A stretch of DNA of 64,000 nt, from positions 1 through 64,000 of the forward strand of contig JABZFM010000008.1 in the NCBI GenBank assembly GCA_014237465.1, read 5' to 3'. Below are positions 1 through 64,000 of this stretch, one piece after another. Both the position numbers and the translations under genes were made by a program. The notes under the pieces were generated by a model. That model saw only the letters and a list, made by a program, of their open reading frames with translations. It had not been told where the DNA came from and did not search any database. This stretch comes from Desulfobacteraceae bacterium. Lineage in GTDB: Bacteria > Desulfobacterota > Desulfobacteria > Desulfobacterales > Desulfosalsimonadaceae. Position 1 is the first letter of the stretch; each line of letters opens with the position of its first letter.

Positions 1-300
1 CTTCAAGTCATAAAAACTTTCCGTTAGCAGCTTTGGTGTAATGTGATGGAATAGATTATTGAATCTGACTTCCTTATCCTGCTGAGCTTTTCTACGTACA
101 CCATCAAGACCGGTCGACGCAGCTTCCCGCCCCTGTGTGCGGACTGCGGCAGTATTCATGGTGTTCCCCTCGGTCAACGTCCTTCCCTCCACCTGCTCCG
201 CTGAGGCTGCAGCCCCTTTGTTCGCCGGCTTCTCAGGTACTATGTTGTTGTCCGACTTCCGTGAATCGTTCGTGCCAGGGGTACAGAATTTCTCTTTCAC
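1..300 (-). CDS. ltrA: Group II intron reverse transcriptase/maturase, N-terminal part (cut by window edge)
   Basis: Only the first 100 codons are present; the frame is open to base 1. The likely start is GTG at 298-300, preceded by an AAGGAGG ribosome-binding site near 309-315. The protein has a low-complexity N-terminus, then the stretch GLDGVRRKAQQDKEVRFNNL and HHITPKLLTESFYDLK, which matches what I know of the segment just before the reverse transcriptase domain of bacterial group II intron-encoded proteins. The catalytic RT, maturase and endonuclease parts would lie beyond the left edge, so intactness cannot be judged. It is read away from the acyl-CoA dehydrogenase gene and lies just downstream of it. 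Confidence 0.8.
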   Translation of the reverse strand, partial: MKEKFCTPGTNDSRKSDNNIVPEKPANKGAAASAEQVEGRTLTEGNTMNTAAVRTQGREAASTGLDGVRRKAQQDKEVRFNNLFHHITPKLLTESFYDLK

Positions 301-608
301 TGGCCGTTCCTCCTTTCCACTAATAGGTTGGAGGAAAATTCACGGATCTCCCGATTCCCGTGTAAAAGATGTCCACGCATGCAAGGTTCTAAGACTCCGC
401 CGGGCCGTTCTGTCGCTCGCATAATAACGCTACAGCACGTGTTGCCTTCCCCATCGGACCACGTGGTCGGCACCCGAGAGCTAGTGATTTCGGAGCTCAA
501 TAGCCCGCCTGCGCTTCCCTCTGTCAACGCTTCAGCCACTGCATTACTGCAATTGCCGCATGACTCGAGGCTGATGTGATTTGCTAAATCTTCCACCATA
601 AGACTCTT
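301..608 (-). mobile_element. Probable 5' ribozyme region of the group II intron
   Basis: This stretch upstream of the intron-encoded protein is GC-richer than its surroundings and holds no credible gene. On the minus strand, just before the maturase start, it contains GGGAGATCCGTGA, which resembles the conserved segment before the ORF in many bacterial group II introns. I could not fix the 5' GUGYG boundary. The intron probably begins within a few tens of bases of the acyl-CoA dehydrogenase stop codon at 609. Assignment is by position and sequence style, not by a folded structure. Confidence 0.45.
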
Positions 609-2390
609 TCATTCTCTATCTTTTATGACAAAAAAGTCAGCGGAACAAATTTTTCCCCAGTAAAATCTGGCTTCACGATTTTCTATGCAGATCTTTTTTT
701 TCTCATCCTCTGAATCGGCAGATCGATCTTTGCAGATATGATCGAACTTTTTTTGAGCGATCAGAGACTGTTCCAAAAGAAGATGTGCAACCGCCACATC
801 ACCAAACATTTCCAGGTAAGGACAGGCATGTATCAGAGGGTAACTTATATCTCCGTCAGCCATTATATCGCCAAACATCCCCGTAACATGCACCAACGCG
901 TCTTTGGCTTTTTCCAGCCTGGCGATGTTTTTTCCCTGTTTCGAATGTGATTTGTGTTTTTCGATAAATTCATTCAGCATGGATATGAAGTTCATGAACA
1001 ATCGACCGTTCTTCCTCGGCACTTTTCGGGCCAGAAGATCCAGCGCCTGGATGCCATTGGTCCCTTCAAAAATGGAGGAAACCTTGATGTCTCTCAGATA
1101 TTGCTCAACAGGATAGTCACAGCAATAGCCATATCCGCCGTAGCACTGCATCGCCCACTCACAGACCCGAAACCCCATATCAGAGGACCATGCTTTGCAA
1201 ACCGGCGTAAAAAGATCCACAAAATCTTTATAAAACTCCCGCTTTTCCGGGTTCTCTTCCAATTTGGAAAGATCTTTATAAAAGGCTGTTGAATAGATGA
1301 GGGCCCTCATCCCCTCGGTAACCGATTTCATCATGAGCAGCATTCGTCGAACATCCGGATGGTGAATAATGGGAACCTGAGGTGCATCGGCATCCATCAT
1401 TTTCATGATTTCTGTTCCCTGTATTCGATCCTGGGCATACCGGAGCGCATGGAGAAAGGCCGTTCCGGAAATACCCAGACTTTGGAGACCGATTAAAATT
1501 CTCGATTCATTCATCATCTGAAACATGTACCGGATACCCTGGCATTCATCACCAATCAGGTATCCCTTACAATTGTTTTTATCTCCAAAACTGAGGATGC
1601 AGGTGGGGGAGGCGCGAAAGCCCATCTTTTTTACCAGTCCTGTCACATGAATATCGTTCAATTCCCCAGGTGATCCGTCCGGGTTGACGAGGAATTTTGG
1701 GACAAGAAAAAGACTGATACCTTTGATTCCGCGCGGTGCACCCTCTGTTCGGGCAAGCACCATATGAACAATATTTTCTGTAAGATTGTGGTCACCACCG
1801 GAGACAAAATTCTTTGTCCCGATAATTTTATAGTGATTTCCATCTTTTACTGCTTTGCACGACAGATCACCCAAGGCGCTCCCTGCATGGGATTCTGTCA
1901 GACACATGGTGCCCGCCCACTTTCCGGCATACATTTTTTCCAGATATATAGTTTTCATATCGCCGCTTCCAAAGTTGCGGATAAGATTTGCCGCTCCGGT
2001 TGTCATTCCAATGGTATTGCAGATAGACGTACTGGCGCCATTAAAAAATTCGCCGCCGACAGCTCCGAAGACTTCCGGCAAACCCTGACCTCCCCATTCG
2101 GGGTCGGCAAGGATTCCTGCATAGCCGGAATCGGCAAGCAGCCTGAAAGCGCCCACAATTTCCGGGAGCAGCTTCACGCGGCCGTCTTCGAATGTTATTT
2201 CTTTCCTGTCCCCAAGAGAATTCAGGGGTGCAAGAATTTCTTTCACCTGTTTTAAGGCCTCCTTTAACATCAAATCGAATGTTTCCTTTTTGAGTCCTTG
2301 ATAGGCGGTAAATTTTAAGAGTTTTTCAAACTCAAGATGCTCATACAGGCAAAACTGAATATCTCTGAAATCGACAAGGTATTCATTCAT
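609..2390 (-). CDS. Acyl-CoA dehydrogenase, long (about 590 aa) family
   Basis: FAD-dependent oxidation of an acyl-CoA to the 2-enoyl-CoA, handing electrons to ETF. At 593 aa it belongs to the long form with an extra C-terminal domain (similar in size to 3-methylthiopropionyl-CoA dehydrogenase DmdC), not the 380-aa beta-oxidation form. Visible motifs are the FAD/substrate segment MCLTESHAGSALGDLS, the beta-domain KIIGTKNFVSGGDH, and SSIFEGTNGIQALDL, whose Glu sits where the catalytic base lies in this family. A strong AGGAGG site lies 8 nt before the ATG. It is preceded on the same strand by a MarR gene (106-bp gap containing a perfect palindrome), so it is probably the regulator's target. 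The true acyl substrate cannot be told from sequence. Confidence 0.92.
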   Translation of the reverse strand: MNEYLVDFRDIQFCLYEHLEFEKLLKFTAYQGLKKETFDLMLKEALKQVKEILAPLNSLGDRKEITFEDGRVKLLPEIVGAFRLLADSGYAGILADPEWGGQGLPEVFGAVGGEFFNGASTSICNTIGMTTGAANLIRNFGSGDMKTIYLEKMYAGKWAGTMCLTESHAGSALGDLSCKAVKDGNHYKIIGTKNFVSGGDHNLTENIVHMVLARTEGAPRGIKGISLFLVPKFLVNPDGSPGELNDIHVTGLVKKMGFRASPTCILSFGDKNNCKGYLIGDECQGIRYMFQMMNESRILIGLQSLGISGTAFLHALRYAQDRIQGTEIMKMMDADAPQVPIIHHPDVRRMLLMMKSVTEGMRALIYSTAFYKDLSKLEENPEKREFYKDFVDLFTPVCKAWSSDMGFRVCEWAMQCYGGYGYCCDYPVEQYLRDIKVSSIFEGTNGIQALDLLARKVPRKNGRLFMNFISMLNEFIEKHKSHSKQGKNIARLEKAKDALVHVTGMFGDIMADGDISYPLIHACPYLEMFGDVAVAHLLLEQSLIAQKKFDHICKDRSADSEDEKKKICIENREARFYWGKICSADFFVIKDRE

Positions 2391-2464
2391 AGTGGAACCT
2401 CCTTTTGATTGAAACCAGTTATCGTTTTGTTCTTTAATGAAGGGTGCAGAGGAAAACCTCCAAG

Positions 2465-2482
2465 TAGTTCGATATCGAACTA
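2465..2482. promoter_or_regulatory. Perfect 18-bp palindrome, likely MarR operator
   Basis: TAGTTCGATATCGAACTA is a perfect palindrome in the gap between the MarR gene and the acyl-CoA dehydrogenase gene. A near copy (16 of 18 matching) lies immediately upstream of the MarR gene. Two copies bracketing a MarR gene fit autoregulation plus control of the downstream enzyme. Confidence 0.75.
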
Positions 2483-2496
2483 TTCGGGCAAAAAAA

Positions 2497-2925
2497 TTAC
2501 CAGTTGTCGAGAATTTTTTTCAAACTTTTCACAAGCTGTTTCCTTTCTTTCAGGGGCATATCCTTATAAGCTTTTTCGATCAGTTTTTCAGATATTTCGA
2601 TTAAAGAGCCCCGCAGATTTTTTCCTTCATCGGTTAAAGAGACTATGGAGGACCTGTTATCATAAATATCTGTTTTTTTCCTGGCATATCCAAGCGTTAC
2701 CAGCTTTTCCACGAGTGTCGTAACCGTTGATTTTTTACGGTCGGCAAATTCGGAAATCTGCTTCATGGAAAGTTCATTATGCGAAAAAAGGACCATCAGG
2801 ATATCGCCATGAACTGGTGCCAAATTTTCCAAGCCGTGAGATTTTAATTCAGCAACAATGAACCGGTTGGCATTTTCGCGTATTTTAGAAATTAAGTATA
2901 TGATTAAATCGACTTCATGTTTCAT
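2497..2925 (-). CDS. MarR-family transcriptional regulator
   Basis: A 142-aa winged-helix regulator. The helix-turn-helix region reads LSMKQISEFADRKKSTVTTL, followed by the wing YDNRSSIVSLTDEG. An upstream ATG at 2962-2964 exists, but I choose the ATG at 2923-2925 for two reasons: the shorter form aligns end to end with the 140-aa paralogue at 36055-36477, and the longer form would place an operator-like palindrome inside the coding sequence. It probably senses an acyl-CoA or aromatic ligand and represses itself and the downstream acyl-CoA dehydrogenase. This is inference from order and operators. Confidence 0.9.
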   Translation of the reverse strand: MKHEVDLIIYLISKIRENANRFIVAELKSHGLENLAPVHGDILMVLFSHNELSMKQISEFADRKKSTVTTLVEKLVTLGYARKKTDIYDNRSSIVSLTDEGKNLRGSLIEISEKLIEKAYKDMPLKERKQLVKSLKKILDNW

Positions 2926-2936
2926 ATCAACATTAT

Positions 2937-2954
2937 TAGTCCGATATCGAACAA
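2937..2954. promoter_or_regulatory. Second copy of the MarR operator palindrome
   Basis: TAGTCCGATATCGAACAA matches the perfect palindrome at 2465-2482 at 16 of 18 positions. It ends about 12 bp upstream of the preferred MarR start codon, as expected for an autoregulatory site. Confidence 0.7.
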
Positions 2955-2964
2955 TGTCAATCAA

Positions 2965-3469
2965 AAAATTCTGCTCCGGTAATTTTTTCCAGCCGGAACC
3001 TTACATTTGAATATTCGTGATTGGGAAAAAAATCACAGTATAGCATAATTTCAAACAGAAACGAGGGATAAGACTTTGCTTTTTTAAAAGCTGAGTAGCG
3101 GGTCAACCTCATATATTTTTTGAATCAGGCGCGCCCAGTTTTTTCGAAATTCATTTCGCGACAGGCCTGAATGGATGACGGCCGGGATTGAAATGGTTGA
3201 AATGGGGTCGGGCCATGATAAGTTCTTGATTATTTGGTAAATGAGCTAAAAAAATGGCCGTAATTTGGTCTTAAACAAACCTTTTTGAGGGCAAAATAGC
3301 CGGTTTAAGGATTCTTAAAAAACATATTTAAAACGGTTGAAACAACGATACGTGAATCTGAAAAGATCTCATCTATAAACAAAGAACCAGACAAATAACA
3401 TCAACGGCGTCAGCTGCTTGCAGGTTGCCGTCATTTGAAATAAAACCCGCCAAAACAGACTTCCCCCCT
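2965..3469. other. Intergenic region of about 500 bp with no recognisable gene
   Basis: No credible ORF was found. At 3204-3220 it contains GGGGTCGGGCCATGATA, a member of the GGGGTC-type motif that recurs through the accessory parts of the window. The rest looks like decayed non-coding sequence between two convergently unrelated MarR units. Confidence 0.5.
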
Positions 3470-3925
3470 CTAACGGGCTGATATATGCATCATTATAACC
3501 GCCCGAAACACCTCGGTTCCGTTTGTATCTGTGACATGAACCGTCATGGGCAGTTCCTGGGGGGTTTCCAGACCGTGTGTTGAAATTTCACAAACCGCTT
3601 TTAGGTTTGTTTTCGCAATTTTTATATAATCAACATGCATGCTTTTGGGAATCCATCGCATGGTTTTCGGCAGCGTTGCTTCAAGCATTGATCCTGCGGT
3701 CAGTTCACTGATGTTGCACATGGCAATCGCATGCACTGATTTAATATGGTTTTGCACCGATCTTCTGTTTTTCATGGTAATTTCACAATACCCGGGCCTC
3801 AGTTCGCAAAAAAGAGGCCGGATTGTCTTAAAATAAGGGGCTTTCATACATACCAGGGTTGAGAAGATGCGTTTTCCGCCCGGCAGTTTTGTGCATTTGG
3901 TGTAAACATCCATGAGTTTGTTCAT
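3470..3925 (-). CDS. DUF4442/hotdog-fold thioesterase-like protein
   Basis: About 151 aa from the chosen start. The core ELRPGYCEITMKNRRSVQNH, then VHAIAMCNISELTAGSMLEA, resembles the DUF4442 branch of the hotdog thioesterases (PaaI-like), which hydrolyse or bind acyl-CoA thioesters. An in-frame ATG exists further upstream (3976), but the internal ATG at 3923-3925 has an AGGAGG site 6-7 nt ahead and gives the usual N-terminus MNKLMDVY. It follows a MarR gene on the same strand and probably forms a two-gene regulator/thioesterase unit. The substrate is unknown. Confidence 0.75.
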   Translation of the reverse strand: MNKLMDVYTKCTKLPGGKRIFSTLVCMKAPYFKTIRPLFCELRPGYCEITMKNRRSVQNHIKSVHAIAMCNISELTAGSMLEATLPKTMRWIPKSMHVDYIKIAKTNLKAVCEISTHGLETPQELPMTVHVTDTNGTEVFRAVIMMHISAR

Positions 3926-3952
3926 TACATTCCTCCTGTTTATTTGCTTGCA

Positions 3953-3982
3953 AATTACAATATTGGATAGGGTCAAATATTT
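3953..3982. promoter_or_regulatory. Repeat of the MarR upstream sequence, candidate operator
   Basis: This 30-bp stretch in front of the thioesterase start matches the stretch upstream of the MarR gene (4443-4472) at 21 of 30 positions, including the shared blocks ACAATA and TCAAATATTT. Duplication in front of both genes suggests a shared regulator site. Confidence 0.4.
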
Positions 3983-4000
3983 CTTTAAAAAAAATCCTAC

Positions 4001-4423
4001 CTACTTAAATTTATAGAAAAAGCTTTCAATCACGGTCTTAAAACTCTTAATTTCGCTTTCAGTAAATCCGTCCCTGATTTTATCATTTGCCTGTTTTGAG
4101 ATATTTTTCGCTTTTTCAGACTGTTCACATCCTTTTTCTGTTATCCCGATCAGGTATTGCCGACGATCTGAAGGATTCATCTGCCTGAACGCAAGCCCTG
4201 ATTTTTCGAGCCGGTCCACCAGTCGCGTGATTGCTGAATTGTCAATATCAAGTATTTTGCTCAGTTCATTCATCGGCCTTAAATCTTTTTGCCCAAGCAG
4301 AAAGAGTATCCCCATCTGGCCCGGAGAAATATGAACGCCCGCTTCGGAAAATTTTTTCTTCAGGTAATTTGAAAACTTGTGCTGAGCTTTGGACAGCATA
4401 AATATTAATCGGTCATCCATCAT
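4001..4423 (-). CDS. MarR-family transcriptional regulator
   Basis: 140 aa. The winged helix-turn-helix reads RPMNELSKILDIDNSAITRL with the wing NPSDRRQYLIGITEKG. This is a different lineage from the MarR proteins at 2.5 and 36 kb, since helix and wing residues differ. It sits upstream of the DUF4442 thioesterase on the same strand, with a short gap that contains a partial repeat of its own upstream region. It is probably an autoregulated repressor of that thioesterase; the ligand is unknown. Confidence 0.9.
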   Translation of the reverse strand: MMDDRLIFMLSKAQHKFSNYLKKKFSEAGVHISPGQMGILFLLGQKDLRPMNELSKILDIDNSAITRLVDRLEKSGLAFRQMNPSDRRQYLIGITEKGCEQSEKAKNISKQANDKIRDGFTESEIKSFKTVIESFFYKFK

Positions 4424-4442
4424 ATTATCCTTATTGTTTGTT

Positions 4443-4472
4443 TAATACAATAGTTGACTATATCAAATATTT
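4443..4472. promoter_or_regulatory. Upstream region of the MarR gene, candidate operator
   Basis: An AT-rich 30-bp stretch repeated in front of the thioesterase gene (3953-3982). It lies 20 bp before the MarR start codon, where an autoregulatory site would be expected. Confidence 0.4.
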
Positions 4473-4626
4473 TGTCAACATTTTTCTTTTTTATTTATTT
4501 TTGGGATATTTATTTTCAAATATTCAATGGGTTATATTGATATCAAAATGTATATGGTGTTCCCGGAATTGTTAATTTGTTAACTTGGCCCGACCAGAAT
4601 TCAAAGAAATTGGTGTCAAAGCATGC

Positions 4627-4650
4627 AATAGCCATATAAATAGCCATATA
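4627..4650. repeat. Perfect 12-bp tandem repeat upstream of brnT
   Basis: AATAGCCATATA occurs twice head to tail, followed by a TTGACT -35-like box at 4657-4662, about 40 bp before the brnT start. Tandem direct repeats next to the promoter are typical binding sites for ribbon-helix-helix antitoxins such as BrnA, so this is a candidate autoregulatory operator. Confidence 0.45.
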
Positions 4651-4691
4651 AATATATTGACTTAAATCTTAATCTGCCGTACCTTAATCAT

Positions 4692-4985
4692 ATGACAAAA
4701 CGATCTGATTTTGAGTGGGATTCCGCTAAGGACCAGTTGAATCAAAAAAAGCATGATGTCTCCTTTGCATTAGCGCAGTTTGCTTTTCTGGATCACTATC
4801 GTGTCATATTGGAGGATCTTGATCACAGCGATGATGAAAAACGATATTATTGCCTTGGCAAAGTCACGGGTGGAATTATGACCGTAAGATTTACCTATCG
4901 AAAAAACAAAATCAGAATCATTGGTGCCGGATATTGGCGGAAGGGAAAGAAGATATATGAAAGAGAAAATAAAATACACGGATGA
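4692..4985 (+). CDS. brnT: BrnT-family type II toxin (RelE-fold RNase)
   Basis: 97 aa, the usual BrnT length. The opening FEWDSAKDQLNQKKHDVSF is the hallmark BrnT N-terminus (a W-D-x-x-K-x-x-x-N-x-x-K-H pattern). The central strand region RYYCLGKVTGGIMTVRFTYR and the tail IRIIGAGYWRKGKKIYE fit the RelE-like fold. BrnT toxins cleave RNA and arrest growth until bound by BrnA. The next gene starts 28 bp before this one ends, so the pair is translationally coupled. No clear ribosome-binding site precedes the ATG. Confidence 0.9.
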   Translation: MTKRSDFEWDSAKDQLNQKKHDVSFALAQFAFLDHYRVILEDLDHSDDEKRYYCLGKVTGGIMTVRFTYRKNKIRIIGAGYWRKGKKIYERENKIHG

Positions 4986-5184
4986 ACCTATCGGAAAGGT
5001 GAAGGTTATTCCCGACTTCCTTCCTTCACCTAGAGAGCTTGCCCTGAAAGACGAAACAGTTAAGGTCACTATTGCTCTCAGCAAAACGAGCGTTGAATAT
5101 TTTAAAAAAGAGGCAAAAAAATATAATACTCAATATCAGAAAATGATTCGCAGACTGTTGGATGAATATACAGCCCATCAATAG
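4957..5184 (+). CDS. brnA: BrnA-family antitoxin
   Basis: 75 aa from the ATG at 4957, inside the end of brnT; an upstream in-frame ATG at 4921 lies deeper in brnT and is less likely. The C-terminal half, VKVTIALSKTSVEYFKKEAK followed by QYQKMIRRLLDEY, has the strand-helix-helix layout of the ribbon-helix-helix DNA-binding domain used by BrnA proteins to dimerise and repress their own promoter. The N-terminal half should wrap the toxin. Confidence 0.85.
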   Translation: MKEKIKYTDEPIGKVKVIPDFLPSPRELALKDETVKVTIALSKTSVEYFKKEAKKYNTQYQKMIRRLLDEYTAHQ

Positions 5185-5290
5185 CATCGAGTCCATAGCA
5201 TGCTGCTGGTAGAGACGCGCGAAAGACAGCGCGCTCCATACCAGGGCGTTATACGTATTCAAATGACATCGAGAATGAGTTGTCTGTAAA

Positions 5291-5503
5291 ATGAGAGAAG
5301 TTGAAATTTCAGAAGAGCCCATTGAACTCTATAAAATCTTGAAATTCGAAAATATGGTCGGTAGTGGCGGCGAAGCGAAATTTGTAATCTCGGAAGGTCA
5401 AGTTGTAGTCAATGGGAAGGTCGAAACCAGAAAACGGAAAAAGATCTTTTCAGGAGATGTTATAGAGTTTGGGAAAGAGATAATTCGTATACAAGTCAAG
5501 TGA
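5291..5503 (+). CDS. Small S4-domain RNA-binding protein (YbcJ-like)
   Basis: 70 aa that are almost entirely one S4 domain: ELYKILKFENMVGSGGEAKF, then ISEGQVVVNGKVETRKRKKI and GDVIEFGKEIIRI. The order LxxFLKxxxxVxSGGxAKxxI, then VxVNG, is typical of YbcJ/YaaA-type stand-alone S4 proteins, which bind structured RNA. A role in ribosome assembly or tRNA handling is usual for the family but unproven here. It is an island passenger with no obvious operon partner. Confidence 0.85.
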   Translation: MREVEISEEPIELYKILKFENMVGSGGEAKFVISEGQVVVNGKVETRKRKKIFSGDVIEFGKEIIRIQVK

Positions 5504-5526
5504 AAATATTAATTGGCTGGCTCGAA

Positions 5527-5606
5527 GAAAATTTAGCAGCAGCGCAACGCAGCCAGCCTGAGGCGGATTTACGAAGCCAGCAATTAGCGCGACATCCTAA
5601 ATTTTC
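5527..5606. repeat. Imperfect long inverted repeat
   Basis: GAAAATTTAG (5527-5536) is repeated in inverted form as CTAAATTTTC (5597-5606), with inner blocks AGCCAGC and GCTGGCT-type sequence nearby. It lies just downstream of the S4 gene and could form a hairpin. No T-run follows, so a simple terminator is not supported. Confidence 0.35.
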
Positions 5607-5811
5607 CCAATAATTATGTATGGATGTCCCTGGAATTGCCGGAATTTCCGGAATTTCGAGACGTTCACGTGCTGTTGAATGCTGGAATACTGCAAAAACC
5701 GATAAGGGCCAAATCGAATTTCCTTTTGATACCGTGCATGTGGATTTTATGCTACAAGCGGCTTGAAAGATTCCACCATTTATTCATTAAGGCATCCCCT
5801 GGATTATATTT

Positions 5812-7011
5812 TCATTTGATTTTTTTTCTTACCGAATCCGGCGTCCACCATCTATTCTCGATCCTTCGTTTCAAGTCTTCCTTTGTAATTAAGCAATTAA
5901 TATTTTTTCTTATTTTTTTCAGGTAGGCGGCATCATCTCCAATATTTTCAAAACGATTCACAATATCTTCAACAGGTCCAATTTCAACGCCGACCCATTG
6001 GCGATTTTTTATTTCCGATACCGCATAGGTCGTACCAGACCCGCCAAAGGGATCAAAGACGATATCTCCCTCGTCAGATGCCATCTCAATAATACGATCC
6101 AGAAGCTTAATTGAAAGCTCATTGGATCCATTTCGTTTTTTATATTTTTTATGCCTGACAGGGGGAATATCCAGCCAGACATCTGTAATGTTAATGCCGT
6201 CCGGATTCATTTTATGCTTATATCCGCCATAATCCTTCAGATCGCCCACACAATGGGGGCATATGTTCATGGGCAACCGGTCTGGGTGGAATCTGGCAGG
6301 TTTTTCACCCTTGCAATAATATAAAAGTGAATAATGTGACGGATAAAGCCTCCCTTTTATGGGCAACGTATATTTGATATCAACCGCAATCCAATGCCTG
6401 AATGTCAATCGCCCGTTCAGATATCCCGACATGTGAGTGTTCCACTTCGGTAGGTTCCAGCTAAAGAAACTTCCTCCCGGTTTCAGGATTCGAATGCATT
6501 CATCAGCCCATTTTGTACACCATTTGAGATACTGATCAGCTTTTAAATTGTCATCGATTTTTGATGGGTAAAGCTTTTTTAAATTAAATGGCGGATCTGC
6601 AAATATCAGATCAATGCTGTCGCTATCCATATTTTTCATCAAAGAGAGGCAGTCCCCCTGGTATAATTTGCCTAATGTTGTTTCATAAACCAGAGAAGGC
6701 ATGGAAGGCATTTCATCCGGATTTTCGATCTGCGGTTTGATAAGCGAATAAATCTGTTTTGCATTTTTTTGAATCAGAGATGTAATACGGTTATCCATTA
6801 CCCCCATTTGTATCATTAATTCTGCTTCATTTATTCCAGTGGCATCACGGATCAATTTCAGATCATTTCCGGTGGGGATTTTATTGCATTTATTATAATA
6901 CCTGAGCCTGTCCACCGGTATTCCAACAGCACGTGCAAATCGATGCAGCGCCAGATTATCTGTTGATTTAATTTCAAGGGCATCAAAAAATAAATTTTTC
7001 ATATCGATCAT
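5812..7011 (-). CDS. Type II DNA methyltransferase, beta class (DPPF)
   Basis: 399 aa. The N-terminal 70 residues resemble a helix-turn-helix module (ALHRFARAVGIPVDRLRYYN). The catalytic motif IV, DPPF, is at residues 139-142 and the SAM-binding motif, DPFGGSGTT, at about 320-328, so motif IV precedes motif I, the permuted order of the beta class (N6-adenine or N4-cytosine). A CPHC pair at 251-254 may bind zinc. It diverges from the C-R-M cluster across a 182-bp gap holding a C-box, which marks it as part of that restriction-modification system. An internally deleted copy lies inverted at 33584-34126. Confidence 0.9.
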   Translation of the reverse strand: MIDMKNLFFDALEIKSTDNLALHRFARAVGIPVDRLRYYNKCNKIPTGNDLKLIRDATGINEAELMIQMGVMDNRITSLIQKNAKQIYSLIKPQIENPDEMPSMPSLVYETTLGKLYQGDCLSLMKNMDSDSIDLIFADPPFNLKKLYPSKIDDNLKADQYLKWCTKWADECIRILKPGGSFFSWNLPKWNTHMSGYLNGRLTFRHWIAVDIKYTLPIKGRLYPSHYSLLYYCKGEKPARFHPDRLPMNICPHCVGDLKDYGGYKHKMNPDGINITDVWLDIPPVRHKKYKKRNGSNELSIKLLDRIIEMASDEGDIVFDPFGGSGTTYAVSEIKNRQWVGVEIGPVEDIVNRFENIGDDAAYLKKIRKNINCLITKEDLKRRIENRWWTPDSVRKKIK

Positions 7012-7126
7012 ATCACCTGCATCCGCAGTGATGAGGGATGCAGCGCAGCGAAGAAATTGGACTTTTTAAGAAGCCATCTGATTATGAGTACCACAATCCC
7101 CTCTTTCAATCAATTATTTTTTTGCG

Positions 7127-7149
7127 GACTATAGTCTGTAGATTAAATC
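7127..7149. promoter_or_regulatory. C-box, operator of the restriction-modification controller
   Basis: GACTATAGTC (perfect palindrome, 7127-7136), a 4-bp spacer TGTA, then GATTAAATC. This is the two-site layout of C-protein operators (GACT-N2-AGTC followed by a weaker second site). It lies 45-65 bp upstream of the XRE gene start, between it and the divergent methyltransferase. Confidence 0.75.
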
Positions 7150-7193
7150 GTATTTTATCTTGTATATATGTTTAACCTAAGGAGGATCTTCAT

Positions 7194-7433
7194 TTGAAGC
7201 CGGAAAATGCATTTGGTCAGGCACTTCGTCATTTTAGGAAAAAAGTAAATCTTTCCCAGGAAAAGCTTTCCCAAGAAAGTGGTCTTGATCGGAGCTATAT
7301 CTCACTCCTGGAAAGAGGACTGAGACAACCTTCATTGACCAGCATTCTGAAACTATCAAAAGCGCTCAAAATCTCATCTGCAACTATCATTTCAAAAGTA
7401 GAGGCCTTGCTCAGTGAAAATAAAACAAATTGA
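7194..7433 (+). CDS. Restriction-modification controller (C) protein, XRE family
   Basis: 79 aa made up of one XRE helix-turn-helix: LSQEKLSQESGLDRSYISLL then ERGLRQPSLTSILKLSKAL. This is the standard size and sequence style of C proteins, which activate the restriction gene and autoregulate from a C-box. The start is TTG at 7194 with AAGGAGG 8 nt upstream (7179-7185); a C-box lies upstream at 7127-7149. The next gene, the endonuclease, begins 20 bp before this one ends, as in BamHI-like loci where C overlaps R. Confidence 0.92.
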   Translation: MKPENAFGQALRHFRKKVNLSQEKLSQESGLDRSYISLLERGLRQPSLTSILKLSKALKISSATIISKVEALLSENKTN

Positions 7434-8010
7434 TTTCCTTATTCAAAAAGGAAATTTCAGTCATTCTGATGAATTTGAAAATATTTTAAATGAAGTCAAA
7501 ACCGCTGTTAAAGCAGTTGTCTGGCCTCTGGGAAGCAATCGTTTTACACTCTATCCCAAAAAAAATGCCAGCGGCGTTGTTCCCATTAAAAAAGAATTCA
7601 TGAGTGTTCTGGTTCAGCAAGACTGGATGCTGGAACATCGAATGTCAATCGCTTCAAGGATCAGACCGGGTCCAATTGATGCGGTAAAAAAATTATCCAA
7701 TGGGCAATTTTTTGCCGTTGAATGGGAGACCGGCAATATTTCATCAAGCCACCGGGCGATAAACAAAATGGCCGTCGGCCTGTTAGACGGCGTGCTGGCA
7801 GGTGGTATTTTAATCCTTCCCTCACGGGAAATGTATCAATATTTGACAGACCGAATCGGCAATTACGCTGAAATTGAACCTTATTTTCCTGTGTGGCGAA
7901 ATTTGTCGATCAATAAAGGCGTTCTTGCTGTCATCGAAGTTGAACATGACGCGATATCCCTTGATATCCCACCTATTAAAAAAGGGACTGACGGCAGAGC
8001 GCTCAGGTAA
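7414..8010 (+). CDS. Type II restriction endonuclease, BamHI/BglII-like (ExE motif)
   Basis: 198 aa starting with GTG inside the end of the C gene. The catalytic region is PIDAVKKLSNGQFFAVEWE: Asp89 followed by Glu103-x-Glu105 at the end of a predicted strand, the D...ExE arrangement known from BamHI-type members of the PD-(D/E)xK superfamily. The next stretch TGNISSSHRAINKMAVGLLD is conserved in my memory of such enzymes. Function is cleavage of unmethylated DNA at a short palindrome; the recognition site cannot be read from sequence. The endonuclease call also rests on its place between a C gene and a methyltransferase. Confidence 0.8.
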   Translation: MKIKQIDFLIQKGNFSHSDEFENILNEVKTAVKAVVWPLGSNRFTLYPKKNASGVVPIKKEFMSVLVQQDWMLEHRMSIASRIRPGPIDAVKKLSNGQFFAVEWETGNISSSHRAINKMAVGLLDGVLAGGILILPSREMYQYLTDRIGNYAEIEPYFPVWRNLSINKGVLAVIEVEHDAISLDIPPIKKGTDGRALR

Positions 8011-8025
8011 AAAATAATCGAAAAA

Positions 8026-9414
8026 ATGCAAGACCCTCAAGAAAATAGTATAAACCCGGAAACGATTCTTTCCAAAGGCATGTTCCATCGCCTTTTCCCG
8101 AACAATCTGGTTCTCACCCCCCAATTGAATGAAGTTTATGAACTTGCGCTTGCCTATTATGAAAGCAAGATATTAACCGAAGCAGAACTCGTTCAAAACG
8201 GAGCTTATTTTGCCCGGGTGGGGAATCTGTTCACCAACCATTATCTCATGTGTACAGGGGAATCGGTTCGACTGCCACAGCATTCTTCATCCCGCCTGAA
8301 ATCTTTTTTTGAAAAAAACCAGTTCCGCACAGGGTATGCTTCCCATGGCCTGTTCCCTTATCGTGGAAAGTTTCATCCCCAAATGATTAAAGCCCTGATA
8401 AATGTCATGGGATTAAAGCCCGGAGATACGGTACTGGACCCAATGATGGGATCAGGAACTGTTCCGGTTGAAGCAAGTCTAATGGGCGTAAAATCAATCG
8501 GGCTGGATGCAAGCCCTTTCTGTCGATTCATGACTCAAGTGAAATATAATGCCCTTACACTCCCGATTAAACCCCTTGATCTGGCATTGAAAAAAACTGA
8601 AAAGATATTTGAGCTTTTTTCACATGTTACCGGTCGGCCTGGCTCGGACAGCAAAATTGCTAAGACGTCCAACCCAGCCCCCAAAACCGTTATTCATGAA
8701 TCTACAACCGGTTCCGGATCATCACCTATGGATCAGCTGGCAGATCTTATCGGCACTGACAAATCAGAAGTCCTGGATTTTCTAATACTGGCCTATCTGG
8801 ATAGTGTCGGATATTCGGAAAGAAGCAAGCGGAAATCTCCATTGACACTCTTTCAGGCCATCCTTGAACGCTATGTTTTTGTTGTAAAAAAAATTCAGCA
8901 TGTGCTTCAAGATTCTAAATCCAATATCGCAACTTCCGCAATATTAACAGGAGATGCCCGTTCAATGGAACTTGATGATCAAAGTATGGACGGAATTATA
9001 TTTTCACCGCCATACAGCTTTGCCATCAATTATTTAGAAAATGACGAATATCATCTTAATTTTATGGGCGTGAATATTGATCAGCTAAAAGAAAAGATGG
9101 TGGGCCTTCGTGGGAAAACGGTCAAAGAAAAATATAAATTGTATATCGAAGACATGGGCAGGGTTCTTTCAGAATGCGCCCGCGTATTAAAACCCGCTTG
9201 TTTTTGCACGATTATTATCGGAACAAATGACAATCAATTGAGCAAGGCACTCGGTATTCCCAAAGATCAAGTAAATGGGCTCCACAAAATTATCATAGAT
9301 CTTGCCACAAACCACGGCTTCTCACCCATAAGGATGCTTTCACGACAGATTTCCGGAATCGCCAATACAATGAGAAATGAATATATTGTTATGTTGAAAC
9401 GTTTGCAGGCTTAG
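8026..9414 (+). CDS. Second DNA methyltransferase (SPPY, probably N4-cytosine)
   Basis: 462 aa, starting 15 bp after the endonuclease stop. Motif I is VLDPMMGSGT (residues 136-145) with the acidic partner Asp161 in GLDAS. Motif IV is SPPY at 327-330, the form usual for N4-cytosine enzymes. The long stretch between them (about 170-310) is poorly conserved and could be the target recognition region. The motif order (I before IV) differs from the divergent methyltransferase at 5812-7011, so the two are not duplicates. Together they could methylate the two strands of an asymmetric site, or two different bases of one site. Confidence 0.88.
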   Translation: MQDPQENSINPETILSKGMFHRLFPNNLVLTPQLNEVYELALAYYESKILTEAELVQNGAYFARVGNLFTNHYLMCTGESVRLPQHSSSRLKSFFEKNQFRTGYASHGLFPYRGKFHPQMIKALINVMGLKPGDTVLDPMMGSGTVPVEASLMGVKSIGLDASPFCRFMTQVKYNALTLPIKPLDLALKKTEKIFELFSHVTGRPGSDSKIAKTSNPAPKTVIHESTTGSGSSPMDQLADLIGTDKSEVLDFLILAYLDSVGYSERSKRKSPLTLFQAILERYVFVVKKIQHVLQDSKSNIATSAILTGDARSMELDDQSMDGIIFSPPYSFAINYLENDEYHLNFMGVNIDQLKEKMVGLRGKTVKEKYKLYIEDMGRVLSECARVLKPACFCTIIIGTNDNQLSKALGIPKDQVNGLHKIIIDLATNHGFSPIRMLSRQISGIANTMRNEYIVMLKRLQA

Positions 9415-9439
9415 ACTTATGTATTCTGGTATTAATGAA

Positions 9440-10384
9440 CTATATAAACGATTCAAAATATTGAGGATAATACCTATAATATTGTTCATAAGCTTTAAGT
9501 TTTTCAGGGGCAATTTCAAACTCGTCTAACTTTTTATCGATCTGAGGTATCAAGCTGTCAAAATGCATCTTTTCACGCGGAGTTAAAATTGGCAGTTTTA
9601 TTTTAACAAAAGTGTCGTCGCTTGATATATACTTTAGGTCATAAATTCCTGTATCACTGATCTTTTTCTTACTTTTTCCAAAAATACAGCCGTAGGTATA
9701 CATCTGAGATGTATCTTCATAAATAAAGTTGAAGATTTGATAAAAGTTTAAATCCCTAAAACGTAAACAATCCCTTATTATTTCGCTTATTATTTTAAGC
9801 AGAATTTTTGGGAATTTTTTTTTGGACATGTCAGACGTCTTAATATCTGGAGGATAATGAGGGTGAATTTCTTCTTTCAGATTAGCGAGACGAACATTCA
9901 TCCTTTGCATTTCATCTTCGGGGAAACCATCATCAAACTTTTTTGGTTCTGCATCGATAGTAAGCAAAAGAATAACGCCAGGCCGGGCATTGTCACATAC
10001 AATCTTTATATCATCGATAATAGAGGATGAAATCTTATAATCATAATCAAGCCAGATAAAGTAGTCATTGGTCCATGGTAAGGAAGGTAATATATCAGTC
10101 GAAAAACCCGGTTGAATATCGATAAAGCTGTATGGCTTATTAAATTCAAACCTTTTGATTTTATCTTCTTCCTTTTCAAAGGAAATCATTTCACTAATTC
10201 TTAAAAACTTGTGTACCATCTGAAAGTCAACAAAATATCTTGAACCCATGCCAATATATGTATACTTGGGAATATCATAGGTTTTGCTTAGACATTGAAG
10301 CGCCTCAATAATCAATTTTCTTTCGACCTGTTTTGCCGGTCTGACCAGGTAGTTTATTTTATCAGAGCTCCCTTTATTCGTCAT
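9440..10384 (-). CDS. Rossmann-fold methyltransferase-like protein of unknown function
   Basis: 314 aa. The N-terminus NYLVRPAKQVERKLIIEALQ is followed by YTYIGMGSRYFVDF (a GxGS-type SAM-binding-like loop at 44-48), an acidic residue after the second strand (MISFEK, Glu70), and FIWLDYDYKI (111-115), where a motif IV would sit. This suggests a class I methyltransferase fold, but no substrate-defining motif is seen. It overlaps the upstream GHKL ATPase gene by 11 bp on the same strand, so the two are translationally coupled and probably form one complex. I recall similar proteins in accessory islands but cannot name the system. Confidence 0.65.
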   Translation of the reverse strand: MTNKGSSDKINYLVRPAKQVERKLIIEALQCLSKTYDIPKYTYIGMGSRYFVDFQMVHKFLRISEMISFEKEEDKIKRFEFNKPYSFIDIQPGFSTDILPSLPWTNDYFIWLDYDYKISSSIIDDIKIVCDNARPGVILLLTIDAEPKKFDDGFPEDEMQRMNVRLANLKEEIHPHYPPDIKTSDMSKKKFPKILLKIISEIIRDCLRFRDLNFYQIFNFIYEDTSQMYTYGCIFGKSKKKISDTGIYDLKYISSDDTFVKIKLPILTPREKMHFDSLIPQIDKKLDEFEIAPEKLKAYEQYYRYYPQYFESFI

Positions 10385-11627
10385 CAGAGCACTCCATATC
10401 TTTATAGTAATTGAATGTCCTCTCTCCCAGTTCCTTATTAGACATATAAATTTTTCCCATGCATTTTTTTAAAGCATCAACTTCACTTTTCTTCTTTTTG
10501 TAAGAAATCGTTGAATAGGTGGGACGTTTGGGCACTGGCGGAGCCTTAAAATTTTGTTCCTTTTCAAGTTTAAGTATTGGTTTTGCTGTCAGTTTGCCTA
10601 AACCCTCGACACCAATAGTTTCATCTTTTTCAGTAGGATAATAACTGCTTAAATATCTAGTGTATTGTGTAGTCAAATTTCTCATTATTGGAAGGATTTG
10701 TGTGTAAACTTCAGAATCAACGTCCAAATCATTCTTTGCTGTTGTCCAGGGCAATTTGGTTGGGTCTTCAGACGCTATAAATAAGAACCCTTTAAAGCGA
10801 TTGAATTTTGGATGAAACCTTGGCACCCCCCTGGTTCCCCAACCAGTTTTTTCTGTCGTGTTTCCCGAAACAATCAATCGATCATTACAAAATATATACC
10901 AGCCTGGTTTTTTATAATCAGGATGGGCCCCAGCAATAAGTTTGGCATCGATACCATCGAACGATATTCTTTTAAACGCAGGTTCAACTTCTTCTGAAAA
11001 TGCAATTTCCAATTCATATTGTGGGACGTTAACGTCATTTACAGTAATATCTACTTTATCCTTGATAAACATATAATAGGTTTTGCTTATCCTGTTGCTG
11101 AGCTCATTAATAAACCGATCCGATTCAAACTCTCTTTTAACTTCATTTTTGAGTTGACCGATTTGCAAACTTGTGAAGGTTCCATTGCTCGAGTCTTTGA
11201 TCTCTGAAAATTGAAAATTCCAATCCTTGTTTTTCTTCCATTCCTCAACATCTATATCAACTCGGAAGTATTTGTCTCCATTGTCAGATTCAAAGACCAC
11301 CATTGAGCCAATCTTGAATATCGACCGCTTAAGCCCTATTCCATAAACACCTAAGCTGTGCTTCCCTCCTTTTACAACACCGAACCTGAAAACTTCTTTT
11401 CTTGCGGAGTCCACATCAATACCGCCACAAGTGTCATGAATTAAAAATTTATTTTTTGATATTTCCAGGTTAATTGTTCTACGCCCTTCAATATTATTCC
11501 TGATATAGCCATCTATTGCATTGTCAACCAGATCTAAAATGGCATCTGATATGTTCACATCTTTGATAAGCGTATCAAGAAAGAGTTCTTTGGTTGGGGA
11601 TGCATCAATGAGCATTTCATTATTCAT
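10374..11627 (-). CDS. GHKL (HATPase_c_3, MORC/Hsp90-like) ATPase
   Basis: 417 aa. The N-terminal ATP-binding Bergerat fold is clear: the N box AILDLVDNAIDG (29-40, with Asn36), the DTCGGID loop (65-71), and GVYGIGLKRS (93-102). There is no histidine-kinase H-box, so it belongs with MutL/Hsp90/MORC-type ATPases, which clamp or remodel on ATP binding. The middle (about 190-330) resembles an S5-like transducer domain, and the C-terminus is lysine-rich with repeated KKK stretches. It is coupled by overlap to the methyltransferase-like gene. MORC-type ATPases are known from prokaryotic conflict systems; that role here is inference. Confidence 0.85.
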   Translation of the reverse strand: MNNEMLIDASPTKELFLDTLIKDVNISDAILDLVDNAIDGYIRNNIEGRRTINLEISKNKFLIHDTCGGIDVDSARKEVFRFGVVKGGKHSLGVYGIGLKRSIFKIGSMVVFESDNGDKYFRVDIDVEEWKKNKDWNFQFSEIKDSSNGTFTSLQIGQLKNEVKREFESDRFINELSNRISKTYYMFIKDKVDITVNDVNVPQYELEIAFSEEVEPAFKRISFDGIDAKLIAGAHPDYKKPGWYIFCNDRLIVSGNTTEKTGWGTRGVPRFHPKFNRFKGFLFIASEDPTKLPWTTAKNDLDVDSEVYTQILPIMRNLTTQYTRYLSSYYPTEKDETIGVEGLGKLTAKPILKLEKEQNFKAPPVPKRPTYSTISYKKKKSEVDALKKCMGKIYMSNKELGERTFNYYKDMECSDDE

Positions 11628-11709
11628 ACCAGCACCTTAAGCATATTAATTAACTTTTATTCTAAAAACTTAAATTAATTATCAGTTAGTCCTATGGTCA
11701 GACTCCATG

Positions 11710-11853
11710 TCACCATGATTCATTAGTTGTGTTATGTTTATTTCTATAGCTTTGAATGATCCCGGCAATATCTTTTTCAATTTCTCGAAGAATTTTTCTC
11801 ACATCTATATTAAAAAGGCCATTGGGGAGATAACCAATAAAACAGGGTGACAC
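11710..11853 (-). pseudogene. Possible 47-aa gene remnant
   Basis: A short minus-strand frame starting with GTG reads VSPCFIGYLPNGLFNIDV then RKILREIEKDIAGIIQSYRN. The amphipathic helical end looks like protein-coding sequence, but there is no ribosome-binding site, no recognisable family, and a stop lies just upstream. It may be the C-terminal stub of a lost gene in a 400-bp gap that also holds GGTC-type repeats at both ends (11696 and 12018). Confidence 0.2.
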
Positions 11854-11911
11854 GCTTTTTTCTTAATTTACTGATTATATTATTAAAATTTTAGGTGCGT
11901 TGCTTTTTAGG

Positions 11912-11963
11912 GCTCTTAGAAGGGGTGTTTGATACCAAAAAGAGCCTTCTAAGAGCTGTTTTT
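11912..11963 (+). terminator. Strong hairpin followed by a T-run
   Basis: A perfect 12-bp inverted repeat, GCTCTTAGAAGG (11912-11923) and CCTTCTAAGAGC (11945-11956), with a 21-nt loop, followed on the plus strand by TGTTTTT. It has the form of an intrinsic terminator read left to right, yet no plus-strand gene precedes it. It may belong to a mobile remnant or block read-through between the two minus-strand cassettes. Confidence 0.5.
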
Positions 11964-12035
11964 CCGCATGTCAGTTTTATATTGCCTATATTAATAAATG
12001 TTTACAAGCACTCGCTTGGTCAGACCCCATTTTGC

Positions 12036-13022
12036 CTAAATCATAGTTTCTTTATAGTTAAAACCTGAAATTTTTCTCAAATCGATGTGATCTTTTTCCA
12101 ATTTTAATTTTATTGATTTAATTTTTTCCTCAAATCCTTCGTCTGATGGAAAATGTTTCATATCTATGAGATCAATTATTAGTTTGAGAGTTGTTGATTT
12201 TGGTATAAATCCATCTTCACAAATTTCTTCAATATACCCTAAACCTTCAAATTTATCAGTATCATTTGATGATAGCATTTGATTATAACTTAATATCAGT
12301 TTGTTGTATGTCGTAAGCATATTTTGAATGTCTACAGCGTCGGAACTTTTATCAATTTTGTATTTATCACTACTGCAGAGAGAAGCCCACAGTTTCATTC
12401 CAAGATTCGAAATTTTGAAATTTGTTTTGAAGTAGTTATTTTTGATTTTCGTTTTTTCAGAGTTAATATAGAGCAGATAATCATTACGATTATTTTCAAT
12501 TTCATTTTTAAAATTTTTAATATATTTATCACAAATGCTTTTAAAAGAGTCGTGCTCTGTTTTAATTAAACTTTTAAATTTTTCACTATTATTAATTATT
12601 TTTTCTCTTATTTCATAAAGCTCCTGAGATTTATTTATGTTTTCTTTCTGCCTTAAAAGGTCTTGTTCGGTTGTAAAAAAATTAATATATTTATCAATTT
12701 TTTTTTTTGTTTGATCTTCCCACTTCGCTTCTAATTCGTTTAATCTTTTTTTTTCCTCATGAATAAATTGTTTCACCTTGGATTGTTCTTCAGATAATTC
12801 TTTTTTAAATTCATGTTCAGCTTTTTTAAGATCTTTAGAAATAAGATAAGTAAAAGTTGGCAAGGATATACATGCAATTAGCGCAGTCACAGATAGTAAA
12901 GTTATAGTTAAATTAATATGATTTAAAACATTTTCTTTAATTAATAAATTAGATGGGGCAAGAAATGAAATTGATAAGACAATGATTGCGAACATTCCAA
13001 ACCCGATAGACATAGCCTTCAT
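12036..13022 (-). CDS. Membrane protein with two N-terminal helices and a long coiled coil
   Basis: 328 aa from the ATG at 13020-13022, which has AGGAG about 7 nt upstream; the in-frame ATG at 13055 lacks a site. Two hydrophobic segments (around AIIVLSISFLA and LLSVTALIACISLPTFTYLI) are followed by a highly charged Lys/Glu-rich region of about 150 residues typical of a coiled coil, then a more globular C-terminal part. The composition is very AT-rich. It is the last gene of a kinase-receiver-membrane cassette and is the plausible output or effector component. No family was recognised. Confidence 0.7.
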   Translation of the reverse strand: MKAMSIGFGMFAIIVLSISFLAPSNLLIKENVLNHINLTITLLSVTALIACISLPTFTYLISKDLKKAEHEFKKELSEEQSKVKQFIHEEKKRLNELEAKWEDQTKKKIDKYINFFTTEQDLLRQKENINKSQELYEIREKIINNSEKFKSLIKTEHDSFKSICDKYIKNFKNEIENNRNDYLLYINSEKTKIKNNYFKTNFKISNLGMKLWASLCSSDKYKIDKSSDAVDIQNMLTTYNKLILSYNQMLSSNDTDKFEGLGYIEEICEDGFIPKSTTLKLIIDLIDMKHFPSDEGFEEKIKSIKLKLEKDHIDLRKISGFNYKETMI

Positions 13023-13076
13023 AACACTCTCCTGAAAATATCTATTAGATAACAAAAAAATAGGTTTTTGATCAAT

Positions 13077-13571
13077 CTATAAGTTTTTGATATATTGTTC
13101 AAATTTTTCAATCGCTACTTCATTACTATCGTCCATTTGGTTTTTTTCGATATAAATAATCTTTGGGGACTCTGGGTACCTTTCATTAAAATAGTTAATA
13201 ATTTTATTATCTTTTTCCCTAATTGGTTTGGTTGAGACAATAAGTACTGGTATTTTTCTGTCTATCGATTTAATGGAAGAGGGTAAGTAAGCAACTGAAT
13301 TGGGTCTTAATACACGATCAATAATATTCCATCCAGCTCTAAATCCTCTATCTGTATCAGAGTCCGTAATACCTATATCATCCAAACCAATAACGCCCCT
13401 TAACATAATATCGATAATTACTAATCTAACTTCATTGCCATATTCTATAAGATTACTTATTAGTTGCCTGGGTTGCTGGCAAATTTTAACAGTATAGTTA
13501 TATTTTTGGCATACAACAATTTCTTCGATTATGTTTGAACTGTTATCTTCGAGCCAAATTATTCTATTCAT
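13077..13571 (-). CDS. Stand-alone receiver (response-regulator-like) domain
   Basis: 164 aa. It shows the receiver signature in order: an acidic pair in IIWLEDN (Glu8/Asp9), a phospho-acceptor strand LVIIDIML (Asp54), PVLIVSTK with Ser/Thr at 113-114, and a Lys in IIYIEKN (Lys143). An insertion of about 30 residues after the acceptor (GVIGLDDIGITDSDTDRG) lengthens the domain beyond the usual 120 aa. No DNA-binding or enzymatic output domain is attached. It starts 12 bp after the kinase gene on the same strand with a GGGGG-rich ribosome-binding site, so it is the partner of that kinase. Confidence 0.8.
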   Translation of the reverse strand: MNRIIWLEDNSSNIIEEIVVCQKYNYTVKICQQPRQLISNLIEYGNEVRLVIIDIMLRGVIGLDDIGITDSDTDRGFRAGWNIIDRVLRPNSVAYLPSSIKSIDRKIPVLIVSTKPIREKDNKIINYFNERYPESPKIIYIEKNQMDDSNEVAIEKFEQYIKNL

Positions 13572-13583
13572 ATCTAACCCCCT

Positions 13584-16500
13584 TTACTTTTTGAAGGATA
13601 ATTCTACTATAAATTCATGATAATTATTTTTTCTATAGGTTTTTTCAGTCACACAAGGCGAAAGAGCGATTGAATACATATCGCAAATGCCTTTAACCAA
13701 GAATAGCCCAAGGCCTTCTCCTTCTATATCCTTACTATTTGCGCCTCTAAATTCTTCATCACAAACGGCATAAATTTCTTTTGGATCCAACTTTTCAGAT
13801 ATATTGATTAACCTAAAAATGAATTCAAACTCTTTGATTTCAGTTTCAGCTTTTATTTCTGAATTTTCAATAGAGTATTTAATTGAATTGTCGGTTAAAT
13901 TCCTCAATATACGCGTTAAAGTATCATTAGGAATGTTTATATGATAATCATTCACCTTATCATAATTGAAGGTAACGGATTTTTTTTCTGCTTTTTCACC
14001 AGCATGTTCCAAGCTTAGGCTAAACATTTCTCTGATATTAACTATATCTTGTCTTATAGTTTTCTTCTCTCTAAATGCTATTAATAATATTGGGTTACCA
14101 TGAGTAGCAATTGCTTCTTCTTTTGACAACTCAGCCTTTTCTTGGGAAGTTTTCACTAAAGTTCTGAGGCATTTAGTATAGGATTTTATATCTTTTAGAT
14201 ATAAATCTTCTTGTAAATTTTCTTTTTCTAATATAAATTTCATCCTGCTAGTAATTTTTTTTGTTTGTCTAAATATACTATCCACAGCTTGTTTGATTTC
14301 GTGATTGTAATACCTTGCATTCAGCTTCTCTTTATCTGCTATAGACCTAATAGATTCAATTAACAAAGCAACCTGTTCTGCAACAAATTTTACAGTTGGC
14401 TCCCAGTAGGAGCTTAGAGGTGTTGATTTTTCAACGTCTTTATAGTAAAGACACAGATAAGGATGGCCACTTTTCTTGGGAGAATTATTAGTTTTTTCAT
14501 TTTGGATAAATATTACTGAAACCCATTTTATTCCTTTATCGATCAACCATTTTCGGTGAGGGTGGCCTTTTGCCCATTTTTCTTTACCAATATCAGAGTA
14601 TAAATTGGATAGTTCGAAACAATGAAATAAAAAACCTGGTTTTAAATTATTTATTGCATGAACAACTGTACTCGACTTGTCATCCAAGTCGACATAGATT
14701 TGATCTTCTTTTGCTATCATTAAATCATTCAAGTCATCTCTATTATGCCAGCCTATTGGAATGAATCTTGATGGCCAATCTTTTCGAGGTTGCCAGAATG
14801 TGGAAGAATATGCCAAAAAGATACTTGACAGGGACTTACACATTTCATGATATTTCTTTTTTTCTTTAATGTTTTCTTTTAATGATTTAGAAATCATATT
14901 TTGAATATGCATAAAGCATACACGCCTATAAATATGATAACCAAGTGATTCTGATACCCAACCTAATAATCTTAAATCTGATTGGCTAAATTGATAAGGG
15001 CAAGTTCCTCCAATTATTACTGTTCCAAAAATTCTTCCATAGATTCTCAAAGGAACACCTAATAACGATCTAATGTCTTTTTTAATATTTTTATATGGAA
15101 TTTGGAACTCTTGTCCAGGAGGATCGGCATGTGACCATTTTCTGCCATAAGCTCGACAAAAATGAGGAATTTTGTCATCAATTATTCTATAGCAAATATA
15201 TATTTTCCTTTTTTTAAAATCATCTTTGGCTGTTTTCATTTCATTTAAATCAAGCTTTTCAAGTATTTTGGGCTGGTTTTCTACAAAGATCGCGTTGAGA
15301 TAAAGTGATTTGTCTGAAAAATTGTAGGTGTCAATTATTACAGCGCTAGCACGTAATAAAAGACCAATTTCTTCAGCGATATATTGATCTGAGTATTTTT
15401 CGGTAAACGAATCATTTTCACCGGATTCTGGTTCAGTATTTCCAGTTATTACACCAATTCTTCTTTGGATTCTATCTCTTAATCTTAGAATCTTTCCATA
15501 GAGATATTCATGTCTAAGTGTTTCAACTCGTCTTTCCAAATCATAAGTTCTTTTTAACCATTTTATTTCAACATTGCTATTGTGTTCATTTAAATTCTCT
15601 TTATTCGTAATACACCATTCACCTATATTAGATGTAAATAAATATATATCTCCATACCATCTATTTTCAGTTAGCAGTTTTATTTTTTGAAGATGGTCTC
15701 TTTGCTTTATAGTAATTTTAAAGTTGTCTTTTTTTGATATATCTTTATCGTTGTTTAAAATTTGTTCAATTTCCTTAGACCATGCCATTCTAGAAATAAA
15801 TGCACATGTGCTCTTTTCTAAAATTGGTGGGCGGCAATTACCAACCCATCTAACATTAATAGCTCTTTCAATCGATTTAGCCGCTAATTCAAAATTATTT
15901 TGGGTATATGAAACTGGCCTGGCTGAGGCATACAACCAGATTAAATTTGGAATCCAAACTGGTGTATCTGGGATACTAAATATTAGTTTCTCGAGGTCTT
16001 TTTTTATCTGAAGCATGTCAAGTTTGCTAAGAATCAAGCTGTCTGAATCACAACTATCCTCGTCTAAAAAAGGACCACCAGTAATTATAATTTCATAATG
16101 TGAATTTAATATTATTTTTGTATAGGCTAATTTAAATCTTGGAATTATATGTTGTATTTTATTTATTTTAAGGTGCTCAGCATCTTTAAAAATTTCATAA
16201 TTTGAAATACAGAACCAATTATTTAAAGCCCGCCAATAATCCCATGTGTTCAAAGCTTCAATTAAGGGGTGTTCAAAACTGCTTGGCGTTAAGGAAAATA
16301 ATTTGTTTGATTTAGAAAATGCATTCATGGTTTTGCAATTTTCGTTCAAATATTTCAAACATGTTTCATAATTATTTTGCTTAATTACATTAAAATCATG
16401 TTGTAATTTATCTGAGTAAAATTTGTTATATCGTTTCAATTTTTTTAATGAGATTAAATTTAATGGAATAGAACTAAGCACTGAAATCACATCTTGTGTT

Positions 16501-16604
16501 GTCTCTAAAGCCCATTTTTGGTTGTATTCTTTATCTTTTAATCCTAACCAGATATCCCCATAATTTATGTTTGCGTGTATTTTGTTTTTCATTCGGTTTT
16601 CCAT
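13584..16604 (-). CDS. Large sensor histidine kinase with GAF-type domains
   Basis: 1006 aa. The N-terminal 380 residues match no family I know. A GAF domain occupies about 400-555 (IRSLLGVPLRIYGRIFGTVI), and a second GAF-like region about 590-750. The H-box is YYNHEIKQAVDSIF with the candidate phospho-acceptor His768. The ATPase domain follows, with the N box ILRNLTDNSIKYS and the G box EGEGLGLFLVKGI (961-973). No membrane segment is seen, so it is probably a soluble sensor. The sequence is extremely AT-rich, unlike the metabolic genes, which suggests horizontal acquisition. The receiver and membrane genes follow in the same direction. The start is uncertain (the Met at residue 5 is also possible). 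Confidence 0.85.
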   Translation of the reverse strand: MENRMKNKIHANINYGDIWLGLKDKEYNQKWALETTQDVISVLSSIPLNLISLKKLKRYNKFYSDKLQHDFNVIKQNNYETCLKYLNENCKTMNAFSKSNKLFSLTPSSFEHPLIEALNTWDYWRALNNWFCISNYEIFKDAEHLKINKIQHIIPRFKLAYTKIILNSHYEIIITGGPFLDEDSCDSDSLILSKLDMLQIKKDLEKLIFSIPDTPVWIPNLIWLYASARPVSYTQNNFELAAKSIERAINVRWVGNCRPPILEKSTCAFISRMAWSKEIEQILNNDKDISKKDNFKITIKQRDHLQKIKLLTENRWYGDIYLFTSNIGEWCITNKENLNEHNSNVEIKWLKRTYDLERRVETLRHEYLYGKILRLRDRIQRRIGVITGNTEPESGENDSFTEKYSDQYIAEEIGLLLRASAVIIDTYNFSDKSLYLNAIFVENQPKILEKLDLNEMKTAKDDFKKRKIYICYRIIDDKIPHFCRAYGRKWSHADPPGQEFQIPYKNIKKDIRSLLGVPLRIYGRIFGTVIIGGTCPYQFSQSDLRLLGWVSESLGYHIYRRVCFMHIQNMISKSLKENIKEKKKYHEMCKSLSSIFLAYSSTFWQPRKDWPSRFIPIGWHNRDDLNDLMIAKEDQIYVDLDDKSSTVVHAINNLKPGFLFHCFELSNLYSDIGKEKWAKGHPHRKWLIDKGIKWVSVIFIQNEKTNNSPKKSGHPYLCLYYKDVEKSTPLSSYWEPTVKFVAEQVALLIESIRSIADKEKLNARYYNHEIKQAVDSIFRQTKKITSRMKFILEKENLQEDLYLKDIKSYTKCLRTLVKTSQEKAELSKEEAIATHGNPILLIAFREKKTIRQDIVNIREMFSLSLEHAGEKAEKKSVTFNYDKVNDYHINIPNDTLTRILRNLTDNSIKYSIENSEIKAETEIKEFEFIFRLINISEKLDPKEIYAVCDEEFRGANSKDIEGEGLGLFLVKGICDMYSIALSPCVTEKTYRKNNYHEFIVELSFKK

Positions 16605-16695
16605 TTGAACAGTGTCATTGAATTATGAATTAAACATTATATTTTTTTACAATTTTCCGCACATACGTGTAATAATTGGTCCGATCAGCGAAATT

Positions 16696-16710
16696 GGGGT
16701 CAAACCTTGA
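16696..16710. repeat. GGGGTC dispersed motif
   Basis: GGGGTCAAACCTTGA recurs exactly at 19876-19890, with variants at 3204 (GGGGTCGGGCCATGA), 18733 (GGGGTCAAACTTC) and, inverted, at 12018 (GGTCAGACCCC). Such motifs often flank REP-associated transposase elements in related bacteria; no transposase gene remains here. Confidence 0.5.
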
Positions 16711-17167
16711 TTTAATGATTAAAGCACCTCCGCTAAATTCTAATCGATGCGATAATACTTTTTTTGATTCACAAGTGTTTGGGATCTGCTCTTGGCTTTT
16801 GAGGCTTTGAGTGACACCTCGAATTGAAAAATATTAACAGCCCCTCCTAAACCAGAAAATATTTTTTTGCGACATTTTTATAGTCGGCCTATTTAGCATG
16901 TCCTTAAAATATAAACAACATTTAATTTTCAACGGGTTATAATCTGATGGCTTCGAGAAGGAAAGATGGGGACGTCTTTAAACAACTCAATAACTTATTA
17001 AATTCGTAACTTCTCAATAAGTCCGGGCAGCAAATATGGCATCAAAGCTTGACACCTAAACACACGTTTCATGTCCATAAATTTCGTGTGATATCGTTTT
17101 TCAATTCGGGCAAATCCATTTGACAGGGTTTGCCCTTTTGATTTTTTATGGACATTGCGATATATTT

Positions 17168-17318
17168 AATTAGTGCCCGAACGAAAACCGCCAATTTCCC
17201 CAATTTCTGCGTTGGGCTCAAATTTTAATCCTCAAAATACTCTATGTATTCCTCCGGTTAAAATTCTCGCCCGCCTTAAACTTGAAAAAATTTTCAGGTT
17301 TTCGTTCAGACACTAATT
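17168..17318. mobile_element. MITE-like element with 22-bp terminal inverted repeats
   Basis: The left end at 17168-17189 (beginning AATTAGTG and ending GAACGAAAACC) is matched in inverted form at 17297-17318 (GGTTTTCGTTC to CACTAATT), with 20 of 22 positions pairing. The 107-bp core has no ORF. Size and structure fit a miniature non-autonomous transposable element. It ends 28 bp before the 458-aa gene and could carry its promoter. A clear target-site duplication was not found. Confidence 0.6.
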
Positions 17319-17345
17319 AGAAATGAATGCGGAGAAACAAAAAGC

Positions 17346-18722
17346 ATGATTAAAAAAATGGTATGGAATAAGTATTTGCAAGAGGAAGGATTGGATAAAT
17401 ATCCGGAGATTGTGAAATTATTCGATTCTGATTCAGAAGCGATTAAGTTCGTTAAACAGGCGTTGTTAAATGATCGAGTATTAAGACCGGTGTTTATGCA
17501 GGTACTGCCTGAAGAGAAAACAGGAAAGATGGAAATTTGCAATAAAAAGTTAGCTGCAGAAAAGATAAAAGGGGATAAGACTCTTGCTGATTATATCATG
17601 GAAAACAAAGGAATTTTTCTCTGTGGTAAGCCCAAGGTGGCAAATGAAATATTGACAAGAGGGGGTAAAATTATTGTTGCGATGACGGATAGACATCATG
17701 ACAAGGCGCAGTATTCGGTTGCCAATCTACGTCAATGTTATATTCCTTTACCTGATAGAAGATTTTTAACATTTAAATCATCCGGTTTATTTCATGATCC
17801 GGTTTCTAAACCCTATAGTAAGAATTCAATAAAATTTACTGGCGTTGGAGGTAAGATAGAAAAAGATAACGCTTTAACATCATTTGAAAAATTAGGCCCT
17901 TACAGTGAAGGGTTTATTGATTTCCTGGCATATCAACCATTGTATAGCCTACCTGATGGAAAGGGTAATTTTGAAGAAGCTGAATACGGAAATGATGGAA
18001 AACAAGCGCTACCATATTTAATTGTTAATTGTGCAATCAGTCCACACAGGATATCAAAAATTTCCCAGCTAGATGATCCAGGACTACTTAGGCTGCGAAA
18101 AAGGATTTCTCCGTTATTAAGAGATCTGGCAATAAAAAGGCAACGTTCAGGGAAAAAACGTATGCCGGTTTTAAAAAGGTTTTTTGATTCGGGGGAAGAA
18201 GTTATACCCTTGGAAAATTATTTGCTGTTTATCGCTGAAGAGATAGGGATAGGTACGGCCCGGAAACAAAACCACGAATTGTTTCATGTTACTTTCCATG
18301 AACAAGATGTGAATATGGGCGGCCAGATATGTGATCGTGAAGAGATGTACACCTTTGAAGACTATTTCAAAAAGAATGAAATTAAATATGTTGATCCATT
18401 TTTTGAGATAATAAAAGAGACTCATATCGGGATAAGGGATGTGATTTCAGCAGTCGGTGTCATAAAATTTTTATATAAAAGTAAAAGAGAATGGAAAGGG
18501 AACAGGTTAAAATTGTTAGAAAGTTTTTTTAGAGCTTATTTTCGGCGGCTTTCTTATATTTATTTTGAACGGTGGGAAAGTTTGATTGATTATCTGGGTA
18601 ATGTAATCTTTTTTTATTTTGATCAAGACGATGTACTCGGACAAGATGAATTAAAAAAATTAAAAGAATGGTATAGACTAGAAAAAGAAAGAAGGATGAA
18701 AAGCAAAGGGAGCTATAGATAA
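17346..18722 (+). CDS. Orphan 458-aa protein, possibly SelO/MchC-like (weak)
   Basis: No family is recognised with confidence. The stretch HELFHVTFHEQDVNMGGQIC followed by DREEMYTFEDYF has a His...Asp-x-Asn-Met...Asp pattern that loosely recalls the H-x-N-x-D region of the SelO/YdiU and MchC pseudokinases (AMP-transferring or peptide-modifying proteins). FTGVGGKIEK could be a glycine-rich loop, and SEGFIDFLAYQPLY is a further conserved-looking block. The C-terminal 100 residues are Lys/Arg/aromatic-rich. The start ATG may instead be at residue 5. The gene is AT-rich and isolated between a MITE-like element and a GGGGTC motif, typical of acquired cargo. Confidence 0.45.
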   Translation: MIKKMVWNKYLQEEGLDKYPEIVKLFDSDSEAIKFVKQALLNDRVLRPVFMQVLPEEKTGKMEICNKKLAAEKIKGDKTLADYIMENKGIFLCGKPKVANEILTRGGKIIVAMTDRHHDKAQYSVANLRQCYIPLPDRRFLTFKSSGLFHDPVSKPYSKNSIKFTGVGGKIEKDNALTSFEKLGPYSEGFIDFLAYQPLYSLPDGKGNFEEAEYGNDGKQALPYLIVNCAISPHRISKISQLDDPGLLRLRKRISPLLRDLAIKRQRSGKKRMPVLKRFFDSGEEVIPLENYLLFIAEEIGIGTARKQNHELFHVTFHEQDVNMGGQICDREEMYTFEDYFKKNEIKYVDPFFEIIKETHIGIRDVISAVGVIKFLYKSKREWKGNRLKLLESFFRAYFRRLSYIYFERWESLIDYLGNVIFFYFDQDDVLGQDELKKLKEWYRLEKERRMKSKGSYR

Positions 18723-18732
18723 TACCTTCTTG

Positions 18733-18745
18733 GGGGTCAAACTTC
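18733..18745. repeat. GGGGTC dispersed motif (variant)
   Basis: GGGGTCAAACTTC directly follows the orphan gene and is a variant of the motif at 16696 and 19876, so the orphan gene is bracketed by copies in the same orientation. Confidence 0.4.
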
Positions 18746-18760
18746 AGGATAAGTGATATT

Positions 18761-19672
18761 TTATTTCAAATGTTCCGTATAAAATTCGACCTGTTCGGCA
18801 ACAGACCGTTCAAAGTCCTCGCCCACATAGATATCAAAATGTCCGATAGGATATTGTCGGACCACTGCATTGCCTCCAGCACGGCGGCCGGCGGATCTGG
18901 CAGGTTCAGCCGGCGCAACACTATCCTTCTCGCAGATTAGGATCAGAATGGGACAGGTCAGCCGATTCGACTTCAGGCCCGGACGGTAGGACCCTAATGT
19001 AAGCCCGATACGCGCACAGGCTTCGTTTAGAAAATCAGGCGGCGCAATTGCCCTGACCCCCGGCATGGCGTCAGGAGTCGACATGAACGATAGTGTTCCA
19101 GGTTCTCCTACAACCGGCAGCCGATAAGAATCCTTTCCGATCGCGCTGCGCAGCACATCATAAATACCCGCCAGGGTCAAACGCATCACCGCGCCCATCC
19201 CTGCGTAAGAGATAAAAGTTTTAAGCGCCGCAAACCCGTCCATCATGGGGCACTGGGAAACTACGGCCGCCACCCTGCCATCTCTGGCCGCAACTTTCAC
19301 AACATGCCCGCCGGAAAAGGAAGTTCCGAAAAGAGCAATGCGATCGGGATCCACACTTTCCAGGGTGCGTGCAAAGTTGATCGCCGATATATAATCGTCA
19401 TGCTGGCGCCTGACGGATATAAGTTGCCGCGGCTCGCCGTCGCTGATTCCGAAATGTCGGTAATCGAACAGCAAAACATGCATGCCCGCTTCAGCAAACC
19501 GCTCCGCAAATGGCCGCAGTCCCATTTCGATAGTACCGCCGAAACCATGCGCCATCACTACACAGGGAGACCCCTTCTCTTTTTCCAGATCATCTGATTC
19601 AGGACCGTAATGGAATCCCCTGCATACCACACCCTTGCTGTTAAACTCGATGCGATGACCGTTTGTCGTCAT
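18761..19672 (-). CDS. Alpha/beta hydrolase
   Basis: 303 aa with a full catalytic triad. The oxyanion region is VVMAHGFGGTIEMG, the nucleophile elbow is LFGTSFSGGH (G-x-S-x-G), the acid is probably Asp in LICEKDSVAP, and the histidine is in YPIGHFDIY. The layout and the DYRHFGISDG segment resemble FrsA/dienelactone-type serine hydrolases acting on esters; the substrate is unknown. Its GC content is clearly higher than that of the island genes to its left, so it probably belongs to the core or to a different acquisition. It stands alone on its strand. Confidence 0.85.
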   Translation of the reverse strand: MTTNGHRIEFNSKGVVCRGFHYGPESDDLEKEKGSPCVVMAHGFGGTIEMGLRPFAERFAEAGMHVLLFDYRHFGISDGEPRQLISVRRQHDDYISAINFARTLESVDPDRIALFGTSFSGGHVVKVAARDGRVAAVVSQCPMMDGFAALKTFISYAGMGAVMRLTLAGIYDVLRSAIGKDSYRLPVVGEPGTLSFMSTPDAMPGVRAIAPPDFLNEACARIGLTLGSYRPGLKSNRLTCPILILICEKDSVAPAEPARSAGRRAGGNAVVRQYPIGHFDIYVGEDFERSVAEQVEFYTEHLK

Positions 19673-20053
19673 ATTACCACCTTCCCAGTTAAAAAAGGTA
19701 AAATGGAGTCACTTCATTCTGCCTCAGGTGCGATGATTGATAAGGCGCCCCTGATTCTGAATCTTTTAATTCGTAAGCCTTAGTACACGATTAGGAATAA
19801 GAACTCGCTTTTCATATCAAAATGTATGACATGATTCGACTTGTGTGTCAACCCATAAGGGGAATGAAGGGGAATGGGGTCAAACCTTGATTATTATATT
19901 ATAATTTCATGTTTTCAGACAGGCCACTTCAAAAAAAGCCCGACTTCCGGATTGGGGTTCATTGACACATAAAAAGGCAATTCAAACAGACCAGGGGCAG
20001 CCGTACCTGTAATAATCACTGTTTGATCCCATTTACTCACTGATTTCGAAAAT

Positions 20054-20073
20054 TAGCCCGGATTTCTCACGAG
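20054..20073. repeat. Solo insertion-sequence-end-like motif
   Basis: TAGCCCGGATTTCTCACGAG recurs with one base missing at 62343-62361 and as a 15-of-19 match at 22298-22316. It resembles the ends of IS1380-type elements that I recall from related genomes, but no transposase is adjacent, so these look like solo or decayed ends. Confidence 0.4.
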
Positions 20074-20081
20074 TTGGAGCG

Positions 20082-20154
20082 GTTCAGGAACAAGGCATTT
20101 CAGCCTGAAGACGTAGTTTTTTACTTCAATGGCTGAATAACGCGGTTCCTGAAC
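20082..20154. repeat. Large imperfect hairpin
   Basis: The arms GTTCAGGAAC (20082-20091) and GTTCCTGAAC (20145-20154) pair perfectly. Inside them CAGCCTGAAG and CTTCAATGGCTG also pair with a small bulge. The 73-bp unit folds on itself like a REP-type element. Confidence 0.45.
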
Positions 20155-20476
20155 TGCCCCGGCTTGCCTTTGCTGAAGAAAATTAAAATTTTCCATAAGC
20201 AGGACCGGCCCGTACGGTTTATTATATTTGTGCTTAAGAATAGCATAATTTATTGAAATTATATGCTTTTCAAACTTTTTTAATTTTCTTCATGAGCAAT
20301 TCGGGCTATGAACTTGCTTTTTATACCGGCAGCATATAGAAAAGATGTAATCGTTTGAAAATATTATTATGAATCCGCCATATTGAATTCTTTTTTTCGG
20401 TGAACTTAAAAATGTGCGTTTTTCATTTTCTGTTTGTGACGAATACCAAACAAAAATATTACCCGGGATTTTCACG

Positions 20477-21490
20477 ATGAAATATATACTGATCGTTTTT
20501 GTTGTGGTGCTGACTATTGGCATTGCCGGCTGTAAAGATGAACTGTCGAAACACGAAACCGCGTCTGTCCATGAAGTGACAGCGGTTGGTTCCCAATGGT
20601 ATGGGCATATTCCTGTCTGGTGCGGGATGGAGAAGAAAATTTTTGAAAAACACGGCTTTCATGTAAAATGGCATTTTATCGGAAAAAGCATGGACCGCTT
20701 AAATGCCATATCCTCAGGAGAGGCCCAGTTTGCAAGCATCGGAGAGATTGCCATGCTCAGTGCCATGGCCCAGGGCAATAAGCGGTTTTACTGGGTGGGC
20801 AACCAGGACATTGCACCCGGGTTTGAAGGACTGGTCGCGGCAAAGGGGATTGCCTCCTTTGAACAGTTAAAGGGGAAAAAAATCGGATTTCCTTTTGGTT
20901 CATCGGTGGACCTGACCTGCCGGATGCTCCTGAAGCAAAACGGTCTTGATCCGTTAAAAGACGTTCAGCTGGTGAACCTGGAAGTAGGAGATGTACCGGC
21001 GGTATTTAAGGCGGGAAATATTGCAGCCGCCCTGATATGGGAACCCGGGTTCTCCCAGTTAAAAGCGGTTGACGGTGCAACGGTTTTGGGACTGGATACG
21101 GATACGGATGTATACAAAAAGTTCGGCACCATGACCGGACCCGATGTCCTTATTATCGGCAAAGCCTGGACCGATTCAGACCCGGAACGTGCAGCAAATT
21201 TCATGCGGGCCTATTTTGAATCGCTGCGCTGGGTAAAGGAAAACACTGACGATGCCGTGAAGATGGTTGCCGGAAACTATATCCTTCAGGATATCGAACT
21301 GATTCAGGAAAACATGGCAAAATTTATCTGGCATGACATTGACGCCCAGAAACGGGTGATGTCGGATACCGGTATCTTTGGTCAGGCGGATTATGTGGTG
21401 CGCATTCTTCACGAAGATATGGGGGTGATCCCGAAAAAGCCGGATTTTATGCAGTGGGTGAACATGGAAATTTTGCCGTTTGAAAATTAA
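20477..21490 (+). CDS. ABC transporter substrate-binding lipoprotein (NMT1/SsuA-like)
   Basis: 337 aa from the ATG at 20477, which opens a lipoprotein signal: MKYILIVFVVVLTIGIAGC with the lipobox IAGC. An upstream in-frame ATG at 20414 would bury the signal. The mature part has WYGHIPVWCGMEKKIFEKHG, RLNAISSGEAQFASIGEIAM and LKGKKIGFPFGSSVDLTCRM, the pattern of NMT1/SsuA/TauA binding proteins for sulfonates, nitrate, bicarbonate or thiamine precursors. The ligand is not predictable by eye. Permease and ATPase genes follow in the same direction. The ribosome-binding site is weak. Confidence 0.9.
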   Translation: MKYILIVFVVVLTIGIAGCKDELSKHETASVHEVTAVGSQWYGHIPVWCGMEKKIFEKHGFHVKWHFIGKSMDRLNAISSGEAQFASIGEIAMLSAMAQGNKRFYWVGNQDIAPGFEGLVAAKGIASFEQLKGKKIGFPFGSSVDLTCRMLLKQNGLDPLKDVQLVNLEVGDVPAVFKAGNIAAALIWEPGFSQLKAVDGATVLGLDTDTDVYKKFGTMTGPDVLIIGKAWTDSDPERAANFMRAYFESLRWVKENTDDAVKMVAGNYILQDIELIQENMAKFIWHDIDAQKRVMSDTGIFGQADYVVRILHEDMGVIPKKPDFMQWVNMEILPFEN

Positions 21491-21511
21491 AGCAAAAGCA
21501 GGAAACCTCTA

Positions 21512-22300
21512 TTGGAAGATACAGATCTCACTTTCTGGCGTGCAGCGGTCTACGGCTCTCTCGGGTTAATCTGTTTTCTGGGATTATGGGAAATATCAAT
21601 TCGGCTCCATCTGGTTGACCCTTTTTTTCTCCCGCCGCCAAGCCAGATCATTACCCGGGCTATCCGGATGACCACCGGAACGGATGCCGTTTTGCTCAGT
21701 GATATCAGGATCAGCGCGTCCCGGGTACTTACAGGCTTTTTCCTGAGCGTGCTGGCTGGTGTTCCTTTCGGGCTGGTGATGGGAGTCAGTTCGGTTGTGC
21801 GTGCGACATTAAATCCCATTATTTCAATCATACGTCCGTTGCCGGCTTTAAGCTGGATTCCACTGTCCATGCTCTGGCTGGGTATTGATGAGCAGCAGAA
21901 ATATGCGATTGTATTTATGGGATGCTTTGCGTCAATCCTGGTTTACACCACCGATGCCACCATGCGGGTAGATCCCGTTTTAAGAAGAGCCGCCCGCAAC
22001 CTGGGTGCATCTGATTTTCAGGTGCTTCGTTATGTGATACTTCCCGGCGCATTGCCTGATCTGCTCAGCGGTCTTAAGGTTGTCCTTGCCATTGCGTGGA
22101 CCTGTGTCATCTCTGCTGAAATGGTGGGGGCCAACAGCGGCCTTGGATTCAGAATCTGGACGGCCAAAGAGTGGTCTGATACAGGACAGGTTCTGGTCGG
22201 GATGATCAGCATCAGTGTCACCGTTCTGATTTTAGACATTGCGTTCAGGGGGCTTGAACGGCTTCTGCTGCCGTGGCAGCGGAAGGTTTCTGGCACATAA
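21512..22300 (+). CDS. ABC transporter permease (SsuC/TauC-like)
   Basis: 262 aa, TTG start at 21512. It has about six hydrophobic segments, beginning AAVYGSLGLICFLGLWEISI. The cytoplasmic EAA loop is RRAARNLGASDFQVLRYVIL followed by PGALPDLLSGLKV, the docking site for the ATPase. The IWTAKEW segment near the C-terminus is typical of the SsuC/TauC family. It lies between the binding-protein and ATPase genes, 21 and 50 bp from each, and completes an importer in the cytoplasmic membrane. Confidence 0.92.
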   Translation: MEDTDLTFWRAAVYGSLGLICFLGLWEISIRLHLVDPFFLPPPSQIITRAIRMTTGTDAVLLSDIRISASRVLTGFFLSVLAGVPFGLVMGVSSVVRATLNPIISIIRPLPALSWIPLSMLWLGIDEQQKYAIVFMGCFASILVYTTDATMRVDPVLRRAARNLGASDFQVLRYVILPGALPDLLSGLKVVLAIAWTCVISAEMVGANSGLGFRIWTAKEWSDTGQVLVGMISISVTVLILDIAFRGLERLLLPWQRKVSGT

Positions 22301-22350
22301 CCCGAATTTCTCATAAAGAAAATTAAACAAAAACTTAAGCCCTCATAATC

Positions 22351-23127
22351 ATGGCATTAATCCAACTTGACAATGTAAGCAAAGTATTTTCTTCACGAAA
22401 AGTGGATGTCGAAGCGGTCCGCGGATTTTCTCTTTCCATCCGTAAAGGTGAAGTGGTAACCCTTGTTGGCGCTTCGGGTTGTGGAAAGACCACGGTTTTA
22501 AATATGGTCGCCGGATTCATCGCCCCGACATCCGGAAAGGTATTTCTTGAAGGAGAACCTGTATCTCGTGTAGAGCCGCGCTGCGGGATGATTTTCCAGT
22601 CTTACGCCCTGTTTCCCTGGCTGACGGTTCGGGAAAATGTCGAGTTCGGGCCAAAAGTAAATGGCATTTCACGGAAAACCAGAAAAGACCTGGCCCGAAA
22701 TTACATCGAAATGGTGGGTCTGACAGGGTTTGCAGATTCGTATCCCGGTGAACTTTCAGGCGGTATGCGGCAAAGGGTTGCACTTTGCCGGGCGCTTGCG
22801 AACAAACCGGATATCCTGCTCTGTGACGAGCCGTTTGCAGCGCTGGATGCCATGACCCGTCAGGTTATGCAGCAGGAACTGTTAAATATCGTCAGCCGAT
22901 CCGGGCAAACCGTTTTTTTTATCACCCATTCCATTGATGAAGCGCTGATTTTAAGTGATCGGGTTGTTGTTATGTCTGCGCGGCCCGGACAGGTGAAGGC
23001 CGTATATGATATTGATCTTTCACGGCCACGAAAAATTGATGTTCAGCTGACAGATGAATATCTCAAAATCAAGCGAAAAATCTGGGACCTGGTTGAGGAG
23101 GAGGTCAAGGCTTCCATGAACATGTAA
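22351..23127 (+). CDS. ABC transporter ATP-binding protein (SsuB/TauB-like)
   Basis: 258 aa. Walker A is GASGCGKTT, the Q-loop lies in MIFQSYALFPWLTV, the signature is LSGGMRQR, Walker B is ILLCDEPFAALD, and the switch His is in FFITHSIDEA. This order and the phrase ARPGQVKAVYDIDLSRPR mark the nitrate/sulfonate/taurine ATPase group. It powers the importer encoded by the two upstream genes. No riboswitch or dedicated regulator is visible nearby, so the transported compound remains open. Confidence 0.93.
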   Translation: MALIQLDNVSKVFSSRKVDVEAVRGFSLSIRKGEVVTLVGASGCGKTTVLNMVAGFIAPTSGKVFLEGEPVSRVEPRCGMIFQSYALFPWLTVRENVEFGPKVNGISRKTRKDLARNYIEMVGLTGFADSYPGELSGGMRQRVALCRALANKPDILLCDEPFAALDAMTRQVMQQELLNIVSRSGQTVFFITHSIDEALILSDRVVVMSARPGQVKAVYDIDLSRPRKIDVQLTDEYLKIKRKIWDLVEEEVKASMNM

Positions 23128-23316
23128 AATTTTCTTGCGGATTTATGTATGCTCTCAAAAAGTTCGGGCGACTCACATATTGGAATCCACGTATTTTAAA
23201 CCTCCTTTGAATGCATAATTCGCTGAAAGTCTGTTCGGACTGACAAATTTTTTTATTACCATCGTTTGGCAAATGAGACAATTGAAGAAATCCTTTACAA
23301 AATCAAAACAAATAAC

Positions 23317-23344
23317 TTGAATTTTATTTTTTCGGGATTATAAT
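23317..23344 (+). promoter_or_regulatory. Predicted sigma70-type promoter of the metal-efflux set
   Basis: TTGAAT (23317-23322), a 16-bp spacer, and TATAAT (23339-23344). It lies about 65 bp upstream of the Cys-rich gene start at 23408, with a palindrome just downstream. Confidence 0.55.
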
Positions 23345-23351
23345 TATTAAA

Positions 23352-23368
23352 ATACCACAATGTGGTAT
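23352..23368. promoter_or_regulatory. Palindrome at the transcription start, candidate operator
   Basis: ATACCACA-A-TGTGGTAT is a perfect 8-bp inverted repeat with a one-base centre, positioned about 8-24 bp after the -10 box. A repressor here would block initiation. A metal-responsive regulator is plausible from context, but none is encoded nearby. Confidence 0.5.
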
Positions 23369-23407
23369 CGGGTGAACTCTTTCGCTATAAAGATCTTTAA
23401 ATAGGCA

Positions 23408-23905
23408 ATGAATATTTTTTCTCATACATCCCAAAATAAGAAGAAATTAAGAAGACTTGGCAATATTGATCTGTTCAGAACCGTCTGTCTGGTGCTGACC
23501 GGATTTTTGCTGCTTCAGGTGATTTCCCCAGGTGCGGCTTTTTGTTTAAAAGAAGGCAACCGGGTCATTCAATGCCGATCCCTTTGGTCATCTCCACCTC
23601 CACCGGTCGTAGATGAAATCGCTGAGGCGGACTGCTGCAATAAAAAATGCAAAGAAAAATCACCAGCCGATTCTCAAAATCATTCATCTTCCAGTGAAAA
23701 TGAGAAAGGCAGCTGCTGTATTTCCCTGGTCGTCGAGCATGAAGGGGTCGTCTGTCTGCCTTTTTCAGATTTCCATGTTCTCGAAATCGTTACCTTTTGG
23801 GACCTCATAGAACCGTTTATTACTTCAAACGGTTTTCCCCTTAACAGTGTTACAGAAAAACCGCCTTCCCTTGTATCCCTCCGGTCCGTTGTTCTGATCT
23901 TGTGA
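23408..23905 (+). CDS. Cys-rich exported or membrane-anchored protein of unknown function
   Basis: 165 aa with one N-terminal hydrophobic segment (TVCLVLTGFLLLQVISPGAA) after a basic leader, as in a signal peptide or anchor. The mature part has Cys clusters ADCCNKKCKEK and KGSCCIS separated by a Ser/His-rich linker, suggesting metal binding in the periplasm. It is the first gene behind the promoter/palindrome at 23317-23368 and precedes the RND adaptor and pump. No family was recognised; a metal chaperone or sensor role is inference from composition and context. Confidence 0.55.
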   Translation: MNIFSHTSQNKKKLRRLGNIDLFRTVCLVLTGFLLLQVISPGAAFCLKEGNRVIQCRSLWSSPPPPVVDEIAEADCCNKKCKEKSPADSQNHSSSSENEKGSCCISLVVEHEGVVCLPFSDFHVLEIVTFWDLIEPFITSNGFPLNSVTEKPPSLVSLRSVVLIL

Positions 23906-24100
23906 TTGATTTTCTTTTCAAAAACTCAAAAATTCAATAAGTTAAGAAGCATACAATTATAAACTGATTGTCGGTGCCGTGCGGACTTGCGGCACTGCCG
24001 GACTATCATGGATAATATACAGAATATCCGGGAGCTGGCTGCAGTCCTTTGATATCCGTCTGAATAATTAAATAAAATTTTTAGAAAAGGAAAATTCAAT

Positions 24101-25708
24101 ATGCAATCGATGCGTATATATATTCTGCTGGTCGTATTGGGGCTCGCGGCGATTCCGGTCGGAATCCGGGCGTTTGACCTATTCAGTCCAGCTCCGAATA
24201 CCGAAACAGAACCCGGGAAATTCGTTCTTTGCGAAGAACATGGACTTGAACCCGGCCAATGTCCGTTTTGTGACAGCCGCCTGATTGAAACCCAGGGTTT
24301 CTGCTCAGGGCACGGCGTGCCCGAAGCACTGTGTCATCGATGCCGTCCGGAACTGGAAGGCGCTTTCCGCAAACAGGGCGATTGGTGCGGCGGGCATAAT
24401 GTGCCGGAATCCCAGTGTGAAATTTGCAACCCCAGTATTCTGGACAAGTATGTTCAGCCTGAACGGAAGCTGCGACAAACGGATATAAACGACAAATACC
24501 GGAAGACTGATCCGTCAGGGTTGTCGGCCGGAATTCCGGCCGGGGCAGGGGATACGTCGTTTTTTGATGATTTTGATGATCCGGAAGCGTTTCCCCGTTA
24601 CAAAAAAAGTCCATCCATCGGATGCACGACCCAGGATTTGAGGGTCATATTTCCCGATTCTGAAATCCCCGGTCAGGTTGGCATTAAAACAACTCAAGCC
24701 ATCGCGCTTTCGCTTTCACCGGAACTGGAATGTGACGCCATAACAGATTATGACCGGGGTTCCTACACCCGGGTTTCTGCCCCGGCTTCCGGCATTCTCA
24801 GCCAGGTGAACACAGATCTTGGCAAAAAAGTGAATAAAGGAGATGTGCTGGCTGTGGTCGATTCAGAGGAATTCGGATCCGCCAAGGCAGCGTTTCTGGA
24901 AGCAGATATCCGGGCCGGCCAGCTGGCGTTTGAACATGACCGGGTTATGCGGCTTTTTGAAAAAAAAATTATCAGCCATAAAGATATGCTGGAATCAAAA
25001 ACCCGGGTGGAGGAAAGCCGTATTCAGCGAGCCTTCGCAAAACAGCGTTTAAAAAATTTAGGGCTCTCAGAAAAGCTTATCAGCCGAGTGAAAAAGGAAA
25101 ATGACACGTCATCTCTTCTGTCGATCATATCCCCGCTGTCAGGCGTGGTTGTCAAACGAAGTGGTGTGACGGGTGAGCTTGTTTCTTCGTCACGCCCCCT
25201 GTTTGATATCGCTGCGGTTAATAAAATGTGGGCTTTGCTCAATGTTTATGAGCCGGATCTTTCGAAGGTCAAGCTGGGCCAGAAGGTAATGATAACCTTT
25301 TCCGGCCTGGAAGGAAACCAGTATGAGGGGACCGTTTCCTGGATCAGCACAGCGATTGATCCTGTTACCCGGTCACTTCAGGTAAGAGCAGACGTTGATA
25401 ATACCGGCAGCCGGATCAAAGCCGGCATGTTCGGCAATGCGCGCATCCTTCTGGAAAACAGTTCCCCGGTTATCGGGATTCCGGTTGAATCGGTTCAATG
25501 GGACGGGTGCTGCAACCTGGTTTTTGTAAAAACCAATGATCTGGTTTACGCCCCCCGTAAGGTAAAAATCGGGTTTCGGAATGGCGATTATTACGCGGTG
25601 GAGTCCGGTGTCAATCACGGCGAGACGGTGGTGACCCAGGGGAGCTTTATTTTAAAAACCGAAATACTTAAAAAAAACATCGGCGCCGGATGCTGTCCTG
25701 ATGTTTGA
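24101..25708 (+). CDS. RND efflux periplasmic adaptor with three tandem metal-binding motifs
   Basis: 535 aa. After an N-terminal membrane segment there are three repeats with identical spacing C-x2-H-x6-C-x2-C: Cys44/His47/Cys54/Cys57, Cys68/His71/Cys78/Cys81 and Cys96/His99/Cys106/Cys109. Two further Cys pairs lie in the C-terminal part (DGCCNL and the terminal GAGCCPDV). The rest is a CusB/CzcB-type membrane fusion protein: the lipoyl half RVSAPASGILSQVNTDLGKK, a hairpin coiled coil (about 260-330), and the beta-barrel region AGMFGNARILLE. It should link the inner-membrane pump to an outer-membrane channel. The extended Cys/His N-terminus is unusual and points to thiol-seeking metals. Confidence 0.88.
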   Translation: MQSMRIYILLVVLGLAAIPVGIRAFDLFSPAPNTETEPGKFVLCEEHGLEPGQCPFCDSRLIETQGFCSGHGVPEALCHRCRPELEGAFRKQGDWCGGHNVPESQCEICNPSILDKYVQPERKLRQTDINDKYRKTDPSGLSAGIPAGAGDTSFFDDFDDPEAFPRYKKSPSIGCTTQDLRVIFPDSEIPGQVGIKTTQAIALSLSPELECDAITDYDRGSYTRVSAPASGILSQVNTDLGKKVNKGDVLAVVDSEEFGSAKAAFLEADIRAGQLAFEHDRVMRLFEKKIISHKDMLESKTRVEESRIQRAFAKQRLKNLGLSEKLISRVKKENDTSSLLSIISPLSGVVVKRSGVTGELVSSSRPLFDIAAVNKMWALLNVYEPDLSKVKLGQKVMITFSGLEGNQYEGTVSWISTAIDPVTRSLQVRADVDNTGSRIKAGMFGNARILLENSSPVIGIPVESVQWDGCCNLVFVKTNDLVYAPRKVKIGFRNGDYYAVESGVNHGETVVTQGSFILKTEILKKNIGAGCCPDV

Positions 25709-26222
25709 TTTGCCCATTTACTGCGTTAAAAAGCATTCGCAGTAGGCGAGCTACGGCTTCATCCTTTTGCGCCTTGCAAATGAACAAATCAAACTCAGAA
25801 AATGCAAAAAGCTGATACATCCTTTTGCAGTGTTATTCCGGGATCACGGTAGCGGAGCTACAGCTTCACCCGGAAAGCCTTGCAAAAAAAAAAGAATCAG
25901 GAACGGGATATGTTGTGAAGTTCTCCGCGACATGACGGGTGTATTATTAATGGATTCGTAAAAAGCTATATGACGCCGCTACGCGCCTCTGTATCAAAAA
26001 ATAACTTCTATAGAAGGCTGGGTTTCTTACCCGGCGCCAAAATTTGCAAATTGACATGTCCCATTTGTCGGGAAAGAATCCCGACCTACGATTAATTTTG
26101 TATTATCGTCATTATGAAGTTATTTGGGAGTCAAAAAACGGCTGTTTAGTGACTTTTGTTATAAATAAATTCAATCGGTTAAAGCCAATACTTTCAAAAT
26201 TCGGCTTTTTATGGAGATATCA
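25709..26222 (+). other. 500-bp gap inside the efflux operon holding a dispersed repeat
   Basis: No credible gene. It contains TTCATCCTTTTGCGCCTTGC near 25759, part of a repeat style also seen around 31850 and 59440, and short inverted segments. The gap separates adaptor and pump genes, which are normally adjacent, so an insertion into the operon is likely. Confidence 0.45.
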
Positions 26223-29200
26223 ATGTTAAATAAAATAATCTGCTGGTCATTGGAAAACCGGCTGACAGTTATTGTTCTGGCCATTCTGGTCATTGTTGCC
26301 GGAAGTTATTCTTTTTTAAATATGGAGATGGATGCGTTTCCGGACACGACCCCGGTGCAGGTGCAGATAAACACCGTGGCGCCCAGTCTGTCGGCGCTGG
26401 AAGTGGAACAGCTGATCACGCTTCCCGTGGAACAGTCCATTTCCGGCCTGTTGGGCCTGGAAAATGTGCGGTCTGTTTCCAAGCTGGGCCTGTCCCAGGT
26501 CACGGCGCTGTTTGAGGACGGCACGGACATTTATTTTGCCCGCCAGCTGGTCATGGAACGGCTCCAGACCATTGAACTTTCTCCCGGCATTGCCCGACCG
26601 GAAATGGGCCCGGTGGCCACCGGGCTGGGCGAAGTCTATCATTACCTGGTGACCGGCCAGGGGAAAACCCTGGAGGAACTGACTACGTATCATGACTGGG
26701 TTGTCAAAACCCGGCTGCGGTCGGTTCCCGGTGTGGCGGAAGTCAATACGTGGGGCGGGGAAAAGCGCCAGTATCATGTGCGGGTAGCCCCCATGCGGAT
26801 GGTGAAATATGGGCTGACCATGGATGAGATTATTGACGCCCTTCAAAATAACAACCTGACCGTGGGCGGGGGCTACACGGTTTCCGGCGGTGAAATGCAT
26901 GCGGTCAGGGGGATTGGCCTGACAACGACCATAACTGAAGTGGGAAATATCGTGATCGGCGCATATAACGGTGCGGCAGTCCGCATCCAGGATATCGGTG
27001 AAGTGAAGATCGGCCATGAAATCCGCCGGGGTGCCGTCACTGCCCACGGTGGAGGAGAGGTGGTGCTGGGCCTGGGATTCATGCTCATGGGGTCCAACTC
27101 CTATGATGTGACTGAAAAATTGAAAGCCGAAATGGATGATATCAAAAAAAATCTTCCGGACGGCATTTCCATTGAAACGGTGTACGACCGCACCGAACTC
27201 GTGGGCCAGGTCATGAAAACCGTTCGCGCCAACCTGATGGAGGGCGCGCTCCTGGTTATTTCGGTCCTGTTTATTTTTCTGGGGAATCTGCGCGCCGGCC
27301 TGATTGTGGCCTGCGCCATCCCCCTTTCCATGATGTTCGCGTTCAACATGATGATGAAAGCGGGAATCGCGGGCAGCCTGATGAGCCTTGGCGCCATTGA
27401 CTTCGGGCTGATCGTGGACAGTTCGGTGATTATGGTGGAAAACAGTGTGCGGCACCTGGCCCAAAACACGCAGAACCGATCAGTTGTGGACGTGGTGAAA
27501 GACGCTTCTCTGGAAGTCAGAAAACCCACCATGTTCGGTGAACTGATTATCATGGTCGTATTTATTCCCATCCTGGTTCTTGAAGGGGTGGAAGGCCGCC
27601 TTTTTAAGCCCATGGCCCTGACGATGATTTTTGCCCTGGCCGCGTCCATGATACTTTCGCTGACATTAATACCGGTTTTGTCCAGCTATCTGCTACCGAA
27701 AAAAATAAGTCAGCAATCGGATATGGTTGGCCGGGCGTTAAAACGCATCTATCAGCCCCTTCTTCGCCGGGTGCTTCGGCTAAAGTGGATGGTGGTGGCG
27801 CTGGTGCTGATTCTTTTAACCGGCAGCAGTTGGGTGGCGTCTAAGATCGGGTGGGAATTTATTCCAAAGCTTTCGGAGATGTCCCTGGTCATTAATACGG
27901 TTCGCCTGGCCGGTGTTTCCTTAGATGAATCCATCCGTTACGGCAGTCGGATTGAAAAACTGATTTTGGAAAAATATCCGGACGAGGTGGGCCGTGTCTG
28001 GACACGAACCGGCACCGCTGAAGTGGCCACCGATCCGATGGGGATGGAGGTATCTGATATTTTTATCTCTTTAAAGCCAAGGTCTGAGTGGAAACGTGCC
28101 GCAAGCCAGGGGGAACTCACGGAACTCATAAGAAGCGAACTGTCCGTGCTGCCCGGCATGAAAATGATTTTTACCCAACCCATTGAAATGCGGGTTAATG
28201 AAATGATCGCCGGAATCCGGGCGGATTTGGGGATTAAAATTTTCGGGGACGATCTTGAACTCTTAAAGGCGAAAGCCGTGGAAGTGGAGCAGGTGTTAAA
28301 ATCCATATCCGGCGCTGAAGATCTTTACACAGAGCAGGTGACGGGTCAGCCGGTCCTGGAATTTACCATTGACCAGCAGGCATTGTCCCGCTACGGCATT
28401 GCCGCAAAAGACGTGCTGGCTTTTGTGGAAGCTTTGGGCGGCAGAAAAGTGGGTGAGATTATTGACAATGAAAAGCGGTTTGATTTGATGGTCCGCCTTC
28501 CCGAGAAATTTCGTCAAGATCACGAACTGCTAGCCGGCCTTTTAATATTCGCGCCGGATGGGAAAAAGCTGCCATTGTCGTCGGTGGTCAAAATCCGTGA
28601 AGTCAGCGGGCCTTCGACGATTTTTCGGGAATGGCAGAAACGAAGAATCGTTGTTCAATGCAATGTCGGCGGTCGGGATCTGGACGGATTTGTCCGCGAG
28701 GCCCGGCAGCGGATAGAAGCCGATGTGAAACTCCCCAAAGGATTTCATATTGACTATGGCGGCCAGTTTGAACACCTTCAGCGGGCCAGAAAGCGCCTGA
28801 TGATTGCCGGCCCCCTTTCCCTGTTTTTGATTTTATTCTTTTTGCACCTTAGTACCGGTTCGATACGGAATTCCCTGATTATTTTTACCGGCGCCCCGTT
28901 TGCCTGTGTGGGAGGAATCGCGGCGTTGTGGCTGCGGGGAATGCCGTTTACCATTTCAGCCGCCATCGGATTTATCGCCGTTTGCGGGGTGGCTGTTCTA
29001 AACGGCCTGGTGATGGTGGCAACCTTTGAACAAAACAGGGAAAACCCTGGTGAAAAAAAGATGGATCATTATACCGCCATCATGGAAGGCGCTTTGCAAC
29101 GAATCCGGCCGGTGTTGATGACCGCGCTGGTCGCCGCCCTGGGCTTTATTCCCATGGCGTTTAATACCGGTGTCGGTGCCGAGGTCCAGCGGCCGCTGGC

Positions 29201-29306
29201 CACGGTCGTTATCGGCGGTGTGTTTTCAGATACCTGCCTCACGCTCCTGGCCTTACCGGTGCTGTATGCGTTGTTTGGAAAAGGTAAAAAGACAGTTTCA
29301 AATTGA
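26223..29306 (+). CDS. Heavy-metal RND efflux pump (CzcA/CusA family)
   Basis: 1027 aa from the ATG at 26223, which has GGAG 6 nt upstream; an in-frame ATG at 26211 is less likely. The protein has the duplicated RND layout of 12 membrane helices and two large periplasmic loops. The proton-relay helix in the first half reads AIDFGLIVDSSVIMVENSV, the D-F-G-x3-D form typical of the Zn/Co/Cd-type (HME-RND) pumps and not of the Cu/Ag form. The N-terminus DAFPDTTPVQVQI is the family hallmark. It pairs with the upstream adaptor; no outer-membrane channel gene (CzcC/TolC) lies in the cluster, so one must be supplied from elsewhere. Confidence 0.93.
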   Translation: MLNKIICWSLENRLTVIVLAILVIVAGSYSFLNMEMDAFPDTTPVQVQINTVAPSLSALEVEQLITLPVEQSISGLLGLENVRSVSKLGLSQVTALFEDGTDIYFARQLVMERLQTIELSPGIARPEMGPVATGLGEVYHYLVTGQGKTLEELTTYHDWVVKTRLRSVPGVAEVNTWGGEKRQYHVRVAPMRMVKYGLTMDEIIDALQNNNLTVGGGYTVSGGEMHAVRGIGLTTTITEVGNIVIGAYNGAAVRIQDIGEVKIGHEIRRGAVTAHGGGEVVLGLGFMLMGSNSYDVTEKLKAEMDDIKKNLPDGISIETVYDRTELVGQVMKTVRANLMEGALLVISVLFIFLGNLRAGLIVACAIPLSMMFAFNMMMKAGIAGSLMSLGAIDFGLIVDSSVIMVENSVRHLAQNTQNRSVVDVVKDASLEVRKPTMFGELIIMVVFIPILVLEGVEGRLFKPMALTMIFALAASMILSLTLIPVLSSYLLPKKISQQSDMVGRALKRIYQPLLRRVLRLKWMVVALVLILLTGSSWVASKIGWEFIPKLSEMSLVINTVRLAGVSLDESIRYGSRIEKLILEKYPDEVGRVWTRTGTAEVATDPMGMEVSDIFISLKPRSEWKRAASQGELTELIRSELSVLPGMKMIFTQPIEMRVNEMIAGIRADLGIKIFGDDLELLKAKAVEVEQVLKSISGAEDLYTEQVTGQPVLEFTIDQQALSRYGIAAKDVLAFVEALGGRKVGEIIDNEKRFDLMVRLPEKFRQDHELLAGLLIFAPDGKKLPLSSVVKIREVSGPSTIFREWQKRRIVVQCNVGGRDLDGFVREARQRIEADVKLPKGFHIDYGGQFEHLQRARKRLMIAGPLSLFLILFFLHLSTGSIRNSLIIFTGAPFACVGGIAALWLRGMPFTISAAIGFIAVCGVAVLNGLVMVATFEQNRENPGEKKMDHYTAIMEGALQRIRPVLMTALVAALGFIPMAFNTGVGAEVQRPLATVVIGGVFSDTCLTLLALPVLYALFGKGKKTVSN

Positions 29307-29664
29307 GGTTATCTTGCCGTCCGAATCTGACTTTTTGCCGGTTCATCAACTTTTATCCCTATGTGGCCTGATGTTCTAACCCATTTATATAATTGGTTAT
29401 TGTTTGAGATATCGGGATTCATGACCAAACAAGGTTGCAAGCTCTATGAGCAATTTTTCGGGTGTGCTCAATGCAGCCCGTTGCGCTAAAACCGTTTTGT
29501 ATATATACACTATATTTTCCTGCAAAATAAATCATTAAATTACAGCCGTTTTTTTCAGGAGACCAATTTTTTTTTACCATTAAACACCATTCGCATTCGC
29601 CATATAAAATAAATGATTTATATTAATGATATGATCAATATTTTGAATAAAAGGAGGCATCATT
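29307..29664. other. Intergenic region with no gene, probable usp promoter
   Basis: No ORF of interest. The last 100 bp are very AT-rich and lead to an AAAGGAGG ribosome-binding site at the universal stress protein gene, so its promoter is likely here. No terminator hairpin was recognised after the pump gene. Confidence 0.4.
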
Positions 29665-30126
29665 ATGAAAGTAAATAAAATCCTCTGGCCGACCGATTTT
29701 TCAAACAGTGCTGAGAGCGCTTTGCCGTATATCCAGTCATTAACCGAAAAATACGGGGCTGATATACATGTTCTCCATGTAGTTGAAGATATTGCACATC
29801 ATGAGTCCTGGTATGGGGAGTTCGGGAAGAAACGGGTGGAAGAACTGATGGAATGGACCCACAGAAAAGCCAAAAAACATCTGGAGCAGATTTGCGAAAA
29901 ATACATGGATGGCTGTCCCTTGTATTTCAGGCATATTGCCGTGGGGGATCCGGCACAGGAAATTTTGAAAATGATTGATACGGAAAAAGTGGATCTGGTG
30001 GTGATGGCCAGCCATGGCGAAAAGGGGAATTTCCGTTTCGGCAGTGTTGCGGAAAAGGTTGTCAAAAATTCTCCGGTTCCGGTAACCACCATTCCGATAG
30101 CTTCGAAAAAGTCGGGGGGTTCATGA
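29665..30126 (+). CDS. Universal stress protein (UspA family)
   Basis: 153 aa. It starts KILWPTDFSNSAESALPYIQ with the Asp of the family's first strand, and ends with SHGEKGNFRFGSVAEKVVKN followed by SPVPVTTIP, close to the G-x2-G-x9-G-S/T nucleotide-binding motif of ATP-binding Usp proteins. These are cytoplasmic dimers induced by growth arrest and stress. A strong AAAGGAGG site precedes the ATG. Monocistronic by position; not obviously linked to the metal pump. Confidence 0.93.
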   Translation: MKVNKILWPTDFSNSAESALPYIQSLTEKYGADIHVLHVVEDIAHHESWYGEFGKKRVEELMEWTHRKAKKHLEQICEKYMDGCPLYFRHIAVGDPAQEILKMIDTEKVDLVVMASHGEKGNFRFGSVAEKVVKNSPVPVTTIPIASKKSGGS

Positions 30127-30819
30127 TGCAATAAAAAAGAAGGGCGCGTCTTAGATGCTGCAGCTTGAGCAACGGTCCATCCGCGCCCCTCAGGGGGATA
30201 AGCAGATTTAACTTATTGACAGCCTCGGAACTATTGCATGTTGAACAACCATAAACCAGAATTCGTACTCCCGCCAAGGGTTTCTAACTCCACGAACCAT
30301 TTGGACTTCGTCTTTACCCCTGGTGCTCTTATAATGGGTACCCCTAGGGGGAAATAGATTCTGCTTCCAGGTGCATTCTTTCCACCAATAATGCGACAAC
30401 CATTTTACCATAAAGCCATGCAATACAACTTTCCGGATTGTATTTCGGTAAACATATTAGATAGAAACTTTATCTGACTATGACTCAAGCGCAGACCTGG
30501 TCCAAAAATGAGGTAATCTTGACGGGATGTTGCCCCAACCATACGATCGAAGCGCCTGAACGGGAGTTCTTCCTGCTTGCACGATTTAGTTTGTACAATT
30601 TGTCAACAACGGAACATAACCCATTGAAAATTTATTGTTGTTTTTGTCTTAAACATATGCTAATTAGGCCGACTATAATAATTTTGCTTAAAAGTTTTTC
30701 TGATTTAGGGGGAACTTTTCATTATTTGTCAATTCAACATGCCCCATGATACCTTAAGAGTCAAGAGCAGACCCCACGATCCTCTTCCTAAAACGCAGCC
30801 GTATAGCCTAAAATATTTC
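30127..30819. other. 700-bp region without a recognisable gene
   Basis: It contains a GGGCGCG/CGCGCCC inverted repeat (30142-30148 and 30182-30188) just after the stress-protein gene. A minus-strand frame around 30240-30420 contains WFVELETLGGSTNSGLWLFN but lacks a start and a family and is broken by frame changes, so it is probably a decayed gene. GCAGACCCCA at about 30770 is a variant of the dispersed GGGGTC motif. Confidence 0.4.
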
Positions 30820-30847
30820 TTGACAACCGGTCCATATATAGTATCAT
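30820..30847 (+). promoter_or_regulatory. Promoter of the Phd/ParE module
   Basis: TTGACA (30820-30825), a 16-bp spacer, and TATCAT (30842-30847), 20 bp before the antitoxin start, with a GGAGGTG ribosome-binding site between. Confidence 0.6.
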
Positions 30848-30867
30848 ATTCAGACTGGAGGTGAAAA

Positions 30868-31146
30868 ATGCATATTACAAGTGATATAAAGCCGGTTACA
30901 TACTTAAAATCAAAAGCAGCCGATTTATTAAATCAAATAAATGATACCCATCGTCCTGTTATTATAACCCAAAACGGTGAACCGCGCGCTGTTCTTCAAG
31001 ACCCCGAAAGTTATGAGAATATGCGCAATGCAATCGGAATATTAAAGGCTCTTTCCCAAGGCGAATCAGATATTAAAAATGGAAAAATCAAATCTCAAGA
31101 GGAAGTATTTAAAAAAATAGAAAGCTCACTGAAAGGTAAGCTTTAA
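30868..31146 (+). CDS. Phd/YefM-family antitoxin
   Basis: 92 aa. The N-terminal part KPVTYLKSKAADLLNQI then RPVIITQNGEPRAVLQDPES is the Phd/YefM DNA-binding and dimer fold. The C-terminal tail is charged and probably disordered until it binds the toxin. It represses its own promoter with the toxin as co-repressor in known family members. The ATG of the toxin gene shares its A with this gene's TAA stop, so translation is coupled. Confidence 0.9.
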   Translation: MHITSDIKPVTYLKSKAADLLNQINDTHRPVIITQNGEPRAVLQDPESYENMRNAIGILKALSQGESDIKNGKIKSQEEVFKKIESSLKGKL

Positions 31147-31478
31147 TGAATCGAATTTATGAAGTTGTATGGGCTCGTGTTGCAGAAAATGATTTAAAAG
31201 AGATAATTGATTATATCGCAATTGATAGCCCAGCAAATGCGTTAAAAATTTTTCAAAAAATCAAAAAAAAAGCATCAAGTCTATATACTATGCCAGAAAG
31301 ATGCCGCATAGTTCCAGAGCTTAAAGACCAGGGTATTATGCAGTATCGAGAATTAATTGTACCACCCTGGAGGATTATTTTCAGAATAGCAGAAATAAAA
31401 GTTTACGTTTTATCTGTTCTGGATTCAAGACGAAACATCGAGGATATTCTATTAAAAAGACTAATTGATATTAAATAA
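31146..31478 (+). CDS. RelE/ParE-family toxin
   Basis: 110 aa. YEVVWARVAENDLKEIIDYI then NALKIFQKIKKKASSLYTMP and YRELIVPPWRIIFRIAEIKV fit the RelE/ParE beta-sheet fold. The conserved Arg in WRIIFRI and the closing VLDSRRNIEDIL are usual for the ParE branch. It may inhibit gyrase or cleave mRNA; the branch cannot be settled by eye. It overlaps the antitoxin stop by one base. Confidence 0.88.
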   Translation: MNRIYEVVWARVAENDLKEIIDYIAIDSPANALKIFQKIKKKASSLYTMPERCRIVPELKDQGIMQYRELIVPPWRIIFRIAEIKVYVLSVLDSRRNIEDILLKRLIDIK

Positions 31479-31995
31479 CATAACTGCGAACAAAGCCTTT
31501 GTGAGGACGGCTAAAAGCCGGGCTTTTATGTAAGACTTTGGTTTAATGAATTAATGAACTCTATTAAATATGTTTTTCGTTAAACTCGTCGCCTATTTTC
31601 CGATCATGCACGCGCATGATGAAACAATGATGAAGGCAAAATGAAAAATTGATGAAAAAACGACACCTAACACCAAAACTCCTTAAAAGCAAAAAAAGGT
31701 ATTTAAAAGAAGCGTTAACGCTTCCTAACATGCCGTCATTTATGTATTTAATAAGTTATTTAGTTACTTAAAGACGTTCCCATCTTTCCCATCTTTCCCA
31801 TCTTTCCGTACAAGGTGCGCGAATCGCGAAGAATGAGTCGTACTTATTGTACGTCGCAATGAAGAGAGATGAAGCGCAACTTGTATGGCGGTGAAAATAT
31901 AATTCCGTCCATTCTTTGCTTGTGACATAGTCATATCCTGCGCCTTAAATCTGCGACAAACTCGGCATGGGAGAAATACAGGAAAAAATTATTGA
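31479..31995. other. Repeat-rich 500-bp intergenic region
   Basis: No gene. It contains an inverted repeat ATCATGC/GCATGAT (31603-31620), a perfect 16-bp palindrome GAAGCGTTAACGCTTC (31709-31724), three exact tandem copies of CCCATCTTT (31779-31805), and a segment (31806-31895) with the TTGCGCTTCATC/GCGCACCTTG style, on the minus strand, of a dispersed repeat also found near 59440. Confidence 0.5.
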
Positions 31996-32038
31996 TTTTC
32001 TCCAGAAAGTATGGAAATATCATACTTTCTGGAGAAAA
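31996..32038. promoter_or_regulatory. Perfect 18-bp inverted repeat, AbiE operator
   Basis: TTTTCTCCAGAAAGTATG (31996-32013) and its exact reverse complement (32021-32038) are separated by 7 bp. The right arm carries the GGAG ribosome-binding site of the antitoxin gene at 32041. AbiEi antitoxins bind inverted repeats upstream of their gene to autoregulate, so this is almost surely that operator. Confidence 0.8.
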
Positions 32039-32040
32039 AT

Positions 32041-32652
32041 ATGAAGAAGGATGAAAAAAATATATACCTTGATTATATTTATCTGATGGATTCCCTGAAG
32101 GAGTATGCATCGCCAAAATCAAAACTCACGCAGATGATAAAATCCGGAGAGGTTATTAAGGTAAAAAGGGGCCTGTATTTACCCGGGGGCGGCTCATGGT
32201 ATTCCCAGAAAACCCTGGCCAATAAATTATACGGCCCATCCTATCTTTCGTTTGAATATGCCCTATCCCATTATAATCTGATCCCGGAAAAGGTTCAGGC
32301 TCTGACTTCCGCAAGTTATAATAAAAATAAAAACAAACAGTTCAAGACACCGGTGGGGTTTTTTATTTATCGATATACAAATCCCGCCGTCTATCCATAT
32401 GGCATTGTCAGGATGGAAGAAGACGGGTCTCCTTTCCTGATTGCCACCCGGGAAAAAGCAATTTGCGATACACTTTCAAAGATCAGAGGCATCGGTTCCA
32501 TCAAACAACTTGAGGCGCTGCTTTTTGATGATTTAAGAATCGATAAAAATGAGCTGGCAAGGCTTGATACAGCAGAAGTAAATTTTCTGGCAGGAATTTA
32601 TGGGAAAAAAATTATCAGCTTGGTCAGCGAATATATGAAAAGAGGAGGATGA
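32041..32652 (+). CDS. abiEi: AbiEi-family antitoxin/transcriptional autoregulator
   Basis: 203 aa from the ATG at 32041, with GGAG 7 nt upstream; the in-frame ATG at 32011 lies inside the inverted-repeat operator and is rejected. The winged-helix N-terminus (SKLTQMIKSGEVIKVKRGLY) matches the AbiEi antitoxin domain, followed by the C-terminal domain GPSYLSFEYALSHYNLIPEK and TREKAICDTLSK. It neutralises the nucleotidyltransferase toxin encoded next and represses the operon. The stop TGA overlaps the toxin's ATG (ATGA). Confidence 0.9.
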   Translation: MKKDEKNIYLDYIYLMDSLKEYASPKSKLTQMIKSGEVIKVKRGLYLPGGGSWYSQKTLANKLYGPSYLSFEYALSHYNLIPEKVQALTSASYNKNKNKQFKTPVGFFIYRYTNPAVYPYGIVRMEEDGSPFLIATREKAICDTLSKIRGIGSIKQLEALLFDDLRIDKNELARLDTAEVNFLAGIYGKKIISLVSEYMKRGG

Positions 32653-33542
32653 TATCTTTGCACAGCGCTATTGAACAGATGCTTGACAGCTATCATTTAA
32701 AAACTCCTGATGATTATAAACACGCGTTAAAAGAAATCATACAGGAAATTGCGCTGTTAGGATTATCGCGGTCAAATTTTTTTGACAGCGCCGCTTTTTA
32801 CGGGGGAACCGCTTTGCGGATTTTTTACGGGCTTGACCGGTTTTCAGAAGACCTGGATTTTTCATTGCTTGAAAAAAACAAAGGTTTTGACATTTCCGAT
32901 TATTGTACGGCGATCCGCAATGAGCTGGGAGCATATGGTTTTGACATGACGGTTGAGAAAAAACAAAAAAAAGTGGAATCCAATATCGAATCCGCATTCA
33001 TTAAAGGAGAAACTTTGGTGCAATTGCTGAATATCAACGCCATGACCCCACCGATATCCGGTGTTCATAAAAATGAAATCTTAAAAATCAAGCTTGAGGT
33101 TGATGTGTTGCCGCCGTCCGGTGCTGAATTTGAAGTGAAATACAGTTTGAGGCCCATTCCATACAGTATCCGAATTTTTTCACTTTCCTCTTTATTCGCG
33201 GGAAAGCTTCATGCGGTGTTATGCAGGGGATGGGAAAGCGGGCGCATGAAGGGGCGAGATCTATATGATATGGTCTGGTATATATCTAACGCCACACCGG
33301 TGAATCTGGCCCACCTTGAAGAGCGCATGAAACAGACCGGGCACCTTGAAGACAACCAGGCGCTTTCCCGGGAAATGCTGCTTAACTTATTAAAAGTGAA
33401 GTTCAATTCAATGGATTTCAAACAGGCGAAAGCTGATATTATTCCCTTTATCAATGACCCCGCTGCCGTGGCCCCTTGGTCAAATGATTTTTTTAACTCC
33501 ATTTCAAAACGGATTTCCTGCGTGGAACCCGGGGCTGGATAG
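32649..33542 (+). CDS. abiEii: AbiEii-family nucleotidyltransferase toxin
   Basis: 297 aa. The nucleotidyltransferase signature is AFYGGTALRIFYGLDRFSED then LDFSLL: Gly-Gly at 52-53 and the acidic pair around Asp68/Asp70. A helical C-terminal region follows (FSLSSLFAGKLHAVLCRGWE, then GRDLYDMVWYIS). The family gives abortive-infection phage resistance in its type members, acting through NTP transfer to tRNA or other targets. ATGA overlap with abiEi ensures coupling. Confidence 0.92.
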   Translation: MISLHSAIEQMLDSYHLKTPDDYKHALKEIIQEIALLGLSRSNFFDSAAFYGGTALRIFYGLDRFSEDLDFSLLEKNKGFDISDYCTAIRNELGAYGFDMTVEKKQKKVESNIESAFIKGETLVQLLNINAMTPPISGVHKNEILKIKLEVDVLPPSGAEFEVKYSLRPIPYSIRIFSLSSLFAGKLHAVLCRGWESGRMKGRDLYDMVWYISNATPVNLAHLEERMKQTGHLEDNQALSREMLLNLLKVKFNSMDFKQAKADIIPFINDPAAVAPWSNDFFNSISKRISCVEPGAG

Positions 33543-33583
33543 ATTTAACCTGTATTTTTTTCGTAAAAAAATATGTGTCTTTT

Positions 33584-34126
33584 ATGCAGGTGATATGATC
33601 GATATGAAAAATTTATTTTTTGATGCCCTTGAAATTAAATCAACAGATAATCTGGCGCTGCATCGATTTGCACGTGCTGTTGGAATACCGGTGGACAGGC
33701 TCAGGTATTATAATAAATGCAATAAAAAAACGAAATGGATCCAATGAGCTTTCAATTAAACTGATGGATCGTATTATTGAGATGGCATCGGACGAGGGAG
33801 ATATTGTTTTTGACCCGTTTGGCGGGTCCGGTACGACCTATGCGGTATCGGAAATAAAGAATCGCCAATGGGTCGGCATTGAGATTGGTCCTGTTGATGA
33901 TATTGTGAATCGCTTTGAAAATATCGATGATGATGATGCCTACCTGAATAAAATAAGAAAAAATATTAATTGTTTAATTACAAAGGAAGGCTTGAAACGA
34001 AGGATCGAGAATAGATGGTGGACACCGGATTCGGTAAGAAAAAAAATCAAATAAAAATATAATCCGGGGGATGCCTTAATGCCTTAATGAATAAATGATG
34101 AAATCTTTCAATCCGCTTGTAGCATA
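33584..34126 (+). pseudogene. Internally deleted copy of the beta-class DNA methyltransferase
   Basis: This is a second copy, inverted relative to the intact gene at 5812-7011. Homology runs from about 7022 to 5749 of the intact copy, including some 20 bp upstream and 60 bp downstream. The coding remnant (33595-34054) keeps residues 1-44 and about 292-399 but lacks 740 bp between them, which also shifts the frame: the first part reads into a stop after NKCNKKTKWIQ. The lost part contains the DPPF motif, so it cannot be active. The joint falls at an ATAAAA shared by both deletion ends. An 8-bp CCTTAATG duplication lies after the stop. Confidence 0.92.
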
Positions 34127-34144
34127 TATCTTTTCATGATGTCA

Positions 34145-34194
34145 TGAATTGTGAATTATTTCAGTCGTATTTTTATGCTTTAATTCACAATTCA
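34145..34194. terminator. 14-bp hairpin between methyltransferase remnant and enoyl-CoA hydratase
   Basis: TGAATTGTGAATTA (34145-34158) pairs perfectly with TAATTCACAATTCA (34181-34194) around a 22-nt loop. It lies past the 3' end of the minus-strand hydratase gene and could terminate transcription from it, though no long T-run follows on that strand. Confidence 0.4.
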
Positions 34195-34226
34195 AGCTTT
34201 GATACTTAAGGCTTTCTTTGATAAAA

Positions 34227-34940
34227 TCATTTTTTTATCAAAAGATCTTTAAATGCTTTGTCATGCTCAATGGCAAACGATTCTTCGAATCCAAGGCCTG
34301 AATTTCCCGCAATATACCCTTTTGTATATTGAAGGGTGGCAAGGGGGGCTTCAAGGATAATCTTCGCTATTTGAATGGCCCGATCCATTAAGTTCCCATC
34401 ACCTGCTATTTCACTCACAAGCCCGATGCGACGCGCGTCATTCGCATCAATCCTTCTTCCGGTCAGGCAAAGGTCCCGTGCCAACCCTTCACCCACAATC
34501 CACCGAAGGGGTGTAAAAAGAGGCGGTGCTCCGAATTTGATTTCAGGGTGTCCGAAAAGAGATGATTCAGAACAGATTCTCAAATCACAAAGGGTTGCAA
34601 GGTCAAACCCGCCACCCAATGCCGGACCGTTTACCGCGGCAATGGTCGGCTTTGAAAAATTCCAGACATCCCGGTGGTATCTGGCAGATGAATTAAACAC
34701 ATCTTCCATAAGCTCCGGCCGGCTGAATTCTTTTAAGTCAAATCCTGCGGTAAATGTTGTCCCGGAACCGGTAATGATCACAACACCCACTTCCGGTGAG
34801 TTCTCCCAGGATTTCAAGCATTCGGATACTTCCTGCCTCAATTGAATTGAGAGAGCATTCCGCTTATCCGGCCGATTTAAGGTAAGTATGCCTACTTTTT
34901 CATTGTTTACCTCAGTCTGTATAGTCTGAAATGTCATCAT
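34227..34940 (-). CDS. Enoyl-CoA hydratase/isomerase family protein
   Basis: 237 aa, the crotonase fold. Oxyanion-hole strands are TFTAGFDLKE and GPALGGGFDLATLCDLRI, and the catalytic-type Glu is kept in FGHPEIKFGAPP. It should hydrate or isomerise an enoyl-CoA in the cytoplasm. It lies 24 bp downstream of the acyl-CoA dehydrogenase-like gene on the same strand and shares its MarR-controlled promoter. At 237 aa it is slightly shorter than the usual 255-260 aa, mainly at the C-terminus. Confidence 0.9.
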   Translation of the reverse strand: MMTFQTIQTEVNNEKVGILTLNRPDKRNALSIQLRQEVSECLKSWENSPEVGVVIITGSGTTFTAGFDLKEFSRPELMEDVFNSSARYHRDVWNFSKPTIAAVNGPALGGGFDLATLCDLRICSESSLFGHPEIKFGAPPLFTPLRWIVGEGLARDLCLTGRRIDANDARRIGLVSEIAGDGNLMDRAIQIAKIILEAPLATLQYTKGYIAGNSGLGFEESFAIEHDKAFKDLLIKK

Positions 34941-34964
34941 ATGCTCCTTTCCATAAAATATAGA

Positions 34965-35939
34965 TTACGCATTCCCGGTCCTTTTTTTTTCATAAAATTC
35001 CCATGCGGTCTGCAAACGCCGGGTCCGCGCTTTATCAGCGATATTCATGAGTGTTTTATCCCTGTCCCAGGCTTGCTTTGCTTCTCCGCCAACCTTTTCC
35101 CAGAAAGGTTCAAGAAGCTTAAACAACTCCTTTATCTGTTTTAACACATCACCAATGACAATATGAACCTCAGGCGCACTGGAACTGCTTAATGCAAGGT
35201 TTCTGACAGATACGATACGGCTCAGGATACTTTCTTTAATGTCCCGGTCCCAGTCATATTTGCATGCATTCCTGAATAAATATCCCAGGATACCGGCAGA
35301 TATATGCAGGTCTTCAATTGTTCGAAACGGCTTGATATAATCTATATAGCCGTCACCCGGAAGCAAATCCGTCTCAAAAATGGTAACATCAGTGAATATT
35401 AACTCACCGTGACTGATTTCCGGCACCAGCCGGATGTCTTTCATGGGCACTATCTTGATCCCCGGCGTTTTGCTGTCTATCTTTATCATCCGGATACTGT
35501 TTTTGCCATCGTCTCTGATCCCGTCTGATGCTGCCACCAGAAACAGGTCCGCTTCTTTTGCACAGGTGATATATTTTTTTTTACCATTTAGGGTAAAGGT
35601 CTTCCCCTGATCAGCATCATTGAGCAAAGGCACAAGCTGTGATTTGATTACACGGGGGTGTCCGCCTCCTTCCTCTGTAATACAAAAGCAGGTAATTGCA
35701 TTTTTAGGGAGAACCGGAACAAGGCTTTGCAGGGCGGAACAATAGCCTGCCGCAAAAGCAAAAGCAATGCAGTTCGAGACAAACCCGCCAACCACTGCCC
35801 TGTCCACCGGGTCTTCCCATGATTCTGATTCTGTGTAAAAAGCCTGTCGAAAGGAATCAAAATCCGGATAAGTCTTCGTTACCATTGATCTGCTCTCTGA
35901 CAATAACCAGTCAATAATGCCCAAATTCGTTTTATTCAT
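34965..35939 (-). CDS. Acyl-CoA dehydrogenase-like protein lacking the usual catalytic segment
   Basis: 324 aa from the ATG at 35937-35939 (AGGAAA about 10 nt ahead); an upstream ATG at 35963 is possible. The middle beta-domain is recognisable: CFCITEEGGGHPRVIKSQLV, then KTFTLNGKKKYITCAKEADL and FLVAAS. The C-terminal helical domain is short, and the F/Y-E-G-T motif that carries the catalytic Glu in ordinary acyl-CoA dehydrogenases is absent. It may act on an unusual acyl-CoA, use another base, or be a non-catalytic relative. It is transcribed from a promoter that faces the MarR gene at 36055. Confidence 0.8.
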   Translation of the reverse strand: MNKTNLGIIDWLLSESRSMVTKTYPDFDSFRQAFYTESESWEDPVDRAVVGGFVSNCIAFAFAAGYCSALQSLVPVLPKNAITCFCITEEGGGHPRVIKSQLVPLLNDADQGKTFTLNGKKKYITCAKEADLFLVAASDGIRDDGKNSIRMIKIDSKTPGIKIVPMKDIRLVPEISHGELIFTDVTIFETDLLPGDGYIDYIKPFRTIEDLHISAGILGYLFRNACKYDWDRDIKESILSRIVSVRNLALSSSSAPEVHIVIGDVLKQIKELFKLLEPFWEKVGGEAKQAWDRDKTLMNIADKARTRRLQTAWEFYEKKRTGNA

Positions 35940-36011
35940 GATTAAATTTTTTCCTGATAACATCCTTAAAGCCTGAACATTTTCTTTGTTTTGTTTGAAA
36001 TAAATGTGATT

Positions 36012-36048
36012 ATTTTATCTTGACAAAAGTTTGATGTCAAACTATATT
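36012..36048. promoter_or_regulatory. Face-to-face promoters overlapping one MarR operator
   Basis: Plus strand: TTGACA (36020-36025), 17-bp spacer, TATATT (36043-36048), reading into the MarR gene. Minus strand: TTGACA (36040-36035), 17-bp spacer, TAAAAT (36017-36012), reading into the acyl-CoA dehydrogenase-like gene. The inverted repeat AGTTTGATGTCAAACT (36028-36043) covers both. A dimer bound here would shut both promoters at once. Confidence 0.8.
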
Positions 36049-36054
36049 TGAGGC

Positions 36055-36477
36055 ATGGAAACAAAATTCATTGTAAATCACATCAGCAGGATCCGGGACA
36101 AAGCCAACGCGTTTCTTGTAAGGCAGCTTGAAGAACATCATATGAAAGGGATATCCCCCTCTCATGGAGATATCCTGTGGGCGCTCCTTTTCAGTGGTGA
36201 GCTATCCATGAAAGATCTGGCTGAGAATATCAACCGGGATAAATCAACGGTGACCGCCCTGGTGAACAAGCTGATTAAATTCGGGTATGTAAAAAAAAGG
36301 ACAGATATTAATGACAACCGGGTGAACCTTATCTCCCTTACGCCAAAAGGGCTGAAACTAAAAGATGACGTAATTGCCATTTCTGAAGCATTGCGGGAAA
36401 AAGCCTATCAGGGGCTGACCGAAAAAGACAAGGCGGTGTTAATGAAATTGCTGGATAAAATTTATCAAAACTTTTGA
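36055..36477 (+). CDS. MarR-family transcriptional regulator
   Basis: 140 aa. The helix-turn-helix LSMKDLAENINRDKSTVTAL and the wing NDNRVNLISLTPKGLK are clearly paralogous to the MarR at 2497-2925. The predicted -10 box is so close (36043-36048) that the transcript would begin at or near the ATG, suggesting a leaderless or very short 5' end. Its operator half-site (GTTTGA/TCAAAC) differs from that of the paralogue (GTTCGA/TCGAAC) by one base per half, matching divergence of the two regulators. It probably represses itself, the divergent hydratase/dehydrogenase pair, and a gene formerly downstream. Confidence 0.92.
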   Translation: METKFIVNHISRIRDKANAFLVRQLEEHHMKGISPSHGDILWALLFSGELSMKDLAENINRDKSTVTALVNKLIKFGYVKKRTDINDNRVNLISLTPKGLKLKDDVIAISEALREKAYQGLTEKDKAVLMKLLDKIYQNF

Positions 36478-36494
36478 TTTTTTTTCGGCAAAAG

Positions 36495-36508
36495 GTTTGA
36501 TGTCAAAC
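36495..36508. promoter_or_regulatory. Second copy of the MarR operator
   Basis: GTTTGATGTCAAAC is identical to the core of the operator at 36028-36043. It lies just after the MarR gene and 30 bp before the start of a truncated gene, which was probably another member of the regulon. Confidence 0.7.
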
Positions 36509-36537
36509 AAAAAATTTAAAAAGAAAGGGGTTTTAAA

Positions 36538-36606
36538 ATGGATGAAACAACCAGATTAATACAAAATCACTTAGGGTATACTGACGAGGAAATGCAACAA
36601 TTTTGA
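36538..36606 (+). pseudogene. Truncated N-terminus of a MarR-controlled gene
   Basis: An ATG with AAAGGGG upstream opens a 22-codon frame (start MDETTRLIQNHLGYT, then DEEMQQF) that stops abruptly. The strong start signals and operator show that a real gene began here; its remainder is missing and is followed by an unrelated ankyrin fragment in the opposite orientation. I do not recognise the parent family. Confidence 0.5.
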
Positions 36607-36637
36607 GATACCCGTTCCGGGCGGAAAGCAGCAGGGG

Positions 36638-36755
36638 GGGTCATATTCAGATAGCCCCGGCATTCAATATCCGCCCCAGGCTTCGAAAGGTATGTTCTGA
36701 TGGTTTCAAGGCTGCCGTTTTGAGCTGCCTCAATAAACTGTTCCTGACGGATCAT
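36638..36755 (-). pseudogene. Ankyrin-repeat protein fragment
   Basis: On the minus strand, from 36755, the frame reads FIEAAQNGSLETIRTYLSKP then GADIECRGYLNMTP, which is the start of an ankyrin repeat protein (A-x-x-G-x-x-x-x-V/I ... G-A-D-I). Similarity ends after about 39 residues, near the break point of the truncated gene at 36606. Both are remnants joined by a deletion or insertion. Confidence 0.55.
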
Positions 36756-36810
36756 TTTAAAAGGGCCGGGTTAAACCTTGATGGTTGTCCATTTTGAGGA
36801 GGCAGCAAGC

Positions 36811-37662
36811 TTAAGCAAAATTATAATAATGCCATTGCTTTGCAAGGCCGTAAAATCCGTAGTCTTTAACTGTTTGCGGGTAGTCTTCCCAGGTATCCCC
36901 GTAATGGGTGAGAATGAGTTTCTTTTTTATCTCAGTCGGCAGGGTATTTAATTCCTCGATACCGGCATGCACTCCGCCGGTAAAAAACTGGCAGTCATGA
37001 AAAATGATTTCCAGGTCAAAGTGCGAGCAGTAATTTTCAAATAAATCCGGGTCAAATCTGGTGTCACTGGTAAACATGACCCGGTTGTTGATGACGATAC
37101 CGCAGCTCCAGAAAGAACTTTCCCAGTCAGCCGCACTATCCGGTGTGTGCATGGTGCGAAATGTTTTGAGGTTGATATCGCCGATGTTTATTTCGTGAGT
37201 TTCCCGGGGGTACGCCGGCAGCCATTTAGGCCGAATGGTGCGCCACATATCTCTGAAGGTGATGTCCGATCCGTCTTTTTCGTCGTTGTAAGCCGCACCG
37301 CCCCTCAAGGAAAGGTCCCATAAAAGTTGCTGAAATTTTTTATCAATAAAAATGGTCGGTTTTTTTTTGGTGACAAACCGGCCCGTTAACATGACTTCTT
37401 CCAAACCGCCAATATGGTCTGCGTGAGAGTGTGTGATTAAAAAATTTTTTATATCGGTTACGTTTAAACCAAGTTCATACAGTGCCTGCGGGGTTTTTGA
37501 CCCACAATCGATCATGATATGGTCGTTCCCCTTGATGATAATCAGGTTTGTCTGATAATGTCTTTTAGTAAATGCACTGCCGACCCCCACAAAAAAAAGA
37601 GATAACTCGCCATCATTGATAAGCGATAACTTCGCGCCGCGTTTGAGCTTTTTAATATTCAT
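36811..37662 (-). CDS. Metallo-beta-lactamase-fold hydrolase
   Basis: 283 aa. The metal-binding motif LITHSHADHIGGLEE (H-x-H-x-D-H) is followed by further ligands around MHTPDSAADW, FTSDTRFDP (Asp) and LILTHYGDTW (His). The N-terminal FFVGVGSAFTKRHYQTNL is like that of RNase Z/phosphodiesterase relatives with two zinc ions. Substrate unknown; cyclic nucleotide or other phosphodiester is possible. It is alone on its strand, close to the ankyrin remnant. Confidence 0.85.
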   Translation of the reverse strand: MNIKKLKRGAKLSLINDGELSLFFVGVGSAFTKRHYQTNLIIIKGNDHIMIDCGSKTPQALYELGLNVTDIKNFLITHSHADHIGGLEEVMLTGRFVTKKKPTIFIDKKFQQLLWDLSLRGGAAYNDEKDGSDITFRDMWRTIRPKWLPAYPRETHEINIGDINLKTFRTMHTPDSAADWESSFWSCGIVINNRVMFTSDTRFDPDLFENYCSHFDLEIIFHDCQFFTGGVHAGIEELNTLPTEIKKKLILTHYGDTWEDYPQTVKDYGFYGLAKQWHYYNFA

Positions 37663-38004
37663 TCAAAAATTATCCATCAATTGACCGATTGAAAACGCTG
37701 CATCTTTTAGTGATTTTTCAGGTATTAATCATAATCATCCATAAATGCCTGAAACGGGATTTCGGTGTCACAGCGTAGCATCATGTCGCCTAAATTGTCA
37801 AAATACTATCATAATTTTTTATAAAACGGGAATATTTATTGTTGTTTTACGGATATTTTGGTGAATTAAGGCAATTTTATCGAAAAGATCCCTTAACATA
37901 ATGAAGGATATTATGGGTCATTTCGGATCCGCTGCCGACGGCAGTCGGGTAAAAGAGATTCTGCAGAAGATGTAACTGAAAAAATGCGCGAAGTCGCACC
38001 CATC
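37663..38004. other. Intergenic region with a tiny coding remnant
   Basis: Apart from a 24-codon plus-strand frame at 37901-37975 (see separate entry) nothing gene-like is seen. The rest is AT-rich. Confidence 0.4.
37901..37975 (+). pseudogene. Possible GatB/YqeY C-terminal fragment
   Basis: The frame MKDIMGHFGSAADG then SRVKEILQKM resembles the end of YqeY-type proteins (K-x-x-G...ADG-x-x-V-x-x-I). It has no ribosome-binding site and no upstream portion, so it is at best a leftover of a deleted gene. Confidence 0.25.
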
Positions 38005-38652
38005 TCAGATTGTGATAATTCTGCCGGCACCGCCTTTAATGTATTTGTCCGGGTAAATGGATTTAATTTCATCGATGTACTGTGTACAATGCGTGGGGCA
38101 GATCAGATCAATATTTTTTAAGAGGTCAAAATTTTTAAACCCGTGCAACCCGCCGATCAGAGCTGAAATATGGCCCAGCTGCCTCCCGGCCGTGAAGATT
38201 TCATCAATCCCCGGGTGGGAGCATCCGGCAATGACGGTCACCCGGTCTTCCTGTTTTATCAGCAAAGATTGTTCGATACCGCTTAAAGTGCCGGTGGACC
38301 AGATGTTTTCACAGATTTGTTGCCTTGTGCCGCACGTTATCAAATTGATATTCCGGCTGGATGTCATGAATTCGGCCGGCGCAAAAACCGGCACATTGTT
38401 TGTGGAAAGAAAGCTTGAGAGTCCCCCGGTGTGATCCCAGTGGTTATGGGAAATAAAAATTACATCTACCATCAATGGATCAATATCCATTTTTTTCATG
38501 TTTGCAAAAAGTATATTTTCTTTGGCCCCGGTATCAAAGAGTATGGTTTTTCCGAACCCCTCGATAAGACATGAAAATCCCCAGTCTGAAATTAAATTTT
38601 CATCCAACGCGGTATTGTCGTAGATAATTGAAATTTTGATGTTGTTTTTCAT
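38005..38652 (-). CDS. Metallo-beta-lactamase-fold protein, COG1237 type
   Basis: 215 aa. Motifs are IFISHNHWDHTGGLSSFL (H-x-H-x-D-H), AGCSHPGIDEIFTAG and LIGGLHGFKNFDLL, then CPTHCTQYIDEIKSIYPD. The NHWDHTGG/GCSHPGI/GGLHGF combination marks the COG1237 group, whose archaeal members take part in methanopterin biosynthesis; the bacterial role is uncertain. It is smaller than, and not a close duplicate of, the other metallo-hydrolase 340 bp away. Confidence 0.88.
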   Translation of the reverse strand: MKNNIKISIIYDNTALDENLISDWGFSCLIEGFGKTILFDTGAKENILFANMKKMDIDPLMVDVIFISHNHWDHTGGLSSFLSTNNVPVFAPAEFMTSSRNINLITCGTRQQICENIWSTGTLSGIEQSLLIKQEDRVTVIAGCSHPGIDEIFTAGRQLGHISALIGGLHGFKNFDLLKNIDLICPTHCTQYIDEIKSIYPDKYIKGGAGRIITI

Positions 38653-38811
38653 AACAAATACAATCTCTTTAGATCAGTTTGAAAAATTTTCATGTTCACC
38701 CGGGGTAGATATAAACTTCAGATAAAGAGCATATGCTCATTATTTTTTAATGTCAAAAAAATTTTTAGGCCGGATCAAATCATATGAATGATTCCTAATG
38801 AGAATTTACGG

Positions 38812-39666
38812 TTAAATCAGCTTGTAATACTTCATGAATGACTTTTCGTACATTAATGACGGGGCCCATCTTTTATATAGCGTGGAAAGCCGCTGTTCCA
38901 GTTTTCCAATGGTATACCTTACTTTGGGGTTGGGATTATTGATTATTTTTTCCACGAGCACCGCCAGCTTAACCGGCGGCAGGCCGCTTTGCTCTTCATT
39001 TTCCATCAGCGCCACGGTGGAATTAAACCGTTTGTAATAGACTGAATCTTTTACCGCCCCTTTTGCCCGGACGCGATTTTTTGTTACATCGGTTTTAAAA
39101 TCACCCGGTTCAATGAGCACGACATGAATACCAAATGGTTTGACCTCTATCCGGAGAGCTTCCGAGATCCCTTCTAAAGCAAATTTTGACGCGCTGTACG
39201 CGCCCTGGTACGGCAACCCCATAACCCCGCCGATGGAACTGATGTTGATGATGTACCCTGCGTTCCGGGATCTCATTTGCGGCAGAACCGCCTTGCATAC
39301 GCGCAGCACACCCAAAAAATTTGTTTCAAACAGGCCTTTAATCTCATCGATCGTAAAATCTTCAACCGCCCCGGACAGGCTGTATCCGGCATTGTTCATC
39401 ACAATGTCAATGGCGCCATCACGGTCTAAAATATGATTGATTCCTGCTTCTACAGATTGCTGGTCCCGCACATCCATTGGAATCATATGAAAAGCGGAAG
39501 TGCCGGAATTATCTTTATCCGGCGGTTGCCCAAATTCTGCCCGTCGACTGGTACCGTATACGCAATATCCTTTTTGATTCAAATAGCGGGCACAGGCCTC
39601 GCCGAAACCGGATGACGCGCCGGTAATCAGGACCACCCGTTTCTGTATATCTTTGATATGATGCAT
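38812..39666 (-). CDS. Short-chain dehydrogenase/reductase
   Basis: 284 aa from the ATG at 39664-39666, which has AGGAGG 7 nt ahead; the longer frame upstream lacks a site. The cofactor loop is VLITGASSGFGEACARYL (G-x3-G-x-G), followed by NNAGYSLSGAVED, the catalytic Ser in INISSIGGV, and the YQGAYSASKFAL motif (Y-x3-K). The Arg in YGTSRRAE suggests NADP(H). It probably reduces or oxidises a hydroxyl/ketone substrate, for instance a lipid-related one. Single gene. Confidence 0.92.
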   Translation of the reverse strand: MHHIKDIQKRVVLITGASSGFGEACARYLNQKGYCVYGTSRRAEFGQPPDKDNSGTSAFHMIPMDVRDQQSVEAGINHILDRDGAIDIVMNNAGYSLSGAVEDFTIDEIKGLFETNFLGVLRVCKAVLPQMRSRNAGYIINISSIGGVMGLPYQGAYSASKFALEGISEALRIEVKPFGIHVVLIEPGDFKTDVTKNRVRAKGAVKDSVYYKRFNSTVALMENEEQSGLPPVKLAVLVEKIINNPNPKVRYTIGKLEQRLSTLYKRWAPSLMYEKSFMKYYKLI

Positions 39667-40041
39667 AATATGCCTCCTTATAGTGGTCAGGAAATTGGCA
39701 CTGTGATGAATTCGATAAATCTTATATGAAGGACAACGAATAAGTCTATCCGGCAATTTAACACAACTGATAAGGATTTTCCAATATTACATGATATACG
39801 TACCTGGTATTGATGATCATGTAAAAATTCTTTGGGCCGAATGTTGTATTTAAGGAATTGACTGAAAATATAAAAAGCTGATGGTCAGATGGAAATATGC
39901 CTGAAATGGGGAAAAAATTTATGTTGAATACTCACAGGGGAAGATATAACCAGTGTATTTAAGGAGTAATGGACTGATCCGGAAGGGATTTCACCATCAA
40001 GACAAACACGCAACCGATTTTCATGAAAAAGACGACATCGC
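39667..40041. other. Divergent intergenic region
   Basis: Separates the SDR (minus) from the patatin gene (plus) and must hold both promoters. It is AT-rich, and I saw no convincing operator, hairpin or small gene. Confidence 0.35.
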
Positions 40042-41754
40042 ATGGAAACCCGTAATGAGTTTAAATTAGGCCTTGCGCTGTCCGGGGGCGGCTTCCGGTC
40101 CGCCCTGTTCCACGTGGGGATGCTGGCCCGATTGGCCGAACTGGACCTGCTCCGCAAGGTCGATGTGATTTCCTCGGTATCCGGCGGTTCGATTATTGCC
40201 GCTTATTATTATCTCAAGGTCAAGGCGTTGCTTGAAAAAGCGCCGGCAGAAGGACAGAAGCCACCGGGCCGGGAAGCCTATATTCGGATAGTGGCGGAAA
40301 TCGAAACCGATTTTTTGGCAGCTGTTCAGAACAACATGATGTTGCGCACCTTCCTGGATCCGGTCAAAAATGCCCGGATGCTGGCCACTGAATTTTCAAA
40401 TACCGAGCGTCTGGCCGAGCTTTTAACTGAGTATTTTTACCAGCCGATCCCGCAACAGAAGGGAACAGGGGCAAAACAGAACCGTATCCCTTTGAAAAAC
40501 ATCCCCATCCGGCCCCTTGCTGCCAATCTTTGCCCTGAAACCAGAGTCCCTTTTCTGATCATCAATGCCACGTCGCTTAATACCGGCAATCTGTGGCAGT
40601 TTACAAGCGTTTCAGTCGGCGAGCAGCAAACCGAGCATGCAAGACGCGATCGTGATGACCCCATTGGATTTTTAAAAAAGTTCCGGATCGACGATGACCG
40701 TCTGACTATTGAACAGCGGAAAATCCTGTATAATATCACTCTGGGTCAGGCTGTGGCGGCATCCTGCTGTGTTCCCGGTATTTTCGAACCCCTGCAGATC
40801 AGGAACCTTTATAAAGCGGGAGGGAAGCCCCTGACCGTGAGGCTGGTGGACGGCGGGCTGGTGGATAACCAGGGTCTGGCGTCATTGTTTGTTGAAAACT
40901 GTACCCATATCATCTGCAGTGACGCATCGGATATTCTAAAACCAGAAAATCACCCGTCCGCGCAATTTCTCAATGTGGCCCTGCGGGCAAACGATATTCT
41001 CATGGACCGGATTCGCAGCAAAAGTTTAAATGAACTCTTTAAATTTGATTCTAAGCGCCACGCCCTGTTTGGCCAGGGGGATCATGCGACCCGGAATCAT
41101 ATTTTCCCGGCAGACTCTGAAAAAATTGTCCGCGCATTGACCCGGATTCGAACCGACCTGGATTCCTTTTCGGACCGGGAGGCCGACACCCTCATGTACT
41201 ACGGGTACCAGTTAAGTCGCAGGGTAATGGAAAACAACGGGTTTGAACTGGCCCGGGATTCGATGCCGGCCACCCGGAACTGGCGGTTTCTGGCGATCCG
41301 GGACCGGTTTTTAAACAATGATGAGCGCAGAAAGGACCTGCTGCATCACCTGGAGGTGGGTTCCCGCCAGATGTTTAAAGTGTTCCTGCTCAAAAAGGCC
41401 ATGCCGTACGTGATCCTGCTGCCGATTCCCGTGATCATCACCTTGCTGACGCTGTATCTGATTATTAAAATCTCGCCCATGGTTTTCTGGGGTCTTTTGC
41501 TCTGTTTCGCCCTGGTGCTCACATATACGCAAAACCAGAGGATTCTAAAACTCATGGACAATGTGGCGGTTTTAAGAAAAATAAAACACCGGATATTAAA
41601 GACTCTGATTTCCCTTCGGCTGCCCGAACCCTTTTCGTATATCATGGCACTGGCGTCGTGGATTCAGCTGACAATATTTGACCGCCTGTTTCTCCGGTAC
41701 GGCCGGGTCCGGAAGACGTCCAGTGAGTCGGGTTCGCGGCGACCGCAGCGCTGA
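40042..41754 (+). CDS. Patatin-like phospholipase with C-terminal membrane segments
   Basis: 570 aa. The patatin core has GLALSGGGFRSALFHVGMLA (glycine-rich oxyanion loop), DVISSVSGGSIIAAYYY (nucleophile Ser in S-x-S-G-G-S) and VDGGLVDNQG (catalytic Asp of the Ser-Asp dyad). The segment between nucleophile and Asp is long (about 220 residues). After the core, two hydrophobic stretches (PYVILLPIPVIITLLTLYLI and VFWGLLLCFALVLTY) suggest a membrane hairpin that brings the lipase to its substrate. Patatins release fatty acids from phospholipids; whether this one is housekeeping or an effector is not shown. Confidence 0.9.
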   Translation: METRNEFKLGLALSGGGFRSALFHVGMLARLAELDLLRKVDVISSVSGGSIIAAYYYLKVKALLEKAPAEGQKPPGREAYIRIVAEIETDFLAAVQNNMMLRTFLDPVKNARMLATEFSNTERLAELLTEYFYQPIPQQKGTGAKQNRIPLKNIPIRPLAANLCPETRVPFLIINATSLNTGNLWQFTSVSVGEQQTEHARRDRDDPIGFLKKFRIDDDRLTIEQRKILYNITLGQAVAASCCVPGIFEPLQIRNLYKAGGKPLTVRLVDGGLVDNQGLASLFVENCTHIICSDASDILKPENHPSAQFLNVALRANDILMDRIRSKSLNELFKFDSKRHALFGQGDHATRNHIFPADSEKIVRALTRIRTDLDSFSDREADTLMYYGYQLSRRVMENNGFELARDSMPATRNWRFLAIRDRFLNNDERRKDLLHHLEVGSRQMFKVFLLKKAMPYVILLPIPVIITLLTLYLIIKISPMVFWGLLLCFALVLTYTQNQRILKLMDNVAVLRKIKHRILKTLISLRLPEPFSYIMALASWIQLTIFDRLFLRYGRVRKTSSESGSRRPQR

Positions 41755-41866
41755 ATCGTCAGGTTTTTTTTAAACCAAAAAAATAGAATAACAAATAATA
41801 CGGAAGAATTAATCAGCGTTGCAAGAATCCAAACTGGCTTAAAATAATAATATATAAGGAGTTTTC

Positions 41867-42355
41867 ATGAATAGTTGTCCCTGCGGATCCGGCATTGCCT
41901 ATGCAGAGTGTTGTGAACCAGTAATCAAAGGCGAAATCTCAGCGGAAACGGCTGAACAGCTTATGCGTGCAAGATACTGTGCTTATGCAAAAGTGGAGAC
42001 GGATTTTTTGCTTAAATCCCTTCATCCGGACCACCGCAACGGACATGACGACAACCAGACCCGGGAGTGGGCCGCCAATTCCACCTGGGAAGGATTGGAA
42101 ATTGTTAAGACTGAAAACGGCGGGAAAGATGATTCGAGCGGCACGGTTGAATTTATAGCGTATTACACCGTCAAAGAAGAAAAAAACAAACACCATGAAC
42201 TCGCTTCGTTTATCAAACATGATGATGTCTGGTATTTTACGGATGGTGCCGCTGTTCCCCCGAAGCAGTTCGTAAGAGCCAGCCCTAAAGTAGGCCGTAA
42301 CGATCCCTGTCCCTGTAACAGCGGGAAAAAATATAAGAAATGCTGTGGCAGATAG
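41867..42355 (+). CDS. ychJ: YchJ-family protein with two SEC-C motifs
   Basis: 162 aa. The N-terminal [17 protein letters not shown] and the C-terminal [18 protein letters not shown] are two SEC-C zinc-binding motifs (C-x-C-x8-C-C), and the middle is the YchJ domain ([20 protein letters not shown]). The family is widespread; its molecular role is unclear. A GGAG site precedes the ATG. Monocistronic. Confidence 0.93.
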
Positions 42356-42521
42356 AATCGTGCAGTCGCAGTAAAATGCATTGCCGGGGATAGTGAGCTG
42401 TTTATGCGCGTGGAATTAATATTTGGACCTTTGGTTGGTCGTATCGGGTGCGAAACAGAAAAGATAAAAACATTAGACGGGTTGCTTTTTTGAATTTCGA
42501 ATGTCGAACAAGGAATAATGA

Positions 42522-42902
42522 ATGTCGAAGGAATGCAGAGAATTTGACCTTGAAGAACGGCTCATCGACTTTGCTGTACGTGTTATTCGAACGGCTGAGT
42601 CGCTGCCGAAAACAAAAATTGGAAATCATATTTCCGGGCAGCTTATCCGTAGCGGAACATCACCAGCTTCAAATTACGGCGAAGCCCAAAGTGCGGAATC
42701 AAGAGCTGATTTTATTCATAAAATGGGAGTAGCGCTGAAGGAATTACGGGAGACCAGAATATGGTTACTTATAATTATGAAAGCAAAGCTGATAAAACCA
42801 GTGTCAAAACTTGATGCGTTGTCAGATGAAAACAATCAATTGATCTCGATTTTTGTCACAAGTATAGGTACTGCTAAACAAAATAGGAAGAAGACTTCGT
42901 AA
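42522..42902 (+). CDS. Four-helix bundle protein (23S rRNA intervening-sequence type)
   Basis: 126 aa. FDLEERLIDFAVRVIRTAES, then QLIRSGTSPASNYGEAQSAE, then DFIHKMGVALKELRETRIWL is the classic sequence of these small helical proteins, first found inside 23S rRNA genes and now seen scattered in many genomes. The upstream DNA has repeats around TTTCGAATGTCGAAC, part of a dispersed family in this window. Function unknown; often mobile. Confidence 0.9.
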   Translation: MSKECREFDLEERLIDFAVRVIRTAESLPKTKIGNHISGQLIRSGTSPASNYGEAQSAESRADFIHKMGVALKELRETRIWLLIIMKAKLIKPVSKLDALSDENNQLISIFVTSIGTAKQNRKKTS

Positions 42903-42978
42903 TTCGACATTAAATTAGTATATTAAATGGCATTATCTCAATCATGCAACTTTTTTGTATTGCACGGTCGTATCCCAT

Positions 42979-43728
42979 CTATCCGGATGATTTCTGTTTT
43001 CGGAGTTCAGACAGCATGGAAAATACCCACGGCCTGAACGCAATGAACAGTCCGGCGCTGTAGCGGCCTTTTAAGGGAAGGGCGGTGTCCATTTCCGCCA
43101 GTTCATTATATTGTTTAAACAGGCGGTCTATCTGTTTGAGGATGATTTTCATGGACGCCTCGGACAGGACCCCCGGGGAGAACAGGAGACGGTCTTTGGG
43201 CAGCTCGAACCCGTGATCCATAAAGTCTTTCAGTATTCTGTGATAATAAAGCCGCCACAACGGCCCGTCTTTTTGCCAGAAAACATTTTTCGACACCAGC
43301 AGCCGAACCCGGTTTTTCGGGTGCAGCTCAATCAGCGCCAGTTGGTCAAGCCGGAGCAACAGCCGGTCGCATTCGTCTGCTGAAATTTCATATTCCGACA
43401 CGATGGTTTCAACGGACCACCCGTTGATCAGGAAATAAAATACCGACATCAGTTTCGGGTCTTCGGCCAGTGCCTGTTCCTGGACAATGCTCAGGCTGTT
43501 TTCCCCCTCCCGGTGTTTCTGCCGGGCCATCACTGTCAGGTCGAATAAATCCAGGTCAAGTATCCGGCATATTTCTTCCAGTCGTTTCAGGGAAAACGTT
43601 TTTTTAGAAAACAGGCGTTTGATGCTTGTTTCACTGAGACCCATTTCGTCTGCCAGTTGACGGTATGTGATGTCTTTGGCCTTTAAGTATTTTTTGAGAG
43701 TATCGAGAATTTCAGATGTCCGGCTCAT
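42979..43728 (-). CDS. XRE-family transcriptional regulator with a C-terminal ligand domain
   Basis: 249 aa. The helix-turn-helix is ITYRQLADEMGLSETSIKRL then FSKKTFSLKRLEEICRILDL. The rest (about 80-249) is a helical domain without a named family and contains a winged-helix-like stretch EYEISADECDRLLLRLDQLA. It diverges from the crotonase gene at 43901 across a 170-bp gap with two copies of ATGGTGTCATT and a long imperfect palindrome, so it probably controls that gene and itself. Confidence 0.88.
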   Translation of the reverse strand: MSRTSEILDTLKKYLKAKDITYRQLADEMGLSETSIKRLFSKKTFSLKRLEEICRILDLDLFDLTVMARQKHREGENSLSIVQEQALAEDPKLMSVFYFLINGWSVETIVSEYEISADECDRLLLRLDQLALIELHPKNRVRLLVSKNVFWQKDGPLWRLYYHRILKDFMDHGFELPKDRLLFSPGVLSEASMKIILKQIDRLFKQYNELAEMDTALPLKGRYSAGLFIAFRPWVFSMLSELRKQKSSG

Positions 43729-43752
43729 GGGTTCCTTTCGTAAATGATCCTT

Positions 43753-43871
43753 ATGGTGTCATTATATGGTACTATAAAGATGAATCTTTTCTTTGATCTT
43801 TTAATAGTATACCTTCAAAAAATAATGTCAATTAAGATGATGGTGTCATTTATTGTGATATTGGTTTCATG
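43753..43871. promoter_or_regulatory. Regulatory region between XRE regulator and crotonase
   Basis: ATGGTGTCATT occurs at 43753-43763 and at 43840-43850. Between them an imperfect inverted repeat runs from GGTACTATAAAGAT (43769) to ATCTTTTAATAGTATACC (ending 43813). The stretch 43817-43871 is about 80 percent identical to 44900-44954 upstream of the LuxR-type regulator, starting with 17 identical bases, AAAAAATAATGTCAATT. Confidence 0.6.
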
Positions 43872-43900
43872 AAGCATTGATCTATGAAAAGGAGGAAGAC

Positions 43901-44734
43901 ATGGCGTTTGAACAGATAGTTTACGAAACCATAGGAGAGATCCGTATTATCAGGTTTAATCGGCCGGAGGTGTTTAATTGCATCGGGCCACAAACGCACC
44001 GGGAGCTTGTTGCCGCATGGGATGATTTCCGGGAGGATGACACCGCAAAGGTGGCGATTATTACCGGGGCCGGCGATAAGGCGTTTTCGTCGGGCGGAGA
44101 CATCAAGGACGGGGCCGACCTTGTTCCCACCACGCCCCGGGAAATTGCCGCGCACAACCGCGGAGAACGCCCCGGCATTCTCGGTCCCAGTCGTTGGACG
44201 GACATATATAAACCCGTAATAGCCGCTGTAAACGGTGTGGCTTATGCGGGCGGCCTGGAATGGGCCTGCTTTGCCGATATCCGGATCGCGGAAGCACACG
44301 CGACATTCGGGGTCACCTGCAGGAGATGGAATATCGGACTGGCGGACGGCGGTACCCAGCGCCTTCCCCGGATTATCGGCATGGGGCGGGCCATGGAATT
44401 GATCATCACCGGCCGGGTCATTGACGCAGAAGAAGCCGAGCGTATCGGGCTGGCCAATGAAGTGGTGCCTTCCGGCAAGTCGCTGGAGCGGGCTGTTGAA
44501 CTGGCTGAATTTATCTGCAAGCTGCCGCAGCCGGCCATTTTGACGGACAAGGAAGCGGCGGTGCGGGGCTTTGGTCTGCCGCTGGCCGAAGGCCTGCGCA
44601 TCGAAGCGGAATGTTTTAACCGGCTGCATAACACACCTGAAATTTCGGAAGGCGTTCGGCGGTTTGTGGAAAGAGACCATCCGGACAGGCAAAAAGACGG
44701 GGCCCCGGTCACGCCGGGAATCAAGCGCGGATGA
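43901..44734 (+). CDS. Enoyl-CoA hydratase/isomerase family protein
   Basis: 277 aa from the ATG at 43901 with AAAGGAGG 6-7 nt upstream; the frame opens 8 codons earlier without a site. Crotonase motifs: RFNRPEVFNCIGPQTHREL, AFSSGGDIKDG (first oxyanion strand) and NGVAYAGGLEWACFADIRIA (second). Where many hydratases have a Glu in a P-E motif, this one reads FGVTCRRWNIGLADGGTQRL, so the usual acid/base is replaced and the chemistry may differ (isomerase, hydrolase or ring-cleaving relatives). It is divergent from the XRE regulator. Confidence 0.9.
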   Translation: MAFEQIVYETIGEIRIIRFNRPEVFNCIGPQTHRELVAAWDDFREDDTAKVAIITGAGDKAFSSGGDIKDGADLVPTTPREIAAHNRGERPGILGPSRWTDIYKPVIAAVNGVAYAGGLEWACFADIRIAEAHATFGVTCRRWNIGLADGGTQRLPRIIGMGRAMELIITGRVIDAEEAERIGLANEVVPSGKSLERAVELAEFICKLPQPAILTDKEAAVRGFGLPLAEGLRIEAECFNRLHNTPEISEGVRRFVERDHPDRQKDGAPVTPGIKRG

Positions 44735-44899
44735 TCACCTGATACGCCCGTGGTTGTGTTATCAGCGCTTTGCTCTATTCTTTTGCAATAATTGAAGAGC
44801 GGAAAACCGAAGTATTAATCAGATTTTTTGCGTGAGAATGGTATGGGGATTGCTTTGTTATATTCTCTTAAAAAATTAACCGGGGTAATGGCATGTTTT

Positions 44900-44954
44900 A
44901 AAAAATAATGTCAATTCATATAAAAGTATCAATTTTTATGATATTGTTCTCATG
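44900..44954. promoter_or_regulatory. Copy of the crotonase upstream element
   Basis: About 44 of 55 bases match 43817-43871, including the identical first 17. It ends 47 bp before the GAF-PAS-LuxR gene start. Two genes sharing such an element are likely co-regulated. Confidence 0.55.
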
Positions 44955-45001
44955 GCGCTTTCATAAATACAACCAAATAATCCAATAAAGGTTTAATCCC
45001 A

Positions 45002-46585
45002 ATGAAACGCAAGGCGACGTATGATGAATTGGAGCGGCAGATAGAAGTGTTGAGCCGGGAGTCACAACGCTGCCTGACCGCCGAGGCCGCATTTCACTGC
45101 CAGAATACTTATCTGAAAGCACTTCACGAAACGGCTTTGGGGCTTATCGATAAGCTGGACAAAGAAGAACTGCTTGAAAACATTCTTGATCGGGCGGCTT
45201 TACTAACCGGTACGGAGCACGGCTACATCTATTTGCGGGAACCCGGCAGCGAACAGATGCAGATGCAGATGGGAATGGGCTTTTTTAAAAGCCAGTTGGG
45301 AAGAAAGGTCTCCATTGGTGAAGGCCTTGGCGGACGTGTATGGGAAAAGCAAGCCCCGCTTCTGGTGGATGATTATCAGTGCTGGCCGAAACGCATTCCG
45401 GATAAAAGCCTCGACAAGCTCAGGTCCATCGTGGGGATACCTTTGAAATCCGATCAACAGGTACTGGGCGTGATCGGCCTTGCCCATGTGGATACGGACA
45501 GACAGTTGAATCAGGAAGATGTTATGGCGCTGGAGCTTTTTGCCACCCTGGCGATGATCGCTCTCGAAAAAGCAAGGCTTTATGCGGATGCCAGGCGTGA
45601 GCTCGCTGAACGAAAACATGCCGAGGAGGTTTTGCGCGAGAGCGAAGCACGGTACCGCACGCTGCTGGAATCGTCACCCGACCCCATCGTTGTTTACGAT
45701 ATGAAGGGGGTGGCCACCTATGTGAACCCGGCTTTTGAACAGACCTTCGGCCTGACACGCAAAAAATTGCTGGGTAAACAGATTGATTTCGTTCCTAATG
45801 AAAATTGGCCGGAAACCAAAGCGGCCATTAAAAAAATGTTAAGCGGCCAGAAAATCAATCTTTTTGAAACCCGACGGATGACCAAAGACGGACGGGTGCT
45901 GGACGTGCAGCTCAGTTCCACGCTCTATAAAACCGCAGACGGCCGCCCGGCCGGCAACATCGTGATACTTCGGGATATCAGTGCGAAGAAACAGGCGAAA
46001 AAAGAACTGCAAATGTATCATGATCACTTAGAAGAACTTGTAGCCGCACGCACCGTTGAATTGGAGAAGGCCAATTTGGCGCTTGAACAGCAGATCGAAG
46101 AGCGAAAACTCGCCGATCGCTCTCTCCGCGAGCATCAAAAGGAATTGCGGGCCCAGTCCCACCACCTCGAAGAAGTCAATACCGCGCTCCGGGTCCTGCT
46201 AAAACAGCGGGAAGAGGACAAGCATAAATTGAGCAAAATGGTCCGGCGTAATGTTGAAGAGCTCGTCAACCCTTACCTGGAAAAGGTATTTAACAGCAAT
46301 CTCGATACGCGTCAAAGGATGCTGCTTCAGATTCTGGAGACCAATCTCAAAAATATCATCTCGCCGTTTATCAACCAGCTTACCGGCCATATGGGAAATC
46401 TCACACCCATGGAGATCCGGATTGCAGATCTGATCAAGGCGGGAAAGTCCAACAAGGAGATTGCCGGGCTGCTTTTGATTTCTTACAATACGGTTTTATT
46501 CCACCGGCACAATATACGAAGCAAGTTGAATATAAAAAACAAGAAGATAAATTTGCGGGCGCATTTACTGTCTTTTGAAAAATAG
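45002..46585 (+). CDS. GAF-PAS sensor with LuxR-type DNA-binding domain
   Basis: 527 aa, one-component or orphan response protein. A GAF domain spans about 45-195 (GLGGRVWEKQAPLLVDDYQC, then IVGIPLKSDQQVLGVIGLAH); a PAS domain spans 212-330 (YRTLLESSPDPIVVYDMKGV); a long coiled coil follows (EELVAARTVELEKANLALEQ). The C-terminal helix-turn-helix is LTPMEIRIADLIKAGKSNKE then IAGLLLISYNTVLFHRHNIR. No kinase domain is present. It lies just upstream of, and in the same direction as, the liv/fadD cluster, with its own promoter-like repeat, and is a candidate regulator of that cluster. Confidence 0.9.
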   Translation: MKRKATYDELERQIEVLSRESQRCLTAEAAFHCQNTYLKALHETALGLIDKLDKEELLENILDRAALLTGTEHGYIYLREPGSEQMQMQMGMGFFKSQLGRKVSIGEGLGGRVWEKQAPLLVDDYQCWPKRIPDKSLDKLRSIVGIPLKSDQQVLGVIGLAHVDTDRQLNQEDVMALELFATLAMIALEKARLYADARRELAERKHAEEVLRESEARYRTLLESSPDPIVVYDMKGVATYVNPAFEQTFGLTRKKLLGKQIDFVPNENWPETKAAIKKMLSGQKINLFETRRMTKDGRVLDVQLSSTLYKTADGRPAGNIVILRDISAKKQAKKELQMYHDHLEELVAARTVELEKANLALEQQIEERKLADRSLREHQKELRAQSHHLEEVNTALRVLLKQREEDKHKLSKMVRRNVEELVNPYLEKVFNSNLDTRQRMLLQILETNLKNIISPFINQLTGHMGNLTPMEIRIADLIKAGKSNKEIAGLLLISYNTVLFHRHNIRSKLNIKNKKINLRAHLLSFEK

Positions 46586-46622
46586 TGGGAATGACCTACT
46601 ATTTTACCACTATTCCATACCC

Positions 46623-46650
46623 TTGACTTTATAATATTTTTTGTTATTAT
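46623..46650 (+). promoter_or_regulatory. Predicted promoter of the liv/fadD cluster
   Basis: TTGACT (46623-46628), a 16-bp spacer and TATTAT (46645-46650), 55 bp before the livG start. No other comparable box pair lies in the gap after the LuxR-type gene. Confidence 0.55.
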
Positions 46651-46704
46651 GCATAAACATTATACGAAAAGATCCTTCCAATAATTTAACTTTTTGAGAC
46701 GTCT

Positions 46705-47466
46705 ATGTTTAATCTAACCGTTTCAGATGTTACCCTCACTTTTGGCGGCTTGCACGCCCTTTCTTCCGTAAACATGGAAGTCAAGCCGGGATTGATCACA
46801 TCGATCATCGGACCCAACGGTGCAGGAAAGACGAGTCTTCTCAATTGCATTTCCGGCTTTTATCATCCGTCCCGCGGAGAAATTCAATACGGCGACAACT
46901 GCCTCACCCATGCATCTCCCCATCAAATTTCCAATATGGGCATTGCCAGGGCCTTCCAGAATCTGGAATTATTCCGGGGGCTGTCGGTGCTCGACAATCT
47001 CATGCTGGCGCGTCATCAAAAACTTAAATACAACTTGCTTCATGCTGTTGTCTTTTTCGGAAAAGCCTCCCACATGGAAGCGGAAAATCGGGCGTATGTC
47101 GAAGATGTGATTGATTTTATGGAGCTTGAGCCGTATCGGAAAAACATGGTGGGCAATCTCAGTTACGGGATTCAAAAACGGGTGGAAGTGGCCCGTGCTC
47201 TGACCCTGTCGCCAAAATTGATTTTACTGGATGAACCCATGGCGGGAATGAACATCGAAGAGAAAGAAGACATCGTCCGATTTATTCTCGATATTAAAAA
47301 CGAATGGGGAATCACGGCTGTTCTGGTGGAACATGATCTGGGGGTTGTGATGGATATTTCGGACCAAATTTATGTCCTTGATTTCGGAGAAGTAATCGGA
47401 TCGGGCAGTCCGGAAGAAGTCGCTTCCAATGAAAAGGTGATCGAAGCCTATATCGGAGAAGAGTAA
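46705..47466 (+). CDS. livG: Branched-chain-type ABC transporter ATP-binding protein LivG
   Basis: 253 aa. Walker A is GPNGAGKTS, the signature LSYGIQKRVE (a variant of LSGGQ usual for LivG), Walker B LILLDEPMAGMN, and the switch His is in VLVEHDLGVVMD. First gene of a same-strand cluster of eight. LivG/LivF dimers energise import by LivH/LivM. The ribosome-binding site is weak. Confidence 0.93.
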   Translation: MFNLTVSDVTLTFGGLHALSSVNMEVKPGLITSIIGPNGAGKTSLLNCISGFYHPSRGEIQYGDNCLTHASPHQISNMGIARAFQNLELFRGLSVLDNLMLARHQKLKYNLLHAVVFFGKASHMEAENRAYVEDVIDFMELEPYRKNMVGNLSYGIQKRVEVARALTLSPKLILLDEPMAGMNIEEKEDIVRFILDIKNEWGITAVLVEHDLGVVMDISDQIYVLDFGEVIGSGSPEEVASNEKVIEAYIGEE

Positions 47467-47467
47467 A

Positions 47468-49402
47468 TTGTCCATGGAAAATAAAGATCATTTACTTCAG
47501 TATACCATTCCACAACTGCTGCGCTGGCGTGTAAAAACAAGCGGAGACAGGACGGCTTTGCGGGAAAAGGATTTCGGGCGCTGGATCAGCTACACTTGGG
47601 AGCAGTATTATGAGTTGACCTGCAGAGCAGGACTCGGCCTCAGGCAGATCGGTTTTGGAAAAGAAGACAAAATTGCCATCATCAGTGACAATATACCGGA
47701 AATGCTCTATATTGCCATCGGCGCCCAGGCATTGGGGGGCGTGTCAGCGGGACTCTATCAGACCAGCCTGCCGGATGAAATCGGCCAAATTCTTGATTAT
47801 CTCGATGTCAGCATTGTTTTCTGCAATGACCAGGAGCAGGTCGATAAAGTGGTCGAGGTCCGTGACCGGATTCCGAAAGTCCGGAAGGTCATTTATGAAG
47901 ATCCCCGGGGTATGCGCAGCTACCAGGCCGACGACTGGTTCATGTACATAGAGGATCTTTATGCCCTGGGTGCCGAAGCCCACAATCAGTCACCGGACTT
48001 GTTTGATTCGCTCGTGAGCGAAGGCGATCCCGACGATATCTGTCATTTCTGCCTGACCTCAGGCACGACCGGTTTGCCCAAGGGTGCCATGCTGACCCAT
48101 CGCAATTATATTAATATGGGACTACAACTCACAGAAGTCGATCCCCTGGATTCCACCGATGAATATGTATCATTTCTGCCCTTTGCCTGGATCGGCGAAC
48201 AGATGAATTCTTTCGGTGTGGCCATGGCCACAGGAATCGCCATCAATTTTCCGGAGTCGGTGGAAACCGCCATGTCGGATCTGAAAGAAATTGGGCCGCA
48301 CTTCATGTTCGGCGCCCCGAGAATTTATGAAACCATAAGGTCGCAGATCTGGCTGAAAATAGATGAATCCTACTGGTTGAATAAACTGCTTTATAACTAT
48401 TTCATGAAAATCGGCGAAAGAGCCGCCAATTACCGGATGACCGGTAAAACCCTGCCCGGGATGCTCCGGATTCAGGCATGGTTCGGAAAGCAGATGATAT
48501 TCCGCCCCCTTGTCAATCAGATCGGTTTTCTCCGACTACGCCGGGCATATACGGGGGGAGCGGCATTAGGCCCAGAACTGTTCACCTTTTATCAAGCCAT
48601 CGGCATCAACCTGAAGCAGATTTACGGTCAGACCGAAATTGTTGGAATCGCCTATATGCATCGCGACGGCGATGTGAGACCCGACACCGTGGGAAAGCCA
48701 CTTCCCGGAACCGAGTGCCGGATTTCTGAAGAAGGGGAGATTCTCTCCCGATCCGATTCAGTGACTCCCGGTTATTACAAGCAGCCGGAAAAAACAGCTG
48801 AACTGATCGAGGATGGCTGGCTTCATTCCGGAGATGCCGGGTATATAGACGAAAATGGGCATCTGGTGGTCATTGACCGTATTTCCGATGTCATGCATAA
48901 TAATGAGGGAGAGATGTTCAGCCCTATGTTTATTGAAAACCGCCTCAAGTTCAGCCCATATATCAAAGAGGCGGTGGTTTTCGGCGATCAAAAGGAATAC
49001 GTGGCCACACTGATCAATGTCGACCCCATTGTGGTGGGAAAATGGGCCGAAGATCGGGGGATCTCCTTTTCAACATTCATGGATTTGTCGGCAAAACCTG
49101 AAGTTGCCGAACTGATCGAGGCCGAGGTGGGCAAGATCAACCGTAACGCCGAGCAGGCGCATTTTAAGATCCACCGGTTTGCCATTTTGTATAAGCTGCT
49201 TGACGTGGATGACGGGGAATTGACAAAAACCGGAAAAATTCGCCGAAAATTCGTCCAGGAAAAATACATGGACCTCTATGAAGCCCTCTATGACAAAACC
49301 GTGACGGAAAAAGAAGTGGAAGCATTTTACCAGTACCAGGATGGTCAGACGTCAACCGTGAAAACTAAACTCCTTTTTTATACAATGGAAGAAAACCGAT
49401 GA
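47468..49402 (+). CDS. fadD: Long-chain acyl-CoA synthetase (AMP-forming)
   Basis: 644 aa (TTG start at 47468, or ATG two codons later at 47474). Motifs of the adenylate-forming family: the P-loop LTSGTTGLPKGAMLTHRN, IYGQTEIVGIAY, and the hinge SGDAGYIDENGHLVVIDRIS. The C-terminal catalytic region reads DVMHNNEGEMFSPMFIENRL. It belongs to the large FAA1-like group that activates fatty or arylalkanoic acids to CoA thioesters. Its insertion between livG and livH, overlapping livH (ATGA), indicates that the imported compound is a carboxylic acid activated on entry. The substrate is not fixed by sequence. Confidence 0.93.
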   Translation: MSMENKDHLLQYTIPQLLRWRVKTSGDRTALREKDFGRWISYTWEQYYELTCRAGLGLRQIGFGKEDKIAIISDNIPEMLYIAIGAQALGGVSAGLYQTSLPDEIGQILDYLDVSIVFCNDQEQVDKVVEVRDRIPKVRKVIYEDPRGMRSYQADDWFMYIEDLYALGAEAHNQSPDLFDSLVSEGDPDDICHFCLTSGTTGLPKGAMLTHRNYINMGLQLTEVDPLDSTDEYVSFLPFAWIGEQMNSFGVAMATGIAINFPESVETAMSDLKEIGPHFMFGAPRIYETIRSQIWLKIDESYWLNKLLYNYFMKIGERAANYRMTGKTLPGMLRIQAWFGKQMIFRPLVNQIGFLRLRRAYTGGAALGPELFTFYQAIGINLKQIYGQTEIVGIAYMHRDGDVRPDTVGKPLPGTECRISEEGEILSRSDSVTPGYYKQPEKTAELIEDGWLHSGDAGYIDENGHLVVIDRISDVMHNNEGEMFSPMFIENRLKFSPYIKEAVVFGDQKEYVATLINVDPIVVGKWAEDRGISFSTFMDLSAKPEVAELIEAEVGKINRNAEQAHFKIHRFAILYKLLDVDDGELTKTGKIRRKFVQEKYMDLYEALYDKTVTEKEVEAFYQYQDGQTSTVKTKLLFYTMEENR

Positions 49403-50292
49403 GCTATTTTTTTCAACTCGTAGTCAGTGGTATTGTGGTGGGCTCCATCTATGCCCTGTCCGCACTCGGTTTCGTGCTGATTTACAAGTCGAGCCGGGTG
49501 CTGAATCTTGCCCATGGGCAGATTATTGCCACCGGCGCCTTTATTTCATACGGGCTTACGGTGTGGGCCAATGTTCCCATCTATATCTCATTTCTGCTGA
49601 GCATGATCATCACCTTTTTCCTTGCCATGAGTGTGGAAAAAATATTTTTGCGGCGCCTGATCGGGGAGCCGATCATATCGGTTATTATGGTGACCATCGG
49701 CTTGATGTCCATCATTGACGGTCTGATATACCTCACCCCGTTTGGTTCTGAAAATTTTTCCTTTCCGCCCTTTCTCCCCCAGCAGCCCATTACCTATGCC
49801 GGCGTTTCCATCTCCTATACACAGCTGATGGGCGTGATCATCACGTTTGTCCTTATCGGTGTGTTCTCATGGTTTTTTAAAAAATCCACAGTGGGCATTT
49901 CCATGCGGGCCGTGTCCGACGATCAGCTGGCTTCCATGTCCATCGGTGTCTCCGTACCCAGAGTGTTCGGCCTGGCCTGGGCCACCGCCGGTCTGAGCGC
50001 CGCCGCCGCCGGCAGTGTGATCGGCAATATTACGGGATTAAATTTTGATACGCTTCATGCTTTCGGGATCATCGTGTTTCCGGTCGTCATCCTCGGCGGG
50101 CTCGATTCACTGCTGGGTGCGGTGGTGGCGGGAATCATCATGGGGCTTATCCAGCAGTTTGCCAGCGGATATCTGGACGGAAACTGGGGCCTTTACGGCA
50201 CTGCCCAGGTTCTGCCGTATATTCTTCTGCTGGTCCTGCTTCTTTTAAAGCCTCATGGCTTATTCGGTACACACGAAATCGAGCGGGTGTAA
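49399..50292 (+). CDS. livH: Branched-chain-type ABC transporter permease LivH
   Basis: 297 aa with 8 or so hydrophobic helices. It begins FQLVVSGIVVGSIYALSALG then FVLIYKSSRVLNLAHGQI, the LivH hallmark. The cytoplasmic loop GISMRAVSDDQLASMSIGVS is the ATPase-docking segment. Its ATG overlaps the fadD stop. Confidence 0.94.
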   Translation: MSYFFQLVVSGIVVGSIYALSALGFVLIYKSSRVLNLAHGQIIATGAFISYGLTVWANVPIYISFLLSMIITFFLAMSVEKIFLRRLIGEPIISVIMVTIGLMSIIDGLIYLTPFGSENFSFPPFLPQQPITYAGVSISYTQLMGVIITFVLIGVFSWFFKKSTVGISMRAVSDDQLASMSIGVSVPRVFGLAWATAGLSAAAAGSVIGNITGLNFDTLHAFGIIVFPVVILGGLDSLLGAVVAGIIMGLIQQFASGYLDGNWGLYGTAQVLPYILLLVLLLLKPHGLFGTHEIERV

Positions 50293-50295
50293 ATT

Positions 50296-51390
50296 ATGTC
50301 AGCAAATCGCTGGTTGGCGACCGGTAATTATTTTACCACCTATAAAGAAGAGCAGCGAATTTTTTTCACAGCCCTTGACCGGCTGATATGCGCTTTTTTC
50401 CTGACGGCTCTTTTTATCTGGCCTTTTTTTATAGAACTCGACAGCAAGGATATGCTGGTCATTGACAATATCCTCGTGGCGGTAATCGCCATCCTTGGAT
50501 TGAATTTGGTCACCGGGTTTGCCGGCCTGATCTCCGTGGGGCATGCCGCTTTTGTGGGTGTCGGCGCCTATACGGTGGCCTGCTTGTCCCGGGTCATCGG
50601 CGATCAGCATGTATTGATCACCCATGCCTGGCCCCTGATGATTATGCTCTCGGGATGCGTCGGCGCGATTTTCGGTGGTATTGTCGGATTGCCTGCCCTG
50701 AGGCTTAAGCATTTGTACCTGGTCATGGCCACGCTTTCTTTTCAGATGATATTTGAGTGGACCATCGGTTTCATGAATTTTTTCAACCAGGGCCAGACCA
50801 TATTCGTGGGGCGGGTTTTCTGGTTTACTGGCCAGGTGGGGCGAAAAGAGCATTACCTGTTCTGGTATTATGCCCTTTTGGTGGCGGTTGTACTCTGCGC
50901 ATTTGCCGTTCGAAACCTGCTACGCACACGTCACGGGCGGTGTCTGGTTGCTGTGCGTGACAATGACCGCGCGGCTGACGCCATGGGGATGCATCCGGGT
51001 TTTACAAAGGTTTATGCTTTCGCACTGGCCGGATTTTTTGCCGGTATCGCCGGCGCCATGCATGCTTATCTCTATCGGGGTGTTGGCATGGAATCCTTCA
51101 CGCTGCATCACTCCATACAATACCTGGCTATGACGATCGTCGGCGGTCTGGGGTCATTGAGCGGGTCCTTTTTCGGACCAGCGGCAATCATGATGCTGGA
51201 TCTGCAGGTGGAAAAATTAGCCGAATGGGCCGTTCATTTTCTTCCACCCGGCATGAACCTGGCCACAGCACTGCGGCCTTTGAGTTTCGGTTTGGTTATC
51301 GTTCTTTTTCTCATGTTCGAACCGCGCGGTATTGCCAACTGGTGGCGAATCCTGCGTTCGTATGTAAAATTGTGGCCGTTTCGATATTGA
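50296..51390 (+). CDS. livM: Branched-chain-type ABC transporter permease LivM
   Basis: 364 aa. An N-terminal cytoplasmic stretch of about 35 residues precedes the membrane part. ILGLNLVTGFAGLISVGHAA is the LivM hallmark; the ATPase-docking loop is GRCLVAVRDNDRAADAMGMH. Starts 3 bp after livH. Forms the membrane channel with LivH. Confidence 0.94.
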   Translation: MSANRWLATGNYFTTYKEEQRIFFTALDRLICAFFLTALFIWPFFIELDSKDMLVIDNILVAVIAILGLNLVTGFAGLISVGHAAFVGVGAYTVACLSRVIGDQHVLITHAWPLMIMLSGCVGAIFGGIVGLPALRLKHLYLVMATLSFQMIFEWTIGFMNFFNQGQTIFVGRVFWFTGQVGRKEHYLFWYYALLVAVVLCAFAVRNLLRTRHGRCLVAVRDNDRAADAMGMHPGFTKVYAFALAGFFAGIAGAMHAYLYRGVGMESFTLHHSIQYLAMTIVGGLGSLSGSFFGPAAIMMLDLQVEKLAEWAVHFLPPGMNLATALRPLSFGLVIVLFLMFEPRGIANWWRILRSYVKLWPFRY

Positions 51391-51457
51391 TTTCGGCTTC
51401 TGGTTTTCATGAATCCGTTGAAAGCCGGTTTAAACTAACCAAAACAAGGAGGAATAA

Positions 51458-52681
51458 ATGAAAACGTACAAAATCAGCATCTGGTTGCTCGTATCACTGA
51501 TTGCCTTTATGTTGGCGATGCCTGCGTCGTCCGGTGCCAAGGTTTACAAGCTGGGGCTTTCCCTTGCCATCACCGGGCCGACTTCCGATGCCGGTAATCC
51601 TTACGCAAAGGGCGTGGAAGACTATTTTCGATACGTAAACGACATGAAGCTTCTTGGCAATGATACCATCGACTGTACGATCAGAGACGACAAATACGAA
51701 ACAGCCATCACCAAGCGTAATTTTGAAGAATACCTGGATATGGGCATCGTGTTTTACCTCAATTATTCCACAGGGAGTACGCTCGGCCTGAAACGCGATT
51801 TCGAAGAGGTAAAAATGCCGGTCATTCCCGCCTCGTTTCACGCCGGCAATTTAGAAGACTCGAACTATATTTTTCTGCCGATCGCCTCATACTCGGCACA
51901 GGCCATCGGTCTGGCCGAATATGTCGTCAAGAACCACAAGGGCAAAACCCCTAAGGTCGCCCTGTTCGTCCATCCGTCCGCATTCGGCAGAGGACCGGTG
52001 GAAGACGTTCAGAAAGCCGTTGCCGCAGGTCTGGGCATGGAAATTGTGGAAGTGGTGGAACATGGGAAGGATCTTGACAACACGGCCATGCTCCAACGCC
52101 TTAAAAGCAAAGACGTCCAGTATGTCATCAGCCAGACGGTTCAATCCCCGGTGGCCGTAATGCTAAAAGATGCCAGCCGTCTCGGACTCGTGGCCAAGAC
52201 GTTCGGCGAAAAAGGGAAGATCACGTTCATGGGCTGTCATTATACCGGCGGCAATGATTTGGTCGCCCTGGCCGGCGATGCAGCTGAAAATTACTACTGG
52301 ACGACCTCCTATATCATTACGTCCGAGCCGGGCGTGGGTACAGATGCCCAGCTTGCCCTGGCCAAAAGATACGGCCGTGATGACAAGTTCGCCAATTCTC
52401 ACAACTATGCCAACGGGGTGATGGTGGCACAGGTCGCCGCTGAAGCGATCAAACGGGCCAAGACCCGGGGCAAGGAAATTACCAAGGAAGTGCTTTATGA
52501 GGAACTGCTGGCCATGAACGGAATGAACGCCTTCTACCCGGTCACCACTGTCGGTCCGGTGACCTTTTCCAAAGACGACCACCAGGGGGTTGACACGTTG
52601 CAATTGTATGCTGTTGAAAACGGACAATTCAAGTCTGTGGGCATGCCGTTTATTCCGGAGTATACCGGCAAAATTAAATAA
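51458..52681 (+). CDS. livK: Branched-chain-type ABC transporter substrate-binding protein LivK
   Basis: 407 aa. Signal peptide IWLLVSLIAFMLAMPASSGA, then YKLGLSLAITGPTSDAGNPY and the two-lobed periplasmic binding fold (TVQSPVAVMLKDASRLG; FANSHNYANGVMVAQVAAEA). AAGGAGG lies 7 nt before the ATG, the strongest ribosome-binding site in the cluster, as expected for the most abundant component. The ligand could be an amino acid, an aromatic acid or a short fatty acid; the neighbouring acyl-CoA ligases favour a carboxylic acid. Confidence 0.92.
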   Translation: MKTYKISIWLLVSLIAFMLAMPASSGAKVYKLGLSLAITGPTSDAGNPYAKGVEDYFRYVNDMKLLGNDTIDCTIRDDKYETAITKRNFEEYLDMGIVFYLNYSTGSTLGLKRDFEEVKMPVIPASFHAGNLEDSNYIFLPIASYSAQAIGLAEYVVKNHKGKTPKVALFVHPSAFGRGPVEDVQKAVAAGLGMEIVEVVEHGKDLDNTAMLQRLKSKDVQYVISQTVQSPVAVMLKDASRLGLVAKTFGEKGKITFMGCHYTGGNDLVALAGDAAENYYWTTSYIITSEPGVGTDAQLALAKRYGRDDKFANSHNYANGVMVAQVAAEAIKRAKTRGKEITKEVLYEELLAMNGMNAFYPVTTVGPVTFSKDDHQGVDTLQLYAVENGQFKSVGMPFIPEYTGKIK

Positions 52682-52733
52682 TTCGAATATCCGGCGAAGC
52701 ACAATAGAAAGGTTAACCCAAAGCAGCCGCTCC

Positions 52734-52765
52734 TCCCCGCCGGACGCATAAGCGGACAGCGGGGA
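52734..52765 (+). terminator. Hairpin downstream of livK
   Basis: TCCCCGC (52734-52740) pairs with GCGGGGA (52759-52765) around an 18-nt loop, without a T-run. Such hairpins after the binding-protein gene protect its mRNA or reduce read-through into the following genes. Confidence 0.45.
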
Positions 52766-52838
52766 AGGGCTGACCGGGTGCCGATTATCCAGTTATTCGG
52801 GAATCATCCAATCATCATAACCAATAGAAAAGCGCCTA

Positions 52839-53657
52839 ATGGATACAAATAAAACGCAACTGCTGCTGGAAGTCAACAACATCGAAGTTGTTTATAACGA
52901 TATCGTGCAGGTCTTAAGGGGGGTCAGTCTGCATGTTCCCAAGGGGGGCATCGTTGCATTGCTCGGCACCAACGGGGCGGGCAAAACAACGACCCTGCGG
53001 GCCATCAGCGGGCTGCTCAAGCCGGAAAACGGGTTTATCCGCGATGGTTTCATCAAGTTCATGGGTGATGACATTACCAATGTACTGGGCACACAGGTGG
53101 TAAAACTCGGGGCGGTGATGGTTCCTGAAGGCCGCCGTATTTTTAAACATCTCACGGTGGATGAAAATATCCGGGTCGGTTCCATTATCCGAAAAGACGG
53201 CCATCAAAAAATCCGCGAAGACCACGAGCTGATGTATCGGCATTTTCCGCGGCTGTCCGATATCACCCACCGGCTGGCCGGATACTGCTCCGGCGGTGAA
53301 CAGCAGATGATCGCCATTGCAAGGGCGTTGATGGCTGCCCCCAAGATGCTCATGCTCGACGAACCATCGCTCGGCCTTGCGCCGCTGTTGGTAAAGGAAA
53401 TCTTTGAAAATATCGAGCTGATCAATAAGGAGATGAACACTACGATTCTAGTGGTAGAACAAAACGCAAAGATCGCCCTGGAAATATCACAATATGCCTA
53501 CATTATGGAGTCAGGCAAAATCGTGCTGGAAGGGCCGTCAGAGGAGCTGAAAAACAACCCCGACGTCAAGGAGTTCTACATGGGAGTGACCCAGGGCGGC
53601 GGCCGAAAGTCATTTAAGGAAATCAAGTCGTATAAACGGCGGAAACGGTGGATGTAG
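52839..53657 (+). CDS. livF: Branched-chain-type ABC transporter ATP-binding protein LivF
   Basis: 272 aa. Walker A GTNGAGKTT, signature CSGGEQQMIAIARAL, Walker B MLMLDEPSLGLAP, and switch region ILVVEQNAKIALE (the His is replaced by Gln, usual for LivF). The C-terminus carries an extra basic tail (SFKEIKSYKRRKRWM). Follows livK by about 160 bp with the hairpin between. Confidence 0.93.
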   Translation: MDTNKTQLLLEVNNIEVVYNDIVQVLRGVSLHVPKGGIVALLGTNGAGKTTTLRAISGLLKPENGFIRDGFIKFMGDDITNVLGTQVVKLGAVMVPEGRRIFKHLTVDENIRVGSIIRKDGHQKIREDHELMYRHFPRLSDITHRLAGYCSGGEQQMIAIARALMAAPKMLMLDEPSLGLAPLLVKEIFENIELINKEMNTTILVVEQNAKIALEISQYAYIMESGKIVLEGPSEELKNNPDVKEFYMGVTQGGGRKSFKEIKSYKRRKRWM

Positions 53658-53723
53658 CCGGTTTGACAGCCTGTTAAAAAGAGACCCACGGGGGGCCAAA
53701 CACGCCCGGAGAGGGAAAAAATA

Positions 53724-54116
53724 ATGAATATTTTAGTGGGGTATAGCGGCATGGGGATCTCGAATAAAGCCCTGTCTCTGGCACGGGAACACGCCCGGAT
53801 ATTCAACGCCAGAGTTTTTATTCTGACTTCCAGGGAAGGCGGGTCCGGAGAGAAGCTCAATGAAATTGAGCAGATAGAAAAGGGGCTTGACGAGGCCAGA
53901 CAATTAATAGAGGAACAGGGAGTCTCGTGCGAAACCCATCAACTCGCGCGCGGCATGTCGCCCGGTGAAGATATTGTCAAGTTTGCCCGGGATAACGATA
54001 TCAATTTGATATATGTCGGGATTAAAAAAAAATCAAAAGCCCAGAAAATCATTCTTGGCTCAACAGCCCAATATATTATTTTGAAAGCGCCTTGTCCGGT
54101 TGTGGCTGTTAAATAG
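53724..54116 (+). CDS. Universal stress protein (UspA family), short form
   Basis: 130 aa. NILVGYSGMGISNKALSLAR, then a coiled middle region, and IILGSTAQYIILKAPCPVVAVK at the end, which fits the nucleotide-binding G-S-T loop and the last strand of Usp proteins. It lacks part of the usual first loop. Its place inside the liv/fadD cluster suggests a dedicated stress or ATP-sensing role. Confidence 0.88.
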   Translation: MNILVGYSGMGISNKALSLAREHARIFNARVFILTSREGGSGEKLNEIEQIEKGLDEARQLIEEQGVSCETHQLARGMSPGEDIVKFARDNDINLIYVGIKKKSKAQKIILGSTAQYIILKAPCPVVAVK

Positions 54117-54153
54117 TGCCTGAACCCAACACCGTCAGACAGGAAGATATCCA

Positions 54154-55674
54154 ATGGGACTTTATGATTTTACATTCTATGACCTAATACAGCGCAATGC
54201 CGCTGCTTTTTCCAGGTCGATGGCATGGTACGAAGTCGATGACAGGCTCTCATTGACATTCGGTGATGTAAAAAACCGCGTGGATCTGATCGCCGGCGGG
54301 TTGAAAGCTGCAGGTATAGAAAAGGGCGATCGGCTGGGGGTGCTGGGGAAAAACAGCATCGAGTACTTCCTGCTCTATGGCGCGGCCGCCGCAGTGGGTG
54401 CGATAATTCTCCCGGTCAACTGGCGGCTTAATGCCGACGAAATCTGCTATATTCTCAACGACTGTACCCCCAGGTTTTTGTTTGCGGATGAGGAGTTTCA
54501 GGATATGATCACATCGCGCCGCCCGGATTTGCCGTCGATAGAGAAGTATTATAATCTGAAAGGCGACAGCGGCAGCCTGGATGCATTCACCTCCCTGCTT
54601 GATGCTGATGAAATGATTGAGACGCCCGGGGTGAACAGTGACGACGGCTTTGTGATCATCCATACGGCAGCGGTTGCCGGCAGGCCCCGGGGGGCGCTTC
54701 TGAGCCACGCAAACATGCTGTGTGCGTGTCTGCATCTTGACTATTACTTTGCCCTGTCCGAAAAAGACGTTCATTTGAGCCTTTTGCCCCTGTTTCATGT
54801 GGGCGGACTGTTTATGGCCGTTTCCGCGTTTCAGGCCGGTGCCTTAAACGTGAATATCAGCCGGTTCGATGCAGACAAAGCCGTAGGGCTCATTGAAGAG
54901 TTCGGTGTGTCATTATTTTTCGATTTTCCGCCCATTCTCGCCTCCATTCTGAAAGCCGCCGGGGAAAAAAAATGCAGCCTTCCCACGCTCCGGTCGGTGG
55001 TGGGGCTCGGCACGCCCGAAGATATTGACAGATATCAAAAAATGACCAGTGGAACGTATTATTGCATATACGGGCAGACTGAAACCGCAATGCTGGCGAC
55101 CATGGGACGTTACAACGATGCCCCCGGGTCGGCCGGTAAGCCTGTCATCCTTGCCGATGTCCGAACGGTCGATGACGATGACAGGCTGCTTCCTCCGGGA
55201 GAACCGGGTGAGATCGTCATGAAAGGGCCCCTGGTTTTCAAGGGATACTGGAACCTGCCCGAAGATAATTCGCATACTTTCCGGGGCGGGTGGCATCATA
55301 CCGGTGATATGGGACGATTTGATGAAAACGGATTTTTATTTTATGCTGGAAGAAAGCCGGAAAAGGAGCTGATTAAGCCCGGCGGAGAAAATGTATACCC
55401 CGCAGAGGTGGAAAAAATAATTCTTCAGCACCCGGCAGTGGAAAAGACAGCAGTCATCGGGGTACCGGATCCTAAGTGGAAGGAGGGGATCAAAGCAGTC
55501 TGTCAGCTCAAAGCCGGCGAATCGTTAGGCAACGCGGAACTCATCGCCTTTGTGGGCGATCGCATCGCCCGCTACAAGAAGCCCCATTATGTGGAAATAG
55601 TATCCGATTTGCCTTTAAAACCCGACGGCATGCCGGATAGGGAAAAGATCAAAAAACTCTATGGACAGTCATAA
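54154..55674 (+). CDS. Acyl-CoA synthetase (AMP-forming), about 500-aa class
   Basis: 506 aa. P-loop IIHTAAVAGRPRGALLSHAN: the usual T-S-G-T-T-G-x-P-K-G is altered, with Arg in place of the Lys and Ala-Ala-Val for Ser-Gly-Thr, a noteworthy change at the pyrophosphate-binding loop. Other motifs are normal: YCIYGQTETAMLAT, HTGDMGRFDENGFLFYAGRK and IKPGGENVYPAEVEKIIL, and the catalytic Lys region LPLKPDGMPDREKIKK. Last gene of the cluster and smaller than the FadD at 47468, so the pair may activate different acids or one may be regulatory. Confidence 0.88.
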   Translation: MGLYDFTFYDLIQRNAAAFSRSMAWYEVDDRLSLTFGDVKNRVDLIAGGLKAAGIEKGDRLGVLGKNSIEYFLLYGAAAAVGAIILPVNWRLNADEICYILNDCTPRFLFADEEFQDMITSRRPDLPSIEKYYNLKGDSGSLDAFTSLLDADEMIETPGVNSDDGFVIIHTAAVAGRPRGALLSHANMLCACLHLDYYFALSEKDVHLSLLPLFHVGGLFMAVSAFQAGALNVNISRFDADKAVGLIEEFGVSLFFDFPPILASILKAAGEKKCSLPTLRSVVGLGTPEDIDRYQKMTSGTYYCIYGQTETAMLATMGRYNDAPGSAGKPVILADVRTVDDDDRLLPPGEPGEIVMKGPLVFKGYWNLPEDNSHTFRGGWHHTGDMGRFDENGFLFYAGRKPEKELIKPGGENVYPAEVEKIILQHPAVEKTAVIGVPDPKWKEGIKAVCQLKAGESLGNAELIAFVGDRIARYKKPHYVEIVSDLPLKPDGMPDREKIKKLYGQS

Positions 55675-55714
55675 TTCCAAATGGAATAAAAACGAAGACG
55701 GGTAATGAGGTGGT

Positions 55715-57574
55715 CTAATCGAACGGCATGTAAATTTCCACTTCTTCACTAATACCGCTTTTTATTTCGGCATTCGGGTAGTGTTTCTCGAAAACCCGGA
55801 TCATGGCCTTATTTTCACTGAGCAGGATGGCTGTAAAGCCTTTGTATTTATTTTCCCTGGCGATTTTTTCCAACATCTGAAGCATATAGCTTCCAAGCCC
55901 CATACCCTGATAGTCTTCATTGACCACAAAAGCCACTTCAGCCAGATCCGTCTCTTCGGCAATGCCGTAGGAACCGATGGCCACAATCTCCTTATGCTTG
56001 CCGCGCTGAACGATACCGATGATGGTCATGTTCTGATGGTAATCGACAGCAGCCCATTGTTTCTGAAGCATTTCCCTGGAGAAGACCTTGCGTTTATAGA
56101 AAAAACGATAAAAGACGGTGCTCTCCTGCAAAGAGTAATAGAAATTCCGGGTAGCGAACTCATCGGACGGCAGAAGCGGACGGAATTCAACGATCTTTCC
56201 GCTTTTCAGTTCTATGTGGTCCTTATAGTTCTCCAGAAACATGAGGTCCTGATTGCTGGGCGGCAGTTGATCCCCGAAGATGTAATGTCGTTTTTTAGCT
56301 TCACTGATCAGTTTTTCCCGAAACTTGGGATGGGCGATCTGGGCCAGCTCCATAACCCGTTGATAAATGCCTTTGCCATTGAGTTCGGCAATTCCGTATT
56401 CGGTCACCACGACGTCGACATCGCCCCGCGTGGTGGCAATTCCGGCGCCTTCACTCAGGTGGGGAACAATCCGGGAAACCTGGTCGTTCTGCGCCGTGGA
56501 AGGGAGCGCAATAATGGAGAATCCCCCTTTGGACATCTTGCTGCCCCGGATAAAATCCACCTGGTCACCGATGCCGCTATAGAAAATGTAGCCCTTGGAG
56601 TCCGTACAGATCTGGCCGGTGAGATCGATCTCCAGAGCAGAGCTTATGGAAATAAGATTGTCATTTTTGGCAATCACATTGGGGTCGTTGACGAAATCCG
56701 AACCCCGAAAATAGAACATGGGGTTATTGTCCAGAAAGTTGTACAGTCGCTGCGACCCCATACACAGGGAGGTGACCACTCTGTTGGGCAGAAAGGATTT
56801 TTTCTTGTTGGTGATGACACGCTGCTCAAAAAGGGGCAAAAATCCATCGGTGATCACCTGGGTATGGATGCCCAGGTCCTTTTTGCCTTTCAGGTGAGGC
56901 AGAATGGAGTTCGGCAGGTGCCCGAAACCCACCTGCAGTGTGGCCCCGTCATCGACAAGCTGGTTCACATATTTGGCGATACGCTCCACGATGGCCTGGT
57001 TTTTGGCTTCAGGAAGGGCCTCTACCAGCGGTTCTTCATAAGGGACGATGTAGTCGATATCATCAACATGGACGAAGCTGTCGCCCCACGTGCGCGGCAT
57101 GCGGGGGTTGACCTGGGCAATCACGGTCCGGGCACTGTTCATACCGGAAACGGTGATATCAACGGAAATGCCCAGGCTGCAGAAGCCGTATCGGTCCGGC
57201 GGACTGACCTGCACCAGGGCGACATCCAGACCGATCTGTTTGGAATCGAACAGATCGGGAATCTGGGAAAGATACGCCGGAACATAATCGATTTTTCCCT
57301 CAAAGGCCGCCTGGCGCATATGCAGACTGATAAAGAAGAGCTTCAGGGAAAATCGTTCCGAAAAATCCGGAGAATGGACATACTGGGAAAACGTCGAGGA
57401 AAACATCTGGTAGATCACGATATCCTGGATAGCGGCATCTTCAATCATGGCCCGGATGAGCTGCTGGGGTTCCCCGCAGCCTGTGCCGATAAAAACCCTG
57501 CTGCCGTTCTTGATTTTCTTTACTGCTTTTTCCGGGGACAGGATTTTATCCGGGCAGTATGCGTTCAGATCCAT
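55715..57574 (-). CDS. Acetyl-CoA hydrolase/CoA-transferase fused to a GNAT domain
   Basis: 619 aa, two domains. Residues 1 to about 430 form the acetyl-CoA hydrolase/transferase unit (GTGCGEPQQLIRAMIED; VGFGHLPNSILPHLKGKKDL; VVTEYGIAELNGKGIYQRVM). Residues about 460-619 are a GNAT acetyltransferase with the acetyl-CoA loop VVNEDYQGMGLGSYMLQM. Such fusions are known in delta-type proteobacteria. A role in acetate/acetyl-CoA handling with a built-in lysine acetyltransferase is a reasonable guess. It converges on the fadD2 gene, 40 bp apart. Confidence 0.93.
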   Translation of the reverse strand: MDLNAYCPDKILSPEKAVKKIKNGSRVFIGTGCGEPQQLIRAMIEDAAIQDIVIYQMFSSTFSQYVHSPDFSERFSLKLFFISLHMRQAAFEGKIDYVPAYLSQIPDLFDSKQIGLDVALVQVSPPDRYGFCSLGISVDITVSGMNSARTVIAQVNPRMPRTWGDSFVHVDDIDYIVPYEEPLVEALPEAKNQAIVERIAKYVNQLVDDGATLQVGFGHLPNSILPHLKGKKDLGIHTQVITDGFLPLFEQRVITNKKKSFLPNRVVTSLCMGSQRLYNFLDNNPMFYFRGSDFVNDPNVIAKNDNLISISSALEIDLTGQICTDSKGYIFYSGIGDQVDFIRGSKMSKGGFSIIALPSTAQNDQVSRIVPHLSEGAGIATTRGDVDVVVTEYGIAELNGKGIYQRVMELAQIAHPKFREKLISEAKKRHYIFGDQLPPSNQDLMFLENYKDHIELKSGKIVEFRPLLPSDEFATRNFYYSLQESTVFYRFFYKRKVFSREMLQKQWAAVDYHQNMTIIGIVQRGKHKEIVAIGSYGIAEETDLAEVAFVVNEDYQGMGLGSYMLQMLEKIARENKYKGFTAILLSENKAMIRVFEKHYPNAEIKSGISEEVEIYMPFD

Positions 57575-57883
57575 CGATTAACTCCCAGTAAAATTTTTCA
57601 GCCAGTTTTAGCTTGTATTTAGCAAAACAAGGCGCCAGACGTCAAGGTATATTGGTCATTTTAACGTTTTGCAGCATGGTGTAACGCCCTTAAATTATGG
57701 ATAACAAAACAAATAGTATAGACAGAGTTAATTTTTACTGGTATATGAACGATATCGGATTAATTAACAGGTTGTTGAACCTAAACTCAAATTTTACAAG
57801 GAGAACTGCCTATGGGAAAAACTGGTTGAATAGAAAGAGATGTCTTTATGAAAGGAATTTCTAAATAGAAAAAGGAGGGACCA
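57575..57883. other. Divergent intergenic region with two minicistrons
   Basis: Separates the CoA-hydrolase fusion from the outer-membrane protein gene. It contains two tiny frames with starts: MGKTG at 57812-57829, with AAGGAGA upstream, and MKGISK at 57848-57868. Both precede the real gene's AAAGGAGG site. They may be leftover starts or short leaders; nothing else was seen. Confidence 0.35.
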
Positions 57884-59341
57884 ATGAAGAAATTTTCAGT
57901 CATTATGTCTTTAATTCTATCAGCTTTACTCTTTTTATCCTGCCCGGTTTTAGCCGGAACGGAGATGGGCAAGGTCACACCGGCGAAGCCCGGTGTAAAC
58001 ATTCAACTTTTCGGCAGCTTAAAAACGTTTCCGCATTTTGTGGACAATTTGGATTTCAATAAAGACGATACCATTTATAACTGGATACTTGATGAAAGTG
58101 GTATTATTGACGATGATGAAATGACGGTTAGAAATGAACTCCGTGTTGGTATGAAAGGCGGCGGTGAAAACTGGAAATTTTTGGTGATCCTGGAATCGGA
58201 TTTTGCCCTGGATAAAGAAAATGCAGATCGCGGGGCACGTATAGGAGAGATCAGCACCAACCTTGGCATGACCGGCGAAGACTTTGCCGTTGAAAAACTG
58301 GACTTCAGTTATGATTTTTCAGCTCACGGCCTGCCGGTTACTGTTGAAACCGGCTGGAACACTAAATGGCTTGATATAGAAACAGGTGGTGTGCTATACG
58401 GGGATGATCATCCTTATATTGGCTTTAAAGGGACCTCAAATGGAATTAGCTGGGAACTCCTGAATTTAATCATATATGACAGAATAGCAGGTACACCAGG
58501 TCCACCAGATCCATTAGATGGTGAATCCCCTGACTGGCGGGTATATTCCGCAAAAATGGCTTTTCCGGCAGGGGATATGAAAGTCAGCCCTTTTTATGCT
58601 TTCAGTGATAACAATGCAAGGGATGCTAACGTTCATTACTTTGGCATACAGACCTTTGGTAAAATGGGCAATCTCTCGCCAAAAGCCGAATTTGTCTATG
58701 CTTTAGGGGAAAAGGATAATTTTACTACAACCGGCGGCGAGGGTGACATTTCCGCTTTTGCCGGGTTTGCCTCCATAGAAATGTCTGTTGAAGACATGTT
58801 TAATCCCTATTTCGGCGGTTATTTTGTATCCGGTGACGATGATGCCAGTGACGAGGATATTGAAGCGTTTAACCCGATCACCAATATCTCCCGTTATGCC
58901 GGACCTTTTGCTATGGAAAATGCGTTTATTTACCGATATGTCCCGGTTCTGGGCACCCACCTTTACAGCAACACCTTTGATACCCTGGGCACCGCTGGGG
59001 GCTATGGCGGCATCAGTAATTCCTCCAGTGCCAACAGTCCGGGTATGTATAACCTGGGCATCGGAACCAAGGGCGCCATGGACAAGTGGTCCTACAAGGC
59101 GCAGTTCGTGTATTTCTGGTTTGCAGAAACCGGTGCGCTTGAGGATGTTGAAGGCAAATGCATAGACGATGCGGTGGGCCTGGAATTTGATTTGCAGGTC
59201 ACCTATCATTTCTCCAAGAATTTTTCATTGGGAAATGTGTTTGCTCTGTTCGATCCAGGCGACGGGGTCCAGGATCTGCGTGGAGAAGATTATGACCAAA
59301 TGGCGATTCTCAACACTGTGGAACTCAAGTGGACCTTTTAA
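57884..59341 (+). CDS. Outer-membrane beta-barrel protein (porin-like)
   Basis: 485 aa. Signal peptide FSVIMSLILSALLFLSCPVL ending at ALAG-type cleavage. The mature part has alternating strands with aromatic girdles (LDFSYDFSAHG, YKAQFVYFWFAETG, FSLGNVFALFD) and ends in VELKWTF with the terminal Phe required for barrel assembly. Acidic turns (DDDASDEDIEA) are surface loops. It is likely a porin or transport channel; what it passes is unknown. A strong intrinsic terminator follows. Confidence 0.82.
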   Translation: MKKFSVIMSLILSALLFLSCPVLAGTEMGKVTPAKPGVNIQLFGSLKTFPHFVDNLDFNKDDTIYNWILDESGIIDDDEMTVRNELRVGMKGGGENWKFLVILESDFALDKENADRGARIGEISTNLGMTGEDFAVEKLDFSYDFSAHGLPVTVETGWNTKWLDIETGGVLYGDDHPYIGFKGTSNGISWELLNLIIYDRIAGTPGPPDPLDGESPDWRVYSAKMAFPAGDMKVSPFYAFSDNNARDANVHYFGIQTFGKMGNLSPKAEFVYALGEKDNFTTTGGEGDISAFAGFASIEMSVEDMFNPYFGGYFVSGDDDASDEDIEAFNPITNISRYAGPFAMENAFIYRYVPVLGTHLYSNTFDTLGTAGGYGGISNSSSANSPGMYNLGIGTKGAMDKWSYKAQFVYFWFAETGALEDVEGKCIDDAVGLEFDLQVTYHFSKNFSLGNVFALFDPGDGVQDLRGEDYDQMAILNTVELKWTF

Positions 59342-59372
59342 CCTGAAATCATGCTGAGTTTTTTTATGTACG

Positions 59373-59401
59373 AAAAAAGGCCGGAATGTCCGGCCTTTTT
59401 T
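59373..59401. terminator. Intrinsic terminator after the porin gene
   Basis: AAAAAAGGCCGG, loop AATGT, CCGGCCTTTTTT: a perfect GC stem with A- and T-runs on both sides, so it can work in both directions. It lies 32 bp after the porin stop. Confidence 0.92.
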
Positions 59402-59439
59402 CGTAACTTAAAGTGATGGCTTCACAAAAAGTCCAAATT

Positions 59440-59540
59440 CTGTGTTGCGCTGCATCCTTCGTTTCTTCAAAGTACGCTAAGTACGCTAAGTACAAATCAT
59501 CACTCAGGATTTGTGCGCCTTGCCAATTTTATAAGATTGG
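59440..59540. repeat. Dispersed repeat with tandem GTACGCTAA
   Basis: GTACGCTAA is tandemly repeated (59472-59480, 59481-59489, plus GTAC). It is flanked by TTGCGCTGCATCC and TGCGCCTTG. The flanking blocks recur, with a different centre, around 31806-31895 (inverted) and 25750, and in part near 7040, so this is one member of a dispersed family. Confidence 0.45.
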
Positions 59541-59619
59541 TGGAGCTTTTTTCTTTGCCATCCCAAATCGACTTTTTTCGAGCCCATCAAAGTTAATGTA
59601 ATTAACAGGACGGACAAAC

Positions 59620-61368
59620 ATGTTAAAAAAGCGGCTTTTCGGAATTTTTGTGTTTTTTTGCTTAATTGCAGCGGCCAACCCGGCTTATGCGGAGGCTCCT
59701 GATTACCAGCTGCTTATGGATTTTTTAAATCAATCCTTTCCGGATCAATACCAGGTGCTGGCAAATATTTCGGCAAAAAATCGGGATCGATTTGTGTTTC
59801 CCCAAAATGATCTTTCCCTGGCAAAAGGACAGGAACTGCTGGTATTGGAACAACAGGCTGAAACGCCTGTTTACCTGCTTTCGGTAATCGGTGTTCTGCA
59901 AATAGAGGGTCTGGTCGATCATTCATATGTCGCCCGACAGATCGCGGCATGGGGCGAAACAAAACCGGGGCAGGGAGATCCGATTGTCATTCCCGCCTCT
60001 CCAACCATCTATCTTTATACCAATATTAAAGCCAAAGACGGATTTGCGCCATACCGGAAACTGCTGCAGGAATTGATCAGGCAAAATTATGAGGTGAAGG
60101 AAATTGATTCACCTGAGTTTGCTGCGACCGAAGATAAATATGGCGTTTTGCTGCGTCTGGAAGGCTCAGATCTCAGCCTGACAACAAAGCTGCAGTCTCT
60201 ATATTCCGGGGCAACAATGTTTTCCGAAGCTCAATCAATCGAGCCGGATTGTCAGGTTAGCACGTCCCGGCCGCAGCAAGATCAGGATTTTCCGGCTCAG
60301 ACCAAAGATGCAAAAAATTTTCAAAAAGCCGATCCGGACCCGAATATAGACTTGGCCCGGCAGATCCTGAGGCTTCCGGAAAATTTTAACAGATTGGTCA
60401 TCTGCCAGATAGACCCTACCGAAGAACTGGAATTCGCATTACTCAATAATGACAAAATTCAGATATTTCATTATCGCGCAGATGAGCTGGAACCGGCATA
60501 CGCGTATGAATTTAAAACACAAGGACTTATCGACCTGCACCTGCATGCCATGGACCTGACCGGAGATGGTCTTGACGAATTGATTGTGACCATGGGTCGG
60601 CAGGCAATTGAGTTTGATGCCCGGACCACGAAAATTAGCTCCCGGATTTTGAGTTTTAAGGAAAACCGTCTTACGCTTCTGGCCGGAAAGCTGCCCTATT
60701 ACCTGCGGGTAATTGGCGACAGTGCGGGCAAACCAATATTGCTCGGTCAGAAAAAAGGGGAATATGAACCTTATTCCGGAGATATTTTTGAAATTTGCTT
60801 AAAAAGTGGCGGCGATATATCTACCGAGGTATATGGGCCCGCATCCGGGATCTATTCTGTATATCAATTTAGTTTCATTCCTGAATTTGTCGACAATATC
60901 ATGATCCTCGAACCTTCCGACCTCATAACCGTCTATCATGGCGACACGAAGAAAATAGCGGCTGTAACAGATACAAGTTTCGGCAGGTTCAACATCGTTC
61001 CCTATCCGATCAGGCGCGAAGAGTTGGAATTTATCGGCGGATTTAATGATAAAAAAACATTTGCAGAGCAGTTTGCGCCCCGGCGGTTTCTCCTGAAACA
61101 AAATTATGACAGTCAGATTTTTACAATTAACAAACAGCGTAAGACTTACTGGAATATGAACCGACTGAAGAATATCTTTTCAAATCAAAAAGCCCAAGAC
61201 AATCTGGTTGCGGTCAAATGGACAGGTCAGCATATCCGGCAGACATGGGAATCTGAAAAACTATCAAAAGATATTCTGGATTTTTCCTTCATGCCCGGAG
61301 AAAACCGTGACGTGATATTCGTGCTGATCAGAGACGCCCAGGGCTTTGCCCTGCAAAAAATTGAATAG
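59620..61368 (+). CDS. Secreted 582-aa protein of unknown function
   Basis: A signal peptide (LFGIFVFFCLIAAANPAYA) shows export to the periplasm. One segment, LHAMDLTGDGLDELIVTMGR, has the D-x-x-G-D-G-x-x-D-x-x-V pattern of FG-GAP/VCBS-type calcium-binding beta-propeller repeats, and a second partial repeat may lie near NRLVICQIDPTEELEFALLN. A beta-propeller is therefore plausible, but no family was named. It lies 100 bp before the FRG-domain gene on the same strand and may be coupled to it. Confidence 0.55.
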   Translation: MLKKRLFGIFVFFCLIAAANPAYAEAPDYQLLMDFLNQSFPDQYQVLANISAKNRDRFVFPQNDLSLAKGQELLVLEQQAETPVYLLSVIGVLQIEGLVDHSYVARQIAAWGETKPGQGDPIVIPASPTIYLYTNIKAKDGFAPYRKLLQELIRQNYEVKEIDSPEFAATEDKYGVLLRLEGSDLSLTTKLQSLYSGATMFSEAQSIEPDCQVSTSRPQQDQDFPAQTKDAKNFQKADPDPNIDLARQILRLPENFNRLVICQIDPTEELEFALLNNDKIQIFHYRADELEPAYAYEFKTQGLIDLHLHAMDLTGDGLDELIVTMGRQAIEFDARTTKISSRILSFKENRLTLLAGKLPYYLRVIGDSAGKPILLGQKKGEYEPYSGDIFEICLKSGGDISTEVYGPASGIYSVYQFSFIPEFVDNIMILEPSDLITVYHGDTKKIAAVTDTSFGRFNIVPYPIRREELEFIGGFNDKKTFAEQFAPRRFLLKQNYDSQIFTINKQRKTYWNMNRLKNIFSNQKAQDNLVAVKWTGQHIRQTWESEKLSKDILDFSFMPGENRDVIFVLIRDAQGFALQKIE

Positions 61369-61471
61369 GTATGCAGATCGCAAAATCCTCTCTCTATGAG
61401 GGTGCATTTCATGCACCAATAGATTTTCAAAAAACAGGATTCCATTCGGGAACGGATAAAGCGGAGGGCAC

Positions 61472-62317
61472 ATGTCGGACTTACGGGTCAACTCGTGGAG
61501 TGAACTGCAGGATGAATTATTTCGGGGTTCCTGGAATGAGGGAATCGGCAGGTACCGATCTTCATTTGTGTTTCGCGGACTTTCGGACAAAACATACCCT
61601 ATGGACACTTCCCTGATGCGTCTTGGGGGGCCGTACAGCGAGCTTGAAAAGCACTTGCTCAGGAATTTTCGAAAGTATGCCCAGTCCATGGCCGGCGAAC
61701 TCGGCTCTTTCTGGCGGCTCCTCACGGTAGCCCAGCATTACGGTCTGCCCACCCGGCTGATGGACTGGACCTATTCCCCTTACGTCGCCCTTCATTTTGC
61801 CACCGAAAATCTTGAACGGTTTGATGTGGACGGGGTGATCTGGGTCGTGAATTTCCATGAGGTCCATAAATTTCTGCCGGATGAACTGCGCAACCTTCTT
61901 GAATCCGAAGGCGCGCAGGCATTTACCGTGGAACTCCTGGCAAGCCTGCGGCTGGCAACCGAATGCGCAACCTCAGACAGCAGCTCTTTTCACGAATTTG
62001 TGGAAACCCTGACCGAATTTGACCGGCTGGGGGCAGTGGAAGATTTTCTGCTGTTTTTTGAGCCGCCCTCCATTGACGACCGGATCATCAACCAGTTTGC
62101 CCTGTTTTCGGTCATGCCCAATCCCCGGCGCCGGATCGATGACTGGCTCAATTCGCACCCGGAAGTCTTTCGGTGCATTATTATCCCGGCGGGGCTCAAG
62201 TGGGAATGCCGGGACAAGCTGGATCAATGCAATATCACCGAGCGGGTGCTGCTGCCGGGCCTGGGCGGCCTCTGTACCTGGTTGAAGCGGCATTACAGCT
62301 CGGGACCTCATAACTAA
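61472..62317 (+). CDS. FRG-domain protein
   Basis: 281 aa. The N-terminal part has the FRG domain: SFVFRGLSDKTYPMDTSLMR, then FWRLLTVAQHYGLPTRLMDW and SPYVALHFATE, the F-R-G and Q-H-Y-G-x-P-T-R-L-D-W motifs after which the domain is named. FRG proteins are found mostly in accessory and phage-linked regions; the molecular activity is not established. The C-terminal 100 residues (IDDWLNSHPEVFRCIIIPAG) are usual for the family. It follows the secreted 582-aa gene by about 100 bp. Confidence 0.88.
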   Translation: MSDLRVNSWSELQDELFRGSWNEGIGRYRSSFVFRGLSDKTYPMDTSLMRLGGPYSELEKHLLRNFRKYAQSMAGELGSFWRLLTVAQHYGLPTRLMDWTYSPYVALHFATENLERFDVDGVIWVVNFHEVHKFLPDELRNLLESEGAQAFTVELLASLRLATECATSDSSSFHEFVETLTEFDRLGAVEDFLLFFEPPSIDDRIINQFALFSVMPNPRRRIDDWLNSHPEVFRCIIIPAGLKWECRDKLDQCNITERVLLPGLGGLCTWLKRHYSSGPHN

Positions 62318-62673
62318 ATGGACTTTTCGTTCACTGACTACTTAGCCGGATTTCTCACGAGAAATTCTGTCTAACTTTTTTTCCCTCAAGAGTTAACTCA
62401 TTAAGCAAAATCCCCACCCACTGTATTCGGAAAATTTTTTTCCGTAATTCCTCCTTGCCGTGTCTGCACTTTGTGCAGGGGCTGCTTCTTGCAATATAAT
62501 TGGAAATATTAATTTCTCGAAAATATCTTTTCTGAATAATAATCTAATATATTTAAGTATTTAAATAGGGACTTGATTCTTTTTTCAAATTATTATACAA
62601 AAACGGGCTGTTTAAAAAAATTCCCGGCAGGTTTGTGCCTGGCGGGCGAAACAATATGTTTTGGGAGGAAAAG
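62318..62673. other. Intergenic region with an insertion-sequence-end-like motif
   Basis: The motif TAGCCGGATTTCTCACGAG (62343-62361) matches that at 20054-20073 except for one missing base. It is preceded by TTTTCGTTCACTGACTA, which loosely resembles the MITE-like end at 17297. A CGGAAAA/TTTTCCG inverted repeat follows at about 62428. The last 150 bp are AT-rich and should carry the por promoter. Confidence 0.4.
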
Positions 62674-63249
62674 ATGTCAAAGTTTTATGAGGTCCGATGG
62701 CATGGCCGCGGCGGCCAGGGGACGGTAACCGGTGCAAAATCCCTGGGCGAAGCCGTGCAGGGAGGGGGAAAATTCGTGGTTGCGTTTCCGGAATACGGCC
62801 CTGAAAGACGCGGGGCGCCGCTACGCGCGTTTAACCGGTTTTCAGACCATGAAATCCGGATACACACACCGGTCCAGAATCCGGATGTCGTGATTGTGGT
62901 GGATCCCACGCTGATCGGCAGCGGTGCGATTATTGCCGGAGTGAAACCGGAAACTCAGTATATTGTCAATACCCGGCGGCCGGCAGGAGAAATCAAAGCG
63001 CTGTTAAAAGCCGATACCCAGAAAGTGTTTACAATTCCGGCAAACCGTATTTCAAGAGAACTTTTTAAAAAGGAGATCCCCAATTCCGCCATGATGGGGG
63101 CATTTGCAAAAGCCGCCGGCCACATTATCTCCATTGACCAGCTCGTTGAAGAAGCGGAACATGTGTTTGCAAAAATGCTCGGGCCCGAGCTGGTGGAAAA
63201 AAATCTTGAGGCCATGCGGCTGGGATATGAATCAGGGGATGTGATATGA
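62674..63249 (+). CDS. porG: 2-oxoacid:ferredoxin oxidoreductase, gamma subunit
   Basis: 191 aa from the ATG at 62674, with GGAGGAAA upstream; the longer frame lacks a site. VRWHGRGGQGTVTGAKSLGE is the gamma-subunit hallmark, followed by VAFPEYGPERRGAPLRAFNR. The subunit completes the CoA-binding and catalytic assembly of split pyruvate (or other 2-oxoacid) oxidoreductase, which makes acetyl-CoA, CO2 and reduced ferredoxin. It overlaps porD (ATGA). Confidence 0.93.
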   Translation: MSKFYEVRWHGRGGQGTVTGAKSLGEAVQGGGKFVVAFPEYGPERRGAPLRAFNRFSDHEIRIHTPVQNPDVVIVVDPTLIGSGAIIAGVKPETQYIVNTRRPAGEIKALLKADTQKVFTIPANRISRELFKKEIPNSAMMGAFAKAAGHIISIDQLVEEAEHVFAKMLGPELVEKNLEAMRLGYESGDVI

Positions 63250-63584
63250 AAGATAAATACAGATTAAAAGACTGGCAGGAACTGGCCATTGGCGGCGTTG
63301 TGCCTGACGGCGGTAATTCCGTGGATTATGAAACCGGAACATGGCGAACCTCGCGGCCGATATGGAATGCGGAAAACTGTATCAACTGTTTAAACTGTTG
63401 GGTATTCTGCCCGGAAGACGCCTTTATTTTAAAAGACGGTACAACGAAAAAAGGCACGCCCAGAAAAGAGATTGAACGCATCAATTATTATCATTGCAAG
63501 GGATGCGGCCTTTGTGCAAAAGAGTGCCCGGTGAATAAAAAAGGCAAGAAGACGGCCATTGATTATGTCAAAGAAGAACATTGA
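63246..63584 (+). CDS. porD: 2-oxoacid:ferredoxin oxidoreductase, delta (ferredoxin) subunit
   Basis: 112 aa with two [4Fe-4S] motifs: CINCLNCWVFCPEDAF and CKGCGLCAKECPVNKK (each C-x2-C-x2-C-x3-C-P). The electron-transfer subunit of the split enzyme. Starts inside the end of porG. Confidence 0.95.
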   Translation: MKDKYRLKDWQELAIGGVVPDGGNSVDYETGTWRTSRPIWNAENCINCLNCWVFCPEDAFILKDGTTKKGTPRKEIERINYYHCKGCGLCAKECPVNKKGKKTAIDYVKEEH

Positions 63585-63792
63585 AATAAAAAACGTTGAA
63601 CATTAAAGGCGGTTATCGTTTTGTGCTTTTGTATAATTGAGAAATTAAAAATATAAAAATGATTAAATTCCTTCTTGGACGTTGAACGTTGGATGTTCGA
63701 TGTTGAATGTTCTTTTTGTAAGTTGACCGTTAAATCATTAATCTTAACATAAAGAAACTTCACCGGAAATTTTCCGGATTTTGGAGACAGTC
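63585..63792. repeat. Dispersed repeat inside the por cluster
   Basis: Between porD and porA lies about 200 bp of non-coding sequence with iterated GTTGAACGTT/GATGTTCGATGTTGAATG-type motifs near 63595 and 63678-63712. The same style occurs at 42490-42535 (TTCGAATGTCGAAC). por genes are usually packed end to end, so this looks like an inserted repeat. Confidence 0.5.
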
Positions 63793-64000
63793 ATGAGTAA
63801 AGTATTAGCAATAACGGGCGCCGGGGCAATGAGCGAAGGGATGCGTCAGATCAATCCGGACGTGGTTCCCGCGTTTCCGATTACACCGTCCACGCAGGTC
63901 ATCGAGGATTTTTCCCAGTTTGTCGCGGACGGCAAAGTAGATACTGAAATGATTACCGTAGAAAGTGAGCACAGTGCCATGAGCGCGTGCATCGGCGCGG
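63793..64000 (+). CDS. porA: 2-oxoacid:ferredoxin oxidoreductase, alpha subunit (partial)
   Basis: The first 69 codons, running off the right edge. VLAITGAGAMSEGMRQINPD, then VVPAFPITPSTQVIEDFSQF and VDTEMITVESEHSAMSACIG, is the start of the alpha subunit, with the Y/F-P-I-T-P-S/T segment at the thiamine-diphosphate site. GGAG lies 7 nt upstream. Confidence 0.93.
   Translation, partial: MSKVLAITGAGAMSEGMRQINPDVVPAFPITPSTQVIEDFSQFVADGKVDTEMITVESEHSAMSACIGA

What the first reader, a model, noticed from the sequence alone, without database searches (positions are those of the whole stretch)
9440..11627. Coupled GHKL ATPase plus Rossmann methyltransferase-like pair, a candidate two-gene defence system
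Seen: a Bergerat-fold ATPase (N box DLVDNAIDG, GVYGIGLKRS) whose gene overlaps by 11 bp a gene for a 314-aa protein with a GMGS loop and a WLDYD motif. Known: MORC/MutL-like ATPases occur in prokaryotic conflict systems. Inference: the two act as one ATP-gated complex and, beside a restriction-modification locus, may be an anti-phage module that I cannot match to a named system.
Basis: partly seen in the sequence, partly recalled or inferred. Interest (0 to 1): 0.78.

Follow-up and report, generated by a model that had tools for sequence, protein, structure and literature searches.

The report
Portable ATPase–methyltransferase pair, probable phage defence
Two overlapping genes, an ATP-driven clamp-like protein and a methyltransferase-fold protein, travel together through bacteria and phage-derived DNA next to genes that chemically mark DNA, and are probably an unnamed part of anti-virus systems; this has not been tested in the laboratory.

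Summary
In detail: a GHKL ATPase gene (10374-11627, -) overlaps by 11 bp a 314-aa gene (9440-10384, -) that is a strong member of Pfam PF20553 'Methyltransf_35'. The pairing is real: in 49 of 49 species-genome loci found by the small protein, and 67 of 71 new viral-collection loci found by the ATPase (39 clusters at 90%), the other gene is next door. AlphaFold models give a class I methyltransferase topology and a MORC/Hsp90-like ATPase. Neighbours are nearly always DNA-marking or defence genes: class 1 DISARM (26 of 49 genome loci, pair between drmMI and drmA where both flanks are held, 25), Dcm, N4/N6 methyltransferases, Dnd-type genes. Partner type changes at least 13 times on the tree. In the one complete Dnd/Dpt locus the pair is in the restriction operon. 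Stand-alone cassettes show no recurring nuclease neighbour. No PADLOC or NCBIfam model names it; ten literature searches found no description. Best reading: a portable defence module, gated by DNA marks, with the ATPase as clamp and Methyltransf_35 as effector. Defence, gating and substrate are inference.

The parts
10374..11627 (-). GHKL (Bergerat-fold) ATPase with MORC/paraMORC-like middle (S5-like) domain and a C-terminal tail; no nuclease domain recognised by Pfam
   Evidence: PF13589 E 3.8e-8; AlphaFold pLDDT 88.5, Foldseek hits Hsp90, SMCHD1, MORC2, GyrB; N-box DLVDN with Asp as acid
9440..10384 (-). Methyltransf_35 (PF20553) protein, class I SAM-methyltransferase fold; gene overlaps the ATPase gene, so translational coupling is likely
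   Evidence: PF20553 E 5e-89; AlphaFold pLDDT 90 with the methyltransferase strand/helix order; Foldseek best hit tRNA methyltransferase Trm1, E 2.5e-7; W111 and D113 in 124 of 124 sequences, near-copies included
10374..10384 (-). 11-bp gene overlap
   Evidence: ORF coordinates
8026..9414 (+). DNA methyltransferase A (N6_N4_Mtase, SPPY motif), convergent with the pair, 25 bp away
   Evidence: PF01555 E 3.2e-14; many Dcm genes of viral-collection relatives lie in the same tail-to-tail position
7414..8010 (+). BamHI-type restriction endonuclease
   Evidence: PF02923 E 1.8e-67; PADLOC REase_II E 4.2e-71
5812..7011 (-). DNA methyltransferase B (N6_N4_Mtase, DPPF), whose catalytic part resembles methyltransferases that abut the pair elsewhere
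   Evidence: PF01555 E 5.4e-38; PADLOC MTase_II 456 bits over nearly full length; 41-55% identity over 218-257 aa to the pair-adjacent methyltransferases of L011, L012, L014, L015, L020, L040

Best explanation
The two genes are the core of a portable defence module that distinguishes marked from unmarked DNA. A neighbouring DNA-modifying enzyme (in the window one or both N4/N6 methyltransferases of the BamHI-type locus; elsewhere Dcm, MmeI-like DrmMI or the Dnd sulfur enzymes) marks host DNA. The GHKL ATPase dimerises on ATP and closes around DNA like MORC or Hsp90-type clamps; on unmarked invading DNA it stays engaged and activates the coupled Methyltransf_35 protein, which uses SAM to modify a target (DNA, RNA or protein, unknown) and blocks the invader, standing where other systems carry a nuclease. 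Shown here: the gene pair, predicted folds, conserved SAM-type motifs, parallel evolution of the two proteins, and repeated association with DNA-marking and defence genes. Inferred: defence, clamp behaviour, reading of the mark, catalytic activity and target of Methyltransf_35.
For: Pairing from both directions: small-protein query, 49 of 49 genome loci have an ATPase ORF at -149..+12 bp (L020's is a contig-edge fragment; L042 and L053 show no readable N box); ATPase query, 67 of 71 new viral-collection loci have Methyltransf_35 directly downstream. Distances mirror each other, r 0.968, n 50 (L015, L020, L040 left out), best of 2000 permutations 0.38. DNA-marking or defence neighbours in 47 of 49 genome loci: 26 class 1 DISARM plus 1 with drmA only, 10 Dcm, 7 N4/N6 methyltransferase, 3 Dnd-type; the other 2 are contigs of 6.1 and 4.3 kb. 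66 of 67 viral-collection loci carry Dcm; for scale, 12 of 59 genomes of the window's phylum have a Dcm match at all. L018: dptF-dptG-dptH-pair on one strand, dndBCDE on the other, so on the restriction side. L010: DUF1156 and PLD anti-phage proteins above cut-off. At least 13 partner changes on the tree. No nuclease family recurs among 103 nearest neighbours of 56 stand-alone loci (first 25 families of each list seen). Carried in an E. coli prophage region; 172 of 5426 E. coli genomes hold at least 80% of that query. Folds. Motifs.
Against: No functional data. Foldseek TM-scores are modest (by query 0.29-0.47 for Methyltransf_35, 0.45-0.54 for the ATPase, in the rows shown), so the fold class is clear but not the substrate. 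Methyltransf_35 lacks the (D/N/S)PP(Y/F/W) motif of amino-group DNA methyltransferases (motif recalled); the N-box Asp may mean weak ATPase activity. Class 1 DISARM operons without the pair exist: 3 of 3 inspected, of 41 plasmid records with a drmMI-like match. Four viral-collection loci have a longer ATPase with Dcm but no Methyltransf_35. Single restriction nucleases do neighbour a few stand-alone loci (type II, III and methyl-directed models, one member each), and some units sit between housekeeping genes. Queries were alignments that already held DISARM- and Dcm-linked members, so proportions are not unbiased frequencies. Phage-borne Dcm cassettes could instead protect phage DNA.
Confidence: 0.55

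Rival explanations
1. The pair serves the modification side: it assists or regulates the DNA methyltransferase, or adds a second modification, so that phage or host DNA is protected from other restriction systems (anti-restriction), and is not an immune effector.
For: Viral-collection cassettes consist of Dcm plus pair with no recurring nuclease; Methyltransf_35 itself has a methyltransferase fold; phage-borne DNA methyltransferases commonly protect phage DNA (recalled).
Against: In L018 the pair is in the dptFGH restriction operon and not with dndBCDE; it is built into DISARM and DUF499/DUF1156 loci; only 1 of 50,697 phage records matched by tblastn although contigs of the viral collection and an E. 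coli prophage region carry it, as expected for lysogen cargo.
Confidence: 0.2
2. The pair is a repair or housekeeping accessory of cytosine methylation: a MutL/MORC-like ATPase that, with Vsr or a glycosylase, limits mutation at 5-methylcytosine.
For: Vsr genes in several Dcm-linked loci and an HhH-GPD glycosylase in L023; some stand-alone units lie between housekeeping genes.
Against: Most Dcm-linked viral-collection loci show no Vsr match in the DNA held; the pair also occurs with N4/N6 methyltransferases and sulfur modification.
Confidence: 0.08
3. Methyltransf_35 is a catalytically dead reader: its SAM pocket has become a sensor for the DNA mark or for an infection signal, and the ATPase (or the DISARM/Dpt machinery) is the effector.
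For: Non-canonical motif IV (WLDY) and no recognised substrate motif; the position of the pair beside complete effector systems such as DISARM and Dpt.
Against: GxG loop, acidic strand-2 end and W-x-D are kept in nearly all of 124 sequences, which suggests a working cofactor site; stand-alone cassettes show no other recurring effector gene.
Confidence: 0.17

Closest known systems
MORC/paraMORC GHKL ATPases of prokaryotic restriction-modification loci (Iyer, Abhiman, Aravind 2008, PMC2292703; passages and section 5 seen)
   Same: N-terminal GHKL plus S5-like domain, beside DNA methylases, Vsr and SNF2-type helicases; proposed to drive DNA looping
   Different: No C-terminal nuclease or TIR domain recognised; a Methyltransf_35 partner gene is not mentioned in what I saw; N-box acid is Asp
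Class 1 DISARM (drmD, drmMI, drmA, drmB, drmC)
   Same: 26 of 49 genome loci have the pair inside such an operon
   Different: The window has no drm match in its first 25 kb; DISARM operons without the pair exist; the pair also occurs without DISARM
Dnd/Dpt phosphorothioation restriction
   Same: L018 carries the pair directly after dptH
   Different: No Dnd/Dpt gene among the window neighbours scanned; rare context (1 complete locus and 2 with a single Dnd-like gene, of 49)
MZA system ATPase MzaB
   Same: GHKL ATPase, weak local match
   Different: 13.8 bits against a cut-off of 850; no MZA gene among the ten window genes scanned
VcSduA, GHKL-Shedu (PMC12137116, passages seen)
   Same: GHKL ATPase domain joined to an anti-phage effector, both activities needed
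   Different: Effector there is a fused PD-(D/E)xK nuclease; here a separate methyltransferase-fold protein
paraMORC-Ymh HEPN fusions (PMC3710099, passages seen)
   Same: paraMORC ATPase with a toxin-like effector in restriction-modification loci
   Different: HEPN RNase domain fused; no PF09509 match in the records of our four long ATPases

Membership tests
Methyltransf_35 (PF20553) | Profile match above gathering score over the whole protein | tested here: met
   299 bits, cut-off 27, residues 6-312
Class I SAM-dependent methyltransferase | Rossmann-like topology with the final strand pair | tested here: met
   AlphaFold pLDDT 90, strand/helix order b1-a-b2-a-b3-a-b4-a-b5-a-b6-b7; 486 PDB hits at E<=0.001, top Trm1; predicted, not solved
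Class I SAM-dependent methyltransferase | SAM binding and methyl transfer | not testable with these tools
   GxG and acidic strand-2 end conserved: G45 112/124, G47 121/124, E or D at 70 123/124; no assay
GHKL ATPase | N, G1 and G2 boxes | tested here: met
   PF13589 E 3.8e-8; N36, D65, G69, G93, G96, G98 in at least 34 of 35 rows
GHKL ATPase | Catalytic Glu in the N box (recalled) | tested here: not met
   Asp in 119 of 120 readable sequences, Glu in 1
paraMORC1-5 | GHKL plus S5-like domain, in restriction-modification neighbourhoods | tested here: met
   Model hits MORC2/MORC3/SMCHD1 modules; neighbours
paraMORC2 | ExxxH motif late in the S5 domain | tested here: not met
   Invariant and nearly invariant columns include H272 but no Glu four residues before it
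paraMORC3/4/5 | C-terminal nuclease, TIR or HxH domain | tested here: inconclusive
   417 aa, no Pfam domain besides HATPase; the published families were not compared directly
Class 1 DISARM | drmMI, drmA, drmB, drmD at the locus | tested here: not met
   No match to the L003 drm proteins in the first 25 kb of the window
Dnd/Dpt | dndBCDE and dptFGH at the locus | tested here: not met
   None among the ten window genes scanned around the pair
MZA | MzaB above cut-off with the other Mza genes | tested here: not met
   13.8 bits, cut-off 850
Type II restriction-modification | Cognate endonuclease and methyltransferase | tested here: inconclusive
   The neighbouring 5812-9414 locus has BamHI-type endonuclease and methyltransferases, cognacy not tested; the pair itself is neither enzyme
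Anti-phage defence system | Protection against phage | not testable with these tools
   Context only

The most novel reading that the evidence does not exclude
A restriction arm without a nuclease that is indifferent to the chemistry of the mark: one GHKL clamp plus Methyltransf_35 pair that can be plugged onto 5-methylcytosine, N4/N6-methyl or phosphorothioate marking and punishes DNA that lacks the mark by SAM-dependent modification; as a three-gene prophage cassette (Dcm plus pair) it would be a complete, unnamed anti-phage system, held among others by about 3% of complete E. coli genomes (172 of 5,426 match at least 80% of the cassette query, largely near-identical copies).
Probability: 0.3. 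Interest if true: 0.87.

Novelty: new variant of a known kind. Interest (0 to 1): 0.66.

Why it matters
If right, it adds an effector type (a methyltransferase-fold protein driven by a MORC-like ATPase) to restriction-like immunity, explains a two-gene insert seen in many class 1 DISARM operons, and gives small, clonable three-gene cassettes with which the function of prokaryotic MORC-type ATPases could be tested directly.

Tried and rejected
Two-component or histidine-kinase reading of the ATPase: rejected, HATPase_c is below cut-off and the model matches MORC/Hsp90-type modules. Membership in a PADLOC or NCBIfam family: only weak matches (ThsB E 0.0048 and MzaB E 0.01 in PADLOC, MzaB 13.8 bits against 850 in NCBIfam); relatives from other loci likewise gave nothing above cut-off. 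Window protein alone as query in viral contigs: no relative; with alignments it worked (only repeated the two loci). PDB by sequence: none for Methyltransf_35, weak MORC/topoisomerase hits for the ATPase. HEPN (PF09509) as the extra domain of the four long ATPases: no match, so an effector swap is only a lead. GGATCC avoidance: 12 sites against 21.2 expected, weak and confined to 64 kb. I had first written that cassettes hold no recognised nuclease; that had not been tested, so I scanned the 103 nearest ORFs of at least 100 aa around 56 non-redundant stand-alone loci: no nuclease family recurs, but single restriction-enzyme matches exist. I had also counted 227 E. coli genomes; 55 of them cover under 80% of the query and may share only part of the cassette, so 172 is used.

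Literature: ten searches found no paper holding 'Methyltransf_35' or 'PF20553' or describing the pair. Not seen: the founding DISARM paper (not looked up), the class I DISARM study (cited in PMC9142583; not returned) and a preprint on defences embedded in immune systems (cited in PMC13092281; not held). 'Not in print' holds only for those searches; supplements were not searched.
Full report
OBSERVATION. The ATPase matches HATPase_c_3 (E 3.8e-8) and the 314-aa protein matches Methyltransf_35, PF20553, over nearly its whole length (E 5e-89). In PADLOC and NCBIfam the small protein has no match and the ATPase only weak ones; both have PHROG families of unknown function (phrog_20521 E 6.6e-62, phrog_19983 E 9.7e-46).

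RARITY. PF20553 occurs in 1 of 98 related genomes, the window's own, and in 4 of 395 genomes of the phylum, own included; none of 14 control genomes has it. The ATPase profile also finds only this copy in the window's genome. I infer an accessory, horizontally moving gene pair.

PAIRING. I searched from both sides. A profile of the small protein found 49 relatives in the one-genome-per-species collection (51 stretches matched the pattern). All 49 have an ATPase ORF directly upstream on the same strand, with gaps of -149 to +12 bp when ORFs are taken from the first start codon; L020's is a fragment at the contig start, and L042 and L053 have no readable N box. A profile of the ATPase found 72 viral-collection loci, 71 of them new; 67 of these 71 have Methyltransf_35 directly downstream (in L119 its frame is split). 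They are redundant: the 67 make 39 clusters at 90% identity, and the 49 genome loci 43 (my count from the cluster list). The other four (L124, L127, L128, L131) have a longer ATPase of 573-586 aa beside a Dcm gene and no Methyltransf_35; the extra C-terminal part has no Pfam match, and PF09509 does not match those records. Distances among ATPases mirror distances among Methyltransf_35 proteins (r 0.968, n 50, with L015, L020 and L040 left out; 2000 permutations reach 0.38 at most; r is 0.81, n 15, and 0.95, n 35 within the two halves). Shared descent of neighbours also raises r, so this supports but does not prove a complex.

STRUCTURE. The AlphaFold model of the small protein (pLDDT 90.0, 38-row alignment A4) has the strand order of class I methyltransferases including the final strand pair. 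The 50 Foldseek rows shown are SAM-type enzymes of that fold, mostly methyltransferases, with two spermidine synthase rows; the best is tRNA methyltransferase Trm1 (E 2.5e-7, TM 0.44). In 124 sequences, near-copies included, W111 and D113 never vary; R15, K18, R22, Y43 and D53 are kept in 122 (2 gaps), position 70 is Glu or Asp in 123, and the loop glycines are kept in 112 and 121. There is no (D/N/S)PP(Y/F) motif at that place (recalled signature), so it is probably not an amino-group DNA methyltransferase. The ATPase model (pLDDT 88.5) matches Hsp90, SMCHD1, MORC2, MORC3 and GyrB modules. Its N-box acid is Asp instead of the usual Glu in 119 of 120 readable sequences, a family trait that may slow hydrolysis.

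CONTEXT. Neighbours were typed by BLAST against reference proteins from L002, L003, L004, L007 and the window and by Pfam/NCBIfam for selected genes. Of the 49 genome loci: 26 lie in class 1 DISARM operons (drmA downstream in 26, drmMI upstream in 25; L043 begins at the pair), one more has a drmA match only (L053), 10 have Dcm without drm genes (L051 and L056 end within 0.5 kb of the pair, so DISARM beyond cannot be excluded), 7 an N4/N6 methyltransferase within -7..+51 bp, 3 are Dnd-type (L018 complete; L021 a PAPS-reductase gene that I read as DndC-like; L022 a partial DndB-like gene, 30.4 bits against a cut-off of 29.1, on the other strand), and 2 have no marking gene but are contigs of 6.1 and 4.3 kb (L013, L042). 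19 of the 26 DISARM loci also show a Dcm in the DNA held. Among the 67 viral-collection loci 66 carry Dcm and one (L125) Vsr and a DrmD-like gene. In L018 (Cellvibrio) the order is dptF-dptG-dptH-ATPase-Methyltransf_35, with dndBCDE on the opposite strand. L010 has NCBIfam's anti-phage DUF1156 and phospholipase-D proteins above cut-off and a DUF499 protein below it (822 of 1200 bits). For scale, 12 of 59 genomes of the window's phylum have any Dcm match; other phyla may have more. On a quick tree of 85 of the 86 non-redundant pairs the partner type changes at least 13 times; labels of truncated contigs may be wrong, but starred branches alone force several changes in each of the groups DISARM, Dcm, N4/N6 and Dnd. 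The sister of the window pair is L011 (57% identity, support 99), an ATPase-Methyltransf_35-methyltransferase unit.

IS THERE A NUCLEASE? In 56 non-redundant stand-alone loci (Dcm or N4/N6 contexts) I took the nearest ORF of at least 100 aa on each side and any inside the cassette, 103 ORFs. The commonest Pfam families are phage replication protein GPA and REP_ORF2-G2P (5 members each), portal (4), DUF1367 and HTH_3 (3 each); several are housekeeping genes such as leucyl-tRNA synthetase, elongation factor and Cys/Met metabolism enzymes (first 25 of 117 families shown). PADLOC restriction-enzyme models (types II and III, methyl-directed, HNH) are matched by one member each (first 25 of 26 families shown). 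So no nuclease recurs, though a few loci do have one. Smaller or more distant ORFs were not scanned.

MOBILITY. The pair is on a filamentous Pseudomonas phage record next to a cytosine methyltransferase (L002), on a Microvirga plasmid inside DISARM (L003) and on a Sinorhizobium megaplasmid, where about 3 kb that I read by eye as an IS66-type insertion separates the two genes. A survey of Pf prophages reports dcm in 21 of 182 of them (pseudogenes included) but does not hold the terms 'ATP-binding protein' or 'O-methyltransferase' (PMC7549136, passages). In E. coli 227 of 5,426 complete genomes match the cassette query, 172 over at least 80% of it, all on chromosomes and mostly near-identical; the 20 rows shown are annotated ATP-binding protein, O-methyltransferase, DNA cytosine methyltransferase. 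In the one inspected the cassette lies among phage genes (lysozyme, holin, YdaV) and the two pair genes read against them. Only 1 of 50,697 phage records matches by tblastn, and 2 of 72,556 plasmids for the small protein. This fits lysogen cargo better than a gene needed for phage growth.

THE WINDOW. The pair faces, tail to tail at 25 bp, methyltransferase A (8026-9414, +), which follows a BamHI-type endonuclease (7414-8010, +); methyltransferase B (5812-7011, -) lies beyond. The catalytic part of B is 41-55% identical to methyltransferases directly beside the pair in six other loci (L011, L012, L014, L015, L020, L040), none of which showed a BamHI match in the DNA held (L011, L015 and L020 are short on a side). 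I therefore think B supplies the mark that the pair uses, or that both share the BamHI-type mark; that is inference.

MECHANISM. Established knowledge: GHKL ATPases dimerise on ATP and act as clamps (recalled), and paraMORC relatives were predicted to serve restriction-modification systems (PMC2292703, passages and section 5); in VcSduA mutation of the GHKL or of the nuclease part abolished defence (PMC12137116, passages). From the anatomy here: a marking enzyme protects self; the ATPase engages unmarked DNA; Methyltransf_35 takes the effector position. Against it stand the modest TM-scores, the optional nature of the pair in DISARM (3 of 3 annotated DISARM plasmid loci inspected lack it, of 41 records with a drmMI-like match), the four ATPases without Methyltransf_35, the units between housekeeping genes and the lack of any experiment. 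The main rival is a role in protecting DNA by modification; the dptFGH placement argues against it, from one locus.

KNOWN OR NOT. Ten literature searches (listed under Tried and rejected) gave no paper that names PF20553 or the pair. A paper on DISARM-related helicases (PMC12458937, passages) holds no 'HATPase', 'Hsp90' or 'MORC'. A DISARM structure paper (PMC9142583, passages) holds no 'GHKL' or 'ATP-binding protein'. PMC8011034 (passages) describes other GHKL genes near restriction-modification genes, often cytosine methylases. DefensePredictor (PMC13092281, passages) mentions HATPase only in a figure legend. The DISARM founding paper was not seen, so a mention there cannot be excluded.

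VERDICT. A real, tightly linked, mobile gene pair with defence-type company, unnamed in the libraries searched; probably a new variant of MORC-type restriction-associated defence with a methyltransferase-fold partner. Function is inferred.

Noticed in passing
window 33585-34127: A partial second copy of the methyltransferase B region on the + strand: 144 bp at 100% (start of the gene) followed by about 400 bp at 91% (its end and beyond), with the middle missing; beside an AbiEi/AbiEii toxin-antitoxin pair.
   Followed up: partly
window 12036-16604: Three genes of low G+C: a 1006-aa GAF/HATPase histidine-kinase-like protein, a 164-aa receiver-like protein without Pfam match and a 339-aa coiled-coil protein; recalls the two-component-like elements reported near restriction-modification loci in PMC8011034, passages.
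   Followed up: partly
window 30868-33542: Phd/YefM-ParE and AbiEi-like/AbiEii toxin-antitoxin pairs close together (AbiEi match below its cut-off).
   Followed up: partly
L018 654-17158: Cellvibrio sp. OA-2007: complete dptFGH and dndBCDE with the pair appended to the dpt operon.
   Followed up: yes
L124, L127, L128, L131: Long ATPases (573-586 aa) next to Dcm without Methyltransf_35; the extra C-terminal part, read by eye in two of them, has an LNxxxHN-like stretch and could be an alternative effector.
   Followed up: partly
L066 3974-9784, L067 6971-9818: Haloarchaeal plasmids carry a related 616-622-aa ATPase beside Dam-family methyltransferases, once next to DptF/DptG.
   Followed up: partly
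L023 6032-11758: Two Dcm genes, the pair, and an HhH-GPD DNA glycosylase, perhaps a Vsr substitute.
   Followed up: no
L017 12216-13433: An AspBHI-like nuclease gene (such enzymes act on modified DNA, recalled) beyond the Dcm of this cassette.
   Followed up: no
window, 12 sites: GGATCC is somewhat rarer than expected, 12 against 21.2 (98 of 100 shuffles have at least 12), beside a BamHI-type locus.
   Followed up: no
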